A stretch of DNA of 64,000 nucleotides from an uncultured bacterium (GTDB taxonomy: Bacteria; Cyanobacteriota; Vampirovibrionia; Gastranaerophilales; Gastranaerophilaceae). The notes beneath the pieces were generated by a model. It saw nothing but the letters and a program-made list of their open reading frames with translations. It was not told where the DNA came from and made no database searches. Made by a program: the position numbers and the translations under genes. This document shows positions 1 through 64,000 of this stretch, in pieces. The DNA lies in the NCBI GenBank assembly GCA_949297715.1, contig CASFTJ010000007.1, positions 124,001 to 188,000 of the forward strand, written 5' to 3'. Positions within the stretch are counted from its first letter, which is position 1. Each line of letters begins with the position of its first letter.

Positions 1-1287
1 GAAGATGTTTTAGAGGCTGTTGTGGATTTAATTCCGCCTCCCGTTGATACAACGGAAAAACCTTTGAGAGCATTGGTTTTTGACAGTGCTTATGACCAGT
101 ATTTGGGAACTTTGTGCTTTTTCAAGATTATTGACGGTAAAATGCGTATGGGCGATAAAGTTAAGTTTATGGCATCGGGCAAGGAGTATGAAATTGTCGA
201 ATTAGGGTATCTTACACCATCAAGAGTGCAGGTGGATGAACTTGTTTGCGGTGATGTAGGATATTTTGCAGGATCAATTAAAGAATTGACAAGGTTTGTC
301 GGTGATACCGTGACAACAGTTGAAAATCCTGCTTTAGAACCGCTACCTGGGTATAAGGAAGCACTTCCGATGGTATTTTCAGGGATGTATCCTGTAGATA
401 ATGACGATTATCACGATTTGAAAGAAGCATTGGAAAAACTTAAACTGAATGACAGCAGTATTACATTTGAGCCTGAAACCTCAAGTGCATTAGGTTTTGG
501 CTTCAGATGCGGATTTTTAGGGATGCTTCACATGGAAATTGCTCAGGAGCGTTTGGAAAGAGAATACAATCTTTCCCTTGTAACAACCGCACCTTCGGTA
601 GTTTACCATGTTTATAAAACAAACGGTGAAATGATTGAAATTGACAACCCTGCAAATCTTCCGCCCGCACAATACAGAGATTATATTGAAGAACCCTACG
701 TAAGAGTTCAGATAATTACCCCGAACGATTACGTCGGAACTTTGATGGAGCTTTCTCAAGCAAAGCGCGGAATTTTTATAAATATGCACTATATAGATAA
801 AGTTCGTGCAAGCCTTGAATATCAAATACCTTTAAGTGAAGTTATAACAGACTTTTACGACCAATTAAAATCCCGTTCGAAAGGTTATGCGAGCATGGAT
901 TACGAATTTTGCGACTACAAGCGTTCAAAACTTGTAAAACTGGATATAATGCTTGCAGGCGAAATAGTGGATGCATTATCCGTAATCTGCCATGAAGACA
1001 GTGCTTATTATATCGGACAAAAATTAACGGCAAAATTAAAAGACATAATACCCCGCCAGCTTTTTGAGGTTCCGATACAGGCAGCAATAGGCGGCAGAGT
1101 AATCGCCAGAACAAATATTAAAGCAATGCGCAAGAATGTTCTTGATAAATGCTACGGCGGCGACATTTCAAGGAAACGCAAACTTCTGGAAAAACAGAAA
1201 AAAGGTAAAAAGCGTATGAAATCTGTCGGACGTGTAGAAGTTCCGCAAGAAGCATTTATGGCGGTTCTTAGTCTTGATGAAGATTAA
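1..1287 (+). CDS. lepA: Elongation factor 4 (LepA), 3' part, cut by the window start
   Basis: LepA is a ribosome-associated translational GTPase that back-translocates or remodels stalled ribosomes. The reading frame is open from base 1, so the N-terminal G domain lies outside the window and about 428 residues are visible. Seen here are the domain II start (EAVV..IPPP, then [15 protein letters not shown]), the EF-G-like segment [20 protein letters not shown], and the LepA-specific C-terminal domain ending in [20 protein letters not shown] and [12 protein letters not shown]. That Lys-rich tail separates LepA from EF-G. A GTG at 22 is internal and is not the real start. No clear terminator follows; the next gene is convergent. 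Confidence 0.97.
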
Positions 1288-1341
1288 TATATAAACATAG
1301 AAATTTATATAATCTATATATAATATAGAATTAGATTTTTA

Positions 1342-1563
1342 TTAAATATCAAACCCTCTTTTCATAGCCTCACGTGTTACGTCAATTCTGCTTTCAACGT
1401 GGAATTTGTCGATGATAGCGCTGACGTGAGCTTTTACAGTTGATAATGAGATAGATAATTTTCTTGCAATTACAGGGTTGCTGTCCCCGCCGATAACACA
1501 TTTTAATACCTCTTTTTGCCTATTTGTTAAGTGAATATCTTCCATATCCTCATTTTCCTGCAC
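1342..1563 (-). CDS. Stand-alone LuxR/GerE-type HTH protein (73 aa)
   Basis: The whole protein is essentially one GerE DNA-binding domain: LTNRQKEVLKCVIGGDSNPVIARKL, then SISLSTVKAHVSAIIDKFHV. There is no receiver, PAS or autoinducer domain. A GTG start at 1563 follows AAGGAG at a rather long distance. An internal ATG at 1545 would give 67 aa and leave the domain intact. Such HTH-only proteins may act as constitutive regulators or as partners of larger LuxR proteins; the target is unknown. A second, even shorter one lies at 16026-16190. The family call is firm, the role is not. Confidence 0.85.
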   Translation of the reverse strand: MQENEDMEDIHLTNRQKEVLKCVIGGDSNPVIARKLSISLSTVKAHVSAIIDKFHVESRIDVTREAMKRGFDI

Positions 1564-1697
1564 AGCTAATTTTCTCTCCTTATTTAAATTGTTAAATTTA
1601 TACTATCAAAATATAGCCGAATTCATATTAGCCACAAGTCTAATTTTTCTTGTAAGTGCTTGATATGGAAGGCTAGCAAGGCGAAAATAAATGACTA

Positions 1698-1839
1698 ATT
1701 GTAAACAAATGTTACAAATATTTTAAAAATATATATGATTAACGCAATTTGTATATCAAAAAATACTTTATATATACAAGAGATGATTAAGAGTATTTAA
1801 TAGGAACGAGTATAAAAATCTATGATTGTAAACAATTGT
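1698..1839 (+). repeat. Two direct copies of ATTGTAAACAAWTGT around an upstream region
   Basis: ATTGTAAACAAATGT (1698-1712) and ATTGTAAACAATTGT (1825-1839) lie either side of the promoter-like element at 1744-1780, between two divergent genes. The second copy contains a near-palindrome, ACAATTGT. They look like paired operator sites, but no regulator can be assigned from sequence. The rest of 1564-1934 shows no coding potential. Confidence 0.45.
1744..1780 (+). promoter_or_regulatory. 37-bp promoter-like element, copy 1 (GCAATTT-N10-AAATACTTTATATATACAAG)
   Basis: GCAATTT is followed by exactly 10 bases and then AAATACTTTATATATACAAG. The same arrangement with the same spacing occurs at 20752-20788 and, on the minus strand, at 52090-52126, each time upstream of an orphan gene. 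Here the downstream gene starts about 155 bases away, so a long leader would be expected. The TATATA part could be a -10 box, but GCAATT is not a standard -35. Confidence 0.6.
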
Positions 1840-1934
1840 AAAAAGACTTGAAAAAATGCTAAAGATTATTAATACATGAACCGATTAGATGTATGTGAGT
1901 AATTAAGAAAAAGAAAAAGAAAAGGAGAATTGCG

Positions 1935-2297
1935 ATGACAACTTATGGAAATTACGGAGATTACGGATTTAAAAACAACAGTATTTATCAACCGAATAAG
2001 GTGCAAAGCGGTGAAGTAAAGAAAACCGATAGCGCACCGGCTGAAACAATTGATTTTTCAAATAATGATAACAAAGAAGTCGGTTTTGATTTGTTGACAC
2101 AAAATGCAGGATCAGCTTATGGAAAGGCCTTAACATTATCAACAAATGTTCAGATAAACAAAGCTTTTACACAAGGATTAAATGACAAAGAGCTTGCATT
2201 TTTACAGAAAGAATTAAATAAACCTGGTGCAGGTTCAATAAGAGAATTTGGTGCAGGAATGTATAATGCATTAGAAGCAACAGCTGAGTTTTCATAA
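1935..2297 (+). CDS. Uncharacterised 120-aa protein
   Basis: I do not recognise a family. The ATG is preceded by a good AAAAGGAG ribosome site. The N-terminal third is Tyr/Asn/Gly-rich and polar (TTYGNYGDYGFKNNSIYQ) and looks disordered. The C-terminal half is helical, with NDKELAFLQKELNKPGAGSI. There is no signal peptide or membrane segment. It is monocistronic, between an upstream 37-bp element and a downstream terminator, and may be a lineage-restricted cytosolic or appendage protein. Confidence 0.75.
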   Translation: MTTYGNYGDYGFKNNSIYQPNKVQSGEVKKTDSAPAETIDFSNNDNKEVGFDLLTQNAGSAYGKALTLSTNVQINKAFTQGLNDKELAFLQKELNKPGAGSIREFGAGMYNALEATAEFS

Positions 2298-2409
2298 AAG
2301 AGTTTAGCTATTTAAAAAAATAATAAATTTTTATTTAGTAAATAGATAATCGCATTTCAAATTTTCATTTTAAAACTTATAAATCTACATTTACTCACAC
2401 AAATTTTTT

Positions 2410-2440
2410 AGGCGCTTTAAAAAGGCGCCTTTTAATTTTT
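2410..2440 (+). terminator. Rho-independent terminator
   Basis: AGGCGC, a 9-base spacer and GCGCCT are followed by a T-rich run (TTTTAATTTTT). It closes the transcript of the 120-aa gene and insulates the dnaG promoter. Confidence 0.75.
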
Positions 2441-2455
2441 TATTCTGACAAATTT

Positions 2456-2483
2456 TTGCTAATAAATTTATTGATGTTAAAAT
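2456..2483 (+). promoter_or_regulatory. Likely sigma-70 promoter for dnaG-rpoD
   Basis: TTGCTA (2456-2461), 16 bases, TAAAAT (2478-2483), then 16 bases to the dnaG start. The position just after the preceding terminator fits. Both boxes depart slightly from consensus. Confidence 0.5.
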
Positions 2484-2499
2484 GTAATTACGGTGATTT

Positions 2500-4401
2500 A
2501 TGGCAGAAACATTTCAGGAATTAATAGCTCAAATTAAAGACAGACTTGACATTGTAGAAGTAGTGTCAAAGGAAGTTATATTAAAAAAACAGGGAAATCA
2601 TTATTGGGGTTTGTGTCCATTTCACAAAGAAAAGACGCCCTCTTTTTCAGTGAATCCGAAATTAGGGATTTACAAATGTTTTAGCTGCGGGGCAGGCGGA
2701 GATGCGCTTTCTTTTATTCAAAAAACGAGGAATTTAGAATTTTACCCGATGATATTGGAGCTGGCTGAACAATTGGGAATTAAAGTCCCAAGACAGTTTG
2801 ACAAGTCCGAATCAAAGGATTTGAAAAAAAACATGCTTAAAGCGACAAAAGAAGCGGCAGAATTTTATAATGACCTTCTTTTAAATCACAAGAATCCTGA
2901 AATAAATGCGGCGTTTGAATATTTACAAAGTCGTGGAATTACAAGGGATATTATAAAAAAATATTGCCTTGGAGTTGCGCCTAAATCTTTTTCGACGCTT
3001 TATGATATTTTGAAAAAAGACTATTCAAATGAAGTTCTGGAAAAAGCGGGAATTATTATGGAAAGTCGAGAAGCCGGAAAATATATTGACCGTTTTCGCA
3101 ATCGTATAATAATTCCTATTCAAAATGAAATCGGGGATTACGTAGCATTTGGTGCAAGAACAATGGAAAAAGACGGTCAGCCAAAGTATTTGAATTCATC
3201 TGATTCCATGATTTATAACAAAAGTAAGGTTTTGTACGGGCTTTATACAGCACGGGATGCCATAAAAGAAGAAGACGGCGTAATATTGATGGAAGGATAT
3301 TTTGATGTAATATCAGCGCAGGCGCATGGGGTAGAAAATGCAGTTGCAGCTTGCGGAACGGCGTTGACTTCTGAGCATGTGAAGCTATTATCAAGATACA
3401 CAAAATCAAGAAGAATTTATCTATCATTTGATACGGACAGTGCAGGGCAAAAAGCAACCGGCCGAGGGGCTGAAATTATAAAAGAAGCTTTTTCGGGTTT
3501 AGGAAACGTAAAGCAGTTTGATGAAAGTTACATTTCAACCTCTGATGATAAGTATGCTTGTGAAATTCGAGTGGTTTGTCCGCCAGAAGGTAAGGATCCG
3601 GATGAATTTATACGGACAATAGGTGCAGACAGCTTTAAGCAGATAGTAGAAAATGCGCCTTTGTTAATAGATTTTCAGCTTAATAGTATTTTGAAGCACA
3701 AAAAAGATATAAATTCCCCGCTTGAAAAAACAAGATTTGTAAAAGAAATAATACCGATATTGCAGGAAATAAACAATGATATAGTTCGTACGGAATACAT
3801 AAAAATGGTCGCAACAGCACTTAATATAGATGAAAAAGCTTTGGCTCTGGAGGTTCGGCGTCATAAAACCACTGCAGGTGTGCAGGATACAGCAGAAACT
3901 AAAAGTATTACTAAAATTGTAACAAAAAATGTAACAGTTTTGGAAAAAGCGCAAAAAAATTTATTGAGTGTTTTTTTAGTACCTGACAGTCACTTTTCAT
4001 TTGCCCAAATAAACGAAATGATAGGTGATACTGCGTTTTTGGATGAAACGTTAATAAATGTAAAATCTACAATTGACAAATTAATATGTACCGTAAATAA
4101 TGTAAAGGAATTGATTGAAAATTTATATACGGAATACCGCGAGAGTCCTGATATACAGGCAGTTTTGGCGGATTTAGCGGCGATTTCAGAAACTTTCACC
4201 AATTTAGATCCCAAAGACTTTCAAACAATAATTGAGGAAAATAAAAATAAAATAAACGAGTGTCAGAGGGAAAAAGAAAAAGAAAATTTACGGAAATTAT
4301 ATATAAATGCTGTTGACGATGATACACAAGCCCTAAAAATCCAAATGCAGCTTAGAGATAAGATAAATAAAAGGTTAAATTCGGAGAAAATTAATGACTA
4401 A
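2500..4401 (+). CDS. dnaG: DNA primase DnaG
   Basis: DnaG makes RNA primers for lagging-strand synthesis. The 633-residue protein has the CHC2 zinc finger (C39-P-F-H42 ... C60-x2-C63) followed by GAGGDAL, a central catalytic core ([18 protein letters not shown]), and a TOPRIM domain with EGYFDV near residue 265 and [11 protein letters not shown] near 308. A long C-terminal region holds the expected helicase-binding part. The stop overlaps the rpoD start by 8 bases, so the two are translationally coupled; dnaG-rpoD is a classic macromolecular synthesis operon. A GGTGA element precedes the ATG. Confidence 0.97.
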
Positions 4402-5497
4402 AAAAAGACAACCCAACTCTTCAATTGTCAGTATTTTAGATGATGATAATCTTAACATTCCTGATATTGATGAGGATTCTTCACTTGACAATGAAAATGA
4501 CGATGTAAATTACATGAACATGGACATAAGCACTGATAATATCGAAGATATTGTAACTGCTAAAATTGACAATAAAATGAATCTTGATGAAATCTACACG
4601 ATGAATTCGACAGAAGAAGACGAAAATTCAAATGATTTTGAACTTCCTAAAGGTATAGCTGTAGATGATCCTGTAAGATTATATTTAAGAGAAATTGGGA
4701 GAATCAAACTTCTTTCGGCAAATGAAGAAATAGAATTGGCAAGAAAGATATTAGAAGGCGGTACTCCCGGAGCAATCGCAAAAAGAAAACTTGTACAGGC
4801 AAACTTAAGATTAGTTGTAAGTATTGCTAAAAAATATGTAGGTCGCGGCATGTTGTTCTTGGATTTAATTCAGGAAGGGAATTTGGGTTTGATAAGAGCA
4901 GCAGAAAAGTTTGACCATGAAAGAGGTTTCAAATTTTCGACTTATGCAACATGGTGGATAAGACAGGCAATAACAAGAGCGATTGCGGATCAAGCAAGAA
5001 CGATTCGTATACCTGTTCACATGGTAGAAACAATAAATAAACTTAAAAAAGTAACACGTCGCTTGGCGCAGGAACTTTCAAGAAAGCCGACCGAAGATGA
5101 ACTTGCAATAGAGATGAATGTATCAATTCCGAAATTGCGAGAAATTATAAAAATAGCGCAAGAGCCTTTGTCTTTAGAAACGCCGATAGGCAAAGAAGAA
5201 GACAGCCGTTTGGGTGATTTTATAGAAGATAAAGAAGCAGATGCACCGATTAAGACAGTAGCATCGGAACTTTTAAGAGAAGATTTAGCGGAAGTTTTAT
5301 GCACGTTATCACCCAGAGAACGTGATGTATTAAGATTACGTTTTGGTATGGACGATGGCCGCCAAAGAACGTTGGAAGAAGTCGGACAGTTGTTTGGTGT
5401 TACCAGAGAACGTATCAGACAAATTGAAGCTAAAGCGTTAAGAAAACTTCGTCATCCGAACAGAAGTAAGCGCTTAAGAGAATATGTAGAATCATAG
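4394..5497 (+). CDS. rpoD: Principal sigma factor RpoD (sigma-70)
   Basis: This protein directs RNA polymerase to housekeeping promoters. It has 367 residues, with an acidic Asp/Asn-rich N-terminus (about residues 1-90) in place of a full region 1.1. Region 1.2 follows ([16 protein letters not shown]), then region 2 with [20 protein letters not shown] (the -10 recognition helix), region 3, and region 4 with [20 protein letters not shown] (the -35 recognition HTH). There is no large non-conserved insert, as in cyanobacterial group 1 sigmas. It overlaps dnaG by 8 bases and is followed by a strong terminator. Confidence 0.97.
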
Positions 5498-5508
5498 TCA
5501 TAGTGTAT

Positions 5509-5536
5509 AGCCTCTAAAAAAGAGGCTTTTCTTTTG
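5509..5536 (+). terminator. Rho-independent terminator after rpoD
   Basis: AGCCTCT, a loop of five A, AGAGGCT, then TTTCTTTT. It ends the dnaG-rpoD operon 12 bases after the rpoD stop. Confidence 0.9.
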
Positions 5537-5599
5537 TAATTTTATTGACTTTTTAAGTTAAGTCCATTATTATTTTTATTATAAGAAGAAGGATTGCTT

Positions 5600-6379
5600 A
5601 TGTATAAAAAGATAGTCTGTACCTTTTTGTTAATGACGTTAATCCTTTGCGGTTGCGGCAAAAAGAAGTATGAAAGTACATTACAGGCGGCTATAGACAG
5701 AAAAAAACTTATAATAGGTGTGCGAGTAGATGCAAAACCGTTTGGTTTTATAGGTAAAGACGGATATAATTACGGTTTGGATGTTGATTTGGGATCATAT
5801 ATAGCAAGAGCATTATTAAACAAATATGACAATGCAGTAGAGTATGTTCCGGTAACAGCGCAGAACAGAATTTCGGTATTGAATGCCGGAAAAGTTGATA
5901 TGCTGATAGCAGCAATGTCAATAACCGATAACCGTAAAAAGATAATGGATTTTTCAGTACCGTATTATGAAGCTGGACAGGCTGTAATGGTGCAGTATTG
6001 GAGTAAAATACAATCCTTAAAAGAATTGGATGGAAAAAGAGTAATAATAGTATACGGCTCAACAGGTGAAGGCAGTGTAAGACGAGCTTTACCATCAGCC
6101 ACGGTTATCGGATATAAGAATTATGATAAAGCAGTTGCGGCATTAAAAGCAGGCGAAGCGGAAGCGATAATAGCTGATGATTCGGTGTTGTTACCGTATG
6201 TATACGATGACAAAACTTTGAAACTATTGCCGGGAAGATATTCAGTTGAACCATATGCAATAGCTTTCAGAAAAGGAAAAGAGTCACAAAAGTTACGTGA
6301 ATTTGTAGACTTTTTTCTAATGGATTATGCACAATCAGGTAAATTAATAAAGTTACAACAAAAATGGGGAGTAAGGTAA
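5600..6379 (+). CDS. Amino-acid-type solute-binding lipoprotein (SBP_bac_3)
   Basis: This looks like the extracytoplasmic receptor of an ABC importer for polar amino acids. The start is ATG at 5600, seven bases after AAGAAGAAGGA; a TTG two codons upstream is less likely. The lipobox LCGC places the lipid anchor at Cys19. The SBP_3 fold is clear: LIIGVRVDAKPFGF, then GLDVDLGSYIARAL, DMLIAAMSITDNRKKIMDFS (the family signature) and AIIADDSVLLPY. No permease or ATPase gene is next to it, so its partner must be elsewhere or it acts as a sensor. It overlaps the next start by one base (TAATG). Confidence 0.9.
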   Translation: MYKKIVCTFLLMTLILCGCGKKKYESTLQAAIDRKKLIIGVRVDAKPFGFIGKDGYNYGLDVDLGSYIARALLNKYDNAVEYVPVTAQNRISVLNAGKVDMLIAAMSITDNRKKIMDFSVPYYEAGQAVMVQYWSKIQSLKELDGKRVIIVYGSTGEGSVRRALPSATVIGYKNYDKAVAALKAGEAEAIIADDSVLLPYVYDDKTLKLLPGRYSVEPYAIAFRKGKESQKLREFVDFFLMDYAQSGKLIKLQQKWGVR

Positions 6380-6753
6380 TGACAAAGAAAAACGTATTAA
6401 TTGGATTTGGCGTAGTAATAGCAGTAATTGTAATAGGACTTGGTATATTTGCTTATATGCAAAACCAGAAGCTATTTACAAACATATCTTGCAATGGAGA
6501 AAATGGCAAGTGTGCATATATTGTAAAAACAGGACTTGGAGCTGTTCTTACCGGCAGAGATTTTACTAAAGAAAATGTTGTACAGTGCAGTATTGAAAAC
6601 TCAAAGACACCTTCAGTATATGAATTGCATTTAATGTTGAACAACATTAATAATCAGATAGTACTAAAATCAAAAAATAAAGAAAAAATTACTGATGTAT
6701 GTACAGGCATAAGAGAAAATAGAACATTTATATACGAATTCAGACATAAATAA
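6379..6753 (+). CDS. Membrane-anchored small protein with periplasmic domain (124 aa)
   Basis: The start at 6379 shares one base with the stop of the binding-protein gene and follows GGAGTAAGG; an ATG at 6364 would also be in frame. One N-terminal membrane helix (VLIGFGVVIAVIVIGLGIFA) is followed by a roughly 95-residue exported domain with four cysteines (SCNGENGKCAY, VVQCS, DVCTG), which could form two disulfides. The family is not recognised. The coupling suggests co-expression with the upstream lipoprotein. Confidence 0.75.
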   Translation: MTKKNVLIGFGVVIAVIVIGLGIFAYMQNQKLFTNISCNGENGKCAYIVKTGLGAVLTGRDFTKENVVQCSIENSKTPSVYELHLMLNNINNQIVLKSKNKEKITDVCTGIRENRTFIYEFRHK

Positions 6754-7395
6754 TTATTCAGCTTCTTTAAGAATAACGATAACTGATTCGATTTCATTTT
6801 TCAAATATTCAAGCTGCCGGTCAATGTTTTCAGAATTGTAAACTTTGCCGGTGCCTGAATATGCGAGATATGGCTTATATCTTTCGGCTTCAGTTCTCAA
6901 ATTTGAAACGGTATTAGCTCGAAGGCTTAATTCTAAAAGTTTTTGATAACTTATATAAAAGCTTTCGGGCTTATTTGAATATTTATCTCTGAAATAATCA
7001 GCGTGTTTTTTAAAGAAGTAAACTTTGGCAGCAAATTTTTGGACATCTTCCCGATTTTCGATAGAGTCGTAAATTTTTTCCAATATAAGAATAAATTCAT
7101 TAAGGTCATTAATATACGGGCTGGTTTTATCCGGTTTAAGTATAATATTGACAAAAGAAGGATCATCTCTTGGAATAGGCCGTAATTCATTTTCACTATG
7201 AAATTGTCGGGTTTTATCAAATATAGGAGCGCTTTGAGAAGGTTCCGGCGGCTCATATTCTTTTGTCAGATTTGGAAGCGTGCCAAGATAACCTTTGCCT
7301 TCGGTGTCATCGGTGGTATCATTTTGCCAGAAGAACGCAAAAGACGGATTTATTGAAAATATTAAGGCTGCCAGCAAAATTAAATACTTTTTCAT
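6754..7395 (-). CDS. Exported protein of unknown function (213 aa)
   Basis: A signal peptide (MKKYLILLAALIFSINPSFA, cleavage after SFA) leads into a polar, proline-rich stretch and then a helical C-terminal domain (EFILILEKIYDSIENREDVQ; QLEYLKNEIESVIVILKEAE). There is no lipobox Cys. The gene abuts the convergent gene at 6753 without a spacer. No family is recognised. Confidence 0.8.
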   Translation of the reverse strand: MKKYLILLAALIFSINPSFAFFWQNDTTDDTEGKGYLGTLPNLTKEYEPPEPSQSAPIFDKTRQFHSENELRPIPRDDPSFVNIILKPDKTSPYINDLNEFILILEKIYDSIENREDVQKFAAKVYFFKKHADYFRDKYSNKPESFYISYQKLLELSLRANTVSNLRTEAERYKPYLAYSGTGKVYNSENIDRQLEYLKNEIESVIVILKEAE

Positions 7396-7470
7396 ACCAT
7401 GATTATAATGTTTTGTGAGAAAAAATCATCATTTGTTTAAACCAATTTAAGGTGCAAGTTAGTTTACGGA

Positions 7471-8562
7471 TTATTCTGAAATTCTGTCAAGTTCTATGGT
7501 ATTTCGTATAATTGAGTGCGCTGCAAGCAGAAGATAGGGGCTTATTTCTGTTGTGTGCGACATATTTATTTTAGCATTTGTAACTTCAGGTTTTGGAGTA
7601 TTTTCAGATGATTTTTTAGTATCAAAAGAGATTATGGATTGCATAGAATAGTTTTTTTGTTCACTTTGAAGCCGGAGCATAAGTTCATCTTTTGGAAATT
7701 TTTCGTCACATTCAATGTTTATTTGGACGGAATTTGAGGTTTCAAGAAAAACAATAGCTTTAACGATTCCGTAATTTACAGTTGTAATTGTAATAATTAA
7801 AAGACTTTCGTCATCTGAACCGCTTTCGCTTGATGTTTCTACGTCAAGATCAAAACCGACGCCTTCATGGAGCGGAAGCCACGGAAGATAAAGCAGCATA
7901 AGAGTTTTTAAGGTTTGTGCGGGGTTTTCGGTTGAAGCAAGCGCAATACTTGCGTTAATAAGCTTTGCGGTATCTTTAAGCTGAGTTAAGTCGCTTACGC
8001 CGTTTTTGGAAGCGGCAGTCATTGCAAGAATAAGCTTTGTAATCGCGTCTTTTCCGTTAATTTGAATAAGGGTTGAAATATCTGCGATATTGATAAGCAT
8101 ATTAGGTGAGATTTGGAGATTTTTCAAAGAATTAGCAAGTTGTCCGTTCATTTGAGTTTTCAACATTGCGTTAATTTCGGTAGTTGAAAGTCCTTGAAGC
8201 TGGGCTAAAATTTGAGCTTGAGTTTGAGTGAGAAGATTTCTTCTTGCAGCCATTTGCTGTTCAAAAAGTCTGTTAAATTGGATTTGGTTAAGATTTTTTT
8301 GAAGCATGAACATAAGTTCGTTCAAATTCTTAGGTAATTTCATCAAATCCTTTATATAAATTGAGCGATCAGCACTTGAAAGGTTTCCCATTTGGATATT
8401 AGCGGAAGAAGCCGAAGTAAAATTTGTTTGATTTGTAGAATTTGCAGAGGCAGAAGTATTTGCTGGAATATTCTGCTGACTTGTATTATTTACAGATGTC
8501 GGTGTTATGGGTTTGTAGTTAATATATTTTGCAATGAAATTACTGAGATTTAAATTTTCCAT
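7471..8562 (-). CDS. Large unknown protein with Asn/Thr/Ser-rich N-terminus (363 aa)
   Basis: Residues 1-60 are low-complexity (Asn, Thr, Ser, Ala) and probably unstructured. About 75-210 is helical and Gln/Leu-rich (LLTQTQAQILAQLQGLSTTE). About 225-310 forms a beta-rich domain (LPWLPLHEGVGFDLDVE ... IVKAIVFLETSNSVQINIEC). A helical tail ends the protein. The layout (disordered, helical, then a small beta domain near the C-terminus) loosely recalls FliK-type length-control proteins, but there is no flagellar gene here and the resemblance is weak. Function unknown. Confidence 0.7.
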   Translation of the reverse strand: MENLNLSNFIAKYINYKPITPTSVNNTSQQNIPANTSASANSTNQTNFTSASSANIQMGNLSSADRSIYIKDLMKLPKNLNELMFMLQKNLNQIQFNRLFEQQMAARRNLLTQTQAQILAQLQGLSTTEINAMLKTQMNGQLANSLKNLQISPNMLINIADISTLIQINGKDAITKLILAMTAASKNGVSDLTQLKDTAKLINASIALASTENPAQTLKTLMLLYLPWLPLHEGVGFDLDVETSSESGSDDESLLIITITTVNYGIVKAIVFLETSNSVQINIECDEKFPKDELMLRLQSEQKNYSMQSIISFDTKKSSENTPKPEVTNAKINMSHTTEISPYLLLAAHSIIRNTIELDRISE

Positions 8563-8745
8563 AAAAGTAATTATACTTATTTTTTAAACTTTGTCTACTA
8601 AAGAAGTGCAAGTCGGAGAGGGAAAATTATCTTAATCATAGAAAATTAGTTTAATGCAAAGAGAAATTTTTATGGTAGAATATATAAGAAATGAACTTTT
8701 TTGTTCTGTAAATCGTTATAATTTTGCAGGAAAAAGGAGAAAATA

Positions 8746-9228
8746 ATGAAAAAATTTTTATCAATAGTATTTTTATTCGGGATATTTTTAACAACAGGAT
8801 TAAGCGCATTGGCAGATGATGCAGCAGATGCAAAGGCATTTTTTGAAAGTTATGTAAATGCGGCAAACAATTACAGTCCGACGATAGAAAGTATGTATTC
8901 GCCAAAAGCAAAGATTATAAGACAGGTTGTAAAGCCTGACGGGGGTTTAGTTGATGTAACGACAGATACCGCAACTTATATGAAGCAGATGAAGCTAGGC
9001 CAAGCGGGTGCAAAACTTAGAAAATACAAAAATAATTATTCAAATATAACAGTAACGAAAGCAGGCGATGGATATAAAGTAAGTTCACTTCGCCAGCCGT
9101 CAGGTGAAACTTATAAGCTCAAAACTTACATGATAGTAAAGAAACAGCCTGATGGGAAATGGCTTATAACAGAAGAAATGATGCAGACAAAACAGCAGGT
9201 ATTTCTTAAATACGCTGACAAAAAATAG
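8746..9228 (+). CDS. Secreted NTF2/SnoaL-like protein (160 aa)
   Basis: A signal peptide ends at ALA-D (residue 23-24). The mature part begins with the helix AADAKAFFESYVNAANNYSP, followed by strands and the ending KPDGKWLITEEMMQT. That order is typical of NTF2-like folds, where W-x-I-x-x-E closes the sheet. A very good AAAAAGGAG site precedes the ATG. It lies 39 bases upstream of aroC but is probably functionally unrelated. The periplasmic ligand is unknown. Confidence 0.75.
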   Translation: MKKFLSIVFLFGIFLTTGLSALADDAADAKAFFESYVNAANNYSPTIESMYSPKAKIIRQVVKPDGGLVDVTTDTATYMKQMKLGQAGAKLRKYKNNYSNITVTKAGDGYKVSSLRQPSGETYKLKTYMIVKKQPDGKWLITEEMMQTKQQVFLKYADKK

Positions 9229-9267
9229 ATTTATTTAAGATTAAAGGTTAAGCAGAAAGGTAGAAAT

Positions 9268-10347
9268 ATGTATGAAAGATTCAGATATTTAACAAGCGGC
9301 GAAAGTCACGGGAAATGCTTAACCGCAATAATAGAAGGATTACCGTCAGGGTTTGAGATAAGCCCTGACTTTATAAACTCTGAACTTCGTCGTCGTCAAG
9401 AGGGTTACGGCCGAGGCGGGCGCATGAAGATTGAATCGGACACTGTTGAAATTACGTCAGGTGTAAGGTTTGGGAAAACGACCGGAGCACCTTTGACTTT
9501 GGTAATTTATAACAAGGATTATGAAAATTGGTCGAGGGTTATGAGTGTTAATCCTGAGGATGAAACTGATGAAAAATCTTTTACCGCATATCGTCCCGGT
9601 CATGCGGATTATGCGGGTTCTGTCAAATATAACCAAAAAGATTTAAGAAATATTTTAGAGCGTTCAAGCGCCAGAAAAACTGCAATAGAAACGGCGGTTG
9701 GGGCGGTTGCGAAGCAGATTCTTGAAAAATTTAATATAAGAGGTTATTCAAGAATTTTGCAGATAGGAACAGAGAAAAATCCCGAAAATTTTAATGCTGA
9801 AATTGATAAAGCTCGAGAAGCGGGTGATTCTTTAGGCGGGAGGTTCGTTGTAATTTACGAAAATATGCCTGTAGGGTTAGGCTCATTTGTGCATTGGGAC
9901 AGGATGCTTGACGGGCGTGTAGCGCAAGCTGTGATGAGTATTCCTGCCGTAAAAACGGTTTCTGTTGGCAATCATCATTCTTATGAACTTTGCGGAAGCG
10001 AGTTTCATGATGAAATGTTTTTGGAGAACGGCAAAATTATAAGAGAAACGAATAACGCAGGCGGGATTGAGGGCGGAATGACAAACGGCGAAAACTTGCA
10101 GATTTTTGCATCAATGAAGCCGATTCCGACAATGAGAAAGCCTTTGAAAACGGTGGATTCTTTAAAAATGGAGGAAACCGAAGCACACTTTGAGCGTTCA
10201 GACACTTGTGCAGTGGAAGCTTGCGCTGTTATTGCGGAAGCCAGAATTGCCTGTGTTTTATTGAATGAAATTTTCCTTAAATACGGCGGAGATAATTTTG
10301 AGGAAGTTATGGCGAATTTTCAAAACAGCAAAAAGTTTGAAAAGTAA
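9268..10347 (+). CDS. aroC: Chorismate synthase
   Basis: This enzyme carries out the last shikimate step, EPSP to chorismate, using reduced FMN. At 359 residues it is of normal length. Family signatures are present: TSGESHGKCLTAIIEGLPSG, RRRQEGYGRGGRMKIE, LERSSARKTAIETAVGA, and near the C-terminus NAGGIEGGMTNGE and RSDTCAVEACAVIAEA. AAAGG precedes the ATG. aroK and aroB are on the same strand 1.8 kb away, separated by two minus-strand genes, so the aro genes are clustered but not one operon. Confidence 0.97.
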   Translation: MYERFRYLTSGESHGKCLTAIIEGLPSGFEISPDFINSELRRRQEGYGRGGRMKIESDTVEITSGVRFGKTTGAPLTLVIYNKDYENWSRVMSVNPEDETDEKSFTAYRPGHADYAGSVKYNQKDLRNILERSSARKTAIETAVGAVAKQILEKFNIRGYSRILQIGTEKNPENFNAEIDKAREAGDSLGGRFVVIYENMPVGLGSFVHWDRMLDGRVAQAVMSIPAVKTVSVGNHHSYELCGSEFHDEMFLENGKIIRETNNAGGIEGGMTNGENLQIFASMKPIPTMRKPLKTVDSLKMEETEAHFERSDTCAVEACAVIAEARIACVLLNEIFLKYGGDNFEEVMANFQNSKKFEK

Positions 10348-10362
10348 AAGTTTTTTAATATT

Positions 10363-11082
10363 CTAAATGCTTAATTTTGCGATTTTTGCGCCGAAAAGAT
10401 TTTCAAGATTTACTCCTGAGAGAACGTACGAGATTAAGTCATTAGGATTTAAATTCGCAAGGCTTTTAATTTGCGGGAAGGCTCCGACAACACGGGTGTT
10501 GGTGTATTTTTCGATAAGTTTTGGAAGGTTTTTAATATTTTCGTCATCTGTTCTCATCGGACAGTCAAAGAGTACAACTCCGCTGATTTTAACGTTTTTG
10601 ACAGATGCATGGTTAATCATTATGAGAATATCGTTTAAATTTGTATTCATTGGAGAAATTACAAACAGAAGCGGTAAATTCAAAAGTCTTACAAGGTCTA
10701 TTTCCTGCAAGTTTGTGCAAATAGGTGTTGCGATTCCGTCTGTACCTGTGACAAAAAAGCAGTCGAATTTTTCTCTTACACTTGTGTAATCTCCGAAAAT
10801 TCGGTCAAAACTTATCGTTTGACCTTCTTTTGCCGCAGCATTAAGCGGAATATCTTTGTTTTTAAAAAGATAACTGTAATAGGTTTTAATATTGTTATCT
10901 ATGTGTTTTACATACAGCAAATCAGGGACGGAGGGGCTGCCATTTCTTACAAAATATCCGGCATGGATAGGTTTATAGACGCCGGTGGAATATCCCAAAC
11001 TTTGCATAGTCGCTGCAATTCCCGCCGTAACAAGCGCTTTGCCGTAGCTGTTTTCAGAACCTGTTACAAAGATGTCTAGCAT
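10363..11082 (-). CDS. bioD: Dethiobiotin synthetase-like protein with altered P-loop
   Basis: BioD closes the ureido ring of biotin (DAPA + CO2 + ATP to dethiobiotin). The 239-residue protein keeps the fold markers: FVTG at the start, GVYKPIHAGY (the usual K-P-x-x-[TS]-G lysine), DCFFVTGTDGIATPI and the C-terminal NPNDLISYV. However, the Walker A reads GSENSYGKAL instead of GTDTxVGKT, so the Lys is kept and the following Thr has become Ala. bioB is present at 16284, supporting a biotin role; the altered loop leaves open another ATP-dependent amidase-like activity. It is convergent with aroC. Confidence 0.75.
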   Translation of the reverse strand: MLDIFVTGSENSYGKALVTAGIAATMQSLGYSTGVYKPIHAGYFVRNGSPSVPDLLYVKHIDNNIKTYYSYLFKNKDIPLNAAAKEGQTISFDRIFGDYTSVREKFDCFFVTGTDGIATPICTNLQEIDLVRLLNLPLLFVISPMNTNLNDILIMINHASVKNVKISGVVLFDCPMRTDDENIKNLPKLIEKYTNTRVVGAFPQIKSLANLNPNDLISYVLSGVNLENLFGAKIAKLSI

Positions 11083-11100
11083 AGCTAAATCCTAGCATGG

Positions 11101-11967
11101 TCAACCATTGATTGCAAAGTATACTTCTTTTAAACGTTTTTTACTAATGTGTGTGTAAAGCTGGGTTGTTGCAACGTCACTGTGTCCCAGAAGCTCCTGC
11201 ACAACCCTTAAATCCGCCCCGTTCTCAAGCAGGTGGGTTGCGAATGTGTGGCGAAGTGTGTGCGGGGAAATTGATTTATGGATTTTTTCACCAAGTTTGT
11301 GGATAAATGTATAAACCTCTTGGCGGGTTATATTTTTTCCGTCTTCTGTGAGAAGAAGATTTTTAGAAGTCAGCCTGTTTTTTTGCAAAATAAAATCCCG
11401 CTCTTTTTCATAATCCTTTATGGCCTTTAAAGCTTTTGAACCTATCGGAACAATTCTTTCTTTAGAGCCTTTGCCTGTGCATTGAAGATACTTTGCCGAC
11501 AAATCCATGTCGTTAATCTTTAAATTTACAAGCTCCGAAACCCTTAAGCCGCAGCCGTAAAGAAGTTCCAGAATAACCTTTTCGCATTTGTTCAAATTTT
11601 GGGATAAAAGCGTGTTGATTTCTTCAACGGTCATAACTTTCGGTAATTTTTTGGGAACTTTTGGCTGTTCAAGTGTCAGAGCAGGGTTTGTCGTACAGAT
11701 TTCGTTTGCGCAAAGCCATTTGAAAAATCCTCTTAAAGATGCTGTTTTTCGCATTACGCTTGTGGCGGTTAAGCTTTTGTCGTGAAGCATCATTATGTAT
11801 CCGTTAATGTGGCTTCGTGTGATGTTTTGAACTTCTTCCGCCCCTTTTTCTGTGCAAAAATCCGAAAATTCCGTAAGATCCCGACGGTATGCCTCAATTG
11901 TATTTAAGGCAAGACCTTTTTCTATTTCCAAATAATCAAGGTATTGTGATAAAATTTGAAGATTCAT
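11101..11967 (-). CDS. xerD: Tyrosine recombinase XerD-type
   Basis: It resolves chromosome dimers at dif, together with a partner. The 288 residues comprise an N-terminal SAM-like core-binding domain (residues about 1-85) and a catalytic domain with all expected residues: Arg in YGCGLRVSEL, Lys in TGKGSKERIVP, HTLRHTFATHL, LGHSDVATTQ and Tyr in LYTHISKKRL. A second Xer protein is at 27760-28677. XerC and XerD cannot be told apart with certainty here; the XerD name is tentative. Confidence 0.9.
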   Translation of the reverse strand: MNLQILSQYLDYLEIEKGLALNTIEAYRRDLTEFSDFCTEKGAEEVQNITRSHINGYIMMLHDKSLTATSVMRKTASLRGFFKWLCANEICTTNPALTLEQPKVPKKLPKVMTVEEINTLLSQNLNKCEKVILELLYGCGLRVSELVNLKINDMDLSAKYLQCTGKGSKERIVPIGSKALKAIKDYEKERDFILQKNRLTSKNLLLTEDGKNITRQEVYTFIHKLGEKIHKSISPHTLRHTFATHLLENGADLRVVQELLGHSDVATTQLYTHISKKRLKEVYFAING

Positions 11968-12105
11968 TATATTAAAATTTACTCTTTTTTTCGTGATTTT
12001 TCAATATTTTTAACAAAATTTTTAATGCAGGTTAAAGAAAAATAATTTTCTTAAATTTACAATTTATAACAAGCCTAAAATCCTTTTTTAAGGTAAAATA
12101 ATTTT

Positions 12106-12621
12106 ATGAAAAATAATATCACGTTGATAGGAATGATGGGGTGCGGTAAAACTACAACGGCGCAAATACTTTCAAAAGTTTTGCCGGGGTTTACGCTCGT
12201 TGATATTGATGAGGAAATTGAAAAAAGTACAGGCAAAAAAATCTCCGAAATTTTTCTAAAATACGGCGAACCTCATTTTAGAGAATTGGAAATAAATAAA
12301 ATTAAACAGTTTACTCAAGGAGATAACCAGATAATTTCTGCCGGCGGAGGAGCTTTTGAAGATCCCGACAACAGAAGAAGGCTTCTTGAAAATTCTAAAG
12401 TATTTTTTCTAAAAGCTTCTCCTGCGACAATTTATGAAAGGATTAAGGCTGAAAATCATCGCCCGCTTTTGAGAAAAAATTTTTCCGTTGAAAAAATTGC
12501 TCACATCCTTTCCTTAAGAGAAAACAATTATAAAAAAGCAAATTATATTATTGATACCGATAAAAAAAGTCCTGCTTTAGTCGCCGGAGAAATTATGGGA
12601 GTTATAAATGCAAAATCTTAA
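12106..12621 (+). CDS. aroK: Shikimate kinase
   Basis: It phosphorylates shikimate at O3 using ATP. The 171-residue protein has the P-loop GMMGCGKTT (residues 8-16), the shikimate-binding D-x-D (LVDIDEEIE), EPHFRELE with its Arg, the GG loop SAGGGAF, and the lid region AENHRPLLRKN. The last 14 bases overlap the aroB start, so the two genes are coupled. AAGG lies somewhat far from the ATG. Confidence 0.95.
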   Translation: MKNNITLIGMMGCGKTTTAQILSKVLPGFTLVDIDEEIEKSTGKKISEIFLKYGEPHFRELEINKIKQFTQGDNQIISAGGGAFEDPDNRRRLLENSKVFFLKASPATIYERIKAENHRPLLRKNFSVEKIAHILSLRENNYKKANYIIDTDKKSPALVAGEIMGVINAKS

Positions 12622-13684
12622 TGTTAAAATAAATTCGACCGAGAAAAATTGCCCGATAATTATTAACGATAACGATATTTTAGCATTAGGCGAAGAAGTT
12701 TTTAATATAATCGGTAAAAATAATTGCCTTGCTGTTGTCAGTGAAAAAGTTTTTAAGCTTTACGGAAATTTTCTGAAGCTTCCGAAAGAAAGAATTTTTA
12801 TTCTTAAAGACGGTGAAAAAGAAAAAACTTTTAAAACCTGTCAAAAAATTCTTGATAAAGCTTTGAAATTAAAGCTTACCCGAAAAGATTATATAATTGC
12901 CGTAGGCGGCGGAGTTTGCGGGGATATTGCAGGCTTTGCGGCATCAATCTATATGAGAGGAATTCATCTTATACAAATTCCGACAACTTTACTTGCATGT
13001 GTAGACAGTTCTGTCGGCGGTAAAACAGGTGTCGATACTAAATTCGGCAAAAATTTAATCGGAAGTTTTTATCAGCCGGATTGCGTTTTTATTAATACCA
13101 ATTTTTTGAAAACTCTTGATGAAAGACAATTTAAAACAGGTTTGGGCGAGGTTGTCAAATACGCTTTTATTGAGAAAAACTGCGGGTGTGAGGAGGAATT
13201 TAACCTTATTAATTATTTAAGTTTAAATTCCGATAAAATTCTTGCTCGCAGTAACAAAATTCTTGAAGAACTTATCAGGATTTGTGTTTCTCTCAAAATT
13301 TCCGTTGTTGAAAAAGACGAGCACGAAAGCGGATTAAGGAAAATTCTTAATTTCGGTCACACATATGCTCATGCTGTCGAAAAACTTACAAATTACAAAA
13401 AATATACCCACGGCGAGGCCGTTGTTAAAGGAATTGAATTTGCTTTTAATTTTGCTTACAAACGAGGGGATATTCTTGAAAGTTACAAGTTTGTCGCTGA
13501 AGATTTGATTAAAAAATATAATTTTAAAAAAATTCCTGATTTTGATATAAAAAAAGTTCTTTTAACTATGAAACTTGACAAAAAAGCAGAATCTGACGGG
13601 ATTGTATTTATTCTTCCGTCAGATTGCGCTTCGGTTAAGGAGTTAAAAACCGTTGATGACGAAATTTTAAAATATTTCGGCTGA
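12608..13684 (+). CDS. aroB: 3-dehydroquinate synthase
   Basis: It converts DAHP to 3-dehydroquinate, with NAD+ and a divalent metal, in step two of the shikimate pathway. The 358-residue protein contains VGGGVCGDIAGFAAS, the signature IQIPTTLLACVDSSVGGKTG, GLGEVVKYAFI (metal Glu), NFGHTYAHAVE and HGEAVVKG (metal His). It starts inside the end of aroK (overlap 14 bases), with GGGAG as its ribosome site. Confidence 0.96.
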   Translation: MQNLNVKINSTEKNCPIIINDNDILALGEEVFNIIGKNNCLAVVSEKVFKLYGNFLKLPKERIFILKDGEKEKTFKTCQKILDKALKLKLTRKDYIIAVGGGVCGDIAGFAASIYMRGIHLIQIPTTLLACVDSSVGGKTGVDTKFGKNLIGSFYQPDCVFINTNFLKTLDERQFKTGLGEVVKYAFIEKNCGCEEEFNLINYLSLNSDKILARSNKILEELIRICVSLKISVVEKDEHESGLRKILNFGHTYAHAVEKLTNYKKYTHGEAVVKGIEFAFNFAYKRGDILESYKFVAEDLIKKYNFKKIPDFDIKKVLLTMKLDKKAESDGIVFILPSDCASVKELKTVDDEILKYFG

Positions 13685-13706
13685 AACTGGTTTTTAGCAG
13701 GAATTA

Positions 13707-13715
13707 TGATATAAT
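13707..13715 (+). promoter_or_regulatory. Extended -10 promoter (TGATATAAT)
   Basis: TGATATAAT sits 138 bases before the protease gene. The -35 region is poor, which is usual for extended -10 promoters. The 13716-13852 leader has a 23-codon open frame from 13721 that I do not consider a gene. Confidence 0.5.
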
Positions 13716-13852
13716 AATTATGTACTCTGAAAGGTCATTATACTGTGGATTTATAAAATCTTGCAACAAATTTAGAGAAAAAACATCTTAAGTAATACAG
13801 GTTGTGCAACAGGTAATGAAATTAGGGGTAATTTGGAGGAAAAAATAAAAGA

Positions 13853-15073
13853 ATGAGAAACATTATGAGAAAAAGTTTTATATTCATGGGTCTTTTTGTA
13901 ATCCTGTTTGGCTGGATTATAAGAGATAACGTCTTTGCATATACTCCTGTGGAATTGTATGACAATGTTTGGCGGTTGATTAACACCAAGTACGTTGACC
14001 AGACAAATAATTCGCAGAATTGGAACAAGTGGCGCCATAAGTATGACAAATATATAAGAACAAATGAAGACGCTTATGTTGCAATAAACACAATGGTCGC
14101 AAGCCTTAACGATCCTTATACGAAATTTCTTGATCCGAAAGAATTTGCGGAAGAAACAAGTTCAATCAAAGGTTCTTTAAAGGGTATCGGTATTCAAATC
14201 GGTGTTAAAGACGGCAAATTAATGGTAATTGCACCGATTGAAGATACTCCGGCTGAAAGAGCAGGTTTGAAAGCTGATGATGAAATTCTCGAAATTGACG
14301 GGGTTTCTACAAAGGGAATTACGGTTGACAAGGCGGCTGACAAAATCAGAGGTAAAGAAGGTACTCAGGTAACTTTGCTTATCAAACGCAAAGATATGGA
14401 GCCTAAATCTTACACGATTACACGTGCTGAAATTGAGGTGAAATCAATTTCTCAAAAAACTCCTCTGGAAATGAAAGTTCCTGATGATATTTCTTATATA
14501 AGATTAAGTTCATTTATAAGCCGTAATGCAGCAGCGGAGTTTAAGGCAATTCTTGATCAAAGTCAGAATAAAAAAGGGTTTATAGTTGACCTTCGCTCTA
14601 ACCCTGGCGGGCTTTTATCAAACGCAATTTATATTTCCGATATGTTTCTTGATGGCGGAACTATAGTTTCAACGGTTGACCGTGACGGGTATAAGGAAAC
14701 CTCAAGAGCAACGGCGGGTGTACTTACGACAAAGCCTGTAGTCGTCTTGATTAATAAGGGCTCTGCTTCCGCAAGCGAAATTTTCTCAGGTGCTATGAAA
14801 GATAACCGCAGAGCTGTTATTATCGGAGAACAATCTTTTGGTAAAGGTTTGGTACAGGAAATTAACAAGCTTCCGTATGAGGCCGGAATTAATATCACAA
14901 TCCAAAAATACCTGACGCCTAACGGGACTGATATTAACAAAAAAGGTATAACTCCCGATATTGTTGTTGAATTAACCGAAGATGATATTAAAAATAAAAA
15001 TGATGTTCAACTTAAAAAAGCTATCGAAGTTTTGAACCAGATGACAATGACCAGAGGTTTGGCTATTCAATAG
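13853..15073 (+). CDS. ctpA: C-terminal processing protease (S41, CtpA-like)
   Basis: A periplasmic serine protease that trims C-termini of envelope proteins. It has 406 residues: N-terminal signal anchor (FIFMGLFVILFGWIIRDNVFA), an alpha-helical cap region, a PDZ domain (about 105-190; GIGIQIGVKDGKLMVIAPIE), and the S41 catalytic domain with NPGGLL, the nucleophile in NKGSASASEIFSGA and the lysine in QSFGKGLVQ. GGAGG precedes the ATG at 13853; a second ATG four codons later is also possible. A strong terminator follows. Confidence 0.94.
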   Translation: MRNIMRKSFIFMGLFVILFGWIIRDNVFAYTPVELYDNVWRLINTKYVDQTNNSQNWNKWRHKYDKYIRTNEDAYVAINTMVASLNDPYTKFLDPKEFAEETSSIKGSLKGIGIQIGVKDGKLMVIAPIEDTPAERAGLKADDEILEIDGVSTKGITVDKAADKIRGKEGTQVTLLIKRKDMEPKSYTITRAEIEVKSISQKTPLEMKVPDDISYIRLSSFISRNAAAEFKAILDQSQNKKGFIVDLRSNPGGLLSNAIYISDMFLDGGTIVSTVDRDGYKETSRATAGVLTTKPVVVLINKGSASASEIFSGAMKDNRRAVIIGEQSFGKGLVQEINKLPYEAGINITIQKYLTPNGTDINKKGITPDIVVELTEDDIKNKNDVQLKKAIEVLNQMTMTRGLAIQ

Positions 15074-15086
15074 ATTTTATTTACAT

Positions 15087-15121
15087 AAAAAACTCTCCTT
15101 AAAAATAAGGAGAGTTTTTTG
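15087..15121 (+). terminator. Rho-independent terminator after ctpA
   Basis: AACTCTCCTT, loop AAAAAT, AAGGAGAGTT, then TTTT. The 10-bp stem has A/T runs on both sides, so it may act in both directions, also closing the minus-strand ispF transcript. Confidence 0.9.
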
Positions 15122-15137
15122 TTGAGTTGTTTTTCAA

Positions 15138-15500
15138 TTATTTTAAAAGTTTTAATAAATTTTGATTTTTTGTATAATAATCGGTTGCCCATTTTGCAAA
15201 GCATTCTTGGGTAACTTTGTCACTTTGGCTTGCCATTTCTTCAGGTGTATATTTTGAAACACAAGGCCAAGTTGTATTCTCAAGCTGCTGACGATTAACT
15301 TGTTTTTTCATTGCACTGACATAATTTTTGATCTTTGCTTCAGGAACATTTTGTTGTGCAAGGCTTTATTCCATCCCCCAGAACATTCCTTTTAGAAAAT
15401 TGTCATAAAAAGTTTTCTTGTCCTGTGCGGTATACTCTGCTGACAGTGCCGGAAGTCCTAAAATTACCAAACTGATAACTAAAATAAAAATCTTTTTCAT
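15138..15500 (-). pseudogene. Small exported protein gene broken by an in-frame TAA
   Basis: Read on the minus strand from ATG at 15500 (or 15503, preceded by GAGG), codons 1-44 encode a signal peptide (KKIFILVISLVILGLPALSA) and the start of a mature domain ending KGMFWGME. Codon 45 is TAA (15366-15368). The same frame then stays open for 75 more codons and encodes a plausible continuation, with SLAQQNVPEAKIKNYVSAMK and CFAKWATDYYTKNQN, before a final TAA. One substitution therefore separates it from an intact 120-residue protein. It lies 7 bases downstream of ispF and was probably co-transcribed with it. Family not recognised; two Cys are present in the second part. Confidence 0.75.
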
Positions 15501-15510
15501 CATTAACCTC

Positions 15511-15987
15511 TTATACTTTTTTTAATAAAACAATAGCATGTGCTTCAATTGCAAGTTTTTGTCCGACAGCGTCCATTTTTTCGTTTGTTTTTGCCTTGAT
15601 ACTTATATTTTCCTGTCCGATTTTTAAAACTTTATCCAAAGTTTCGCGCATTTTAGGAATATATGGCATCATTTTAGGTTCCTGCGCAATAATGTTGCTG
15701 TCAAGGTTTACGATTTTGTAATTCCTCTCAAGAATTTTTTCGTAAACATGTTTTAAAAGAACGGTGCTGTCGGCATTTTTGTATTTGTTGTCCGTATCCG
15801 GAAACAAAGTGCCGATGTCGCTTAGAGCAAGCGCACCTAAAAGTGCATCAATTATTGCATGAACAAGCACATCAGCATCCGAATGGCCCATAAGTCCTTT
15901 TTCATGCGTAATCTTTACACCGCCGATTATTAAATCTCTGCCTTCCTTCAAAGTATGAATATCATAGCCAAGACCTGTTCTGTACAT
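15511..15987 (-). CDS. ispF: 2-C-methyl-D-erythritol 2,4-cyclodiphosphate synthase
   Basis: This enzyme of the MEP isoprenoid pathway forms the cyclic diphosphate from CDP-ME-2-phosphate. The 158-residue protein shows the metal site GLGYDIHTL (Asp8, His10), GHSDADVLVHAI (third ligand His), LSDIGTLFPDTD, and near the end IKAKTNEKMDAVGQ. It is not fused to IspD, and ispD is not in the window. Confidence 0.96.
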   Translation of the reverse strand: MYRTGLGYDIHTLKEGRDLIIGGVKITHEKGLMGHSDADVLVHAIIDALLGALALSDIGTLFPDTDNKYKNADSTVLLKHVYEKILERNYKIVNLDSNIIAQEPKMMPYIPKMRETLDKVLKIGQENISIKAKTNEKMDAVGQKLAIEAHAIVLLKKV

Positions 15988-16025
15988 TTGCTCTCTCCGC
16001 TTGTACAGGCCATAGTAGCATGATT

Positions 16026-16190
16026 TTATTTTAAAGTCATCCTCTTTATTTTGTAGATATGAGATTTTACAGTATGATGGCTGATTTTCATGATTTTTGC
16101 TATTTCATTCGTTGTGTGTTTTTTTCTTATCAATTCCAAAATTAATTTTTCCTGCGCATTCAGGGTAATCTCTGATTCTAAGCTCTCCAT
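16026..16190 (-). CDS. Very short LuxR/GerE-type HTH protein (54 aa)
   Basis: A 54-codon gene read from ATG at 16190 to TAA at 16026. The product begins MESLESEITLNAQEKLIL and continues with IAKIMKISHHTVKSHIYKIK. That matches the GerE helix-turn-helix (L-x-x-x-E ... EIA-x-x-x-x-IS-x-x-TVKxH-x-x-x-I). Apart from an acidic N-terminus there is nothing else. The ribosome site is weak (GGAAAA). It lies between bioB and ispF, all on the minus strand. Together with the 73-residue protein at 1342-1563 it forms a pair of HTH-only regulators. Confidence 0.7.
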   Translation of the reverse strand: MESLESEITLNAQEKLILELIRKKHTTNEIAKIMKISHHTVKSHIYKIKRMTLK

Positions 16191-16283
16191 TATAATTTTC
16201 CGTTACAAATTAATATCTTCAATATGAAAATATTCTATAAAAAAGATATTTTAAATGATATTACCCGATAGGCTACCGAATTT

Positions 16284-17210
16284 TTATTTTACAAGAGTTT
16301 TATTTAATTCTTTAGCAAGGGCTAGGTCTTCTTTGGGAGATTTTCCTGTTGTGGTCAGATAATTTCCTGTCAAAATCCCTTCTACACAAGATTGGAGTGC
16401 TTTTATTTGGTTTTCTTCGCTCAACCTCATTCTGCCGCCGCAAAAACGCAAAATTGAATCAGGATTTGCTATTTTGAATATCGCAAGTGTTCTTAAAATA
16501 TTTTCCTCATCTATTTTGTCAAAATAGTTTTCAAACGGTGTGTTTTTAATCGGCATCAATATGTTTATCGGGATTGAATCGGGGTGAATTTCTCTCAATT
16601 CCAATGCCATTTCAACTCTTTGTTCAACGGTTTCACCCATTCCAAGAATTACTCCGCAGCATAATTCCATACCGTATTTTTTAACAAGTTTGCAGGTGTT
16701 TAGCCTGTCCTGCCAGCTATGGGTTGTGCAAACTTCACCATAATAAGAACTGCTAGTGTTAATGTTATGGTGAAATCTTACAAGCCCTGCGTCAGAAAGT
16801 TTTTTTGCCTGTTCTTCGGTTAAAATTCCGATTGAAGCGCAGCTTTTTATTCCTTCAACTTTATTTACTTCTTTTATTAAATCCAAAATCCCCTCAAAAT
16901 CACTTTCATCGGGTGATTTGCCTGACGTTACGACAGCAAAACGGTTTACGTGGTTTTCTTTTGCCTCTAAAACTGCTTTTTTTACTTCGTCGGGTTTTAT
17001 CAGCGGGTAACTTTCAACATCTGTATTGTAGTGTGAACTTTGTGCACAATATTTGCAATTCTGTGAACATTTTCCGTTTCTTGCATTTACAAGAGAGCAA
17101 AATTCTATTTTATCTTTCATATATTTTGCGGACTCCTCAAGAAGAGTGTCCAAATCTTCATTATATAATTCAAGTAATTTTTCTTTTGTTATATCTGCCG
17201 TAATTGTCAT
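16284..17210 (-). CDS. bioB: Biotin synthase
   Basis: A radical SAM enzyme that inserts sulfur into dethiobiotin. The 308-residue protein has the cluster motif CSQNCKYCAQSS (C-x3-C-x2-C), the second-cluster residues within VRFHHNINTSSSYY and GMELCCGVILGMGET, and the C-terminal LRFCGGR motif whose Arg ligates the [2Fe-2S] cluster. The protein is slightly short but complete. The BioD-like gene is 5 kb away; no bioA, bioF or bioW is in the window. Confidence 0.95.
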   Translation of the reverse strand: MTITADITKEKLLELYNEDLDTLLEESAKYMKDKIEFCSLVNARNGKCSQNCKYCAQSSHYNTDVESYPLIKPDEVKKAVLEAKENHVNRFAVVTSGKSPDESDFEGILDLIKEVNKVEGIKSCASIGILTEEQAKKLSDAGLVRFHHNINTSSSYYGEVCTTHSWQDRLNTCKLVKKYGMELCCGVILGMGETVEQRVEMALELREIHPDSIPINILMPIKNTPFENYFDKIDEENILRTLAIFKIANPDSILRFCGGRMRLSEENQIKALQSCVEGILTGNYLTTTGKSPKEDLALAKELNKTLVK

Positions 17211-17292
17211 AATATAATTGCCTTTTCTACCGTACTAATTGACCGTGCCTTTATTATATGATAAAATAATTTTCAAGAAAAGGATTAGAGAA

Positions 17293-17970
17293 ATGTTTTG
17301 TCCCAATTGCGGTAAAAGAATAAACGATGATGACAATTTCTGTAAATACTGCGGACACGATTTGCGTGATGACAGAATTGAAAGTTACACGGAAAATAGT
17401 TTTTATACAAATATTGATGTCCCGTTTCAAAAATCAGATTATGCGGATTATTCTACTGTAACGCCTGCGCCTGTTGTTGAAGAGAAACAAGAGGAAATTC
17501 AGACTCAAACTGTTAATGAAGATGAAGAAATTGTTGTTTATGAGATTAAAAAACATTATATGGCGCTTTTTTGGCCGTGTGTTTTTTCTCCTGTGTTTAT
17601 CGCTTATTTTTGGATTTTTTACGTAAATATTCCAAGTATTTTGGGATTTTTAATTGCACTTGTTGTTTTAATGCCGATTGTTTACCCGATTTTAAGATAT
17701 TATTCGGACAGAAGTGTTGTTACTACTCAAAATTTACATATCAGACAAGGCGTTTTTTCTGTTGAAGATATTTGCGTCCCGCTTAATAAAATCCACCTTG
17801 TACGTATTAGAAGAAGTTTTTTGGGCAGAATGGCGGATTATGGTCATTTGATTATTGAAAAGGAAAACTCAGATAAAGAAATAGTTTACAGATATATTCA
17901 GGATCCTGAGGATGTCGAATTTATCCTCCGCAACCCAAAATCTTATATTGAAGAATATCTTAAACAATGA
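17293..17970 (+). CDS. Zinc-ribbon plus PH-like (bPH2/DUF304) membrane protein
   Basis: The start at 17293 gives MFCPNCGK; an upstream in-frame start would place non-conserved residues before the ribbon. Domains: zinc ribbon (C-x2-C ... C-x2-C, residues 3-24), a Glu/Thr/Val-rich linker (about 45-95), two membrane helices (LFWPCVFSPVFIAYFWIFYV; LGFLIALVVLMPIVYPIL), then a bacterial PH-like domain (SVVTTQNLHIRQGVFS, CVPLNKIHLVRIRRSFLGR, DYGHLIIE). Such proteins are thought to act in membrane or envelope maintenance. The biochemical role is unknown. Confidence 0.85.
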   Translation: MFCPNCGKRINDDDNFCKYCGHDLRDDRIESYTENSFYTNIDVPFQKSDYADYSTVTPAPVVEEKQEEIQTQTVNEDEEIVVYEIKKHYMALFWPCVFSPVFIAYFWIFYVNIPSILGFLIALVVLMPIVYPILRYYSDRSVVTTQNLHIRQGVFSVEDICVPLNKIHLVRIRRSFLGRMADYGHLIIEKENSDKEIVYRYIQDPEDVEFILRNPKSYIEEYLKQ

Positions 17971-17988
17971 TTTAAGTTAAGGTTTACA

Positions 17989-18798
17989 TTAATCAATAAA
18001 CGCAACCGGAACGGTTATTTTAAGTTCTCTGACAAGTTTAAGATTAATTTCTTTAAAATCTGCCCCTTGTTGACTGCCTTGAAAGGATTCTACAACTCCA
18101 AGAGGGTTTGTAATCATTGAGTTCCCGATTGAATAGAGTGAACTGTTCATATCTCCTGTAAGGTTTGAGGTTACAAAATAAACAAGGCTTTCGGCAGCTC
18201 TTGCAATATTCAAGCTTTTCCAGCAAAGTGCGGCTTCTTCTTTCTTTTTGTTAGTAAGCGATTTTGATTTAATCCAGGCGCTTGGAGAAACGATAATTTC
18301 CGCTCCCATTTTGATAAGTGTTTTGTAAAGCATCGGATATTTAATATCAAAACATATACTTACACCGACTTTTGCAAAATCAAGCTCAATAACGCAGGGA
18401 GGCAAATTCCCAGGGGTTGTGTAAGAGTTTTCGTTTCCGCCAAAAAATTGGAAAAGATGAATTTTTCTATATTTGCCGACTATCTGCCCTGTCCTGTCAA
18501 CTACAAAACAAGTGTTGTAAAGCTTGTCGCCTTCTTTTTCGATTACAGAACCGCAGACAATATTTGTGTCAAATCTTTTGGCAGTTTCTGATAAATTTTT
18601 CACGACAATTCCCCCGTTTTCATCTTCGGGGGAATTTATCATTGCTTTATCGTCAATTCCTGTGCTGAAAAATTCAGGAAGAACCACCAAATCAGGCTTT
18701 TTATCAGAATATTTTTCGATAAAACTTTTAACTGTTTCAAGATTTTTTTCTTTATCTCCCAAAACAGGATTTATCTGAATATTTAAAATTCCTGACAT
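17989..18798 (-). CDS. Carbon-nitrogen hydrolase (nitrilase superfamily)
   Basis: An amidase-like enzyme using a Glu-Lys-Cys triad. The residues are visible: Glu in LVVLPEFFSTG, Lys in KYRKIHLFQF, Cys in VSICFDIKYP. The 269-residue length suits a single-domain soluble member such as omega-amidase or N-carbamoyl-type hydrolases; the substrate cannot be read from sequence. The ATG follows AAAAAGGAGAAAA. It is convergent with the zinc-ribbon gene. Confidence 0.9.
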   Translation of the reverse strand: MSGILNIQINPVLGDKEKNLETVKSFIEKYSDKKPDLVVLPEFFSTGIDDKAMINSPEDENGGIVVKNLSETAKRFDTNIVCGSVIEKEGDKLYNTCFVVDRTGQIVGKYRKIHLFQFFGGNENSYTTPGNLPPCVIELDFAKVGVSICFDIKYPMLYKTLIKMGAEIIVSPSAWIKSKSLTNKKKEEAALCWKSLNIARAAESLVYFVTSNLTGDMNSSLYSIGNSMITNPLGVVESFQGSQQGADFKEINLKLVRELKITVPVAFID

Positions 18799-18827
18799 GG
18801 TTTTTTCTCCTTTTTAACAATCTTAAT

Positions 18828-19502
18828 TTAGAATTCTAAATTAGTCAATTCAATTCTTCTTGGTTCGGAGTATTGTGTAACTTTTAAGCCGTTGTTTTCC
18901 AATATTTGTTCACATTTTGCTGCGTTTTCGCTAACATTTTCTTGAGGCATTAAAAGTCTTTGGCGTGCATATCTTATTTGCTGCGGAACTTCAAAACCTT
19001 GTGCTTGAAGCCATCTATTTCCTTTACTTTTTTCTTCCGAGTAATTTGCGATACTTTCTTTGCTTTTAATACCTACTCTTTGTAAAAATTCCGTAAATAA
19101 ATTTAAACGAGTATTATTTTGTTCTTTTCCTCTCAAAGCAACAAGATTTTTTAGTAAAGGCATTCCGCCGTTTGTGTAATCTAAAAATCCGATGACTCTG
19201 TCACTGTTTTGAACTGCCATATACACTCCGTCACTGGAATTTTCATTTAACATTTTGGCTTTTGTTAAAATATTGCGAATTGCATCATTCACATTTTGTT
19301 TTTCTCTGATTGCAAGACCGTCAGCCCTGTTTTTAAGATCAACTTTTAATAAAAGTTTGTCAATTAATTCACTGTCAGATTTGTTGATTAAATAAATGTC
19401 GATAGATGTTTGATGTTTTCCTGTATTTTTAGCAAACTTGTATACTGTGCGTAATTGATTTGCCTGAAAAGCAGGGGTATTGTTTACCGATTGTATTTGC
19501 AT
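18828..19502 (-). CDS. Unknown protein, possible acetyltransferase-like fold (224 aa)
   Basis: The start at 19502 (AAGGAG before it) gives MQIQSVNNTPAFQANQL; an upstream ATG at 19571 lacks a ribosome site. The segment GVYMAVQNSDRVIGFLDYT, then LKNLVALRG and later GNRWLQAQGFEV resembles the strand order and the terminal loop-GF of GNAT acetyltransferases, but the acetyl-CoA loop is not convincing. The N-terminal MxIx...PAFQ is shared in outline with other short proteins in this window. Confidence 0.65.
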   Translation of the reverse strand: MQIQSVNNTPAFQANQLRTVYKFAKNTGKHQTSIDIYLINKSDSELIDKLLLKVDLKNRADGLAIREKQNVNDAIRNILTKAKMLNENSSDGVYMAVQNSDRVIGFLDYTNGGMPLLKNLVALRGKEQNNTRLNLFTEFLQRVGIKSKESIANYSEEKSKGNRWLQAQGFEVPQQIRYARQRLLMPQENVSENAAKCEQILENNGLKVTQYSEPRRIELTNLEF

Positions 19503-19528
19503 AATATTTCTCCTTAGTTTATATAAAA

Positions 19529-19543
19529 ATGCGATTAACGCAT
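19529..19543. promoter_or_regulatory. Palindrome ATGCGATTAACGCAT upstream of the 224-aa gene
   Basis: Five-base arms ATGCG/CGCAT around ATTAA, 27 bases before the start at 19502 and next to a TATATAAAC stretch that could be the -10. A possible operator. Confidence 0.35.
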
Positions 19544-19591
19544 TATGGGGTACCTGAATATTAAACATCAAAAATATTTTTTTTGCTATTT

Positions 19592-20626
19592 TTATTTAAT
19601 ATTGTTACGATATCCGATTCCTGCACGATAACCTGAAATAAAATACATAACTGGAAGTGCCGGTTCTATCCATTTGAAACCGGATAAAACCCCTGCCGTT
19701 GCAATATCATCAGCGTGAAGCGCTATATCTAATGCTTCCGGTTTCCTTTCACTGTAAATTCTTTTATCCTTATCACATTTTTGTCCTAAAATAGGGTCTA
19801 TACATTTTTTAGAAATATAATTTGCTATCAAACTTCCACCTAAAATTCCTGTGAGAAATATTCCGCTAAAAATTACACCTAGTTTTTTAATCGGACTTAG
19901 AGGTTTTAAAAAATTCCCTTTTACAAGTTTTTCCGCAGTATAAAGTGATGCTCCCGCTCCAACATTACACAAAAAAATGTTTGCAAGATATTGATAAGTT
20001 CCTTCTTTGATCTTATTTGAAAAACTTTTTTTAGTATTTGTGCCTGTGATAATATCTGCAGCCAAACCACCTGCAACACCGCCTGTGACAGGAATAAGAC
20101 CAATTAAAGAAAGTCGTTTTATTTCTTTAAAAATTTCTTTTGAATTTAGATTTTCAGGCTCAGGAAAAATTTTAGACAAAAATTCTTTTGAAATTTTATC
20201 CTGCGGTATTCTTTTTAATATTGTTTCGGTTTCTTTTAAGCTGAAAGTCCTATTTTTAGCTTTATTTAAGGTTTTTATAAGAACATTGTCCTTTAAAATT
20301 CCGCTCGATAAGTATTCTGTAATTATTTTTGATTGTTTGTTCAATACTTCCTGTGTTTTCGGGCTTGTTAAAAGTCCTTCAAAAATGGTTTTGTTTTTAA
20401 TTTTAAGCCCTTTTGCGCCAACGTAAGCCGCTGTGGCTGCTGAAGATATTGTAATTGCGTTTTTTAATGCTTGTTGTGATTTGTTTTTATTTTTATTGTT
20501 TTTGCCAAAAGTTTCGTATCCCCAAACTCCTGCGGCAACTGAGGTTAGACAAAGGGGCATTTTCGAATGTAATTTTGAAATTACGGAGGGCTGGTCTATG
20601 TATTTTGCTATTGTTTTTATCTGCAT
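19592..20626 (-). CDS. Uncharacterised membrane protein (344 aa)
   Basis: Several hydrophobic Gly/Ala-rich segments suggest membrane or membrane-associated helices: MPLCLTSVAAGVWGY, ITISSAATAAYVGAKG, LSLIGLIPVTGGVAGGLAAD, LGVIFSGIFLTGILGGSLIA and VMYFISGYRAG. They are interspersed with Lys-rich polar linkers. There is no signal peptide. A consensus promoter overlapped by a palindrome lies directly upstream, so it is a controlled single gene. No family recognised. Confidence 0.7.
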   Translation of the reverse strand: MQIKTIAKYIDQPSVISKLHSKMPLCLTSVAAGVWGYETFGKNNKNKNKSQQALKNAITISSAATAAYVGAKGLKIKNKTIFEGLLTSPKTQEVLNKQSKIITEYLSSGILKDNVLIKTLNKAKNRTFSLKETETILKRIPQDKISKEFLSKIFPEPENLNSKEIFKEIKRLSLIGLIPVTGGVAGGLAADIITGTNTKKSFSNKIKEGTYQYLANIFLCNVGAGASLYTAEKLVKGNFLKPLSPIKKLGVIFSGIFLTGILGGSLIANYISKKCIDPILGQKCDKDKRIYSERKPEALDIALHADDIATAGVLSGFKWIEPALPVMYFISGYRAGIGYRNNIK

Positions 20627-20642
20627 AATTTTCTCGATATTT

Positions 20643-20685
20643 GTTAGGCATGACTAACAATATGATAAAAAAGATTTTTTGTCAA
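20643..20685 (-). promoter_or_regulatory. Consensus sigma-70 promoter with overlapping palindrome
   Basis: On the minus strand: TTGACA (20685-20680), 17 bases, TATTGT (20662-20657). The palindrome GTTAG-N6-CTAAC (20643-20658) overlaps the end of the -10 box and the start site, the usual place for a repressor operator. It serves the 344-aa membrane protein gene. Confidence 0.65.
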
Positions 20686-20751
20686 CAGTTGCGTTAAGGT
20701 TTATACTTGCGGTTTAGATTAACAAAAATTCATAAAATTTTTAAAAATCAT

Positions 20752-20788
20752 GCAATAATTTGGCAAAAAAATACTTTATATATTTAAG
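20752..20788 (+). promoter_or_regulatory. 37-bp promoter-like element, copy 2
   Basis: GCAATAA, 10 bases, AAATACTTTATATATTTAAG, ending 20 bases before the start of the 118-aa gene. Same layout and spacing as the copies at 1744-1780 and 52090-52126. Confidence 0.6.
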
Positions 20789-20808
20789 GTAGTAATTTAG
20801 GTAATGTT

Positions 20809-21165
20809 ATGAATTATGACTGGGTTTCAAGTGTAGATATGCTGGCAGATGCCGGAATTGTAGGGTTTGATGCAGCAGCTTACGTGACGGGGGCACCTGC
20901 AAGATTTGTCGGGCATCCGCAGTATCCTGTTTATAATATTCCGCCGCTTGCAATTCAACCGCCTAAAAGTGATGAATATAACAGTCCGAATAAAGTCCAA
21001 AATATTGTTAAAACTCCTGTCTGGAAAAAAGTTTTGTTTGGTGCATTAGCTCTTACAGGTATAGTTTGGGGGGTAGCTAAGTTACGGAAAATGCCGGCTT
21101 GTTTAAAATCTTTCGGGAACAAAATCGGTGATTTTTTTAAAAATTTGTTTAAGAAAAAACCTTAA
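20809..21165 (+). CDS. Small single-pass membrane protein of unknown function (118 aa)
   Basis: The N-terminal half is Pro/Tyr-rich (APARFVGHPQYPVYNIPPL), followed by one hydrophobic helix (VLFGALALTGIVWGVAKL) and a strongly basic tail (NLFKKKP). That is a membrane anchor with a likely cytoplasmic basic end. No signal peptide or family is recognised. It belongs to the group of orphan genes served by the 37-bp element. Confidence 0.7.
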   Translation: MNYDWVSSVDMLADAGIVGFDAAAYVTGAPARFVGHPQYPVYNIPPLAIQPPKSDEYNSPNKVQNIVKTPVWKKVLFGALALTGIVWGVAKLRKMPACLKSFGNKIGDFFKNLFKKKP

Positions 21166-21241
21166 AATATAGACATAATTTTAATTGTATAGTACATTAA
21201 GGGTAATAGTATATTTTGGTAACTAAAGGAAAATTCTTGCT

Positions 21242-21622
21242 ATGCTTTTAAAAGAACTGCCTAAATGTCCTGTCGAAACTACTTTAAAAATGATAGGAAA
21301 AAGATGGAAAATTATAATTTTAAGAGAGCTTTTGGCAGGCACCATGCGCTTTGGAGAGCTTAAAAAGGCGGTGAATGGAATTTCTCAAAAAGTTTTGACG
21401 GCTAATTTAAGACAGATGGAAGAAGACGGGCTTGTCGTAAGGCAAGAATATAAAGAAGTTCCGCCTCGTGTTGATTATACCCTGACGGATGTCGGGTACA
21501 GTCTTGCATCAGTCCTTGATGCTATGGCTGATTGGGGTGAGGGATACAGACAGTTTTTGAAACTTGTTGAAAAACAAAATAAAAAATCCAAAAGTTTGGA
21601 AAATGAAAACAATCAGGTTTAA
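21242..21622 (+). CDS. HxlR-family transcriptional regulator
   Basis: A winged-helix regulator of the HxlR (MarR-like) type with 126 residues. It contains CPVETTLKMIGKRWKIIILR, the hallmark (C)P-x(7-8)-I-G-x-[KR]-W, then MRFGELKKAVNGISQKVL and LRQMEEDGLVVRQEY. The conserved N-terminal Cys8 could make it redox- or electrophile-responsive, as in some relatives. AAAGGA precedes the ATG. It is 22 bases upstream of the DtxR-type gene, so the two regulators probably form one transcript. Confidence 0.93.
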   Translation: MLLKELPKCPVETTLKMIGKRWKIIILRELLAGTMRFGELKKAVNGISQKVLTANLRQMEEDGLVVRQEYKEVPPRVDYTLTDVGYSLASVLDAMADWGEGYRQFLKLVEKQNKKSKSLENENNQV

Positions 21623-21644
21623 AGCCTTTTAAAAAGGAGAAGGT

Positions 21645-22076
21645 ATGGAAGAAAAACTTTCACGCAGTCAGGAAGATTACTTAGAAGAAATTTGTAATCA
21701 AGTTATAAAAAGAGGTTACGCTAAAGTAACCGATATTGCTGAGGCTTTAAATGTAAAAAAAGCTTCTGTGACCGGGGCTTTGAATGTTCTTGCTGCAAGA
21801 AAGCTTATCAATTATGAACCTTATGCAAAGATTACGCTAACTGATGAGGGGGAGGTTTTTGCAAAAAATATTATTGAAAAACACGAAAACTTACGTGATT
21901 TTTTTGAAAATATTTTGGGACTTTCGAGTCTTGAGGCTTCTGAAAATGCTTGCAGAATGGAGCATGTGGTGAGTGAAGAATTTTTTATTAATTTCGTAAA
22001 ATTTTCAAATTTTATTCGGGAATACTCTGTAAAAAATCCCGAATTTCTTAAAAGTTATCGAAATATGCTTAAATAA
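21645..22076 (+). CDS. DtxR/MntR-family metal-dependent repressor
   Basis: The 143-residue protein has an N-terminal winged helix (SRSQEDYLEEICNQ; KVTDIAEALNVKKASVTGAL) and a dimerisation/metal domain with NACRMEHVVSEE, the family's Glu/Cys/His ligand segment. The SH3-like third domain is absent, as in MntR. It likely senses Mn2+ or Fe2+; the regulon is not visible here. AAAAGGAG precedes the ATG. Confidence 0.92.
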   Translation: MEEKLSRSQEDYLEEICNQVIKRGYAKVTDIAEALNVKKASVTGALNVLAARKLINYEPYAKITLTDEGEVFAKNIIEKHENLRDFFENILGLSSLEASENACRMEHVVSEEFFINFVKFSNFIREYSVKNPEFLKSYRNMLK

Positions 22077-22156
22077 CCCCTCAAACCTGTTTACTTATTT
22101 ATTTTATGATACAATTTTCTTAAAGAAATTAAGATTAAATGAGGGAATTTTTATAT

Positions 22157-23746
22157 ATGGAAAAGTTTTATTTAACGACGGCTATTGATTACGTAAACGG
22201 GGCTCCGCATATCGGGCATGCTTACGAGAAAATTTTGACTGATATTCTTGCAAGACACTATTCTCAACGATGTGATGACGTGTTTTTCTTGACAGGAACT
22301 GACGAACACGGAATTAAAATTCAAAAAACAGCTGCTGCTAAAGAAATTTCTCCTAAAGAACTTTGTGATATGAATGCTCAATCATTTAAAGATGCTTGGA
22401 AAGCTCTTGATATTGATTATACAAGGTTTATAAGAACGACCGACGATGACCATGAAGCGATTGTTCAGAAAATATTCAAAAAACTTGTGGCTCAAGGTGA
22501 TATCTACAAACACAAATACGAAGGGCTTTACTGCTCAGGCTGCGAAAGCTTTTTGAACGAAAAAGATTTGACAGAAGACGGACTTTGCCCTGACCACCTT
22601 AAAAAGCCCGAAGTTGTCAGCGAAGAAAATTATTTCTTTAAGCTTACAAAATACAAAGATGCGATTATCAAGCATATTAAGGAAAATCCTGATTTTATAG
22701 TCCCTCAATTCAGAGCAAACGAAGTTTTAAATCAATTGGAAGATATTCAGGACATTTCGGTTTCCCGCTCAAAAGACAATGTTCAGTGGGCGATTAATGT
22801 TTTGGATGATCCGGAACAGACTATTTATGTTTGGATTGATGCGCTTTCAAATTATATAACGGCTCTCGGGTATGACACTGAAAATCCGTCCGAAAACTTC
22901 AAAAAATACTGGCCTGCCGATATTCACGTAATCGGTAAGGATATTTTGAAATTTCACAGTATTTACTGGCCGGCGTTTTTATTGGCACTTGATTTACCTT
23001 TGCCGAAACACATTTTTGCTCACGGTTGGATTACGATTGATGAGAGCAAAATGTCGAAATCTTTAGGAAATGTAATTTCTCCAACAGATGTTTTGAAGAA
23101 TTTTGAATTGGATATTCCTGATCCTTTCCGTTATTATATGGCGGTTTCTGCCCCCTGCGGAAAAGACGGAAACTATTCTGATGACGATTTTAAAGAAAAA
23201 GTTAACGCTCATCTTGCAAACTCTATGGGTAACCTTTTAAATCGTACGCTTTCGATGCTTGTTAAATATTTTGACGGCGAAATTAAACCTGAATTTGATG
23301 TTAATGAAAATGAGGCTGTTGCGGGTTCTTTAAGTCTTTTGCAGATTGCAAGAAACAAAATTGATCTTGTAAAAAGCCACTTTGACAACTTTGAAATAGC
23401 TGAAGCAGGGAATGAGATTATTCAGCTTGTTGATTTGACAAACAAATACGTAACTGATAATGCGCCTTGGACTTTGGCTAAGGAAGAAAAAATGCTTGAA
23501 TGCGGTCAGGTTTTGACAACTGTATTAGAGATTATGTGCGTAGTCTCAGCGCTTATTTATCCGTATTGCCCGAATATCGCACAAAGAATGGCTTCTCAAT
23601 TATCGTTTGATTTGAAATCGGCTAAACTTGACAATTTGTCGACTCAAAATCTTAAAACGGGTAAATTAATTTCAAAAGAAGATATTAAGCCTGTATTTTT
23701 GAGAATGGACAGCGAACTTGCCGACAAAACCGCAAAATGTAAGTAA
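22157..23746 (+). CDS. metG: Methionyl-tRNA synthetase
   Basis: It charges tRNA-Met. The start at 22157 (MEKFYLTTAIDYVNG) has GAGGGA 10 bases upstream; an ATG at 22139 overlaps that site. Catalytic motifs are GAPHIGHAY (HIGH), CSGCESFL (zinc knuckle, single), WPADIHVIGKDILKFH and SKMSKSLGN (KMSKS). At 529 residues it lacks the C-terminal tRNA-binding (EMAP-like) domain found in longer forms, ending after the anticodon-binding helical domain. Confidence 0.97.
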   Translation: MEKFYLTTAIDYVNGAPHIGHAYEKILTDILARHYSQRCDDVFFLTGTDEHGIKIQKTAAAKEISPKELCDMNAQSFKDAWKALDIDYTRFIRTTDDDHEAIVQKIFKKLVAQGDIYKHKYEGLYCSGCESFLNEKDLTEDGLCPDHLKKPEVVSEENYFFKLTKYKDAIIKHIKENPDFIVPQFRANEVLNQLEDIQDISVSRSKDNVQWAINVLDDPEQTIYVWIDALSNYITALGYDTENPSENFKKYWPADIHVIGKDILKFHSIYWPAFLLALDLPLPKHIFAHGWITIDESKMSKSLGNVISPTDVLKNFELDIPDPFRYYMAVSAPCGKDGNYSDDDFKEKVNAHLANSMGNLLNRTLSMLVKYFDGEIKPEFDVNENEAVAGSLSLLQIARNKIDLVKSHFDNFEIAEAGNEIIQLVDLTNKYVTDNAPWTLAKEEKMLECGQVLTTVLEIMCVVSALIYPYCPNIAQRMASQLSFDLKSAKLDNLSTQNLKTGKLISKEDIKPVFLRMDSELADKTAKCK

Positions 23747-23776
23747 GTATTTAAATAGTTTTTAGTAATTATATAG

Positions 23777-23797
23777 GGTGCGTCGTTTTGACGCACC
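23777..23797. repeat. GGTGCGTC hairpin repeat, copy 1
   Basis: GGTGCGTC-GTTTT-GACGCACC, a perfect 8-bp stem lying between metG and the convergent pilin gene, whose stop codon is 4 bases away. It probably also terminates transcription. Relatives lie at 36385, 36457, 37421 and 49646. Confidence 0.8.
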
Positions 23798-23800
23798 AAA

Positions 23801-24517
23801 TTACTTTTTATCGTTGTATAAATCTCTAAGCATTTCTCTTGTTGTCTTACCGCCTTTTTCTACGAAATAAGATGATCCAATCAATACTAAATCAGATTTT
23901 TCATCTGCAGCTGTAAAAAATGAAAATAAATCATAACCCCATTTATTTGGCCCCTTTTTACCGTTAATATCAATTGCAAAAAGTATTGGAGATAATTGCG
24001 CATGATAAGAAATTATTATACTGCCGTCAGCCAAAACATAAGCAGAATTTTCATATAATATTTTTTGTTCATGAAAGTTTGGCTGGCCATTTACCTTGTC
24101 AATAGCTTCATCTTCACTCAAATCAGGGTTATTTTCAACAGCCATTGTATCAAAACCTTTATATTTAGGGATACATCCTTTGGGATATGCATTTTGTTCG
24201 CAAGTCTGGATTATATTTAAATTTTTCAAAAAGAAAGGACTAAAAGAATCACATTCGACACTTGTTTGTCCTGCTCCTAGCATTGGTGGATTTAAAGACC
24301 GGTTCAATCCATAATGGCAGGCAGGTACACCACCAAAATCAACTTGAGCTTTTAAAAGTGCTTGAGCTAGTGTCGAATAACTTTTTTTAAATTGGTTTTT
24401 TAATATCATTTGCTGAGATTTATTTATCAATGCCGGTAAAGTCATGGCTGCAACCAAACCGATAACACCAATCGTTATTAAAACCTCTGCAAGAGTAAAA
24501 CCTAATTTGTATTTCAT
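23801..24517 (-). CDS. Type IV pilin-like protein (prepilin N-terminus)
   Basis: The 238-residue protein starts MKYKLGFTLAEVLITIG, a class-III prepilin leader with cleavage expected between Gly6 and Phe7 and Glu at mature position 5. The hydrophobic helix (about 7-28) is followed by a globular part with four or more cysteines (PACHYG, VECDSF, QTCEQNAYPKGC) and the motif NGKKGPNKWGYDLF near residue 190, shared with the broken pilin at 36588. It is probably a pseudopilin or adhesin-like minor pilin. No assembly genes are nearby. Confidence 0.88.
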   Translation of the reverse strand: MKYKLGFTLAEVLITIGVIGLVAAMTLPALINKSQQMILKNQFKKSYSTLAQALLKAQVDFGGVPACHYGLNRSLNPPMLGAGQTSVECDSFSPFFLKNLNIIQTCEQNAYPKGCIPKYKGFDTMAVENNPDLSEDEAIDKVNGQPNFHEQKILYENSAYVLADGSIIISYHAQLSPILFAIDINGKKGPNKWGYDLFSFFTAADEKSDLVLIGSSYFVEKGGKTTREMLRDLYNDKK

Positions 24518-24614
24518 AACCTCAAATCCTATAATAACGTTATCTAATTATATACTTAGATATTAGCATTTTGTAGTTAGATTGTCAAACTATTATCGGG
24601 ATATACTTTACTAA

Positions 24615-24848
24615 ATGGCAAATGAATATATTTTGAAAAAAGATAATATAAGAAATTTGATTAAGCTTTTGACAGCTTTTGAAGGCAAAACTTTAACCAG
24701 ATTGAAAGTTGATATTAACCACAAATATAACAAGTCCGATTCTCTTGAAAATCTTACGAACAAACTGAGAAACGGAACGGTTAGGGTTAATGAAATTCTG
24801 GAAATTTTTGATATTTTGGGTTACGAACTTTTGGTCAGGAAAAAATAA
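24615..24848 (+). CDS. Small Xre/Cro-like DNA-binding protein (77 aa)
   Basis: The C-terminal half, SLENLTNKLRNGTVRVNEIL followed by EIFDILGYELLVRKK, matches the recognition-helix-to-C-terminus layout of short Cro/C1-type proteins (xxLxNKLRxGxxxxxEhLEIxxhLGYEL). The N-terminal part is basic and helical. TATACT lies 7 bases before the ATG and no ribosome site is seen, so the mRNA may be leaderless. Moderate confidence in the HTH call. Confidence 0.7.
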   Translation: MANEYILKKDNIRNLIKLLTAFEGKTLTRLKVDINHKYNKSDSLENLTNKLRNGTVRVNEILEIFDILGYELLVRKK

Positions 24849-24883
24849 TTGCCTTTTCTAATAACATTTGATAATTTGGTGTT

Positions 24884-25450
24884 TTATTCACCTAAAAGCA
24901 GCTCGAAAACTTTTTCATTATATCTGTTGTCGACGGCGCTGAAGGGTAAAACAATTCCGCCGAGTTCTTTTTCGATTTTTTTAACAACACTTAGGGTTTT
25001 TGATTTAGGAACGTAATCCATTTTTGTCAAAATAGTCACTATTGGCAGATTATAAGCCTTAACCCACTCTCTCATCTGCAAATCGTTTTTCTGAACATCG
25101 TGGCGTGCGTCAATCAGTTGGATTAAAGATTTTATTTGCTTGCGGTTAAGAAGATATTCTTCCAAGTATTTTTGCCAGCGGTTTTGTGCTTCTTTCGATA
25201 CCTTTGCGTAACCGTAGCCCGGTAAATCCGCTATCATAAATTTATCCGAAAAATTGAAAAAATTAATAAGTCTGGTTTTTCCTGGAGTATTTGAAGTTTT
25301 TGCAAGGTTTTTGCGGTTTGCAAGCCCGTTTATAAATGAGCTTTTTCCAACATTCGACCGCCCAAGAAGCGGGTATTCGGGCAACGTAAAATCAGGACAC
25401 TGACTTAGTTTTTCAGCACTTATTATAAATTCAGCCTGTAAAAATTTCAT
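24884..25450 (-). CDS. engB: Ribosome biogenesis GTPase EngB/YsxC
   Basis: It takes part in assembly of the large ribosomal subunit. The 188-residue protein is a single G domain: G1 GRSNVGKSSF, G2 around KTSNTPGKT, G3 ADLPGYGYAK, G4 LTKMD and G5 FSAVD. GGAGGAAGG directly precedes the ATG. The next gene upstream on the same strand (87 aa) ends 26 bases away. Confidence 0.96.
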   Translation of the reverse strand: MKFLQAEFIISAEKLSQCPDFTLPEYPLLGRSNVGKSSFINGLANRKNLAKTSNTPGKTRLINFFNFSDKFMIADLPGYGYAKVSKEAQNRWQKYLEEYLLNRKQIKSLIQLIDARHDVQKNDLQMREWVKAYNLPIVTILTKMDYVPKSKTLSVVKKIEKELGGIVLPFSAVDNRYNEKVFELLLGE

Positions 25451-25476
25451 CCTTCCTCCAACTTGCCTTTATTTAA

Positions 25477-25740
25477 TTACCTTGTAGAAAGTGCTTTTTC
25501 CTGCTGCTCTTTCAGCCGTCTTTTGAGTAAAACCGTCTGAAATAGATTGTACATTTTTTCATTGTTCACGACTGTAATTTGGGTTTTGTCATCCAAAAAA
25601 TCAACATTTACGGCTTTTTGATTAAAAATGTTTGTCTCCAGATGCACAATCTGAAACAAACCTACTTTTAATATGCTTAAAGGTTCACGTAAAAATACTT
25701 CAAATGTCTTTCTGATGTCAAATTTTTTCTTTGTCTGCAT
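25477..25740 (-). CDS. Uncharacterised 87-aa protein
   Basis: A basic, soluble protein with a beta-like middle (QKAVNVDFLDDKTQITVVN) and a helical Lys/Arg/Gln-rich end. No family is recognised. It is upstream of engB on the same strand and may be co-transcribed. The ribosome site is weak. Confidence 0.55.
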   Translation of the reverse strand: MQTKKKFDIRKTFEVFLREPLSILKVGLFQIVHLETNIFNQKAVNVDFLDDKTQITVVNNEKMYNLFQTVLLKRRLKEQQEKALSTR

Positions 25741-25810
25741 AGCTATTCCAGCTTAGTTCTTAAATCCGGTTAAATATCCCTAATAATTTCTTTTCTGATT
25801 TGATTTTAAG

Positions 25811-25839
25811 CGGGTTTCGTAAAAACTTCACGAAACCCG
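25811..25839 (-). terminator. Rho-independent terminator after the TPR gene
   Basis: CGGGTTTCGT, 9-base loop, ACGAAACCCG, 10 bases after the TPR stop on the minus strand, with a T-rich stretch following in that direction (AAAATC on the plus strand). Confidence 0.75.
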
Positions 25840-25849
25840 TTATAAGTTA

Positions 25850-27658
25850 TTACATTTTTGATTGAAATTTACTCATTTTCTTAAGAATAGTTTCTCTGTC
25901 CGTAGCATTCGGGGTATATGCAAGATACTGGTTGTAATATTTAATAGCACCTTGATAGTTGCCTTCAGCTTCGTAAGACATTGCTTTTAACTTAGCAATC
26001 GGGCCGCTGTTGTGGTAGAAGTCAATTGCACGGTTACAGTATTCGATTGCTGAAGCATAATTCTTTTCTGCATATTGTCTTTGAGCTACATCAAAGAATT
26101 CGTTTGATTTAGTTTCGCAAAGGTCAATATATGCAAGACTGTTTTTAGCAATTACATTGTCAGGATCCTGCATTAAGGCTTTCTTTAAAGCTAAGCGGGC
26201 AGTTCTGAACTGTTTGTTGTGTACAAGAATTTCTGCCAGATACAATTGATCGTCAACTTCATCCGCAAAGTTAATTGCATTTTCAAATGTATAAACGGCA
26301 TCTTTTTCTCTGCCGAGTGTCAGGTAAGCTTCACCCTTGATTACGCTGTCCATAAGGCTGTTTGAAGCTGACTGAACAATGTAATTTAAGCTTTCGGTTG
26401 ACATCGGAAGCTGGTGAGTTAATCTTGCAAGTTTAATTTTTGCAAGGTGAAGCTCTAAATCATCCGGAGTTCTTTCGATTGCTTTATTTATGTATTCATA
26501 AGCGAGATAAACTTCTTTATTAGTTGTCATGCTATCACTATCAGCACGGTCTTTGGACATTTCGTAATATGTATTTGCAAGACCGATAATAGCACGATCG
26601 CCGTATTTGCTGTCATCAAGCAGTCTTGTATAATAATCAAGAGCCTGCTCATATTTTCTTGTATGAAGCGACATATCGGCAACTCTCATAATACCGTCAA
26701 CATAATTCGGGTTAATTGTAAGAACGGTCTTTAACTGTTCCATAGCAAATTCTTCATCAGCACGTCTTTCGTAAATATTTGCAAGGTTTACATAAGGACG
26801 TGAGTTTTCAGGTTTTACGGTAATCGCTTTCTTGAACGAATTAATCGCAGCGGCTTGGTTGCCCTGAATCAAATAGCACTCACCCTGTAATGTCAAAGCA
26901 GGTGATGACATCGGATGCATGTGAATTGAGTGGTTAAGCCAAGTAAGAGCCTTGTTGAAATCACGCTGACGAACAGCAACCTGACCTAAGTGGTACATTG
27001 TTGTGGGGTTATGTGAGTTAAGTTTTAGAGATTTGTTAAAGTAGTCTTCAGCTTCTGTCAGATTTCCTTCAATAAGTTCAAGGTTACCTATGTTGTCATA
27101 AGCAGTCGCATATTGGGGGTTAATCTGGAGTGCAACTTGGAAAAGTTCTCTGGCATCTTTTCTGTTGCCGAGTCTTAAAGTTGCAACACCCATTGCATTA
27201 TAAGCTTGATAGTAGTTGCTATCAGCATTTACGGCTGCAACAAATTCTTTTATTGCATTTTCAATTAAGTTTCTTGTATCTCTTATGTATGTAACGTCAG
27301 AGGAAGTTGTTCTCATTAAATAAACTATGCCCTGTGCATAATGAAGTTGTGCATTTTTCGGGTATTTGGGCATAAGCCTGTCAAGTTCTTCCTGAGCAGG
27401 TGCAAGCTTATGCTGTTTTGCTCTTGAGATACATCTAAGTGCTAAAAGCTCGATATCATCAGGCTTTTTATTTAATAATTCGCTGATTTTTTTATCAGCT
27501 TCCTCATAGTGATTGTATTCAATCAACTTTTCTATACTTGTGTAACTTTTCTGGGCTTTTGTGACTTGCGCCTGTAATTCCTGAGCAGCGTAAGCATTGG
27601 ATGCACATAGGATATTTGCGAAAATCATTGAAGCAATTAATACTTTTTTACAATTCAT
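25850..27658 (-). CDS. Large exported TPR-repeat protein (602 aa)
   Basis: A signal peptide (KKVLIASMIFANILCASNAYA) is followed by tandem tetratricopeptide repeats across almost the whole length, for example YQAYNAMGVATLRLGNRKDA, YATAYDNIGNLELIEGNLTE and PTTMYHLGQVAVRQRDFNKA. TPR arrays are protein-binding scaffolds. The export signal places this one in the periplasm or outer membrane, where such proteins often serve secretion, pilus or polysaccharide machines. Specific partner unknown. Its start region overlaps the promoter region of the divergent xer gene. Confidence 0.92.
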   Translation of the reverse strand: MNCKKVLIASMIFANILCASNAYAAQELQAQVTKAQKSYTSIEKLIEYNHYEEADKKISELLNKKPDDIELLALRCISRAKQHKLAPAQEELDRLMPKYPKNAQLHYAQGIVYLMRTTSSDVTYIRDTRNLIENAIKEFVAAVNADSNYYQAYNAMGVATLRLGNRKDARELFQVALQINPQYATAYDNIGNLELIEGNLTEAEDYFNKSLKLNSHNPTTMYHLGQVAVRQRDFNKALTWLNHSIHMHPMSSPALTLQGECYLIQGNQAAAINSFKKAITVKPENSRPYVNLANIYERRADEEFAMEQLKTVLTINPNYVDGIMRVADMSLHTRKYEQALDYYTRLLDDSKYGDRAIIGLANTYYEMSKDRADSDSMTTNKEVYLAYEYINKAIERTPDDLELHLAKIKLARLTHQLPMSTESLNYIVQSASNSLMDSVIKGEAYLTLGREKDAVYTFENAINFADEVDDQLYLAEILVHNKQFRTARLALKKALMQDPDNVIAKNSLAYIDLCETKSNEFFDVAQRQYAEKNYASAIEYCNRAIDFYHNSGPIAKLKAMSYEAEGNYQGAIKYYNQYLAYTPNATDRETILKKMSKFQSKM

Positions 27659-27759
27659 CTTATCTCCTGCTTTACAATTTTTATTTAAATACGACTCTAA
27701 CTATTCTAAAACTTTTAATGTTATTGTATAATATCTTTGATAAAAAAGCAATAAGGCAA

Positions 27760-28677
27760 ATGATGGGTTTAAATTCAAGTTCAAAACAAGATTTGGAAGA
27801 CTTCAAATCGTACATAATTGTTGAGAAAAACTTCTCTAAACACACCGCAAAAGCATACTGTGCTGATGTTTTAGACTTTTTGTTATGGATAGGAGAGGAG
27901 TCGTGTGAGGATGTGAACTTTTCTAAAGTTAGGGAATACTTACATTTCATACAAAAGTTTAATTACAAAAAAAATACAATTGCTAGAAAAATTGCATCAA
28001 TTAGAACATTTTACAAATATCTATATCGGGAAAGAAAAGTTGATTCAAATCCTGCGATGAACCTTACATCCCCTAAACGCCCGAAATCTTTGCCGAAATT
28101 TTTAACTCCGGATGAAGTGGAGGAAATTTTAAACAATGTCAAAATGGAGACTCCCTCCGGGTTTAGAAATCGTGCTATTTTAGAACTTCTTTGGGCGACA
28201 GGCATGCGTGTTTCGGAATTAAGCGGTTTGAATTTCGGGGATTTAAACCTTGAGCATAATGAAATAAGGGTTTTTGGAAAAGGCGCAAAGGAAAGAATTA
28301 TTCTTGTGACAGACAGGGCAAAATCTTATCTTGAAAGATACATAAATACAGCAAGAGCATTAATTCCGAAAGGTTTTCCGCTCGAGGATGTAAGTGAAAG
28401 TTCACCTGTTTTTATAAACAATACAGGCTATAGGCTTCAAACCAAAACCATTCGGAATGTAATTAATGAAACCGTTGAAAAAATTTCATTACCTAAAAAA
28501 GTTACCCCTCACGTATTTCGTCACAGTTTTGCGACTCACCTGATAGAGAATGGTGCGGATTTAAGGGTTGTGCAGGAGCTTCTCGGGCATGCAAGCATTT
28601 CTAACACCCAAATTTACACACATGTTTCAACCCAGCATTTGAAGGAAGTTTATTCTGAATCTCATCCGAGAGCTTAG
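27760..28677 (+). CDS. xerC: Tyrosine recombinase XerC-type
   Basis: Second Xer recombinase of the window, 305 residues. The N-terminal SAM-like domain (EDFKSYIIVEKNFSKHTAKA) and catalytic domain contain Arg in WATGMRVSEL, Lys in GKGAKERIIL, HVFRHSFATHL, LGHASISNTQ and Tyr in IYTHVSTQHL. The start is taken at ATG 27760 (another ATG follows directly); longer in-frame starts reach into the divergent TPR gene and are unlikely. With the protein at 11101 it would form the heterotetramer acting at dif. Confidence 0.9.
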   Translation: MMGLNSSSKQDLEDFKSYIIVEKNFSKHTAKAYCADVLDFLLWIGEESCEDVNFSKVREYLHFIQKFNYKKNTIARKIASIRTFYKYLYRERKVDSNPAMNLTSPKRPKSLPKFLTPDEVEEILNNVKMETPSGFRNRAILELLWATGMRVSELSGLNFGDLNLEHNEIRVFGKGAKERIILVTDRAKSYLERYINTARALIPKGFPLEDVSESSPVFINNTGYRLQTKTIRNVINETVEKISLPKKVTPHVFRHSFATHLIENGADLRVVQELLGHASISNTQIYTHVSTQHLKEVYSESHPRA

Positions 28678-28723
28678 GTTTAAAAAGTTTTTTTATGCTA
28701 GAATTTTGGGAGAGAAGGTGAGT

Positions 28724-29257
28724 ATGGAATTAATCGAAAAAACTTTAGACAGCAAAGTTGTTTATGACGGTAAAATTATAACGGTATATAAAGATGAAGT
28801 TGAACTTTCGACGGGAAAAACTTCTTATAGAGAGGTTGTTGAGCATTCAGGCGGGGTTGTAATTTTTGCAATTCGAGAAAAAGACGGTGTTAAAAAGGTT
28901 TTGATGGTTAAGCAATTTAGATATCCTTTAAAGAAGGCGATTTTAGAGCTTCCTGCAGGCAAGCTTGAGAAGGGCGAAGATCCGTTTGAAGCTGCAAAAA
29001 GAGAATTGCAGGAAGAAACGGGTTATATTGCTAAAAATTGGAAGGATTTAGGTTTTATTTATACATCTCCGGGGTATAGTGATGAGAAATTGTATCTTTA
29101 TAAAGCAACAGATCTTGAATTTGTCGGAGAGAATTTTGATGATGGCGAAATTCTTGTTGAATACGAATACACTATTGACGAACTTATAAAAATGGTTAAA
29201 AACAACGAGGTTACTGACGCAAAGACAGTTTGTGCGGTAATGAGAGGGATAGAATAA
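28724..29257 (+). CDS. NUDIX hydrolase, ADP-ribose pyrophosphatase-like
   Basis: It hydrolyses nucleoside diphosphate derivatives, most likely ADP-ribose. The 177-residue protein has the NUDIX box GKLEKGEDPFEAAKRELQEE followed by TGY (G-x5-E-x7-R-E-x2-E-E-x-G). The preceding VLMVKQFRYPLKKAILELPAG is typical of the ADPRase group. The start at 28724 follows AGAGAAGGTG. The stop shares one base with the HAD gene (TAATG), so these two hydrolases are coupled. Confidence 0.92.
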   Translation: MELIEKTLDSKVVYDGKIITVYKDEVELSTGKTSYREVVEHSGGVVIFAIREKDGVKKVLMVKQFRYPLKKAILELPAGKLEKGEDPFEAAKRELQEETGYIAKNWKDLGFIYTSPGYSDEKLYLYKATDLEFVGENFDDGEILVEYEYTIDELIKMVKNNEVTDAKTVCAVMRGIE

Positions 29258-30063
29258 TGATAAAAATGGTTGCAACCGATGTTGATGGAACGCTTTTGAA
29301 GTGGAGTTACGAATACAGTCCCTATGTTAAGGATACAATAAAAAGACTTCAAGAGGCGGGAATAAAGGTTGTACTTGTAACGGGCAGAATGCATTGTGCT
29401 GCAATCGGTATAGCAAAAGAACTCGGGATAAAAGAACCTATTGTTTCATATCAGGGCGGAATGATTAAAGAATTTTACAAGTCCGATAAAGTTTTATACA
29501 GAAAAGATATGAGCAGTGAAAGAGCTTTAGATATTATTGATTGGGCAAGAGAAAACGATATTCATATAAATCTTTATATGGATGATGTTTTGTATGTAGA
29601 AAAGGATTCCGAAACTATTCGAAAATACACTGATGCAAGATTTATAGATTATCATATTTGTAAATTTGACAGTTTAAAAATTCAAAATGTAAATAAAATC
29701 TTAGCGATAGATTTTGATGATCCCGATAGAGTAACCGGCTGGGTAAAAGATTTAGGTAAAATGTTTCCTGACTTGTACACAGTCAAATCGACACCGTATT
29801 TTTGCGAAATAGCCAATAAAGATGCGACAAAAGGAAATGCCGTAAAATTTTTGCAGGATTTGTGGGGAATAAAGCAGGAGGAAATTCTCACAATCGGGGA
29901 TCAGGATAACGATATTGAACTTTTAAAAGCAGGCGGAGTGAAAATTGCAATGGGAAATTCCACACCGGCATTAAGAGAGTGTGCCGATTTTATTACGGAC
30001 ACCGTAGACAACGACGGTTGGGCAACGGCAGTCGAACATTTTTGCCTTGAATGCGCCAAATAA
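29257..30063 (+). CDS. Cof-type HAD phosphatase
   Basis: A sugar-phosphate or pyridoxal-phosphate type phosphatase. The 268-residue protein has motif I ATDVDGTLL (nucleophile Asp), motif II VLVTGR, motif III Lys in DATKGNAVKFL and motif IV IGDQDNDIELLKAGG, with the C2-type cap between motifs II and III. The start at 29257 overlaps the NUDIX stop by one base; MVATD four codons later is an alternative. Substrate unknown. Confidence 0.93.
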   Translation: MIKMVATDVDGTLLKWSYEYSPYVKDTIKRLQEAGIKVVLVTGRMHCAAIGIAKELGIKEPIVSYQGGMIKEFYKSDKVLYRKDMSSERALDIIDWARENDIHINLYMDDVLYVEKDSETIRKYTDARFIDYHICKFDSLKIQNVNKILAIDFDDPDRVTGWVKDLGKMFPDLYTVKSTPYFCEIANKDATKGNAVKFLQDLWGIKQEEILTIGDQDNDIELLKAGGVKIAMGNSTPALRECADFITDTVDNDGWATAVEHFCLECAK

Positions 30064-30166
30064 CAGACATTTTAATTGCCAAAATTATTCGGTATACATT
30101 AAGGCAAAAACAAACTCTAAGCGCCGATTTTAAAAATACGGAGCCTCCCTCATATTTTTTTAAAGC

Positions 30167-30508
30167 TTAACCGATATTGTTTTTCTTAGTGCTGAACATG
30201 CTCTTCTTGCCTAAGAATCCGCCGAAAAATCCTGAAAGATTAAAATCATCATCCAATTTGTTTTCAGCAAGTTCAGTTTGGCTGTTTACCAACTGCATTT
30301 TACCGTCATCTTCGTAAATAATACCGTTTTTTTCTACGCTTACAAGCTTAACTTGTTCATCAACGGGTACGAACTTAGTATCTTTGACAAAGATACTCGC
30401 TTTTTGCTCAATGGCTTCAAAATCAATATCTGCAAGACCAAATTCCGGTAAATCTGTATCTTGATTTAGTGCGACATTGTTTTTGTCATTGATGGGGTTA
30501 ATCGACAT
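30167..30508 (-). CDS. Uncharacterised 113-aa protein, MSINPIN start
   Basis: An acidic soluble protein. The start MSINPIN and the later DLPEFGLAD follow the M-x-I-x-P-[IL] plus P-x-F-G pattern also seen at 41160. The middle is beta-like (VKLVSVEKNGIIYEDDGKMQ); the end is Gly/Phe/Lys-rich (LSGFFGGFLGKKSMF). AGGAAGGA precedes the ATG. No family is recognised. Confidence 0.65.
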   Translation of the reverse strand: MSINPINDKNNVALNQDTDLPEFGLADIDFEAIEQKASIFVKDTKFVPVDEQVKLVSVEKNGIIYEDDGKMQLVNSQTELAENKLDDDFNLSGFFGGFLGKKSMFSTKKNNIG

Positions 30509-30739
30509 TTTAAAAATCCTTCCTGATACAATATACTTACTATTTATATACCCACTTACGGCAAAATTTAATTAAAACTTAAATTTAATTTCCAATTTTT
30601 TTAATTCCTAAAACTGAAAACCCTTGTGCCGCAAAGACATGAGTATTATAACATGTATGTAAAGTTTTGTAAAGCATGATTTCCAAATTGCCCGAAACGA
30701 TTTTCATGATATTATTTAATTACCGGAGGGGTGGAAAGT

Positions 30740-33100
30740 ATGCATAAAGAGTGGATAATAAAGGACTGTGATACAACTCAAGCTTCTTTAATCGGGCGGC
30801 TTCTTGCAACGCGCGGGATTAAAGGCGACAAAGAGGTTGAAGAATTTTTAAATCCGCTATTGACAAAGCTTTCAGATCCTTATGTTTTTTGTGATATGCA
30901 AAAAGCGATAGACAGATTGTCAAATGCGATTGAAAATAAAGAAAAAATTGTAATTTGGGGGGATTTTGATGCGGACGGAGTAACTTCGACTTCGCTTTTA
31001 TACAGAACCCTTATGCATCTTGGAGCTGACGTAAATTATTTTATACCTGACAGAGAAAAGCAAGGACACGGATTTGATACAAAGGCGCTTGTAAAATTAA
31101 TGACAACGGTTAAACCGAAAGTTATAATTACGGTTGATTGTGGGATAAGTGATGTTGAGGCGGTAAATTTTATAAACAGCTTTAAAATTGATGTAATAAT
31201 AACCGACCACCATGAAGCACCTGAAGAATTACCGAAGGCTTATGTGATAATAAACCCGAAAGCACCGAATGCATTAGACGAAAATCTTTCTGCAAAAGAG
31301 ATTACAAGTTTAACATCGTTAGCCGGTGTTGGAGTTGCATTTAAGGTTTCGCAGGCACTTTTGAATAAGTTTGGCAAATCTGAATTTATACAGGAAATTT
31401 TACCCTATGCAGCAGTCGGGACGGTTGCGGATATTGTGCCGCTGGTTGGTGAAAATCGGCATATTGTTTTAAAGGGTTTGGATTTAATTTCTAAAGGCAA
31501 ACATTTAGGGCTTAAGCGTTTGCTGGAAAGTGCAGGATATAATATTTCAAACGGGGTTACCTCAGAGCAGATAGCGTTTGGGGTTGCGCCGAGAATAAAC
31601 GCTTCAGGAAGACTTGATACAGTTGAAGCTGCATTAAAAGTTATGCTTTCCGATAATCCGCAGGAAATAGAAATGGCGGTTATAAGCTTGAATGAGTTTA
31701 ACAAAGTCCGCCAGACGCTTTGTCAGGAAACTTTTTTGCAGGCTGATGAAATGGTTAAAAGAGAAGGCAACAAAAATCCTGCGATTATTTTGTTTAACCC
31801 TGAATGGAAAGTCGGAATTATCGGGATTGTAGCATCAAAATTAGTTGAAAAATATTATAAACCGACATTTTTGATGACTTATTACGAGGAAGCCAAGCAA
31901 ATTCGCTGTTCTGCAAGAAGTATTGAGGGTGTTTGCCTGTATGATGCAATAAGTGCAATCGGAGAGCTGTTGGACGGATTTGGCGGGCATGCTATGGCGG
32001 CAGGGTTGTCGTTTTCGCCTGATAAAACGCCTTTTAAACTTGTAAAAGAAAATCTTAATAAAATAATTAAAGAAATGACGACAGGCAAAGACTTAAAACC
32101 TTTTATAAGTGTTGATTTAGAGGTTACCCCTGACGATATTACGGTTGATTTGGTTGAGGAAATTTCAAAGCTTGAGCCTTTTGGTGCATCAAATCCCAGT
32201 CCGATTTTTGCGTTGAGAAATTTATGCGTGAAAGAAAAACGGCTTATGGGAGAGAATAAAGACCACTTAAGAATTACGGCAATATCCGGAAACAGCGAAT
32301 TTAATTGTATTCGCTGGAGTGAGGGCGATATTTCGCTTGCAAAAGGTGATCCGTTTGAAGTTGCTTTTCATCCGCAGATTAACGATTATCAGGGAAATCG
32401 TACAGTACAGCTTATTGTAGATGATATTCATTCTCCTTATTTGAAGGATGAAGACGAAGATCAGGCGGAGGCTTTAAAATTTAAAATTTACGACCACCGC
32501 AAGAAAAACGACATATTGCCTCAGGTTAATGATTATGTAAAAGCTTCTAAGCAAAATATTTTAGTTTTTGCAGAAAGCAAGACGATAAAAGATAAACTTA
32601 AACCTTATGAAGCATTGATTGAAAGGTGTGTTTCAAGAGAAAATCTTCACGCTTGTGATGCGGTTATGTTTTTTGATTATCCAGCAGACAGGGAAACTCT
32701 TGACAGAATTATGGCGGAAACTTCTCCGAAATGCGTGCATTTGATGAATTACGAAATCAAATATTTTGATGATGAAGAATTTTTGAAGACGTTTTCCGGT
32801 ATGCTTAAATTTGCCGCAAACAACAATGGCGGAAAAGTTGAGCTTTTAAGATGCGCAAGCCATCTTGGAAAATCCATAAAACTCATAGAATTAATGTTTA
32901 ATTTGTTTGAGGAAGCTGGATTTATAGAAATTTTAGAGAAAACTTCAGATTATTATACGATTAAATTCAACGGAATATCAAATTTGGAAGGGGTTTTACA
33001 CAATTCTAAATTTGCCCTTGTGATGGATATGGCAGAAGAATGCACCTTATTCCAAAAGTCGCTTCTTGAAGATGATACGGAAGCTCTTGCGCTTGTCTAA
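30740..33100 (+). CDS. recJ: Single-stranded-DNA exonuclease RecJ
   Basis: A 5'-3' ssDNA exonuclease of recombination and mismatch repair. The start is ATG at 30740 after GGAGGGG; a GTG three codons earlier overlaps that site. Its 786 residues contain the DHH domain (IWGDFDADGVTSTSL, TVDCGISD, ITDHHEAP), DHHA1 with GFGGHAMAAGL, and an OB-like domain (FGASNPSPIFAL). A C-terminal extension of about 200 residues (from about 580), as in Bacillus and cyanobacterial RecJ, exceeds the 577-residue E. coli form. It overlaps the convergent small gene by 4 bases. Confidence 0.96.
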   Translation: MHKEWIIKDCDTTQASLIGRLLATRGIKGDKEVEEFLNPLLTKLSDPYVFCDMQKAIDRLSNAIENKEKIVIWGDFDADGVTSTSLLYRTLMHLGADVNYFIPDREKQGHGFDTKALVKLMTTVKPKVIITVDCGISDVEAVNFINSFKIDVIITDHHEAPEELPKAYVIINPKAPNALDENLSAKEITSLTSLAGVGVAFKVSQALLNKFGKSEFIQEILPYAAVGTVADIVPLVGENRHIVLKGLDLISKGKHLGLKRLLESAGYNISNGVTSEQIAFGVAPRINASGRLDTVEAALKVMLSDNPQEIEMAVISLNEFNKVRQTLCQETFLQADEMVKREGNKNPAIILFNPEWKVGIIGIVASKLVEKYYKPTFLMTYYEEAKQIRCSARSIEGVCLYDAISAIGELLDGFGGHAMAAGLSFSPDKTPFKLVKENLNKIIKEMTTGKDLKPFISVDLEVTPDDITVDLVEEISKLEPFGASNPSPIFALRNLCVKEKRLMGENKDHLRITAISGNSEFNCIRWSEGDISLAKGDPFEVAFHPQINDYQGNRTVQLIVDDIHSPYLKDEDEDQAEALKFKIYDHRKKNDILPQVNDYVKASKQNILVFAESKTIKDKLKPYEALIERCVSRENLHACDAVMFFDYPADRETLDRIMAETSPKCVHLMNYEIKYFDDEEFLKTFSGMLKFAANNNGGKVELLRCASHLGKSIKLIELMFNLFEEAGFIEILEKTSDYYTIKFNGISNLEGVLHNSKFALVMDMAEECTLFQKSLLEDDTEALALV

Positions 33101-33357
33101 AAAGTTTTATTTTGCGTCTGATTTGGAGCAAGTTTTTTTGAGGCAAAACGTGAACCCAAAATAATCCCTGTATGGATAAAAGCAAGTCCGCCAGCTAAAT
33201 ATCCTAAGAATTTATGAGTTTTAATTTTTTTACTTGAAGCCGCAATGACACTTAAAGTTCCTGCCGCAAGCGCTCCGTAACCTGTTGATGATACCGGATT
33301 AAGCTTAAATTTACGAGTTTGTGGGGGTTGAGTTCCGTTTAAAGGTTGTATTGGCAT
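33097..33357 (-). CDS. Small two-helix membrane protein (86 aa), MPIQPLN start
   Basis: After a Pro/Gln/Thr-rich N-terminus there are two hydrophobic segments: YGALAAGTLSVIAASS and FLGYLAGGLAFIHTGIILGS. The second ends in basic residues. The start MPIQPLN resembles MAINPIS and MSINPIN of other orphans here. AAGGAG precedes the ATG. It lies 10 bases downstream of the phosphate transporter gene on the same strand and is likely co-transcribed. Confidence 0.65.
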   Translation of the reverse strand: MPIQPLNGTQPPQTRKFKLNPVSSTGYGALAAGTLSVIAASSKKIKTHKFLGYLAGGLAFIHTGIILGSRFASKKLAPNQTQNKTF

Positions 33358-33367
33358 ATTTTGCTCC

Positions 33368-34384
33368 TTAGAATATTTGGTAAATTACATAATAAATTGC
33401 GGCAGACAAAAACATACAGGCAGGAATTGTTAAAATCCAAGCAGTTACGATATTTCCGACGATTTTCCACTTAACTGCATGAGCATGAAGCGTTGAACCT
33501 ACCCCCATAATAGCTGTTGAAATAACGTGAGTTGTGCTTAGGGGGATTCCAAAATGAGAGGCTGTTAAGATTAATCCGGCAGCCGAAGTTTCAGCAGCAA
33601 ATCCATGGATTGGTTTTAATTTTATAATTTTATGTCCCATAGTTTTAATAATTTTCCATCCGCCGTTCATCGTTCCTGCTGCCATTGTAAATGCGCAGGC
33701 AAGGATTACATAAATCGGAATTTCAAAGTCACCCGTCGGGTTTTTGTGAAGGACTCCGCCTGCAAGTAGGGCAAGAGTTATTATCCCCATTGTTTTTTGA
33801 GCATCATTTGAACCGTGGCTTAGTGCCATTAATCCTGATGATAAAAGCTGAAGTTTTCGGAATTTTTTATTGACCTTATCCGGATGTGCCCTTGAAATCA
33901 GAATTATCCAGGCAAGAATCAGCATCAGCATAAACCCTGCGCAAAATCCGAGTACGGGAGAAGTGAACATCGGGATTATAACTTTATCCATCAATGTTTT
34001 AACGTGAACTGCCTCAACTCCCGCTTTAACAATTGTTGCACCTAAAAGCCCGCCGATAAGAGCGTGTGAAGAACTTGACGGAAGCCCGAGCCACCAGGTC
34101 AGAAGATTCCACAAAACCGCAGCCGATAAAGCACAGAAGATTACGGTTAATGTAACCATTTCTCCGTTTACAATTCCTGCTCCGATTGTCTTTGCAACGT
34201 GAGTTCCGGTTAATGCTCCGACAAATTCAAGACTTGCACCAAATAATACCGCCTGCTTGGGTGAAAGAACTTTTGTCGAAACAACCGTCGCAATTGCGTT
34301 TGCGCAATCGTGAAACCCGTTTATAAATTCAAATGCTAATGCTGCAAGGATTACTGCTATTAAAATTAAAATCGTTATTGTCAT
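33368..34384 (-). CDS. pit: Inorganic phosphate transporter, PiT family
   Basis: A low-affinity, cation-coupled phosphate permease with 338 residues and about ten membrane helices. The duplicated PiT signature is present: GFHDCANAIATVVSTKVLSP in the first half and ALSHGSNDAQKTMGIITLAL in the second, with GLPSSSSHALIGGLLG and HFGIPLSTTHVISTAIMGVG. It lies 7 bases downstream of the DUF47 gene, the standard pit arrangement. Confidence 0.95.
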   Translation of the reverse strand: MTITILILIAVILAALAFEFINGFHDCANAIATVVSTKVLSPKQAVLFGASLEFVGALTGTHVAKTIGAGIVNGEMVTLTVIFCALSAAVLWNLLTWWLGLPSSSSHALIGGLLGATIVKAGVEAVHVKTLMDKVIIPMFTSPVLGFCAGFMLMLILAWIILISRAHPDKVNKKFRKLQLLSSGLMALSHGSNDAQKTMGIITLALLAGGVLHKNPTGDFEIPIYVILACAFTMAAGTMNGGWKIIKTMGHKIIKLKPIHGFAAETSAAGLILTASHFGIPLSTTHVISTAIMGVGSTLHAHAVKWKIVGNIVTAWILTIPACMFLSAAIYYVIYQIF

Positions 34385-34391
34385 ATTTCCC

Positions 34392-35033
34392 TTAAGACTG
34401 TTTCAATACAACGTTTAAAATCGTGTCTGTAACGTAAAAACAAGCATCAAATGCGTTTTCTATTTCTTTATAAATGTCCCGCAATTTGATTACTTCCAGT
34501 GCTTCATATTTTCCTGAGAAAAGATTTCTCATCGCTCGCCTGTGGATTTCATCTCCTTGTGATTCGATTTCTTTCATCTCAATATTTAATTTTGTTATTT
34601 TTTCAACATCAGAAACTTTTTTGAATTTTTTCACGATATCTCCAAGCTTTTCTGTTGCCTGAACTAAAGTTAAAGCCTGTTCTTTCATCTCTTCCGTGTA
34701 AACATTTAAACGATATACTTCAAGATTCAGGCAGGCTTTTGCAATTTTTTTATTAATTTTATTTAATTGAACAGCTATAATTTGAATATCTTCTCTTTCA
34801 ATCGGCGTTATGAAACTTTTGTTTAATTGTTTCAAAATCGCTCTATAAGAAAGTTTTCCTTTCTTTTTGTATTTAAGAGCTTTTTCTTTATACTCATCAG
34901 TCAAACTGTTGTGCATAATTTCATCATATAATTTGGCTGTTTTCTGACAGATTTCCGCACTTTCCTGAAAATATGTGAAAAACATCTTGTCTTCAGGCGG
35001 CAGAATATACGACATTAAATTGAATTTTGGCAT
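34392..35033 (-). CDS. PhoU-like DUF47 phosphate transport regulator
   Basis: An all-helical PhoU-like protein (213 residues) that accompanies PiT transporters and probably controls them. The start at 35033 (MPKFNLMSYILPPEDKMFF) follows GGGAGAAA; a longer form from 35144 has no ribosome site. Characteristic metal-binding E/D-rich helices are seen in KEIESQGDEIHRRAMRNLF and LRDIYKEIENAFDACFYV. Confidence 0.92.
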   Translation of the reverse strand: MPKFNLMSYILPPEDKMFFTYFQESAEICQKTAKLYDEIMHNSLTDEYKEKALKYKKKGKLSYRAILKQLNKSFITPIEREDIQIIAVQLNKINKKIAKACLNLEVYRLNVYTEEMKEQALTLVQATEKLGDIVKKFKKVSDVEKITKLNIEMKEIESQGDEIHRRAMRNLFSGKYEALEVIKLRDIYKEIENAFDACFYVTDTILNVVLKQS

Positions 35034-35147
35034 AATATTTCTCCCTGTATTCATGCCAAGTATACAGTAAGAATGCTTTATAAAAAAGCTTTTTTTAATA
35101 AATCTTAAATTTTCGTAAAATAGGATTTTGCCTGTTTTAGCCATAAA

Positions 35148-35173
35148 AATACCGCCTTTTTACGGGCGGTATT
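35148..35173 (-). terminator. Rho-independent terminator after prs
   Basis: AATACCGCC, 8-base loop, GGCGGTATT, 28 bases after the prs stop on the minus strand and followed in that direction by ATTTTTATGG. Confidence 0.85.
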
Positions 35174-35201
35174 AAAAGTCGTATTTAATTTGAAAATTCA
35201 A

Positions 35202-36215
35202 TTAATTTACTTGAATATCTTTTTCAAATCCGAATAATGAGCTTACGCTTTCGTCATCATGAATTCTTGAAATTGCCTGTCCGAGGAGTGGAGCAACTGA
35301 AAGTTGCTTAATATTCGGAGGCATTTTATCCATATCAAGCGGAATTGTATTTGTTACAATGCATTCTTTGATAGGCGCATTGGCAAGTCTTTCGATTGCA
35401 GGGCCTGAGAATACAGGGTGTGCTGCGCATACATAAACTTCTTTAGCACCTTCTCTGACTAAAAGTTTTGAAGCTTCGCAAATTGTTCCTGCCGTATCAA
35501 TTATGTCGTCAAACATAATACAAATTTTGTCTTTTACGTCACCTATAACGTGAGATGCTATAGCCTCATTATGCTTGTCACGGCGTTTGTCAATAATTGC
35601 AAGCGAACATCCTACTGCTTTTGCAAAATGTCTTGTGCGTTGAACTCCGCCTGTGTCAGGGCTTACGGCAACCATATCATCAGGATTTAAGTTAAGGCTC
35701 TTGATGTAATTTACAAGAATAGGTGTTGCAAAAATATGGTCAACAAGGATATTAAAGAATCCTTGAATTTGTCCTGTGTGCAAATCCATTGCAAGAACTC
35801 TGTCAGCTCCTGCGGTTGTCAAAAGATCAGCAACAAGTTTTGCGGTAATCGCTTCACGACCGGAAGTTTTTCTATCCTGTCTTGCGTATCCGTAATAAGG
35901 AATTACGGCCGTAATTGTTTTTGCGCTTGCACGTTTGAATGCGTCTATTATAATCAATAATTCCATAAGGTTTTCATTAACCGGATTACAAAGAGGCTGG
36001 ATAATGAAAACATCATCACCGCGGACACTTTCTTTTACCTGAACGTAAATTTCGCCGTCCGCAAAATTCTTAACAACCATCGGACCGATTGAAGTGCCTA
36101 AATAATCAGCTATTTCCTGAGCAAGTTTTGTGTTTGAACGTCCCGCAAAAAGTTTGATATCGTGTGTCGGATTAATTGCGCGCTCAAGCTGCTCGGAAGC
36201 AATTTCTAATACCAT
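35202..36215 (-). CDS. prs: Ribose-phosphate pyrophosphokinase
   Basis: It makes PRPP from ribose-5-phosphate and ATP for nucleotide, His and Trp synthesis. The protein has 337 residues from ATG at 36215, with AGAAAGG six bases before; ATG 36221 and GTG 36233 are alternatives overlapping that site. Signatures: LFAGRSNTKLAQEIADYLG, NFADGEIYVQV, IPYYGYARQDRKTSGREAI, VSPDTGGVQR, and the PRPP loop MFDDIIDTAGTICEA. Confidence 0.96.
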   Translation of the reverse strand: MVLEIASEQLERAINPTHDIKLFAGRSNTKLAQEIADYLGTSIGPMVVKNFADGEIYVQVKESVRGDDVFIIQPLCNPVNENLMELLIIIDAFKRASAKTITAVIPYYGYARQDRKTSGREAITAKLVADLLTTAGADRVLAMDLHTGQIQGFFNILVDHIFATPILVNYIKSLNLNPDDMVAVSPDTGGVQRTRHFAKAVGCSLAIIDKRRDKHNEAIASHVIGDVKDKICIMFDDIIDTAGTICEASKLLVREGAKEVYVCAAHPVFSGPAIERLANAPIKECIVTNTIPLDMDKMPPNIKQLSVAPLLGQAISRIHDDESVSSLFGFEKDIQVN

Positions 36216-36293
36216 TTTCATCCTTTCTGTCACCAGCTTTTTGGTGATTGCTTGTGTAAAATCTTTTAATTTTACTCAAATTCCTGCAATTTT

Positions 36294-36323
36294 ATTATAT
36301 TATCCATGTTAATAAAACTTCAA
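36294..36323 (-). promoter_or_regulatory. Promoter for prs
   Basis: On the minus strand: TTGAAG (36323-36318), 18 bases, TATAAT (36299-36294). The transcript would have a leader of roughly 70 bases holding a small hairpin (TCACC/GGTGA arms, 36230-36247) just before the ribosome site. Confidence 0.6.
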
Positions 36324-36384
36324 GATTTTTTTAAGTAATATTACACAAAAAGGAGTTGTCATTTTAAATTTATTTTAAATCATG

Positions 36385-36408
36385 TTGGTGCGTTATTTGA
36401 TGCACCAA
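36385..36408. repeat. GGTGCGTC hairpin repeat, copy 2
   Basis: TTGGTGCGTT-ATTT-GATGCACCAA, a slightly diverged copy with 7-bp outer arms TTGGTGC/GCACCAA and a mismatch inside. It lies upstream of the pilin locus. Confidence 0.7.
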
Positions 36409-36456
36409 ATTTATTAAATAATTTTATTTAAAGCCTTTGGCATTTTTTAATTGTAG

Positions 36457-36477
36457 GGTGCGTCGTTTCGACGCACC
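36457..36477. repeat. GGTGCGTC hairpin repeat, copy 3
   Basis: GGTGCGTCG-TTT-CGACGCACC, a perfect 9-bp stem, 49 bases after copy 2. With copy 4 at 37421 these elements bracket the pilin gene. The remainder of 36234-36587 shows only promoters. Confidence 0.8.
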
Positions 36478-36523
36478 GCAAGATTTTTCGGTGTTTTGAG
36501 AGGGCGCATTAAAATCTAAATAC

Positions 36524-36552
36524 TTGTCAAAAGTAAAAAGGATTGATATAAT
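36524..36552 (+). promoter_or_regulatory. Strong sigma-70 promoter for the poly-G pilin gene
   Basis: TTGTCA (36524-36529), 17 bases, TATAAT (36547-36552) with an extended -10 TGA in front. The start codon is about 30 bases downstream of the expected transcription start, after AAGGAG. Confidence 0.7.
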
Positions 36553-36587
36553 AAAATAGTAGCATAGAAAAAGATAAGGAGCTGGAA

Positions 36588-37406
36588 ATGCTTGATATGA
36601 TTGAATTACGGGGGGGGGGGGGCACCCGAGAATAGTTCCTTAAGAGGGAAAGAAGCAGGTTTTACATTAGCAGAAGTTTTAATAACTTTAGGGATTATTG
36701 GAATTGTCGCAGCACTGACTTTCCCGTCAATAATCAGAAAGTTTTGCAGGAACAGTTTAAAGTCGCCTTTTCAATGCTTTCTCAATTATTGCTAAAATCA
36801 GAAGTTGATTTAGGCGGGAAAGCTGAGTGTTATTATTGGGATAAAAATCCTTATGGCGCTGCAGTTTGTTCAGAATATGACGACAGAGGAGCTTGCACAA
36901 AATATGTACTTTCTGATGGAAGTCCATTACCATCAAATTACTCTGGTAATAGGCCTGATTGTAAGATATTACTAAATAATATATTATCTAATGTGGAAAT
37001 AATATCTAAATGTGAAGGGAATGCCTATGCTAAAGGTTGTATTCCGGAATATGAAGGGGCGGATACTGTAAAGCAAGTTAATGATCCTGATATGACAGAT
37101 GATGAAGCTTATGCTGCAAGTTCAGGATGTCGCAATTTTAGAAAAAATGCAATATTAAATGAGAGAACAGTTTATGTATTTAAAAATGGAATAATATTTA
37201 TACCTTATAACCCAAATACTCCTTTGTATATAGTAGATATAAACGGTAAAAAAGGCCCGAATAAATGGGGATATGATCTATTTACTTTTCAGATAAAATC
37301 AAATAATTTTAAGCCTTTAAAATTACATGGCGGAGGCTGTGTAAATCCCGAAAAAGGTGGTGTTTATGCAGAAAAAATGATAGAAAATATATATTCACGG
37401 AAATAA
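36588..37406 (+). pseudogene. Type IV pilin-like gene with 13-G tract and a downstream frameshift
   Basis: The ATG at 36588 has an AAGGAG site and a strong promoter. It reads MLDMIELR into a run of 13 G (36610-36622) and then hits TAG at 36633. With one G fewer (or two more) the same start would read through GGGAPENSSLRGKEAG into the prepilin core FTLAEVLITLGIIGIVAALT. At about 36737-36741 the frame changes again: FPSIIRK must join VLQEQFKVAFSML in another frame, as if one A were missing from a run of A. The remaining frame (36744-37406) is intact, with cysteine-rich pilin body and NGKKGPNKWGYDLFTF. As sequenced the gene cannot make full-length protein. Confidence 0.85.
36610..36622 (+). repeat. 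Homopolymer of 13 G in the pilin leader
   Basis: Thirteen consecutive G lie 20 bases after the start codon. Tracts like this change length by slipped-strand mispairing in phase-variable genes. Length 12 or 15 would be ON for the leader; 13 is OFF. No comparable tract exists elsewhere in the window, which is AT-rich. Confidence 0.8.
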
Positions 37407-37420
37407 GTTTCCCAGAGAAT

Positions 37421-37447
37421 TTTGGTGCGTTATTTGGACGCACCAAA
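37421..37447. repeat. GGTGCGTC hairpin repeat, copy 4
   Basis: TTTGGTGCGT-TATTTGG-ACGCACCAAA, perfect 10-bp arms, 15 bases after the pilin stop. It closes the pilin locus and may act as its terminator. Confidence 0.8.
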
Positions 37448-37451
37448 ATGA

Positions 37452-37477
37452 TAGCTTGATATACAAAAATCAAGCTA
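37452..37477 (-). terminator. Hairpin terminator for the YvlD-like gene
   Basis: TAGCTTGAT, 8-base loop, ATCAAGCTA just after the minus-strand stop at 37487, followed in that direction by CATTTTGG. It sits back to back with repeat copy 4. Confidence 0.65.
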
Positions 37478-37486
37478 TTAAGATAA

Positions 37487-37828
37487 TTAATCCTTTATAT
37501 CAATACTGTTAAGCCCGATACTTAAAATTGACAACAAAAGTGCACCTAAGAAGGCACTCCAAAAACCTTCCACTTCAAATCCGGGTGCTACAAATCCCGC
37601 AAACATAAATAAAAGCGCATTAATTACCAAGGTAAAAAGCCCTAAAGTAAGTATATTTATAGGCAGAGTTACCAATAAAAGTACGGGTTTTATAAAAACA
37701 TTAACAAGTGCTATTACAAACGCTGCAATCATTGCGGTTAGAAAATTTGCAACAGAAATCCCAGGTACAACCCAGGCTATAAACATTATGACAAACGCAA
37801 AACCTACCCATCTTAAAAATAAATACAT
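37487..37828 (-). CDS. Phage-holin-4_2 / YvlD-type membrane protein
   Basis: 113 residues with about four membrane helices (FVIMFIAWVVPGISV, FVIALVNVFIKPVLLLVTLP, ILTLGLFTLVINALLFMFAG, WSAFLGALLLSILSIGLNS). The segment ALVNVFIKPVLLLVTLPINI-LTLG is the hallmark of this small family, which despite its name is mostly chromosomal and linked to envelope stress. AAAGGAGAAT precedes the ATG. Confidence 0.9.
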   Translation of the reverse strand: MYLFLRWVGFAFVIMFIAWVVPGISVANFLTAMIAAFVIALVNVFIKPVLLLVTLPINILTLGLFTLVINALLFMFAGFVAPGFEVEGFWSAFLGALLLSILSIGLNSIDIKD

Positions 37829-37918
37829 AAAATTCTCCTTTTTGTATTTATTATAAAGTCAGTGAATAAGGTTTACATTGCAGTAAAGTATAAAGTTTCG
37901 CCTATATATAGATTAAAC

Positions 37919-38269
37919 TTACTTGCGGTCGGTAACTTTTATAAGATGCCAGCCAAACGGTGAAAATACAGGAGCAGACACTTCGCCGACAGGAAGCGAA
38001 AAGGCTTTTCTTTCAAATTCCGGAACCATCTGGCCTCTTCCAAAATAGCCTAAATCCCCGCCGTTTTTACCTGTAGGGCATAGTGAATACATTCTTGCGT
38101 AATATTCAAAATCTCCGCCGTTGTCAATTTCTTTTTTAATTTCCATTGCTTCGTTTGCGGTTTTGACAAGAATATGGCTTGCTCTGACCTGAGTAATTTC
38201 TTCTCCGGCAAATACCGTCGAGGTTAATAAAATTATTGAAAGTAAAATTTTTGCAAATGTTTTTATCAT
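37919..38269 (-). CDS. Exported parvulin-type peptidyl-prolyl isomerase
   Basis: The 116-residue protein has a signal peptide (FAKILLSIILLTSTVFAG) and a single rotamase domain: RASHILVKTANEAMEIKK, DFEYYARMYSLCPTGKNGGD, LGYFGRGQMVPEFERKAF, and SPFGWHLIKVTDRK. It probably folds periplasmic or outer membrane proteins. There is no chaperone-type N-terminal domain as in SurA or PrsA, so it is a minimal version. Confidence 0.93.
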   Translation of the reverse strand: MIKTFAKILLSIILLTSTVFAGEEITQVRASHILVKTANEAMEIKKEIDNGGDFEYYARMYSLCPTGKNGGDLGYFGRGQMVPEFERKAFSLPVGEVSAPVFSPFGWHLIKVTDRK

Positions 38270-38342
38270 ATCTAAATTCTATAATAAATAAATCAAAAAA
38301 CAATTGTCAAGTTGTGCGGGATTTTAAATTTATGCGCAAACA

Positions 38343-38370
38343 AAAAGCAGGATTTTTTAACCCTGCTTTT
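38343..38370. terminator. Rho-independent terminator between tpiA and the parvulin gene
   Basis: AAAAGCAGG, 10-base loop, CCTGCTTTT with A/T runs on both sides. It ends the minus-strand tpiA transcript. Confidence 0.85.
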
Positions 38371-38400
38371 TATAAACTTTTTATTACAAATTTTTAAAAA

Positions 38401-39201
38401 TTAAGCTTTAACAGCAACTTTCATTGTATTTGCAATAATTTCGTTAAAGCTTTCAGCTTTAAGTGAAGCACCGCCGACAAGTGCGCCGTCTATGTCTGAT
38501 TTTGACATTTGTTCAGCGATTGTTGAAGGTTTAACTGATCCGCCATAAAGAATTCTGATAGAATCAGCAGCTTCTGCTCCTGCAACTTCTTTTACAACGC
38601 TTCTTATCATTGCGATAACTCTGTTTGCTTCATCTGAATCGCAAGTTTTGCCTGTGCCGATTGCCCAGATAGGTTCGTATGCGATAACTGATTTTGCAAC
38701 ATCTTCTGATGAAATTCCTTCTAATGCTGCTTTGATTTGACCTGAAATCCATTTGTCTGTGATACCTTCTTCTCTTTGTTCAAGAGTTTCGCCGCAGCAG
38801 ATAATTGGAATTAAGCCTTCTGCTAAAATAGCTTTTGCTTTTTTATTAATCATTTCATCAGTTTCTGCAAAATATTGTCTTCTTTCTGAGTGGCCGATAA
38901 TTACATAATCACAGCCTGCATCTTTTAGCATTTCAACTGAAATTTCACCAGTGTATGCGCCTGATTTTTCCCAGTGGCAGTTTTGTCCGGCTATTGATAT
39001 TTTGTTGCCGCCGCAGCCGCATGTGCATTTTACTGTTCTTACAGCGCTGATTGATGTGAATACAGGTGCTATTATTACTGTTGGCAATTCTTGTGCAGTA
39101 TAGTCATTTACAAATTCTTTTACGCCTTCAAAAACTTTTTCAGCTTCTGAACGGATAAGATTCATTTTCCAGTTTCCTGCAATAATTGGTTTTCTTGACA
39201 T
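38401..39201 (-). CDS. tpiA: Triosephosphate isomerase with Cys-rich insertion
   Basis: It interconverts DHAP and GAP in glycolysis. The 266-residue protein has GNWKMNL, VIIGHSERRQYFAETDE (catalytic His and loop), VIAYEPIWAIGTGKTCDS (catalytic Glu) and YGGSVKPSTI. Unusual is VRTVKCTCGCGGNKISIAGQ (about residues 55-74), where most TIMs have a shorter loop without the C-x-C-x-C. AGGAGAG precedes the ATG. Confidence 0.96.
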   Translation of the reverse strand: MSRKPIIAGNWKMNLIRSEAEKVFEGVKEFVNDYTAQELPTVIIAPVFTSISAVRTVKCTCGCGGNKISIAGQNCHWEKSGAYTGEISVEMLKDAGCDYVIIGHSERRQYFAETDEMINKKAKAILAEGLIPIICCGETLEQREEGITDKWISGQIKAALEGISSEDVAKSVIAYEPIWAIGTGKTCDSDEANRVIAMIRSVVKEVAGAEAADSIRILYGGSVKPSTIAEQMSKSDIDGALVGGASLKAESFNEIIANTMKVAVKA

Positions 39202-39270
39202 AATTTCTCTCCTATTTTTGTTAACGAGCCACCAACATTATAATCAAGACAAATTCCAAATGCAACAAGA

Positions 39271-41085
39271 TTAACCGCAGATTATCATGCGGCAGTTTTT
39301 GCAGTCAAATTTAAGCGGATATTTTTTCCCTTTTTCATCTATTAAAAATAAATTCTTCTTCACTCCGCACAGGTCAAACGCATATTTAAGACAGTATTTT
39401 GTGCACATTAATTCTTTTTCTTTAAATTTCCCTGTTTTTTCGGGCGCAAGATCTGTAATTTCGCATCCGCAGGTTTTATAAAAATCTTTGGCGGTTTCGT
39501 TCAGGACATTTGCATGGTAGTCGTAAGTGTCAAGCGGAAATTTTGCATAATTTAGAGGTGTCTGCTTAGGCGTTTGGTAATTTTTAAGCCTTTTGGCTAT
39601 AAGTTTATCAAGAATTTCCCGTCGAAGTTCGTTTATTGATGATACTGGCAGAAAGTTTGGGGGTTCATTGATTTCAATTTTTGCCGCATAAAAATCACTT
39701 TCACCTGTTTTGGCAAGCTGGGTTTTAAAAGTTTCAAGCATTTTTTCCGGATTTTTCGGGATTTCTGAGGATTGAACTTCAATTTCTGCGATATTTCCGT
39801 CCTCATCGGTCGCAGTCAAAATTTTATCTTTAAAAATAAATTCAATTCCAATGCGGCGTTTTGTCTTGCTGTTTTTAAGATGACGGTCAAATTCATTGTT
39901 AAAGTTTCTGTAAATAACCATTCCTTCTTTGATTTTATCAACGTTATTCGTGTAAATTCTATCTCCTTCAACCCTGTTCACCAGACAGCCGAAAAGTTCT
40001 CTGTCTGAAAAGTAGCAAAGCCCGTCTTGAGGGTTTAATTGGGTACCTTTTATAATAAAACCGTCTTTGAAAACTTTCTCAACTCTGCCAAGCTTTTCTC
40101 CTAAAGATTTTGGGGTGTCAAAGTTGTTTATTGTTTTTCTGCGCCCTTTTTTGTCGTTTGTTTCAGAGGGCAGAAAGTAATCCGTAAATCCTCTATTAAA
40201 ACTCTTGTTTAAATCGGGTTCAAAGTCAGTAAAAATTTCGCCTGTGGAGGTTTTGGAGGCATATTGGTCAATTTCTTTACGGTAGTAAGCTGTGACGTTT
40301 TTGACATAACCGGAATCTTTCAGTCTGCCTTCAATTTTGAAGGATTTGACACCTGCTTTTATTAGTCTTTCAATGTGTTTTGAGGCGTTAAAATCTTTTA
40401 AATTTAATAAATATTTGTCTTTTGCATAAATTTTCCCGCTATCGTCAACAAGTGAATACTTTTTGCGGCAGGGTTGGGCGCATTCTCCTCTGTTTGCCGA
40501 TCTTCCGCCGATTGAAGCACTCAAATAACACTGTCCGCTATATGATACGCACAATGCCCCGTGGATAAAAACTTCAATTTCCATATCGGGATTAAAATCA
40601 CTGTTTTTAACTTCTTTACAAATATTTTCGATTTCATTTAAAGTTAATTCTCGTGCAAGGATAACCCTTTTTATACCTAAACTTTGGAAAAATTTGACCT
40701 TTTCTAATGTGCGGTTATTGCATTGTGTGCTTGCGTGAATTTCTATCGGCGGAAGTTTCCCGTCAATCGCAAGTTTTAAAATTCCCATATCCTGAACGAT
40801 TATCGCATCTACCCCGATTTTATAAAGTTCTTGGATAAGATTTTGGGCCTCTTTTAGTTCTTCGTCAGTTAAAATTGTGTTCAGGGTAACGTGAATTCTT
40901 ACGTTAAATTTGTGCGCAAATTCTACTATTTCTCTTATATCTTCAAGCGAATTAGAGGCATTTTGTCTTGCGCCGAATTTGGGAGCTCCTATATAAACCG
41001 AATCGGCTCCTGAATTAATTGCTGCAATTGCAGTTTCTTTATCCTTTGCAGGTGATAGTAATTCTACTGGTTTGTAAAGTTTCAT
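39271..41085 (-). CDS. Peptidase U32 family protein (RlhA/YdcP-like)
   Basis: U32 proteins are mostly RNA hydroxylation enzymes rather than proteases; RlhA makes 5-hydroxycytidine in 23S rRNA. The 604-residue protein starts with VELLSPAKDKETAIAAINSG and ADSVYIGAPKFGARQ, then EIHASTQCNN, and the family signature EVFIHGALCVSYSGQCYLSA with the Cys cluster GECAQPCRKKY. A long C-terminal region ends with a further Cys set (CGCEITD, CTKYCLKYAFDLCG, CKNCRM), fit for Fe-S or Zn binding. No ribosome site is seen before the ATG. Confidence 0.9.
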   Translation of the reverse strand: MKLYKPVELLSPAKDKETAIAAINSGADSVYIGAPKFGARQNASNSLEDIREIVEFAHKFNVRIHVTLNTILTDEELKEAQNLIQELYKIGVDAIIVQDMGILKLAIDGKLPPIEIHASTQCNNRTLEKVKFFQSLGIKRVILARELTLNEIENICKEVKNSDFNPDMEIEVFIHGALCVSYSGQCYLSASIGGRSANRGECAQPCRKKYSLVDDSGKIYAKDKYLLNLKDFNASKHIERLIKAGVKSFKIEGRLKDSGYVKNVTAYYRKEIDQYASKTSTGEIFTDFEPDLNKSFNRGFTDYFLPSETNDKKGRRKTINNFDTPKSLGEKLGRVEKVFKDGFIIKGTQLNPQDGLCYFSDRELFGCLVNRVEGDRIYTNNVDKIKEGMVIYRNFNNEFDRHLKNSKTKRRIGIEFIFKDKILTATDEDGNIAEIEVQSSEIPKNPEKMLETFKTQLAKTGESDFYAAKIEINEPPNFLPVSSINELRREILDKLIAKRLKNYQTPKQTPLNYAKFPLDTYDYHANVLNETAKDFYKTCGCEITDLAPEKTGKFKEKELMCTKYCLKYAFDLCGVKKNLFLIDEKGKKYPLKFDCKNCRMIICG

Positions 41086-41159
41086 AAAGCAATTATATTA
41101 TAAATTGGCAATTTTTTAAACTTTTTTATTTAATATAAACAAGAAAACAGGAGAATATA

Positions 41160-41510
41160 ATGGCAATAAATCCTATAAGTTGTGAAGTTCAAGGTTTGTC
41201 TAAAAGGTGCGGATATCCTGCATTTGGTTCTGAAACCTCTACAAATACTCCGGCTAACTCAAAACCTGCCGATTTAAACAAAGAGAAAAAATCTGATGAA
41301 TTTTTAAAAAAACTGGAAAATATGCCGCCTGCTGCAGTCGGGCTTAGCAGTGCTTTGGTTTGGTTCGGAATCGGTATTGGAATCGACAGGCTTATGGGTG
41401 TCATTTTTAAATCTATGAAAACCAGTATGAAATCTTCGCTTATTTGGAACGGAATTTTCGGTGCTGTTATGGGCGGGTTAGCTTATTGGAACGCGCGAAA
41501 AGATAATTAA
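41160..41510 (+). CDS. Small membrane protein, MAINPIS start (116 aa)
   Basis: The N-terminus MAINPIS, then GYPAFGSE (P-x-F-G), resembles other orphans here. A Lys/Glu/Asn-rich linker leads into two hydrophobic segments, AAVGLSSALVWFGIGIGI and LIWNGIFGAVMGGLAYWNA. AGGAG precedes the ATG. The upstream GGCAATTT...TTTAATATAAACAAG resembles the 37-bp element but is one base short and diverged. A very stable terminator follows. No family is recognised. Confidence 0.65.
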   Translation: MAINPISCEVQGLSKRCGYPAFGSETSTNTPANSKPADLNKEKKSDEFLKKLENMPPAAVGLSSALVWFGIGIGIDRLMGVIFKSMKTSMKSSLIWNGIFGAVMGGLAYWNARKDN

Positions 41511-41540
41511 AAGTTTTTTATTTAAAGAAGGAAAAGAAAA

Positions 41541-41571
41541 AAGCCGCCGAGGTAATTTACCTCGGCGGCTT
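41541..41571. terminator. Strong bidirectional terminator
   Basis: AAGCCGCCGAGGTAA and TTACCTCGGCGGCTT form a 15-base inverted repeat with A- and T-rich flanks, between two convergent genes (orphan membrane protein and the alcohol dehydrogenase). Confidence 0.92.
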
Positions 41572-41595
41572 AATTTATTATTCAGTTTATCAAAT

Positions 41596-42804
41596 TTACA
41601 AAGGTTTTATTGATTCTCTGTAAATTTTTTCAACTACTTCGCGCCCGTTTCCTGACGGTGCGATATCAAGAAGTCCGCTAAGCGACGGTGTTGTATAAAC
41701 AAGGTTTGTCAATTTTTCAACGTCAGCTTCTGTGAATCCTTCGTCTTCAAGTTTTGAGGTTACATCGACTGAGAACAACCAATCCTGAACTGATTTTGCC
41801 GCTTGATATGCTTCTGAAGGATCTCCTTCCAAATCAGGATTAATCGGTTTCAAGATTTCTGCCAAAACGTGTGCTCTATCTTTGTACATTGTATTAATTA
41901 CGGCAGGAAGCAAAATTGCAAGTCCCAAACCGTGTGATAATTCCGGTTTTACGGCACTAAGCGGATGTTCCAGTGCGTGAGTGTAGTGTAAAAGTCCGTT
42001 ATCAAAACATACACCGCCCATCATTGCCGCATAAGCCAAGTAATATCTTGCCTCTAAATCTTCAGGATTTTCAATTGCTTTTGGTAGATATTTGTGAACT
42101 AACGCAATTACTTCTCTTGCAAGGGTTACGCTGTATGGTGACATTACTGTTGAAGTTGCAGCTTCTACTACGTGGTTTACGGCATCAATTGACACATATC
42201 TTGTTTGTTTCGGGCTTAATTTTGTCATCAATTGAGGATCGTCGATTGCAAACATCGGGTAAATACAATCATAAGCAATTGCAGGTTTGAAGTCTTTTTC
42301 AGGAACTGTTACTACCGCAAATCTGTTTGTTTCTGTTCCTGTTCCGTGTGTCAAGTTGATTGATACAATCGGTGCTGCTTTATTGGGTGTGAATGTGAAT
42401 TCGTAAATGTCATTTGCGGTTTTGTCAGGATATTCAAGTAAGATTGCAACTGATTTTCCTGCATCTGTAGGTGAACCTCCGCCGATTGCGATTACTGCTT
42501 TTGCTCCAAATTCTCTTGCTATTTTGGCAGCATCGTTTACGTGATGTGTGGTCGGGTTTGGGGTTACTTGATCGTAATTGATATAGCCAATTCCGTTATC
42601 TTTCAGGGCTTTTTCTACATAATCCCAGGCGCCTGTTGCTTTATAAGCATTTCTGCCTGACATTACGATTACTTTGTCTATGCCTTTTTCTTTTAAAACT
42701 TTTGCGATATCGTCAATTTTTTTAATAGCTCCAACTCCAAAATATACCGTTGTGCGAGTTCTGATTTCTTTGATATCGTTAATGTTAATATCCTTTTCAA
42801 ACAT
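41596..42804 (-). CDS. Iron-containing alcohol dehydrogenase
   Basis: A NAD(P)H-dependent group III alcohol dehydrogenase with 402 residues. Nucleotide loop AVIAIGGGSPTDAGKSVA; metal ligands Asp and His in YVSIDAVNHVVEA, and His in HYTHALEHPLSAV and ELSHGLGLAILLP. It probably regenerates NAD(P)+ by reducing an aldehyde in fermentation; the true substrate is not readable. AAAGGAGAG precedes the ATG. It lies near glycolytic genes (tpiA, pgk) but in its own unit. Confidence 0.93.
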   Translation of the reverse strand: MFEKDININDIKEIRTRTTVYFGVGAIKKIDDIAKVLKEKGIDKVIVMSGRNAYKATGAWDYVEKALKDNGIGYINYDQVTPNPTTHHVNDAAKIAREFGAKAVIAIGGGSPTDAGKSVAILLEYPDKTANDIYEFTFTPNKAAPIVSINLTHGTGTETNRFAVVTVPEKDFKPAIAYDCIYPMFAIDDPQLMTKLSPKQTRYVSIDAVNHVVEAATSTVMSPYSVTLAREVIALVHKYLPKAIENPEDLEARYYLAYAAMMGGVCFDNGLLHYTHALEHPLSAVKPELSHGLGLAILLPAVINTMYKDRAHVLAEILKPINPDLEGDPSEAYQAAKSVQDWLFSVDVTSKLEDEGFTEADVEKLTNLVYTTPSLSGLLDIAPSGNGREVVEKIYRESIKPL

Positions 42805-42946
42805 ATTAAACTCTCCTTTCCTAAATCTTACAGCATGATTATATGCCAGAGCTTAACATTTTGCAATATTCTTTTTTAAATAGGCAATTTATAAGATTAA
42901 GAGGTTTTAAATATGCAAGTGTGAAAAAATAGGAGTGTGTCTTATT

Positions 42947-43291
42947 ATGATGAATATCCCTTATTACCAGTCCCAAGTTCAATCGTTTTCTACCCCGACT
43001 TATACTACGCCGCCTGTGCAAGCTCCACAAATGCCTCAAGTTTCTCAAATACCTCAAGTGGATAATAGCCGTGTAAGTTCTCAATTATCGGCAGAAATTC
43101 TTGCTGAAACCGCTGCTCTGGTTGAATTAAGCAAAGCTGCAGTAAATGTGGAAAAGGATATTCAACAAACACAAGACCCACAGAAAAAAGCCAGACTCCA
43201 AACTCATGTACAAGATTTGAATCAACTTATTGCTCAAAGAGAACAAAAGATTGAACAGTTGAAAATGCAAAATAAGCAATATGAAGTCTAA
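42947..43291 (+). CDS. Pro/Gln-rich coiled-coil small protein (114 aa)
   Basis: The first 45 residues are Pro, Gln, Tyr and Ser rich (PTYTTPPVQAPQMPQVSQIP) and likely disordered. The rest is a helix or coiled coil (ELSKAAVNVEKDIQQTQDPQ; LNQLIAQREQKIEQLKMQNK). AGGAG lies 11 bases before the ATG at 42947; a second ATG follows directly. No family is recognised. It is monocistronic with a clear terminator. Confidence 0.65.
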   Translation: MMNIPYYQSQVQSFSTPTYTTPPVQAPQMPQVSQIPQVDNSRVSSQLSAEILAETAALVELSKAAVNVEKDIQQTQDPQKKARLQTHVQDLNQLIAQREQKIEQLKMQNKQYEV

Positions 43292-43310
43292 TTTAATTTA
43301 ATCAATATAA

Positions 43311-43342
43311 AAAAGCCCCTGAAAATTTTCAGAGGCTTTTTT
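43311..43342. terminator. Rho-independent terminator, convergent genes
   Basis: AAAAGCC-C-CTGAAAA and TTTTCAG-A-GGCTTTT with T run; one mismatch in the stem. It serves the coiled-coil gene and, in the other direction, pgk. Confidence 0.85.
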
Positions 43343-43364
43343 AAAATTTTAAGTAAATTTCAGC

Positions 43365-44567
43365 TTACTTATCATCCAAAGCTGCAACGCCAGGGAGAAC
43401 TTTTCCTTCGATAAATTCCAAAGAAGCTCCGCCGCCTGTTGATACGTGAGTGAAGTCTTCTGCTTTGCAGAATTTCTTAGCTGCTGAAACTGAATCGCCG
43501 CCGCCGATTACAGAAGTTGCACCATTTTTTGTTGCTTCTACAATTGCTTCTAATACAGCCTTTGTGCCTTCTGCAAATTTCGGGTTTTCAAATGCGCCGA
43601 CAGGGCCGTTCATCAAAATTGTTTTTGATGATTTCAATACTTCTGCAAATGCTTTTCTTGATTCAGGGCCTGCGTCTACACCTTCAAATCCGTCCGGAAT
43701 TTCGTTGATTGCAACAAATTTGTTTGTTCCGTTGCCTGAAAAATCGTCTGTTGCAAGAACATCTGTTGCCATTACAAGTTTTACACCCTTGTCAGCAGCT
43801 TTTTTCTCGATAGCTTTTGCTACTTCAAGCTGGTCATCTTCGCAAATTGAGTTACCGATTTTGCCGCCGTTAGCTTTTACAAATGTGTATGCCATGCCGC
43901 CGCCGATAATCATGTTGTCTACTTTATCAAGCAAGTTTTCCAAAACTCCGATTTTTGATGAAACTTTTGCACCGCCGACAACCGCTGTGAACGGGCGAGT
44001 CGGGTTGTCTAATGCTTGTGATAAGCATCTGATTTCTTTTTCCATTAACAAGCCTGATACTGCCGGTTTTAAAACCTTTGCAAGTTTTGCTGTTGAGGTG
44101 TGGTTTCTGTGAGCTGCACCGAATGCGTCATTTACATAAAAATCACCAAGTTTTGCCAATTCTTCTGCAAATGTCATATCATCATCTTTTGCTTCTTCTG
44201 CTTTGTAGAAGCGGATGTTTTCTAACAATGCAACCTGACCGTCTTTCAAGCTTGCTAATTCTTTTTCAGCACCTTCGCCTACTTTTGATGAAACAAATAA
44301 TACATCTTCACCCAATACTTTTGATAAGTATTTTGCAACAGGTTCAAGTGAAAATTCCATGTTCCATTCGCCTTTCGGACGGCCCAAGTGTGCCATAAGT
44401 ATGATTTTTGCACCTTTATCTTTTAAGAAGTTTACTGTCGGCAATATTGCCTGAATTCTTGTATCATCAGTTACGTTTTTGTCCGCATCCAAAGGAACAT
44501 TGATATCAACACGGATTAATGCGCGTTTTCCTTTGATGTCTCCTAAATCATGAATAGATTTTTTCAT
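43365..44567 (-). CDS. pgk: Phosphoglycerate kinase
   Basis: ATP-generating step of glycolysis (1,3-BPG to 3-PG). The 400-residue protein has the N-terminal RALIRVDINVPLD, MAHLGRPKG, LENIRFYKAEE, VNDAFGAAHRNH, the hinge AVVGGAKVSSKIGVLENLL, and the C-terminal nucleotide site MNGPVGAFE and VIGGGDSVSAAKKF with STGGGASLEFIEG. AAGGAG precedes the ATG. It is not fused to or adjacent to gap. Confidence 0.97.
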   Translation of the reverse strand: MKKSIHDLGDIKGKRALIRVDINVPLDADKNVTDDTRIQAILPTVNFLKDKGAKIILMAHLGRPKGEWNMEFSLEPVAKYLSKVLGEDVLFVSSKVGEGAEKELASLKDGQVALLENIRFYKAEEAKDDDMTFAEELAKLGDFYVNDAFGAAHRNHTSTAKLAKVLKPAVSGLLMEKEIRCLSQALDNPTRPFTAVVGGAKVSSKIGVLENLLDKVDNMIIGGGMAYTFVKANGGKIGNSICEDDQLEVAKAIEKKAADKGVKLVMATDVLATDDFSGNGTNKFVAINEIPDGFEGVDAGPESRKAFAEVLKSSKTILMNGPVGAFENPKFAEGTKAVLEAIVEATKNGATSVIGGGDSVSAAKKFCKAEDFTHVSTGGGASLEFIEGKVLPGVAALDDK

Positions 44568-44659
44568 ATTTTTTCTCCTTATTTAAAAATAAAAAATCTT
44601 GCACATTTATTTTACGAAAAACAAAAATATAAAGCAAATTACAGACAATAAACTTTGTT

Positions 44660-45586
44660 TTATGTCCCCGGCTTTTTAAGTTTTTCAAAATCCGCTCTTA
44701 TTTCTTCGGCTTTTGCTGACAATCGGTTATAAATTTGTGAATTTATTTCCCCGCCTATAAGCATCAAAATTGAGGTGTAATAAAGCCATACCATTAACAC
44801 TGCAAACGCTCCGATTGTGCCGTAGACCATGTTATATGTTCTCAAGTTGTTCACATATATCGAAAATCCCCAAGAACCTAAAAGCCAGAATGAACAGAAA
44901 AAGAATGTTCCGGGAAGTGCGCTTGCCCGTTTGAATTTTTCATTTCCCCTTAAATCAGGCAGTATGTAATAACACAAAAATGCCATTAAATATAACGCCA
45001 AAAATGCTATCGGCCATCTTAATGTTAATAGCATTACGGCAATTCCTTGTGACATGTGAAGGTGTCTTACAAGAAAATTGATGATTACTTTCCCGAATAC
45101 AATCAGGTTTATCGTTAAAAACAAAACCATATTGTTTACAAAAACCATCATTAACGACAAAATTCTTGTATATATAAAACTTCGGGTTTCATCAACTTTG
45201 TATGCTCTGTTTAAACCTTTAAGAACTACTGCAAGAGTGTTTGTTGACAATACAAGTGTTACTATAAATCCTATTGCAGCCATTAATTTGCCCTGAGAAA
45301 ATATCGTGACTTCCGATAGCACAGTTATGATTAAATCCATTGATTGCTCAGGTATTATTGTCGAAAGAAATATCAATACAGGATCCATATAGGATTTGTT
45401 GCCCATCCACCCGAAAACCGCCATTAAAAACAGCATAAAAGGGAAAATCCCAATAACCATCCAAAAGCCCATCTCCGCTGCCATTCCGAAAAAATCGTTT
45501 TTTATAACGGAGATTATCAGACGTTTTACCCCTCTTACAAGTGGTCGAAAAGATATTTTTTTAGATTTTTCTTTTTCTGATTTCAT
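44660..45586 (-). CDS. YihY/BrkB-family inner membrane protein
   Basis: 308 residues with about six membrane helices and a basic N-terminus. Family markers are FFGMAAEMGFWMVIGIFPFM, SFIYTRILSLMMVFVNNMVL, the long RWPIAFLALYLMAFLCYYIL, GNEKFKRASALPGTFF and YGTIGAFAVLMVWLYYTSIL-MLIGGEINS. The family is sometimes annotated as RNase BN in error; its function is unresolved (possibly lipid transport). The start at 45586 lies inside the end of the NrnA gene (overlap 26 bases). Confidence 0.92.
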   Translation of the reverse strand: MKSEKEKSKKISFRPLVRGVKRLIISVIKNDFFGMAAEMGFWMVIGIFPFMLFLMAVFGWMGNKSYMDPVLIFLSTIIPEQSMDLIITVLSEVTIFSQGKLMAAIGFIVTLVLSTNTLAVVLKGLNRAYKVDETRSFIYTRILSLMMVFVNNMVLFLTINLIVFGKVIINFLVRHLHMSQGIAVMLLTLRWPIAFLALYLMAFLCYYILPDLRGNEKFKRASALPGTFFFCSFWLLGSWGFSIYVNNLRTYNMVYGTIGAFAVLMVWLYYTSILMLIGGEINSQIYNRLSAKAEEIRADFEKLKKPGT

Positions 45587-46526
45587 CAAGAATTTTCTTA
45601 ACAGCTTCTTTCACTGTTCCCTTAATCATACATCCTGCAGCAAGTTTGTGGCCGCCGCCGCCAAATACCGCACAGATTTCCGCTACATCTGCTGTTTTGC
45701 TGCGCATCGAAATTTTGCTGACAGATGAACTTATCTCTCTCGCTACAAAAGCTATTTCTGTTGTTACTATCGCTCTTAATTTTTCCGTCAAACCTTCAGT
45801 GCAATCCTCCGGAGCATTAAATTTTTCGATGTCTTTTTTATAAACCGTTGTATAGGCAACTTTGTCCTCGTCCGTAAAATCAGCTTTACTTATGCAATAT
45901 GCTTGGAAAAGTACGTGATTTTTGGAGGAGGATTCGTATACTTTTTTATAAATTGATGACGGATTTGCACCTTTTTTAACAAGATTTGCGGCGGCTTTTA
46001 AGGCGTCGGATGTTGTGTTGTCAAATCTGAAGGAGCCTGTGTCCGTCAGTATCGCAGTATATAAAGATGAGGCGGCTTCTTTTGATATTTTTAACTTCAA
46101 ATCTTCAAAAATTCCGCACAAAACTTCTCCGGTCGAACTTGCTTCCGCTCTTATTATATTTAAATCCGCATAACCTCTGTTGGTTTTATGGTGGTCAATG
46201 TTTGCGGTGCATTTTGCTTTTTCAAACAGGGTTTTAGCATCTCCTATTCTATCCAATGCTGCATCATCCACGCAGATTACAAGATCGTATTCCCTTGAAA
46301 AGTCAATTTCTTCAAGAGTTTTGATTTTTTCCGAATTATGCAGAAATTCGTAAGTCTTCGGAACTTTTGAAGGACATAGAAGGTCGCATTCTTTATGAAA
46401 ATTATCTTTTATTACGTCTGCCAGAGCGCAGATTGAACCTAATGTGTCCCCGTCAGGGTTGATGTGTGAGATTATCAGTATGTTTTTTGACGATTTTATG
46501 ATATCATTTAATTGTAAGAATTCCAT
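45561..46526 (-). CDS. nrnA: DHH/DHHA1 phosphoesterase (NrnA-like nanoRNase / pAp phosphatase)
   Basis: It degrades 2-5 nt RNAs or pAp. The 321-residue protein has LIISHINPDGDTLGSICAL (DHH motif I), CVDDAALDRIGD, IDHHKTNRGYADLN (the DHH triad), SSTGEVLCGI, ILTDTGSFRF, and C-terminal DHHA1 with FGGGGHKLAAGCMIKG. No ribosome site is seen, and AT-rich sequence precedes the ATG. The downstream yihY-like gene overlaps it. Confidence 0.92.
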   Translation of the reverse strand: MEFLQLNDIIKSSKNILIISHINPDGDTLGSICALADVIKDNFHKECDLLCPSKVPKTYEFLHNSEKIKTLEEIDFSREYDLVICVDDAALDRIGDAKTLFEKAKCTANIDHHKTNRGYADLNIIRAEASSTGEVLCGIFEDLKLKISKEAASSLYTAILTDTGSFRFDNTTSDALKAAANLVKKGANPSSIYKKVYESSSKNHVLFQAYCISKADFTDEDKVAYTTVYKKDIEKFNAPEDCTEGLTEKLRAIVTTEIAFVAREISSSVSKISMRSKTADVAEICAVFGGGGHKLAAGCMIKGTVKEAVKKILDEIRKRKI

Positions 46527-46665
46527 TTTAAAATAATATCATAAAAATATTCGGATACAAAAATTGCAATTATTATTTTACATGTGATGAATTATATGGG
46601 ATTAGGTCAGGCGGTTTTCTGATATGAAAACGAAATCCCGTAAAACCTTATTAAACAGAGGCTGT

Positions 46666-47004
46666 ATGGTTAAAAAAGTTCTTTATACTGATTTTGTCGG
46701 AACGGACAGCATTGTCGCTAAAATGCTTGAAGAAAAAGAAATCAGAAAAGCGATTACCAGAAATAATTTATACAAGTTTTGGGACAAAGTTGCTGGGGCA
46801 AAGTTTGCGCAAAAATCAAAACCTTATTCAATGCTTTCGGGCGGGGTTATGGTTATTGCCTGCGAAAACGGGATTGTGGCGCAGGAACTTATGCTTAAAA
46901 AAACTCAGCTTCTTGTTAAGTTTAAGCCCTATTTGGAATCTTTGAAACTTAAAGTTACTGATTTGAAGTTTGACCCGAAAAAGTGGGTGCAGGAAGTTGA
47001 ATAG
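46666..47004 (+). CDS. dciA: DUF721 protein, DciA-like replicative helicase loader
   Basis: DUF721/DciA proteins load or regulate the replicative helicase in bacteria without DnaC or DnaI. The N-terminal DUF721 core is visible: LYKFWDKVAGAKFAQKSKPY, then MLSGGVMVIACENGIVAQEL and LLVKFKPYLESL (W-x-x-[VA]-x-G-x-x-[FL]-x-x-x-[ST]-x-P). The start is taken at 46666 (AGAGG upstream), giving 112 residues; ATG at 46624 would add 14 basic residues. It is the only replication gene in this patch. Confidence 0.75.
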   Translation: MVKKVLYTDFVGTDSIVAKMLEEKEIRKAITRNNLYKFWDKVAGAKFAQKSKPYSMLSGGVMVIACENGIVAQELMLKKTQLLVKFKPYLESLKLKVTDLKFDPKKWVQEVE

Positions 47005-47010
47005 GCTAAA

Positions 47011-47232
47011 TTAAAGCTCTGAAACGTCGAATAATTGGTCAAATTTGACATTTAAGGCTTTCATTAATCTAAGCAAGGTCGTAAATTTAAAATCAGCTTT
47101 ACCATTTTCGATTTTGCTGATTTGCTGCATTTGCAAACCCGCTTTTGCGGCAAGCTCTTCTTGTGAAAGCTTTTTGCGGTGCCTTTCAGCGCACAAATTT
47201 GTACCAAATGTAATAAGGCTCTCTTTATCCAT
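47011..47232 (-). CDS. Xre-family HTH regulator (73 aa)
   Basis: A single Cro/C1-type domain: GTNLCAERHRKKLSQEELAA, then KAGLQMQQISKIENGKADFK and LLRLMKALNVKFDQLFDVSEL. It is paralogous to the next gene (both end KFxQLFDVSxL). No ribosome site is seen; AATATACAC lies close before the ATG. It is only 6 bases from the end of the convergent DciA-like gene. Confidence 0.92.
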   Translation of the reverse strand: MDKESLITFGTNLCAERHRKKLSQEELAAKAGLQMQQISKIENGKADFKFTTLLRLMKALNVKFDQLFDVSEL

Positions 47233-47346
47233 AAGTGTATATTATTCTATTGACATACATAATTCTATATGCTATAGATATAAATATATACTCTATAGAC
47301 GAAATTTTTATTGTGTTGAACTCTGAAAATTTAAATATTTTTGCAG

Positions 47347-47571
47347 CTACAACTTAGAAACATCAAACAGTTGTTCAAATTTGAGATCCAAAGCTTTTAA
47401 AATCGGTACTAATGTTGAAACTCGTACATCAATTTGACCGTTTTCGATTTTGGAAATGTGCTGTCTTTGAAGGTCTGACATTTCTGCAAGCTCCTCTTGT
47501 GAAAGGTTACGGCGGTTTCTCTCTGCTCTTAAGTTGTTCCCGATTTGTATGTTGATTTCTTTATTTTTCAT
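47347..47571 (-). CDS. Xre-family HTH regulator, tandem paralogue (74 aa)
   Basis: A single Cro/C1-type domain: IGNNLRAERNRRNLSQEELA, EMSDLQRQHISKIENGQIDV, LKALDLKFEQLFDVSKL. About half its residues match the 73-residue neighbour, which is consistent with tandem duplication. Its upstream region holds an inverted repeat, CTTTATGC/GCATAAAG, that also fronts the divergent 85-aa gene; autoregulation is likely. AAAGG is very close to the ATG. Confidence 0.92.
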   Translation of the reverse strand: MKNKEINIQIGNNLRAERNRRNLSQEELAEMSDLQRQHISKIENGQIDVRVSTLVPILKALDLKFEQLFDVSKL

Positions 47572-47573
47572 AC

Positions 47574-47627
47574 CTTTATGCTATTGTATTGACAATTTTA
47601 TTTCTAGATATAATAATAGGCATAAAG
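47574..47627. promoter_or_regulatory. Inverted repeat CTTTATGC ... GCATAAAG, probable Xre operator pair
   Basis: CTTTATGC (47574-47581) and GCATAAAG (47620-47627) are perfect 8-base arms 38 bases apart, in the intergenic region between the Xre gene and the divergent 85-aa gene. The distance and AT-rich middle suit two half-operators around divergent promoters. Confidence 0.45.
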
Positions 47628-47668
47628 AATATTATTATATGCAAAATGTATTGAATAGGTGAAATTTT

Positions 47669-47926
47669 ATGCCAGACGTTAATCTTGAAAAACTTAAAAA
47701 GATAAGTTGTGATCTAAAATCTTTGTGCCAACTTGTTTTTATTTTGAACACTTATCTAAATGCAAATCAGGATTACAGTGAAGAATGCTCAAATGCTTTA
47801 ATTCTTTCGGAAATTGTTTTTGCGGAATTGGAAAAAACGCACGACAATTTGTTTTATTATCTTCAGGATATTTATATGGAAATTAATTCAAGAGAGAAGA
47901 TTGAAAAAACAGGAGATTTGATTTGA
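47669..47926 (+). CDS. Small helical protein of unknown function (85 aa)
   Basis: An acidic, predominantly helical protein (LEKLKKISCDLKSLCQLVFI; ILSEIVFAELEKTHDNLFYY) with three cysteines. The layout resembles small antitoxin-like or phage accessory proteins, but no family is recognised. It diverges from the Xre gene and shares its operator region; AGGTGA precedes the ATG. Confidence 0.6.
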   Translation: MPDVNLEKLKKISCDLKSLCQLVFILNTYLNANQDYSEECSNALILSEIVFAELEKTHDNLFYYLQDIYMEINSREKIEKTGDLI

Positions 47927-47954
47927 AACCTCCTGTTTTGGAAAAATTTTGGGA

Positions 47955-49178
47955 TTAATAAGCTGGCAGGCTTCTCCAATAGCCTCTGACTTCGGTTCCG
48001 TCACTGCGTGTGTATGGTCTTACGTAAACCGATCCGCCTCCAAAAATGGAGGAAGCTTCAAGTTCATTACCTGTTGGAATTCCGATGCTTTTTAGCTGTT
48101 CCATAATTGCAGATTCATTTGCCGAGTATTCATCCCCCGACATTGCGCCAATATCTTCTCGTGAGAAAATTCTATTGTCGCCGGTAATCGGGTTAGTGAA
48201 GTTTGCAAAATTCTTTATCTGCTGTCCGATTAACCCTGCCTGAAGCTGTTTCATAATAGCGCTTTCATTCGCTCTGAAAACATCAGAATCCATCTGAGCG
48301 ATTTCCTCCGGAGTGAAGATATGATTACCATATTTATCAACATTCATATCAACACTACCTTCAAGTAAAAATGACGGTTGTTCATTCTCTTGAAGATTTT
48401 GTAATGTTTGCAACGGAATTATTGTTGAAATAGGATTAAAATTTTTGGAAATATCATTTATGATTGATTTATTAGCCGCAAGTGCGAAGATAGAATTATC
48501 TCCTTTTTCCGACGAAAGTTTTGGAGCGGGGGGTGAAAACACTGACTGTGTTGCAGTTGATTTGTTTAAATTTTGTAAAATTTTAAGAATATCCGGTGGA
48601 ACAGGGTTGAAATTTTTGGAAATATCATTTATAATATTATTGGATCTCGGTTCAAGCGCTTGGTTGTGGTGCAAGTATGCAGAACTGGGGTCCACTTCTT
48701 TTATCTGATAAAAATTATTTCCCGTTTTATTTGCATTGTTTCTTATTACATACTCATAGTTTTTTCCTTTATAAGTGTTGTATAATTTGTAGAAATTATT
48801 TGCATCTTCTCTCCAAGGTTTATCATTACTGTATTTTAGTCCATGTGCGGTTCTAATTTGTTCTGGTATTTTCGGGACCATTTTTATATTATGGGGTCTT
48901 ATTTCACCAGCTTGTCCACCTGAAAAATTTATTTTCCCAAGTTGTGGTGATATGATATCACGCCCTTGTAAGTAATCCCAATAATAGTTTTTCCCTCGTT
49001 TTACAAGATTTTTAATTTGAGCTTGCGAAAGTTCGTTTAAAGGTTTTGAGTTTTCCAGTAATTTTGCCCGCACGGCTTTTTCCAGATAGGCGCTGGCACC
49101 GCCAGCGAAACTTCCAGTAAGAAGTCCGATTAATGCATCCTGTAATCCTGTAATCAAAGGATTTTTATCCTCAATCAT
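47955..49178 (-). CDS. Repeat-containing large protein, C-terminal part after a frameshift (407 aa)
   Basis: The ATG at 49178 has no ribosome site, and the frame stays open upstream, continuing the 99-aa gene at 49211 (SGLASGGVFGTGRG lies before MIEDKNPLITGLQDALIGLL). Internal repeats are NDISKNFNP twice, and IF-x-x-E-[ED]-I...ANESAIM-x-QL twice. The end YVRPYTRSDGTEVRGYWRS is an R-x-D-G-T type motif found on phage- or secretion-linked proteins. The Gly-rich segment and DALIGLLTGSFAGG suggest a structural or polymorphic-toxin-like protein. Function unknown. Confidence 0.65.
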   Translation of the reverse strand: MIEDKNPLITGLQDALIGLLTGSFAGGASAYLEKAVRAKLLENSKPLNELSQAQIKNLVKRGKNYYWDYLQGRDIISPQLGKINFSGGQAGEIRPHNIKMVPKIPEQIRTAHGLKYSNDKPWREDANNFYKLYNTYKGKNYEYVIRNNANKTGNNFYQIKEVDPSSAYLHHNQALEPRSNNIINDISKNFNPVPPDILKILQNLNKSTATQSVFSPPAPKLSSEKGDNSIFALAANKSIINDISKNFNPISTIIPLQTLQNLQENEQPSFLLEGSVDMNVDKYGNHIFTPEEIAQMDSDVFRANESAIMKQLQAGLIGQQIKNFANFTNPITGDNRIFSREDIGAMSGDEYSANESAIMEQLKSIGIPTGNELEASSIFGGGSVYVRPYTRSDGTEVRGYWRSLPAY

Positions 49179-49210
49179 TCCTCTGCCTGTGCCAAATACT
49201 CCACCTGATG

Positions 49211-49510
49211 CTAAGCCTGAAGCTGTTCCTGACCTATTTCCTGTGATAATTTTCTGCCTATTGATTTTTGAAGTAGTTTTTGCCCTGCTATTCCTCCGGC
49301 TTTGCCCGCACCCGCAAAAGGTAACGCAGCACTTCCAATTTCAAGTAGCCCTCCTGTCCAAATTTTAATTAGATAATTTCTTAAATCTTCTTCAAGTTTT
49401 TTGTTGTAATTGTTGTAGATAAAGTTAATAATTTCTGCTTTTTGATTTTTTGTTAAATTGTTATCTTTTAAAATAATTTCTACATAATTGTTTGATTCTG
49501 TTTTTTTCAT
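49211..49510 (-). CDS. N-terminal part of the frameshifted repeat protein (99 aa)
   Basis: It starts with a real ribosome site (AAAGGACA) and encodes a helical Asn/Lys-rich N-terminus and then a Gly/Ala-rich stretch (GSAALPFAGAGKAGGIAGQK). At the A-run 49250-49253 (plus-strand TTTT) the natural continuation moves to another frame, where it reads KIITGNRSGTASGLASGG into the 407-aa part. One extra A would restore a protein of about 520 residues. As sequenced, it ends after 99 residues with an unrelated tail. Confidence 0.6.
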   Translation of the reverse strand: MKKTESNNYVEIILKDNNLTKNQKAEIINFIYNNYNKKLEEDLRNYLIKIWTGGLLEIGSAALPFAGAGKAGGIAGQKLLQKSIGRKLSQEIGQEQLQA

Positions 49511-49645
49511 ATAATTTGTCCTTTTTTTGTTAATTTAAATATAAGGACAACATTTGCTATTTATTAAAGGCGCATTCTTATTATACTATTTGTGTAGCAA
49601 TTCTGTCAATTCGTTTTTTTATTTTTTTTAATATCAGTATTTGTT

Positions 49646-49666
49646 GGTGCGTCAAAACGACACACC
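49646..49666. repeat. GGTGCGTC hairpin repeat, copy 5
   Basis: GGTGCGTC-AAAAC-GACACACC with one mismatch. It lies between the frameshifted repeat protein and a decayed duplicate of part of that gene. The rest of 49511-49712 is AT-rich with nothing recognised. Confidence 0.7.
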
Positions 49667-49712
49667 CTGCTGGTTTTTAAAAGATTTTGTAATATTTTTG
49701 CGGAATTATAAT

Positions 49713-49844
49713 TGGAACAGGGTTGAAATTTTCGGAAATATCATTTATAATATTATTGGGTTCTATTTCGAGCGCTGGGGCTTGGTCCCAGTATGCAGGA
49801 GTAGAACCTACTTCTTTTATCTGATAAAAATTATTTCCCGTTTT
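49713..49844 (-). pseudogene. Decayed duplicate of a piece of the 407-aa repeat protein gene
   Basis: The minus strand here closely matches 48597-48730 inside the repeat protein gene. It encodes TGNNFYQIKEV, a diverged middle (PAYWDQAPALE for SAYLHHNQALE) and NNIINDISENFNPVP. There is no start, the frame stops soon, and hydF begins directly after. It is a remnant of a tandem paralogue or of a duplication. Confidence 0.8.
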
Positions 49845-49865
49845 GATATTTTAGCTTATGTTTAT

Positions 49866-51068
49866 TTAATTAAAAATTTTGATTGCACGCGGTAAAATCC
49901 CAAGACAATACGAAATTACTATACCATAATTTGTTATTGGAATATCTTTTTCTTGCGCAATTAAAATTCTTGATAAAACTTCACGTCTGTTTGTCATACA
50001 AGCACCGCAGTGGATTACAAGTGCATAATCAGATATGTCAGGAAAATCGTGCCCCGCATAATTCTCTATTATTAAATTTTTGCCTGTTTTTTTCTTTAAT
50101 AAGTTCGGAATTTTTACTCTGCCGATATCGTCTTCTATTGCGTGATGTGTACAGCTTTCAAGAATTAAAACTTTATCGCCGTCTTTTAAATTCTCTATCG
50201 CTTCGGCACCTTTGGCAAAGGCTTGCAAATCTCCCTTTAATCTTGCAAATAAAATTGAAAAAGAGGTTAGCGGAATATCTTCAGGCACAATTTCCGATAC
50301 TTGTTTAAATGCCTGGCTGTCTGTTATTACAAGTGACGGCGGGGTTTTTAAGTTTTCAAGCGCTTCAGATAGTTCCGTTTCCTTTACAACGTAAGTTAGG
50401 CAATTGCTATCTAATAAATCCCTTAAAGTTTGAACTTGCGGTAAAATTATTCTTCCTTTAGGCGCCTCTTTATCTATCGGGATTACAAGAATTACGGTGC
50501 TTTTGGCAGGAACAAGATCTCCTGCAATTTTTGGTGAGTTTACAAAATCTTCGGGCAAAAGCTTTACTAATGAGTCTTTAAACTTAAACACAATGTCTTT
50601 ATCGGTTTTGACGGAAGTCTTTAAAATCAGTTTTTCGTCTTGAACTTGTTCTAAAATCTCTTTGTAAGATTTATCTTGAATAGGCTGTTCGTCAAGCTTG
50701 TTTACCACAACAAGGTATTGGATTTTTAATTCTTTGAATTTTGAAATCAAATTTTTTTCAAAATCGTCAATCCCCCTATAATCGCAAACGACAACCGCAA
50801 CATCGGTTCTGTTTATTACGGACATTGTTTTTTCAAGCCTTTTTTCGCCAAGTGCTGTCTTGTCGTCAATCCCTGCCGTATCCAAGAACGTTACAGGGCC
50901 GACCGGCAGAAGCTCCATTGATTTTTCGACTATATCCGTTGTCGTTCCTGCAATCTCCGATACTATTGATATCTCTTGAGAGGTTATTCTGTTTAAAAGC
51001 GAGGATTTGCCGACGTTTGTTTTCCCGAAAATCCCGATATGAAGCCGCATTGATTTTAATGTTTTCAT
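49866..51068 (-). CDS. hydF: [FeFe]-hydrogenase maturation GTPase HydF
   Basis: HydF is the scaffold that assembles and delivers the H-cluster 2Fe subcluster to HydA. The 400-residue protein has an N-terminal GTPase domain (GIFGKTNVGKSSLLNR, FLDTAGID, VVNKLDE), a dimerisation domain, and the C-terminal cluster domain with LESCTHH and VIHCGACM (the HydF-specific Cys/His ligands). HydE, HydG and HydA genes are not in the window. GAGAGGG precedes the ATG. It shows that the organism makes an [FeFe]-hydrogenase. Confidence 0.95.
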   Translation of the reverse strand: MKTLKSMRLHIGIFGKTNVGKSSLLNRITSQEISIVSEIAGTTTDIVEKSMELLPVGPVTFLDTAGIDDKTALGEKRLEKTMSVINRTDVAVVVCDYRGIDDFEKNLISKFKELKIQYLVVVNKLDEQPIQDKSYKEILEQVQDEKLILKTSVKTDKDIVFKFKDSLVKLLPEDFVNSPKIAGDLVPAKSTVILVIPIDKEAPKGRIILPQVQTLRDLLDSNCLTYVVKETELSEALENLKTPPSLVITDSQAFKQVSEIVPEDIPLTSFSILFARLKGDLQAFAKGAEAIENLKDGDKVLILESCTHHAIEDDIGRVKIPNLLKKKTGKNLIIENYAGHDFPDISDYALVIHCGACMTNRREVLSRILIAQEKDIPITNYGIVISYCLGILPRAIKIFN

Positions 51069-51096
51069 ATAAACTCTTACCCTCTCTTTTGATACT

Positions 51097-51126
51097 AAAA
51101 AAGGCCGTCTTATGACAGCCTTTTTA
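51097..51126 (-). terminator. Rho-independent terminator after rpsO
   Basis: AAAAAAGGC-C-GTC, loop TTAT, GAC-A-GCCTTTTT with one internal mismatch, 19 bases after the rpsO stop on the minus strand. Confidence 0.8.
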
Positions 51127-51144
51127 ATTGTCGTTTCTTTTGAA

Positions 51145-51414
51145 TTAACCTCTGATACCTAGCTTTTTAACAAGTGCTCTGTATTCATCAAGGTTTTGAT
51201 CTTTCAAGTAAGAAAGCAGTCTTTTTCTTTTACCTACCATCATCAAAAGACCTCTTTTTGTTGCAAAGTCTTTTTTGTTGTTTTTAAGGTGTTCTGTAAG
51301 TTCAGAAATTTTCTTGCTCATCAAAGCGATTTGTACGGCTGATGAACCTGTGTCTTTTTCATTTGCGCCGTATTCTTTGATTATTTCCTGCTTGTTTTTA
51401 AGATTGATTGACAT
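51145..51414 (-). CDS. rpsO: 30S ribosomal protein S15
   Basis: Primary 16S rRNA binder of the platform. 89 residues, normal length; family marks are [40 protein letters not shown] and [30 protein letters not shown] precedes the ATG. A single gene with its own terminator; pnp is not adjacent. Confidence 0.98.
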
Positions 51415-51525
51415 AATTTTTTTCCTTTTCTTGTTGAGTGATTATTGGCGTAAGCACTCTACATAGAGGATTTTATTATATCAAAAAAAAATTGCAATAC
51501 ATGAAAATGCTCATGTTACGTATGA

Positions 51526-52065
51526 TTAACTTTTTATATTAAGAAAACCTTGACCTATGATACCTTTTTGTAAGCCTGCACGCTGGCTGTCTACGGCCAT
51601 ATAGCATTTGCTCAAAAGCGCTCTTGCCGTCATATCAGCATCAGAGGTGTTTTTCATTGTTTCTGTGGTGTAATTGGTTTGCCGTCTTATTATTGCATCC
51701 TGTGTGCTGTTTAACGTTTCTCCGCCGTTTTCTGCAAGTGCATTTTGATAAGCGCTTGTATATTCTTTTTGGGCTTTGCTTTCTATGCTTTTAAAATTAT
51801 AGTATGCTTCGTTTGCCTGAACATACATCTCGTGATATGTGTTCCAATCAGCTTTTGCTTTGTTGTAGTCTGACCATACATTTGTCGTTCCAAGGTTTAT
51901 GTTATGATTTTTGCAGTATTTTTCTGCAACTTCATAACTCATAATGTTTATAGCCGAAATATCAACACCTGTTTCTTTGGCAAATTCCTGTTTTTGTAAT
52001 TCGCTCATCGTTGCTATTCGTGATTTTATAGCGGATATAGGATCTATTTGCCCTTGGTTGACCAT
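51526..52065 (-). CDS. Uncharacterised 179-aa helical protein
   Basis: A soluble helical protein (SDYNKAKADWNTYHEMYVQANE; SIESKAQKEYTSAYQNALAE) without signal peptide, and with a Gln/Asn/Ala-rich composition. The end LQKGIIGQGFLNIKS is distinctive. AAAGGG precedes the ATG, and the third 37-bp element lies 25 bases upstream. No family is recognised. It may be a structural or secreted small protein specific to this lineage. Confidence 0.7.
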   Translation of the reverse strand: MVNQGQIDPISAIKSRIATMSELQKQEFAKETGVDISAINIMSYEVAEKYCKNHNINLGTTNVWSDYNKAKADWNTYHEMYVQANEAYYNFKSIESKAQKEYTSAYQNALAENGGETLNSTQDAIIRRQTNYTTETMKNTSDADMTARALLSKCYMAVDSQRAGLQKGIIGQGFLNIKS

Positions 52066-52089
52066 TTCAAACCCTTTCTCTTTTTATAA

Positions 52090-52126
52090 CTTATATATAT
52101 AAAGTATTTATGCCCTAAAAAATTGC
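52090..52126 (-). promoter_or_regulatory. 37-bp promoter-like element, copy 3
   Basis: Read on the minus strand: GCAATTT, 10 bases, AAATACTTTATATATATAAG, ending 25 bases before the 179-aa gene. The spacing equals that of copies 1 and 2. Confidence 0.6.
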
Positions 52127-52236
52127 CTTTTTTATTAAGTTTTGTTGCAATATCAGAATGTTTTGGTTACCGAAATTTTATTTAATTAATTTAAAAATAT
52201 GATATAAAAATAAATTATTTCGGGTAGAATAAGATT

Positions 52237-52560
52237 ATGTATGACTATATGCCCGAAAATGAGGATAAGGAATTACGCACAGTCGGTTTAGAGTTAATGT
52301 TTATGACACCTGAAAAAGGCTCTAAAGAAGAAGGCGTGACTGCTGTTGAGCTTGCTAAAATGGTGGAGCTTCCGCTTGAAACTGTTAAAAAAAAGCTTAA
52401 TATCCTAAAAGATGCAGGTATTGTTACGGTTAAAGGGATTAATCCCAAATACTGGAAATTTGATAATTATAATTTTCAGCGTATGGATGAGCACGATGAA
52501 GTTTTTAAGCTTTTGTGCAGTTTTGATGACGTTGATTTTGATAAGTATTTTCAGTATTAG
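52237..52560 (+). CDS. Winged-helix DNA-binding protein (107 aa)
   Basis: GVTAVELAKMVELPLETVKK followed by KLNILKDAGIVTVKGINPKY is a winged-helix HTH (AxELAxxxxLPxxTVxxxLxxLxxAGIV). The N- and C-termini are acidic. There is no sensor domain. It could be an ArsR/MarR-like regulator, but the family cannot be fixed. A terminator follows. Confidence 0.78.
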   Translation: MYDYMPENEDKELRTVGLELMFMTPEKGSKEEGVTAVELAKMVELPLETVKKKLNILKDAGIVTVKGINPKYWKFDNYNFQRMDEHDEVFKLLCSFDDVDFDKYFQY

Positions 52561-52580
52561 TTTTTTAATTATTTATATAA

Positions 52581-52609
52581 AAAGAGCGGCCTTGTATGGT
52601 CGCTCTTTT
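52581..52609. terminator. Rho-independent terminator, convergent
   Basis: AAAGAGCGGCC, loop, GGTCGCTCTTTT (one G-T pair), between the winged-helix gene and the convergent rpsR. Confidence 0.85.
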
Positions 52610-52630
52610 CGCAAACTGTATTTTCATTAA

Positions 52631-52861
52631 TTAGTCAAATACGTAATCAATGATTGCTGCTTCACGTGCACGTTTGATTGCTTTTGCTATCATACGCTGG
52701 TGTTCTGCACAGTTGCCGGTTATTCTTCTCGGAATAATTTTGCCTGCTTCTGTTAAGTATCTTTTTAGTTTAGCGGCATCTTTGTAATCGATAGAAGTAA
52801 CTTTGTCTGCACATAGTGAGCAGTTTTTACGTTTTTTCTTATCTTGTTCCTGTCTTGCCAT
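52631..52861 (-). CDS. rpsR: 30S ribosomal protein S18
   Basis: Pairs with S6 on the 30S platform. The 76 residues include [40 protein letters not shown] and [20 protein letters not shown]. The Cys set (C15-x2-C18, with a further Cys in GNCAEH) is the zinc-binding C+ form. It is the last gene of the rpsF-ssb-orf79-rpsR unit. Confidence 0.98.
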
Positions 52862-52905
52862 TGTTTTAGTTTTTACCTTTCTATTGTGCGCTTGTGCGCT
52901 CGACC

Positions 52906-53145
52906 TTATTTTTGTTCTTTTTTTATGTTTGCTAATATTTTATCTGTAATCTCTTCTACCATTGATTTTCTGTAAATATTAGCCGTTGAATTATGGCTTT
53001 TTACAAATAAATCAGGGATGTTATCCAGTTTTATTCCGTTTTGATAATGTTTATAGAGTGATTTGCTTTGCAGTTGTTTGTTTTTTTGTGTTTGCGCAGC
53101 TATTTGAGATGCTATTGCAAGGAGATATTTCCCATTTTTGCCCAT
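52906..53145 (-). CDS. Uncharacterised 79-aa protein inside the rpsF-ssb-rpsR operon
   Basis: A basic, helical protein ([40 protein letters not shown]). AAAGGAC precedes the ATG, 21 bases after the ssb stop. Its position between ssb and rpsR, where most bacteria have no gene, suggests a small nucleic-acid- or ribosome-linked role, but this is inference only. Confidence 0.7.
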
Positions 53146-53166
53146 TATTAAGTCCTTTCACATAAT

Positions 53167-53568
53167 CTAAAATGGGATTTCGTCTTCGTTAATCAGTTCG
53201 TTAGACATATCATCAGATTCAAATTTTACGATGTCCTCTCCGCCAAAATCCATACTTCCTGATGATGCTGTTATTTCGCCCCATCTTTCAATTGTGTTGG
53301 CGTCAATTTCGTAAATTCTTTTTTCACTTCCGTCATCTGATTTTACAGAGGCTGTCTGAAGTCTGCCTTCTACAAGAACCTTGTCACCTTTGTTCAGTGA
53401 TGAAACTAAATCGTCCAGCGATGTTCTTTTGGAAATTACTCGTATAAGCATTTCATCTCTGTCGCCTATATTCATCACAAATGCCGAAACGCCGACATTG
53501 TTTTGAGTAAAGCGTTTTTCAGGTGCTCTGTATACTGTTCCGGTTACTACTGATTTTGCTAAAGACAT
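53167..53568 (-). CDS. ssb: Single-stranded DNA-binding protein
   Basis: 133 residues with an OB fold (VVTGTVYRAPEKRFTQNNVG, FVMNIGD, GDKVLVEGRLQTASVKSDDG, YEIDANTIERWGEI) and an acidic tail ending NELINEDEIPF, the consensus-type tip (D-x-I-P-F) that recruits partner proteins such as RecJ. The fold is shortened compared with E. coli SSB. GAGGGG precedes the ATG. Confidence 0.95.
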   Translation of the reverse strand: MSLAKSVVTGTVYRAPEKRFTQNNVGVSAFVMNIGDRDEMLIRVISKRTSLDDLVSSLNKGDKVLVEGRLQTASVKSDDGSEKRIYEIDANTIERWGEITASSGSMDFGGEDIVKFESDDMSNELINEDEIPF

Positions 53569-53603
53569 TTTTCCCCTCTTTTTGTTTTGAATTCTGTTAT
53601 CAA

Positions 53604-53906
53604 TTACTTAACAGCGTGAGCTTTTGGAACTTCCATAAACATTGTTCTTAAAATGTTGTCGTTCAATCTTAATTGTCTTTTGAATTCAGCAACTTTGTCT
53701 GACGGTACTGACAAGTTCATTGTTACGAAAAATCCGTCACGGAAGTTCTGAATATCGTAAGCAAGTTTTTTTCTGCCCATTTTGTCTGTGTTTTCTACAA
53801 CACCTTCAAAATTTTTGATAATATCGTCTATAGCCGAAATCTGTTTGTCTACTTCTTCTGCATCAAGATTCGGTTTAAATACGGCTAACAATTCATAAGT
53901 TTTCAT
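53604..53906 (-). CDS. rpsF: 30S ribosomal protein S6
   Basis: 100 residues, normal length: YELLAVFKPNLDAEEVDKQI, GRKKLAYDIQNFRDGFFVTM and FKRQLRLNDNILRTMFMEVP. First gene of the rpsF-ssb-orf79-rpsR operon, with AAGGAGAAATGA before the ATG. Confidence 0.98.
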   Translation of the reverse strand: MKTYELLAVFKPNLDAEEVDKQISAIDDIIKNFEGVVENTDKMGRKKLAYDIQNFRDGFFVTMNLSVPSDKVAEFKRQLRLNDNILRTMFMEVPKAHAVK

Positions 53907-53971
53907 ATTTTCATTTCTCCTTTTTATTTATATTTGGCTGTAAATCAATAATATCATGGAAACAGGAATTT

Positions 53972-54862
53972 TTACAAGATGTAATCTGCAAAAAAGCTGT
54001 AATCAGCTCGTCCGGTCATAAAAACGTGTTCTTTTAAATTGGCCTTATTCCCGCACCACTCAATGATTACGGAGCCTCTCGCAAGATTTACTTTAACTTT
54101 ATTTTCTGTTAAGTTATTTAAAACTGATGCCACAACCGTTGCACAAGCTCCTGTTCCGCAAGCTAAGGTTATCCCGCAGCCTCTTTCGTAGACACGCATT
54201 TCAACTTCATTGCGCGAGAGAATTTTTACAAATTCCGTGTTCGTTTTTTCGGGAAAATATTCGTGTTTTTCAACTGTCGGGCCGTATTTTTGGGCAAGCT
54301 CAAGAGGATCTTCTTCCGTAAATATTATGCAGTGCGGGTTGCCCATTGAAACAGGAAAAATCTTAAATTCTTTGTCTAATGCTTTCAATTTCCTTTCGCC
54401 ATTAAATGGAATTTTTGCGTCTTCTAAAATCGGTGCGCCCATATCGACTTTAACCTGTCCGTTCGGTAGAAGTTCGGGTTTAATTATGCCCGCAAGGGTT
54501 TGGACACTGAATTGGGTTTTATTTACAAGTTTTTTGTCGTAAGCGTATTTTGCAAAACATCTCATTCCGTTTCCGCACATCTGCGCTGTTGAGCCGTCTG
54601 AATTATAAAAATACCAGCCTGTATCCGCTTGAAGTCCATCTGAAAACAATTTTGCATAAGGTGAATTTTGGTCACCATTTTTAGGTGTTTTACCTGATAT
54701 ATAAGGTATAATCATCCCGTCAGCCCCGACTCCAAAGTGTCGGTCGCAAAGCTTCACAGCAAGCTCAGGCATTGAAAGCCCCATCTTTTCATATTCTTCA
54801 TAATCAAGGATTACAAAATCATTCCCTAATCCCTGCATTTTAGTTATTTTAATTGTCTGCAT
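53972..54862 (-). CDS. dapF: Diaminopimelate epimerase
   Basis: It converts LL-DAP to meso-DAP for lysine and peptidoglycan. The 296-residue protein has both catalytic cysteines, in QMCGNGMRCFAKY and LACGTGACATVVA, plus KMQGLGNDFVILD, MGNPHCIIF and ERGCGITLACG. GAGGGA precedes the ATG. Confidence 0.97.
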   Translation of the reverse strand: MQTIKITKMQGLGNDFVILDYEEYEKMGLSMPELAVKLCDRHFGVGADGMIIPYISGKTPKNGDQNSPYAKLFSDGLQADTGWYFYNSDGSTAQMCGNGMRCFAKYAYDKKLVNKTQFSVQTLAGIIKPELLPNGQVKVDMGAPILEDAKIPFNGERKLKALDKEFKIFPVSMGNPHCIIFTEEDPLELAQKYGPTVEKHEYFPEKTNTEFVKILSRNEVEMRVYERGCGITLACGTGACATVVASVLNNLTENKVKVNLARGSVIIEWCGNKANLKEHVFMTGRADYSFFADYIL

Positions 54863-54987
54863 ATAATTCCCTCAAATATCTTTTTTAAAGCACTTAAATT
54901 ATACAACAAACAACAGTCTAAAATCGTAAAATGCAAAATCAATTTGCTTAAAACAGGGCAAGATTAATTCTTAAATATCAAAAAAGT

Positions 54988-56430
54988 CTACTTTAAAACT
55001 TCTATGAATTCATAATCCTGCAAATACGGCAGATGTTCTTCGGTTATCAATTCTCCCGGAAGTAAAATCGCAATTCCAGGAGGGCATTCAGCGATTACTT
55101 CACCGGAAATTCTGCCGATAGCTTCTGTTTTCGGGATTCTTTCCTTCGGTGCATAGAAGCTGTCTTGAAGACTCATTTTAATAATAGGTGTCAGCATTGG
55201 CATGTGTTTTTTCTTTTCAAGATAGCAAATGTCCGAATAATTTGTTTTATCTATTTTGTGAAGGCAATCTGCCAGATATTTGATATCACTGCGTGAATTG
55301 CCGATGTTTGAAAGAACCAAAAGCCCTGCGTCAGACGCACTTTCAACTTCTATATTAAAATCTATTTCAAGAATTGATTCTAACCGTTTGCCTGAAAGTC
55401 CGTCGGCTTTTATAAATACCTTTGTAACATCCGTCATATAACCAAAGTCAGGTTTTAAATGATGGATGTGCTCCATTTTATCAATTTCACGTCTTAAGTA
55501 TTTAGCGTTTTCAACTGCGCGATTAAGCTGGTTACGGCCTCTTGGGCTGTCAAGGTTTGCACGAGCCGCATCAAGGCTTGCAAGAAGCATTATGGAAGGA
55601 CTTGTTGTATGAAGAAGTTTCAGGGCTTTTTCAACCGCTTCAACATCAAGCATAGAATTTTCCGCAATATGAAGCATTGAGCTCTGACTCATTGAACCGC
55701 CTGTTTTGTGAAGTGAGTGAACTACAGCATCTGCACCAAGTTTGAGGGCTGATGTTGGAAGGTGTTTGTTGAAATTCCACAAACAAGCGTGTGCCTCGTC
55801 AACAATTAACGGCACATTATACTTTTTGCAGACTGCAGAAATTGATTTAATGTCGGATACAACCCCTTCATAAGTCGGGTTTGTAATCCAAACCATTGAG
55901 ATATCGTTGTTTTCTTTTAATTGATTTTCAATGCTTTCGGGAGTAACATTACCCCAGATTCCCCATTCTTCAAATCTTTCGGGGATAAGCCATAAGGGTT
56001 CTGCGCCTGAGATAATCATTCCTGTCAAAACTGATCTGTGGCAGTTTCTGTTGGTTAAAATTCTCTGGCCTTTTTTGGTTAAGCCCATTGCAAGAGCAAG
56101 GTTTCCTGCTGTTGAACCGTTAAGAAGAAAGAATGTTTTCTTAGCACCAAAAGCTTGTGCTGCAAGTTCCTGTGCTTCTTTAATCGGGCCTGTTGCAGGG
56201 TGTAAAGTGCCGAGCCCGTCAAATTCATCAGTCGTATCAAGCGCTAAGGCTTTTTTACCGATAAGTTTACGGAAATCAGGTAACGTTCCGCTTCCTTTGG
56301 TGTGTCCGGGGATGTGGAACTGATAAGTGGGGTTTTCGTAAGCTTTTTTTAGGGCTTCCACTATCGGGGCTTTTATTTTTACCGCCTCTTTGGTTTTCAC
56401 GGCTTTTCTGGTCTGTGTTACATTTGTCAT
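54988..56430 (-). CDS. Orn/Lys/Arg decarboxylase family PLP enzyme
   Basis: An aminotransferase-fold decarboxylase of basic amino acids, the first step of polyamine synthesis, similar to the short cyanobacterial type. It has 480 residues from ATG 56430: YQFHIPGHTKGSG, TDEFDGLGTLHPATGPIKEAQ, LLNGSTAGNLALAMGL, TNPTYEGVVSDI, VDEAHACLW, the PLP lysine in HSLHKTGGSMSQSSML, and the ECPPGIAILLPGELIT C-terminal motif. No ribosome site precedes the ATG; TATTAT lies about 10 bases upstream, so translation may be leaderless. Arg, Lys or Orn specificity is not readable. Confidence 0.92.
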   Translation of the reverse strand: MTNVTQTRKAVKTKEAVKIKAPIVEALKKAYENPTYQFHIPGHTKGSGTLPDFRKLIGKKALALDTTDEFDGLGTLHPATGPIKEAQELAAQAFGAKKTFFLLNGSTAGNLALAMGLTKKGQRILTNRNCHRSVLTGMIISGAEPLWLIPERFEEWGIWGNVTPESIENQLKENNDISMVWITNPTYEGVVSDIKSISAVCKKYNVPLIVDEAHACLWNFNKHLPTSALKLGADAVVHSLHKTGGSMSQSSMLHIAENSMLDVEAVEKALKLLHTTSPSIMLLASLDAARANLDSPRGRNQLNRAVENAKYLRREIDKMEHIHHLKPDFGYMTDVTKVFIKADGLSGKRLESILEIDFNIEVESASDAGLLVLSNIGNSRSDIKYLADCLHKIDKTNYSDICYLEKKKHMPMLTPIIKMSLQDSFYAPKERIPKTEAIGRISGEVIAECPPGIAILLPGELITEEHLPYLQDYEFIEVLK

Positions 56431-56475
56431 ACTTATAATATACAATAAAAAAATTATGAATTTCAATATGTTTTA

Positions 56476-56484
56476 TGATATAAT
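56476..56484 (+). promoter_or_regulatory. Extended -10 (TGATATAAT) for a leaderless porin mRNA
   Basis: TGATATAAT ends 8 bases before the GTG start at 56493 and no ribosome site exists between, so the transcript should start at or within a base or two of the start codon. Confidence 0.5.
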
Positions 56485-56492
56485 TAATATTT

Positions 56493-57818
56493 GTGAACAG
56501 AATTTTGCGAATAGCGCTGATATTAGTATGTTTGACGTCCTTTAACAGTCTTTCGGCATTTGGTAAAACTTCCAAAAAAGCCCCTAAACAGGATGTCATA
56601 ATGCTTGATGTTTCTAAAACCGAAGGTTCCCCTGCAAATTCTGGGGATGATAAAACTTCTCCAAAAGGACTAATGGAAGAAATTAAAACTTACGACGCTA
56701 AAGATGTTGAAAAAGATACGGTTAATGATAATACGGATGTAGAATTTTCGATTTTCGATAATTTGATTGATAAAGATAAAACATCTGAACATCCTTTTAA
56801 AATTGAAGAAGAATCGCTATTTGGGCGGATTTATAAGAAAAAACTTGAAAGAACTTCTATTCCTTCATATCTTTTGCAGGATGAATTGACGTTTAAATAT
56901 AAAAAAGGCCCGATTGATAAAGTTCAATTTTACGGGGCTTTTCAAGGGAATTTTAACGGACTTTTTGAGGGAAGCGATTACGATACGACGTATGACTTGA
57001 ATATTTTTGAAGCCGGTGTTGTTGGCGGTTTAAGAGATAAAAATACGGATTTTAAATTGCAGTTTAATTTTAAACCAACAGATGGTCAAAATTTTATGCA
57101 GGGGTTTATAACTGATGCATACATTATGAATACGTCGCTTCCGCATCATAAGATAATCGTCGGTAATTCGAGAAATCAGGTCGGTGTAGATGGCGGCGCA
57201 AGTTCATATACCCTGCCGTTTGCCGCACGTTCTCAAATCGCAAGAAATTTTGGTAATACAAGGGCTTTAGGGGTTCGTGTTGTCGGAAATTATTCGCTTG
57301 CAGATTACAGTTTGGCATTAAACAGTTCTGATAGGTTTTTTCATGAGTTTTTTGCGGGACCTGAATTTACGGGTTGGGTAAATCTTAAGCCGTTTGGAAG
57401 AACTGATGGCAGATACGGGCATTTGGTAGTCGGAGGCGGTTTGAATGCAGGGCATAGAAATGAAAATTATACGGTTGGCGGTGCTTATGTCGGATATTCT
57501 TACAAAAAATTTGCAGTAAATGCGGAATATTCAATCGCTGACGGATACAACGGAAGAACTTTTAGCTCAGACAGAGCTGAGGGCTTTTATACAACTGTTA
57601 CCTACCGCTTAACCCCAAAACTTCATATATTGGCTCGTTTCGATCAGTTTGACCCGAATCGTGACATAAACGGAGATTTGAGAAGAGAATATAGTGCAGG
57701 TTTAAATTATTTTATCAAAGGTCAGGCTCTCAGGCTTATTTTGAATTACGTTTTTTGCGAAAATCAAAATACCGAAGACAGCCACAGGATTATTCTCGGC
57801 ACCCAAATATTATTGTAA
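56493..57818 (+). CDS. Outer membrane porin, OprP/OprO-like
   Basis: A beta-barrel pore protein. 441 residues, GTG start; signal peptide (ILRIALILVCLTSFNSLSAFG), then a polar, charged periplasmic stretch (about 25-115) and a barrel of alternating strands (VQFYGAFQGNFNGL, AGVVGGLRDKNTDFKLQFNF, LGVRVVGNYSLADYSLALN, GFYTTVTYRLTPKLHILARF). It ends ALRLILNYVF ... HRIILGTQILL, typical of phosphate/polyphosphate-type porins of the OprP family. It establishes a diderm envelope. The substrate is not determinable. Confidence 0.88.
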   Translation: MNRILRIALILVCLTSFNSLSAFGKTSKKAPKQDVIMLDVSKTEGSPANSGDDKTSPKGLMEEIKTYDAKDVEKDTVNDNTDVEFSIFDNLIDKDKTSEHPFKIEEESLFGRIYKKKLERTSIPSYLLQDELTFKYKKGPIDKVQFYGAFQGNFNGLFEGSDYDTTYDLNIFEAGVVGGLRDKNTDFKLQFNFKPTDGQNFMQGFITDAYIMNTSLPHHKIIVGNSRNQVGVDGGASSYTLPFAARSQIARNFGNTRALGVRVVGNYSLADYSLALNSSDRFFHEFFAGPEFTGWVNLKPFGRTDGRYGHLVVGGGLNAGHRNENYTVGGAYVGYSYKKFAVNAEYSIADGYNGRTFSSDRAEGFYTTVTYRLTPKLHILARFDQFDPNRDINGDLRREYSAGLNYFIKGQALRLILNYVFCENQNTEDSHRIILGTQILL

Positions 57819-57875
57819 ACTGCCGTAAAATTCAATAAAAATAACGGATTGTTATGTAAAATTAAAGTTACCATG

Positions 57876-57904
57876 TTGCATAAATTTGGAAAATACGTTA
57901 TAAT
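57876..57904 (+). promoter_or_regulatory. Canonical sigma-70 promoter for the zinc-ribbon gene
   Basis: TTGCAT (57876-57881), 17 bases, TATAAT (57899-57904), 67 bases before the ATG at 57972, with AGGAG as ribosome site. Confidence 0.7.
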
Positions 57905-57971
57905 CTGTAAAATAAGAGGAATTTAGCAATAGATTTTTTCTTAAAAAGTACTAAATCAGGAGAACACAACA

Positions 57972-58247
57972 ATGTACCAAGACGAAAAATTAGTATGTGA
58001 AGATTGCGGAGCAGAATTTATCTTCACGGCAGGCGAACAGGAATTTTATGCGGAAAAAGGATTAGTCAACAAACCGAAAAGATGCCCTGATTGCAGAAAA
58101 GCACGCAGACAAAATAACAGAAAATCAAGAAAAATGTATGATGCAGTTTGCTCAAAATGCGGTGCTCAAACTCAGGTTCCTTTCAAACCTATTCCGGGTA
58201 AAGAAGTCTATTGCAAGGATTGTTTTTCAACATTAAAAGCTGAATAA
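57972..58247 (+). CDS. Double zinc-ribbon protein (CxxC...CxxC), 91 aa
   Basis: Two treble-clef/zinc-ribbon units: VCEDCGAEFIFTAGEQEFYA with RCPDCRK (C11-x2-C14 type plus C-x2-C), and VCSKCGAQTQVPFKPIPGKE with YCKDCF. This is a widespread small zinc-ribbon domain of unknown function, found in many Cyanobacteria-related, Bacillota and CPR genomes and possibly RNA- or protein-binding. The middle is strongly basic (KARRQNNRKSRK). A single gene between a canonical promoter and a strong terminator. Confidence 0.9.
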   Translation: MYQDEKLVCEDCGAEFIFTAGEQEFYAEKGLVNKPKRCPDCRKARRQNNRKSRKMYDAVCSKCGAQTQVPFKPIPGKEVYCKDCFSTLKAE

Positions 58248-58267
58248 TTAAAAATTTCATATTTAAA

Positions 58268-58300
58268 AATGCGGCGCTCTTTAAATAAGAGCGCCGCATT
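58268..58300 (+). terminator. Rho-independent terminator after the zinc-ribbon gene
   Basis: AATGCGGCGCTCTT, loop TAAAT, AAGAGCGCCGCATT, a 14-bp stem lying between convergent genes. Confidence 0.92.
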
Positions 58301-58314
58301 CTATTTAAATTTAA

Positions 58315-58623
58315 TCAAGCCCCGATACAGCTGTTTAAATACTCAATAGTGCTTATTTTTTCATCATAAAGATATTTGATAAAATTAAGATAAGCTGCAT
58401 CGTATGAAGTTACAACAAGGTTAATCTCAAATCCGTCGGTGCAAAAAGGTTCATAATCATAAACAACGTAGCTGTTGTATTTGCTTTTCCATTCTTTTCT
58501 TTCGACACGGCTGTTGTTCTCTTCAATAATATCTTCAAGCCATGCAATAATATCTTTATTAACATTTTTCATTTCCATTCGGCTGTACCTTGCACAGTCG
58601 TGGCAATTATTTCCCATCAGCAT
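58315..58623 (-). CDS. Uncharacterised 102-aa protein with N-terminal Cys/His motif
   Basis: The start MLMGNNCHDCARYSRMEMKN has C-H-x-C which, together with later cysteines, might bind metal. The middle is acidic and aromatic (NSYVVYDYEPFCTDGFEINL; YDAAYLNFIKYLYDEKIS). AAGGAG precedes the ATG. No family recognised. Confidence 0.7.
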   Translation of the reverse strand: MLMGNNCHDCARYSRMEMKNVNKDIIAWLEDIIEENNSRVERKEWKSKYNSYVVYDYEPFCTDGFEINLVVTSYDAAYLNFIKYLYDEKISTIEYLNSCIGA

Positions 58624-58748
58624 AAAATTACTCCTTATCTAAGGCAGGTTTGTTATATTGAAATTGTAAATGTTTTTTTATCGGAAATAATCCCCTGCAG
58701 GTATAAGACCATATAGTAAATTTTATTAATATTACAATCTTTAACATT

Positions 58749-58777
58749 TTGCCCCCAAAAAGCTGTTATGGTATAAT
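58749..58777 (+). promoter_or_regulatory. Promoter for the motor-like operon
   Basis: TTGCCC (58749-58754), 17 bases, TATAAT (58772-58777) with extended -10 TGG in front, 24 bases before the start at 58802. Single upstream promoter for the three coupled genes that follow. Confidence 0.65.
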
Positions 58778-58801
58778 TCTGTCAGAATGGAGAGAGTTTA
58801 A

Positions 58802-59707
58802 ATGAATTTAGCGCATATATTTACAGATATCCCTATTTTGATAGTGCTTTCAACCTTTGTGCTGTCAATAATTTTCTGTTTAAACCGATATTTTTATGTC
58901 GGTAAAAATTTGAGAATATTTCAAAAGTTTTTGACAAATTTTAAAAAAACTGATTTAAATTTCAGGTTCAAAGAAATTGATGAATGGATGATGGCAAACC
59001 CTTATGTATCAGCAGCTTGGATGGAATTTAAAAATACCCTTGTGTTTTCCGAATCCGTAGCATTGAGAGGGCAAAATAATAATCTTACTTATAAAGAAGT
59101 TTCTACGACAGTACAGAATATTCAAACTACAGTTGATCCGCTATATTTCTTTAATGAAGAATCACTTGTTATATCAAAATTTAACTTTAAATTTATTCAA
59201 ACTGTTCCGACAATCTTAACAGGTTGCGGTCCGTTATTTACATTCTTGAACATCGCGATTGCTTTTGGTAAAATCGACTTTTCATCACAGGAAAAAACCA
59301 TTTCATCAGTTGCAAACTTGATGACATCAATGCAGGTTGCAGCGTTGGTATCAGTATTTGCGGTAGGTTCATCACTTTTATTCTTGATTATTGAAAAAGT
59401 TTCGTACAACAATATTTGTAAACGAACACTTCATAAATGTCAGGATTTGATTTCAAAATTGTTTGATAATGTTTCATCAGAAAAATTCTTGTTTGAACTT
59501 TTGCGTGAAACTAAAATACAAAACAACAATTTGCAGCATTTGATGACCGGAATGCCGGAACACTTTAAAGTTGCGTTCAATTCCGGAATTGCCTCAAACT
59601 TGGTTCCGTATCTTGAGAACCTTATTTTTGGTGTGAACCTTCTAAATAAACAAATGAAAGAATCTGCCAAAAAAGGCGGCGGTGACGAAGTAGACGAACT
59701 TTTTTAG
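58802..59707 (+). CDS. MotA/TolQ/ExbB-superfamily channel protein, ZorA-like (301 aa)
   Basis: Stator-type proton or sodium channel subunit. Predicted membrane segments: residues about 8-30 (PILIVLSTFVLSIIFCLN), 132-157 (QTVPTILTGCGPLFTFLNIA) and 172-200 (MQVAALVSVFAVGSSLLFLI), with cytoplasmic stretches between. The TM2 motif P-T-I-L-T-G-x-G-P-L-F-T-F is the MotA/ZorA type. The C-terminal tail is about 90 residues, not the several hundred of Zorya ZorA. GGAGAGAG precedes the ATG; the ZorB-like partner follows after 13 bases. No flagellar, TonB or Tol genes are around. Confidence 0.8.
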   Translation: MNLAHIFTDIPILIVLSTFVLSIIFCLNRYFYVGKNLRIFQKFLTNFKKTDLNFRFKEIDEWMMANPYVSAAWMEFKNTLVFSESVALRGQNNNLTYKEVSTTVQNIQTTVDPLYFFNEESLVISKFNFKFIQTVPTILTGCGPLFTFLNIAIAFGKIDFSSQEKTISSVANLMTSMQVAALVSVFAVGSSLLFLIIEKVSYNNICKRTLHKCQDLISKLFDNVSSEKFLFELLRETKIQNNNLQHLMTGMPEHFKVAFNSGIASNLVPYLENLIFGVNLLNKQMKESAKKGGGDEVDELF

Positions 59708-59720
59708 GGAGATTTGACAA

Positions 59721-60422
59721 ATGGCAATCGGGGCTAAAAAATCAATACATGAAGACGCAGCTGATAACATATTCTGGACCACGATGGCCGACTTGATGTT
59801 AGGTCTTGCAATTATCTTTATGACATTGTTCGTATTTGCAATGACAGGTTTTACGCAGGAAACAGTCAAACTTCAGGAAAGTCAGATGAAAGCAACCGAG
59901 GAACTTGCGGCAAAGCTTAAAGAAGCAAAAATTGATGCCGAAATTGACCGTTTGACAGGTAATGTTAAAATCTCAAATTTGGAGCTTTTTGAATTGAACA
60001 GTTATACGCTTTCTCCAAAAGGCAAAGCTTATTTGGACAAGTTTATTCCTATATATTTGGATACGATATATTCAAAGGAAATTTTACGTGACAACATTGC
60101 AGATATCGTAATTCAAGGTCATACAGACTCTCAATCTTTTGCAGGACTCAAAACAAAAGATGAACAGTTTGCCAAAAATATGGAATTGAGTTTGTTGAGG
60201 GCAAACGCTGTTGCTCAATATGCCTTATTAAAGACAAATTACGATAAAACAAACAGTGAAAACCTTCGCAAAATGCTTGTTGTAGAAGGAAAAAGTTTTT
60301 CTGATCCTGTGATTGTTGATGGGAAAGAAGATTACAACAAAAGCCGTCGTGTAGAACTAAAGTTAAGAGTAAAAGCACGTAATTTTGCACAAATATTTGG
60401 ATTGAATTTCGGAAATGATTAA
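59721..60422 (+). CDS. OmpA/MotB-type peptidoglycan-binding partner, ZorB-like (233 aa)
   Basis: N-terminal [20 protein letters not shown] (residues about 18-37) is one membrane helix with the ion-binding Asp (D25) in the ADLM context seen in MotB and ZorB. A coiled linker ([20 protein letters not shown]) follows. The C-terminal OmpA domain carries [26 protein letters not shown] and [12 protein letters not shown]. This subunit anchors the channel to peptidoglycan and powers rotation or force. Its stop overlaps the UPF0210 start by 8 bases. AGGGAG precedes the ATG. Confidence 0.88.
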
Positions 60423-61776
60423 CGAGAATTACATATTAGAAACAATAAATATGATAAAGCTTTACAATCTTGATATAAGAACTGTAACGCTGGCATTAAG
60501 TTTGCGTGATTGTATGGACAGCGACGTAAACAGGGTTTGCGAAAATATTTATAACAAAATTAAAAAATATGCTGCAAACTTGGTCGAATACGCAAATGAA
60601 TTGGAAAATGAATATTCAATTCCGATAATAAATAAAAGAATTTCAGTAACCCCGATATCATTAGTCGGAGAAGCTTGTAAAAATCCTGATTACGTAAAGA
60701 TAGCCAAAACTCTTGATATGGCAGGAAAAGAAGTCGGAGTAAATTTTATAGGCGGATTTTCAGCTCTTGTAGAAAAAGGTTGTACAAGAGGTGATAATTT
60801 ATTAATAGAAAGTATTCCGGAAGCTTTATCAAAGACTGATTTTTTGTGTTCATCGGTAAATTTGGCATCATCTAAAGCAGGGATTAATATGGACGCTGTT
60901 TTAAAGATAGCTGAAATCATAAAAAAATCTGCTGAAATGACGCAGGATAAAGATTGTATTGGGGCGGCGAAATTAGTATGTTTTTGTAATTCACCAGGAG
61001 ACAATCCTTTTATGGCAGGGGCTTTTTGCGGAATGGGAGAGCCTGAATGCGCTTTAAATGTCGGAGTATCAGGGCCTGGGGTTGTAAGAGCGGCAGTGGA
61101 AGATTTGCCTAAAAATGCTGATATGAGTGTATTGGCAAATAAAATTAAGCAGACGGCCTTTAAAATTACAACAACAGGAGAATTAATCGGAAGGAAGTTA
61201 GCCGGAAGGCTTGGGATTCCTTTTGGAGTAATTGATTTATCTTTAGCGCCAACACCTGCGATTGGCGATAGTGTTGCAGGAATTTTTCAGGCAATGGGGC
61301 TTGAACATGCGGGAGCACACGGTACAACAGCGGCTTTAGCAATGCTTAATGATGCTGTTAAAAAAGGTGGAATAATGGCAAGTTCTCATGTTGGCGGGCT
61401 TTCGGGAGCTTTTATTCCTGTGTCCGAGGATGCGGGTATGATTGAGGCTGCATCAAGAGGCTGTTTGACATTTGATAAACTTGAAGCAATGACATCGGTT
61501 TGTTCTGTCGGGTTGGATATGATTGCAATACCCGGTGACACTTCGGTGGATACTATTGCAGGAATTATTGCTGATGAGATGGCTATAGGTATGATTAACA
61601 AAAAAACTACGGCTGTCAGAATTATTCCAGCAATCGGAAAAACGATAGGAGATAGCGTTTCTTGGGGCGGGCTTCTGGGTGAAGCTCCGATTATGAAAGT
61701 AAACGGGCTTTCATCTTCTGCGTTTGTCAGACGAGGCGGAAGAATTCCTGCACCAATTCATTCACTTAACAATTAA
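60415..61776 (+). CDS. UPF0210 / DUF711 (PFL-like) protein
   Basis: 453 residues: [116 protein letters not shown] and [20 protein letters not shown] all match this family, which is structurally related to glycyl-radical-enzyme folds but lacks the radical Gly motif. Biochemical function unknown. Usually its partner is a small ACT-domain (GcvR-like) protein, which is absent here. It overlaps the ZorB-like gene by 8 bases, so it is co-translated with the motor pair. Confidence 0.93.
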
Positions 61777-61848
61777 TAATAAATTTTTATTTTTTTTAAA
61801 TAAATGGGTATAAGATAATAAATATCGGAGGAATCAAAGTTTAATTAA

Positions 61849-62169
61849 ATGGGAAAATCATTTCACGAATTAAGTCAAAATCTGAAAAACTATATTATTG
61901 ACTGTCATTCAAACTATAAAGGATTAAAAAACGTATCTGTAGAAAGATATAATAATTTGCAATTAAAAATGGACGCTGAAGTTTATCAAACATTTCATGT
62001 AATTATACGTATAGGAATTTCAGAAGCAGTAATGATTTTACCGGAGGGATTAATTTTTTCGGGAACTCTCGGTATGGATGAAAAATATGTTCAGCGTTGG
62101 TTACAGCTTCCTACAGTGCAACAAGAACTAAGTTTATTATGGACTACGGCTAAGTTGTATTCTACGTAA
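61849..62169 (+). CDS. Tandem paralogue A of unknown family (106 aa)
   Basis: The product begins MGKSFHELSQNLKNYIIDCH and contains YKGLKNVSVERYNNL, HVIIRIGISEAVMILP and LGMDEKYVQRWLQL. No signal or membrane segment; alternating helices and a strand pair, compatible with a small cytosolic fold. An in-frame stop directly precedes the ATG; GGAGG lies 17 bases upstream, farther than usual. About half the residues match the next gene. Confidence 0.72.
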   Translation: MGKSFHELSQNLKNYIIDCHSNYKGLKNVSVERYNNLQLKMDAEVYQTFHVIIRIGISEAVMILPEGLIFSGTLGMDEKYVQRWLQLPTVQQELSLLWTTAKLYST

Positions 62170-62212
62170 AATGATGTTATAATAACAATTGTATATGATT
62201 GGATAAATTTAT

Positions 62213-62548
62213 ATGGGTAAAACATTTAACGAACTGGCACAAGATTTAAGAGACTATATTGTAGATAAACATGCAAACTACCGTGGTTTAAAACATATGA
62301 GCCTTCAAAGGTATAATAATCTTACCATAAGTATGAATTCAAAGCGTTATGGACAGCCGCATGTAATAATAAGAGTTGGCATATCTGAAGCTGTGTTTTC
62401 TTTTCCATACGTAAATAAAATTGACGGCGGATTGGGCATGGATGAAAGATTTGTTATGCAATGGGTTGGTTTGGATACTACTATTCAATCACTGGATGCT
62501 CAGTGGAAAATTATTAAATTACAAGAATTAGATCAAAGTGATAAATAG
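62213..62548 (+). CDS. Tandem paralogue B of unknown family (111 aa)
   Basis: It begins MGKTFNELAQDLRDYIVDKH and has YRGLKHMSLQRYNNL, HVIIRVGISEAVFSFP and LGMDERFVMQWVGLDT, the same order as paralogue A. Shared invariant pieces are YNNL, HVIIR-x-GISEAV and LGMDE. It ends one base before the stop codon of the convergent uvrC, where the missing uvrC C-terminal domain would be. No family recognised. Confidence 0.72.
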   Translation: MGKTFNELAQDLRDYIVDKHANYRGLKHMSLQRYNNLTISMNSKRYGQPHVIIRVGISEAVFSFPYVNKIDGGLGMDERFVMQWVGLDTTIQSLDAQWKIIKLQELDQSDK

Positions 62549-64000
62549 TTATTTCTTTTTAGTCATAGATTTTGATCTTAGAGTTCGGTGGTAAGTTATA
62601 GCAAATCTGTGGGCTTCATCTCGAATTCTTTGAAATAAAAAGAGCGCGCTTGAATTTTGCGGGAGAATTACTGGAGTGGATTGTTTTGGCAAGAATACTT
62701 CTTCGTGTTTTTTGGCTAAACTTACGACATCAATTCCTGTTACGCCCAGTTCTTCTATAATTTCCATAACGCTTGAAAGTTGACCTTTGCCGCCGTCTAT
62801 AATCATCAAATCCGGCTTATCCCAATTTTTGTCACCAAGATGTTTAAGCCGGCGGGTTAGAACTTCTTTCATTGAAAGAAAATCGTCAGGTTTTCCTTCT
62901 GTTGTTTTAATTTTAAACTTTTTATATTCCGATTTTTTGCTTTGTCCGTTTATGAAAGTTATCATAGATGCGACTGTGTTTGTCCCTTGAATGTGCGAAA
63001 TATCGTAGCATTCAATTCGATGAGGAAAATTTTTAAGGTGAAGTTTTTCTGCAAGATATGAGCCTATTTCATTAAAATCATCCCGAATTTTCGACATTTT
63101 TTTAAGTTTTGCGTTATCAAGCACAACCCTGGCATTTTTGTCTGCAAGTGATTGAAGTTCTTTTCCTTGCGCGGATTTGCCGTAACTGATTTTGACTTTC
63201 TTTTTCGCTAAAATCTCAAGCCATTCTTCGTAAAGAGCTTTTTCTCCTAAATTTTCAAGCTCATTTGATACGATTTTATCTGGATAGCCAAGAGTAAGAG
63301 AATTGTAGTATTCTTTAAAGAATGTTGCAAAAAATTCGGTTTTGTCTTCTTCTTCAATTTCGTAGATGAAATCTTTTTTATCAATAAGTCGTCCCTCTCT
63401 TATCATAAGAATTACGATTGCAAAAATTCCGTCTTCTGAAAGCAGAGAAATTATATCTTCGTTTAGTTTGGTGTTTTCGTAGACAACCTGCTGTTTTTCA
63501 AGAGTCTTTTTTAAATCCATATAGCTGTCACGAAGTCTTGCGGCTTTTTCAAACTGTTCTTCAGAAGCATATTTTTCCATTTGTGTTTTTAATTTTTCCA
63601 ACAATTCCGATTGTTTTCCGGAGAGGAAAAGTTCTGCCTGATTTACAAGCGATTTGTATTCTTCGCTTGTAACTTTGTTCTGGCACGGCGCCATACACCT
63701 TCCGATATGATAGTATAGGCAGGGGCGGTCTTTGAATTTCGGGGTTTTACACTGTTTGAGCGGAAATATCTTTTTTAAAAAATCAAGTGTCGAATACATT
63801 GCCCTTATATCTGTGTAAGGCCCGTAATAGCGACCTTTTTCTGGGTTCATATTCTTTTTACGGACAACCTGAATCCTTGGAAAATCTTCATCCGTAACCA
63901 AAAAATAAGGGTATTTTTTATCGTCCTTTAATAAAATATTGTATTTGGGTTTATGTTTTTTAATCAAATGGCTTTCTAAAATAAGCGCTTCGACTTCTGT
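62549..64000 (-). CDS. uvrC: Excinuclease ABC subunit C, 5' end outside the window and C-terminus short
   Basis: UvrC makes the two incisions of nucleotide excision repair. The frame is open to base 64000 (EALILESHLIKKHKPKYNIL), so the GIY-YIG start is outside the window. Visible are YFLVTDEDFPRIQVVRK, the Cys region CKTPKFKDRPCLYYHIGRCM-APC, the UVR motif (EQFEKAARLRDSYMDLKK), and the RNase H-like endonuclease domain (ECYDISHIQGTNTVASMITF, LMIIDGGKGQLSSV, RIRDEAHRFAITYHRTLRSK). It stops with SMTKKK just where the helix-hairpin-helix pair (IPGIGPKR...) normally follows, so this C-terminal DNA-binding domain is absent. Confidence 0.93.
   Translation of the reverse strand, partial: TEVEALILESHLIKKHKPKYNILLKDDKKYPYFLVTDEDFPRIQVVRKKNMNPEKGRYYGPYTDIRAMYSTLDFLKKIFPLKQCKTPKFKDRPCLYYHIGRCMAPCQNKVTSEEYKSLVNQAELFLSGKQSELLEKLKTQMEKYASEEQFEKAARLRDSYMDLKKTLEKQQVVYENTKLNEDIISLLSEDGIFAIVILMIREGRLIDKKDFIYEIEEEDKTEFFATFFKEYYNSLTLGYPDKIVSNELENLGEKALYEEWLEILAKKKVKISYGKSAQGKELQSLADKNARVVLDNAKLKKMSKIRDDFNEIGSYLAEKLHLKNFPHRIECYDISHIQGTNTVASMITFINGQSKKSEYKKFKIKTTEGKPDDFLSMKEVLTRRLKHLGDKNWDKPDLMIIDGGKGQLSSVMEIIEELGVTGIDVVSLAKKHEEVFLPKQSTPVILPQNSSALFLFQRIRDEAHRFAITYHRTLRSKSMTKKK

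What the first reader, a model, noticed from the sequence alone, without database searches (positions are those of the whole stretch)
47955..49844. Frameshifted repeat protein with a decayed copy of its middle part
Seen: a gene of about 520 codons broken at an A run (49250-49253), with internal repeats (NDISKNFNP; IFxxEDI...ANESAIMxQL), an RSDGTEVRGYWRS-like end and, 0.2 kb upstream, a remnant matching 48597-48730. Repeats at two scales and pseudogenised pieces are typical of toxin-like or phage-derived loci with recombining modules.
Basis: partly seen in the sequence, partly recalled or inferred. Interest (0 to 1): 0.5.

Follow-up and report, generated by a model that had tools for sequence, protein, structure and literature searches.

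The report
Toxin carrying a phage-scaffold tag
The broken gene is one of a large family of bacterial toxin-like proteins in gut Gastranaerophilales that all carry the short tail by which a phage scaffolding protein is thought to hold the capsid, which suggests that a domesticated phage head is loaded with a changing set of toxins.

Summary
The frame change is near 49211-49250, not at the A run. Intact copies exist in relatives.

The reading 'toxin-like, phage-derived, modular' is supported, with the polarity reversed. The C-terminus is constant and the N-terminal/middle part varies: LPD3, PBECR1, lipase-like, DUF6973, GH108 or a domain also found on a MuF phage-head protein. The constant module contains one or two copies of a ~32-aa motif that is the extreme C-terminus of the scaffolding protein of a phage-head gene cluster in the same genome. 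Annotated scaffolds of free phages (D6E, AP45) end the same way. The cluster is single-copy, collinear in 62 of 62 named loci, chromosomal and largely vertically inherited (GTA-like). Tagged toxin genes sit inside it in 12 of 62. Small membrane-protein genes, probably immunity genes, flank 33 of 59 tagged genes versus 24 of 288 controls. The proposed 85-aa immunity gene is not supported.

Best reading: head-packaged polymorphic toxins using a scaffold-derived capsid tag. Packaging and delivery are inferred, not shown. The window copy is probably dead or a sequencing error.

The parts
49211..49510 (-). N-terminal ORF (99 aa) of the broken gene: helical start and beginning of a glycine/alanine-rich region
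   Evidence: one ORF with the main part in relatives
47955..49178 (-). main ORF (407 aa) of the broken gene: rest of the Gly-rich region, LPD3 domain, linker repeats, constant module
49211..49250 (-). stretch in which the reading frame changes between the two ORFs
   Evidence: comparison with the intact G001 copy
48708..49016 (-). LPD3 domain (PF18798), the presumed toxin/effector domain
   Evidence: Pfam E 2.6e-6, 28.1 bits against a cut-off of 27; 2.7e-12 in paralogue L039
48414..48635 (-). linker repeats (NDISKNFNP), two units, start-to-start 171 bp
   Evidence: one unit fewer in G001
48237..48326 (-). first copy of the scaffold-type capsid motif (M1)
   Evidence: profile match at G000:C7:172237-172326
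47958..48179 (-). second copy of the motif (M2) followed by the constant tail YVRPYTRSDGTEVRGYWRS
   Evidence: profile A1 match E 1.9e-43; alignment; matched by an effector-only profile that also finds 79 of 79 scaffolds
49681..49844 (-). decayed remnant: end of an LPD3-type domain plus linker of an older copy; also present in G001
47669..47926 (+).

Best explanation
The gene is a frame-broken member of a family of polymorphic toxins of Candidatus Gastranaerophilales. Each protein joins an exchangeable toxic domain to a constant module made of one or two copies of the capsid-binding C-terminal motif of a phage scaffolding protein plus a short conserved tail. By that motif the toxin is taken, like scaffold, into the procapsid of a phage-derived head that the host encodes in a conserved, vertically inherited cluster. 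The particle then brings it to another cell. Types thought to act in the cell envelope (lipase-like, DUF6973, DxYDF domain) are paired with small membrane proteins that probably give immunity. Nuclease-like types (LPD3, PBECR1) carry a glycine-rich region that may carry them across a membrane. Shown here by sequence: modular family, motif identity with scaffolds, conserved head cluster, linkage, and membrane-gene pairing. Inferred: capsid binding, packaging, delivery, toxicity, immunity. The window copy is probably inactive unless the frame change is an assembly error.
For: (1) A profile built only from effector motifs finds 79 of 79 scaffolds of the named head clusters (E 7.5e-18 to 5.2e-11) among 3829 ORFs, plus the ORF just before the capsid gene in two free phages (HTVC115P gp71 5.1e-8, MaAM05 2.7e-7). 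The other 18 ORFs at E <= 0.05 are the window gene and 17 ORFs that, where I read them, are tagged effectors or lipase-type homologues. (2) Annotated head scaffolding proteins of phages D6E and AP45 end in the same motif, Javan262 more weakly, phiSASD1 not. (3) The motif is the most conserved part of 45 aligned scaffolds: 9 of 14 invariant columns lie in the last 32 residues; it is modelled as three short helices with pLDDT about 80-90. (4) Exchangeable domains: LPD3, PBECR1, lipase-like, DUF6973, GH108. (5) One toxin domain is fused to the scaffold module in this genome and to Phage_Mu_F in G117, with E 1.4e-18 and 1.4e-21. (6) Tagged ORFs lie inside the head operon, on its strand, in 12 of 62 named loci that reach from capsid to terminase gene; the cluster is collinear in 62 of 62. 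G163 has an array of four beside its capsid gene. (7) Co-occurrence of capsid gene and tagged proteins over 241 genomes: 97 both, 54 capsid only, 16 tag only, 74 neither. (8) A small membrane-protein ORF is adjacent to 33 of 59 tagged ORFs against 24 of 288 controls; lipase-like 9 of 9.
Against: No experiment shows packaging. Of 115 genomes with a strong capsid match, 27 have no tagged effector at E<=1e-10. Genus g6 lacks this capsid but has tagged effectors beside the genes of an unrelated capsid (PF05065), and no scaffold with the motif was seen there; the tail, not the motif, may matter there. Only 2 of 8 Gly-rich nuclease-type genes have a membrane-gene neighbour, and the window gene has none. 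The effector structure model is poor (pLDDT 41), so the BECR fold is untested. Related genomes are not independent, so the co-occurrence p-value is too small.
Confidence: 0.62

Rival explanations
1. The tagged toxins are cargo of ordinary temperate phages or phage satellites (as MuF toxins are), and the conserved cluster is only a relic that shares the scaffold motif.
For: MuF toxins are exclusively in temperate phages and prophages (PMC5576092, passages). In g6 the tagged genes sit beside an unrelated, siphovirus-like gene set. The motif is common to scaffolds of free phages with this capsid type.
Against: A scan of viral contigs found only five places, all fragments of the same cluster; one shows its chromosomal flank secA-rpsP-ZIP. 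The window-type effector has no match in 50,697 phage records. The cluster is collinear in 62 of 62 loci and its distances follow those of flanking host genes (Mantel r 0.29-0.64, controls 0.55-0.58).
Confidence: 0.2
2. The scaffold motif is bait or sensor: the proteins bind capsid proteins of invading phages and poison assembly or trigger self-killing (anti-phage defence), rather than being packaged.
For: A capsid-binding tag joined to toxic domains would suit a capsid sensor (inference). Many copies lie outside the head cluster, with decayed copies as in defence loci.
Against: Tagged genes are collinear parts of the host's own head operon. Peptidoglycan hydrolases and lipases with membrane immunity candidates make little sense for an intracellular sensor. 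Toxin domain shared with a MuF head protein. PADLOC was not searched.
Confidence: 0.12
3. The locus is just a decaying repeat protein with no special role.
For: The window copy is frame-broken and a remnant lies upstream.
Against: Intact relatives, one intact paralogue in the same genome (L039, 555 aa), and 157 of 241 order genomes with the module (this count includes weak scaffold matches).
Confidence: 0.05

Closest known systems
MuF polymorphic toxins of temperate phages (PMC5576092)
   Same: Phage-head-associated constant domain joined to interchangeable toxin domains, with small neighbouring immunity ORFs; one toxin domain here is shared with a PF04233 protein in G117.
   Different: No MuF domain in the window protein; the constant module is scaffold-derived and often C-terminal; genes lie in host chromosomes and in a conserved head cluster.
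Polyvalent proteins / phage-packaged effectors, including T4 Alt (PMC5512222)
   Same: LPD3 and PBECR1 domains; proteins thought to be packed in the head and injected.
   Different: Small one-toxin proteins with a short scaffold-type tag, scattered over a host chromosome with immunity-like genes.
Gene transfer agents
   Same: Phage structural genes as a conserved, vertically inherited chromosomal cluster without integrase or replication genes in the stretch read (L043).
   Different: DNA packaging not tested; linked toxin cargo is not something I found described.
Scaffolding proteins of phages with this capsid type (phrog_267; D6E, AP45)
   Same: Same position and pattern of the C-terminal motif.
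   Different: Effectors replace the scaffold body with toxin domains and add a tail motif.

Membership tests
Polymorphic toxins (general) | constant trafficking module joined to exchangeable toxin domains | tested here: met
Polymorphic toxins (general) | adjacent immunity gene | tested here: inconclusive
   33 of 59 tagged ORFs against 24 of 288 controls have a small membrane-protein neighbour; none beside the window gene; immunity function not tested
MuF polymorphic toxins | MuF domain (PF04233) | tested here: not met
   no PF04233 in the window protein; present only in the G117 protein
MuF polymorphic toxins | encoded in temperate phages/prophages | tested here: not met
   window gene lies between HydF and ordinary host genes; no phage match
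Polyvalent proteins | LPD-type domain | tested here: met
   PF18798, 28.1 bits against 27
Polyvalent proteins | several disparate enzyme domains in one large protein on phage or conjugative element | tested here: not met
   one recognised domain, chromosomal
Gene transfer agent (for the head cluster) | conserved, vertically inherited phage structural cluster | tested here: met
Gene transfer agent (for the head cluster) | packages host DNA and transfers it | not testable with these tools
   needs particles
Capsid-binding by scaffold C-terminus | same C-terminal motif as scaffolds of this capsid type | tested here: met
Capsid-binding by scaffold C-terminus | physical binding to the major capsid protein | not testable with these tools
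   no complex prediction available

The most novel reading that the evidence does not exclude
A whole order of gut bacteria keeps a domesticated, gene-transfer-agent-like phage head and loads it with a rotating arsenal of toxins by a portable tag copied from the scaffold's own C-terminus, so that the particle works as a free-swimming toxin delivery device encoded half in the head operon and half in scattered cassettes.
Probability: 0.42. Interest if true: 0.88.

Novelty: new variant of a known kind. Interest (0 to 1): 0.73.

Why it matters
If right, it gives a simple sequence rule (a scaffold tail on a non-scaffold protein) for finding proteins that phage heads or gene transfer agents carry. 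It would add toxin delivery to what a domesticated head can do, and offers a weapon system for an uncultured, widespread gut lineage. Whether the tag loads a protein into this capsid type can be tested directly with a harmless reporter.

Tried and rejected
Rejected: A-run as break point. The 85-aa gene as immunity. phrog_6561 toxin-C-subunit match (E 0.033) and other weak family matches, taken as chance. The idea that IMG/VR holds free viruses with the tag: the five hits are fragments of the same cluster.

Led nowhere: structure model of the intact effector (pLDDT 41), so the LPD3/BECR fold was not compared with solved structures. The fold search of the scaffold in viral models gave no usable match, nor did its profile against solved structures. 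A likeness of the DxYDF domain to colicin M is only recalled; Pfam gave nothing. Papers: ten searches; none described this system (listings only, apart from passages of two papers).

Rows dropped: tagged ORFs under 150 aa, those with under 700 bases of flank, and duplicates by first 60 residues; membrane segments were counted by a simple hydropathy rule.

Full report
WHAT IS THERE. The genome (2.02 Mb, 34 contigs; window = contig C7, 124001-188000) belongs to Candidatus Gastranaerophilales: most of the named genomes whose capsid protein matches its own bear that name or that of related Melainabacteria/Cyanobacteria MAGs; a few carry other or no lineage names. At 47955-49510 on the minus strand two ORFs (99 and 407 aa) make one broken gene. 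A congener (G001) has it as one 461-aa ORF. The frame changes between 49211 and the A run, not in the run; G001 also has one in-frame 171-bp linker unit fewer. The remnant 49713-49844 is 84% identical to 48597-48728, i.e. the end of the LPD3 domain and the linker, and is present in G001 too.

THE FAMILY. The middle of the protein matches LPD3 (PF18798, 28.1 bits against a cut-off of 27). Its last ~85 residues recur in many proteins of this genome and its relatives whose other parts differ: LPD3 (L039; L048, a close homologue), PBECR1 (L055, L057), lipase-like (L045, L046, L056, L199, L165), DUF6973 (L048, L199, L117, L206), GH108 (L159). Several of the lipase matches are below Pfam's cut-off. 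In contigs C22 and C24 of this genome the module is N-terminal, the variable domain C-terminal, and membrane-protein genes follow the effector, in C24 as two full tandem copies of 152 aa. At the window's own locus, beside HydF, G000 and G001 have the LPD3 type, G010 a lipase type with an LPD3-linker remnant, and G003 no effector. So cassettes are exchanged there.

THE TAG IS A SCAFFOLD TAIL. The module's motif also forms the very C-terminus of a 239-aa protein lying between portal and capsid genes in a compact head cluster of the same genome: terminases (PF04466, PF03592), SU10-type portal (PF23899), capsid (PF25209, phrog_267), virion protein and amidase. A profile made from effector motifs alone found 79 of 79 such scaffolds in the named loci among 3829 ORFs. 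Of the 20 other matches at E <= 0.05, one is the window gene, two are the ORFs before the capsid gene in phages HTVC115P and MaAM05, and 17 lie in the named loci and are, where read, tagged effectors or lipase-type homologues. Annotated scaffolds of D6E and AP45 end in the motif, Javan262 weakly, phiSASD1 not. In 45 aligned scaffolds 9 of 14 invariant columns fall in the last 32 residues, modelled as three short helices with pLDDT of about 80-90. That such a tail binds the coat is recalled from other phages, not shown here.

THE CLUSTER. The capsid gene was found in 139 of 241 genomes of the order, one match in nearly all of them. Of 80 named loci, 62 reach from capsid to large-terminase gene; all 62 keep the same order and strand. 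Distances of cluster genes correlate with those of flanking host genes (Mantel r 0.29-0.64; two host-host controls 0.55 and 0.58), with MCP against zip270 lowest at 0.29. No integrase or replication gene was seen in the 18-kb stretch read (L043). I therefore call it GTA-like; DNA transfer is untested.

LINKAGE. Tagged ORFs lie inside the cluster on its strand in 12 of 62 loci, mostly between portal and terminase genes. In all 80 loci an earlier scan listed 12 tagged ORFs, against 2.2 expected from genome-wide numbers. G163 has four tagged genes in a row beside its capsid gene, and G040 of another family has one separated from its capsid gene by two genes. Over 241 genomes, capsid and tag (E<=1e-10): 97 both, 54 capsid only, 16 tag only, 74 neither; the genomes are related, so the p-value of 1e-12 is too small. 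Eleven of the 16 are genus g6; in the g6 stretches I read, tagged genes sit beside genes of an unrelated capsid type (PF05065): its portal, tail or terminase genes. That is the chief result against a motif-capsid match in every lineage.

TOXICITY AND IMMUNITY. Small ORFs with two or more predicted membrane segments lie within 250 bases of 33 of 59 tagged ORFs but of only 24 of 288 other ORFs in the same loci. By type: lipase-like 9 of 9, DUF6973-like 13 of 20, DxYDF-like 2 of 2, Gly-rich nuclease-type 2 of 8, GH108-like 1 of 4, other 6 of 16 (the types there were set by short sequence patterns). The DxYDF domain of C22/C24 is also fused to Phage_Mu_F in G117 (E 1.4e-18 and 1.4e-21), and the membrane proteins are related (best 2e-4). 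MuF proteins are the known phage-borne polymorphic toxins (PMC5576092, passages). LPD and PBECR domains belong to polyvalent proteins held to be packed in heads and injected (PMC5512222, passages).

MECHANISM. Most likely: during head assembly the tag puts the toxin inside the procapsid in place of some scaffold; it leaves with the DNA at infection; envelope-acting domains work in the periplasm; LPD3/PBECR1 types may use their Gly-rich region to cross a membrane. Steps shown: motif identity, modularity, linkage, pairing. Steps inferred: binding, packaging, delivery, killing.

VERDICT. The window gene is probably a dead or mis-assembled member, but it leads to a scaffold-tagged polymorphic toxin family tied to a domesticated head cluster. 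I found no description of it in the searches; the library lacks most subscription journals and bioRxiv preprints.

Noticed in passing
L043 3919-13237 (G000:C1) and L089-L168: Single-copy, collinear phage-head operon led by a LuxR-type HTH gene and an amidase gene, with a GNAT gene inside, flanked by secA, rpsP, ZIP transporter and FliI-like ATPase genes in many of the loci: a GTA-like element of Gastranaerophilales.
   Followed up: yes
A1 columns 50-71; window 47967-48032: Constant tail YVxxYTRSDGTxVxGYxRS after the motif; some effectors end instead in WVTINGNHVLIKD (L131, L130, L139, L144). The role of both tails is unexplained.
   Followed up: partly
L042 199-1136 (G000:C24): Two full tandem copies (79% identical) of a 152-aa four-segment membrane protein directly downstream of a tagged effector, and a third partial one at the contig end: an immunity-gene array.
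   Followed up: partly
L039 11394-11864, L048 12671-13198, L056 8111-8647, L057 12426-12944, L040 13015-13506: A ~172-aa exported protein (AFGTNKKLDFAKDE type) recurs beside tagged effectors; no Pfam match for the two tested.
   Followed up: partly
L199 and L200 (G163): In genus g9 several tagged effectors end in the same foreign read-through (GRAESSECERARNIKQSAEVEGEACNGMQGLR), as if one repeat element had inserted in the second motif of each.
   Followed up: no
L205-L211 (genus g6): A second, siphovirus-like structural gene set with PF05065 capsid; tagged effectors and a MuF-type toxin lie beside such genes.
   Followed up: partly
window 47011-47926: Two tandem Cro/C1-type HTH genes and the 85-aa gene form a block that comes and goes at the HydF locus; relatives of the 85-aa gene sit beside HTH genes elsewhere.
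   Followed up: partly
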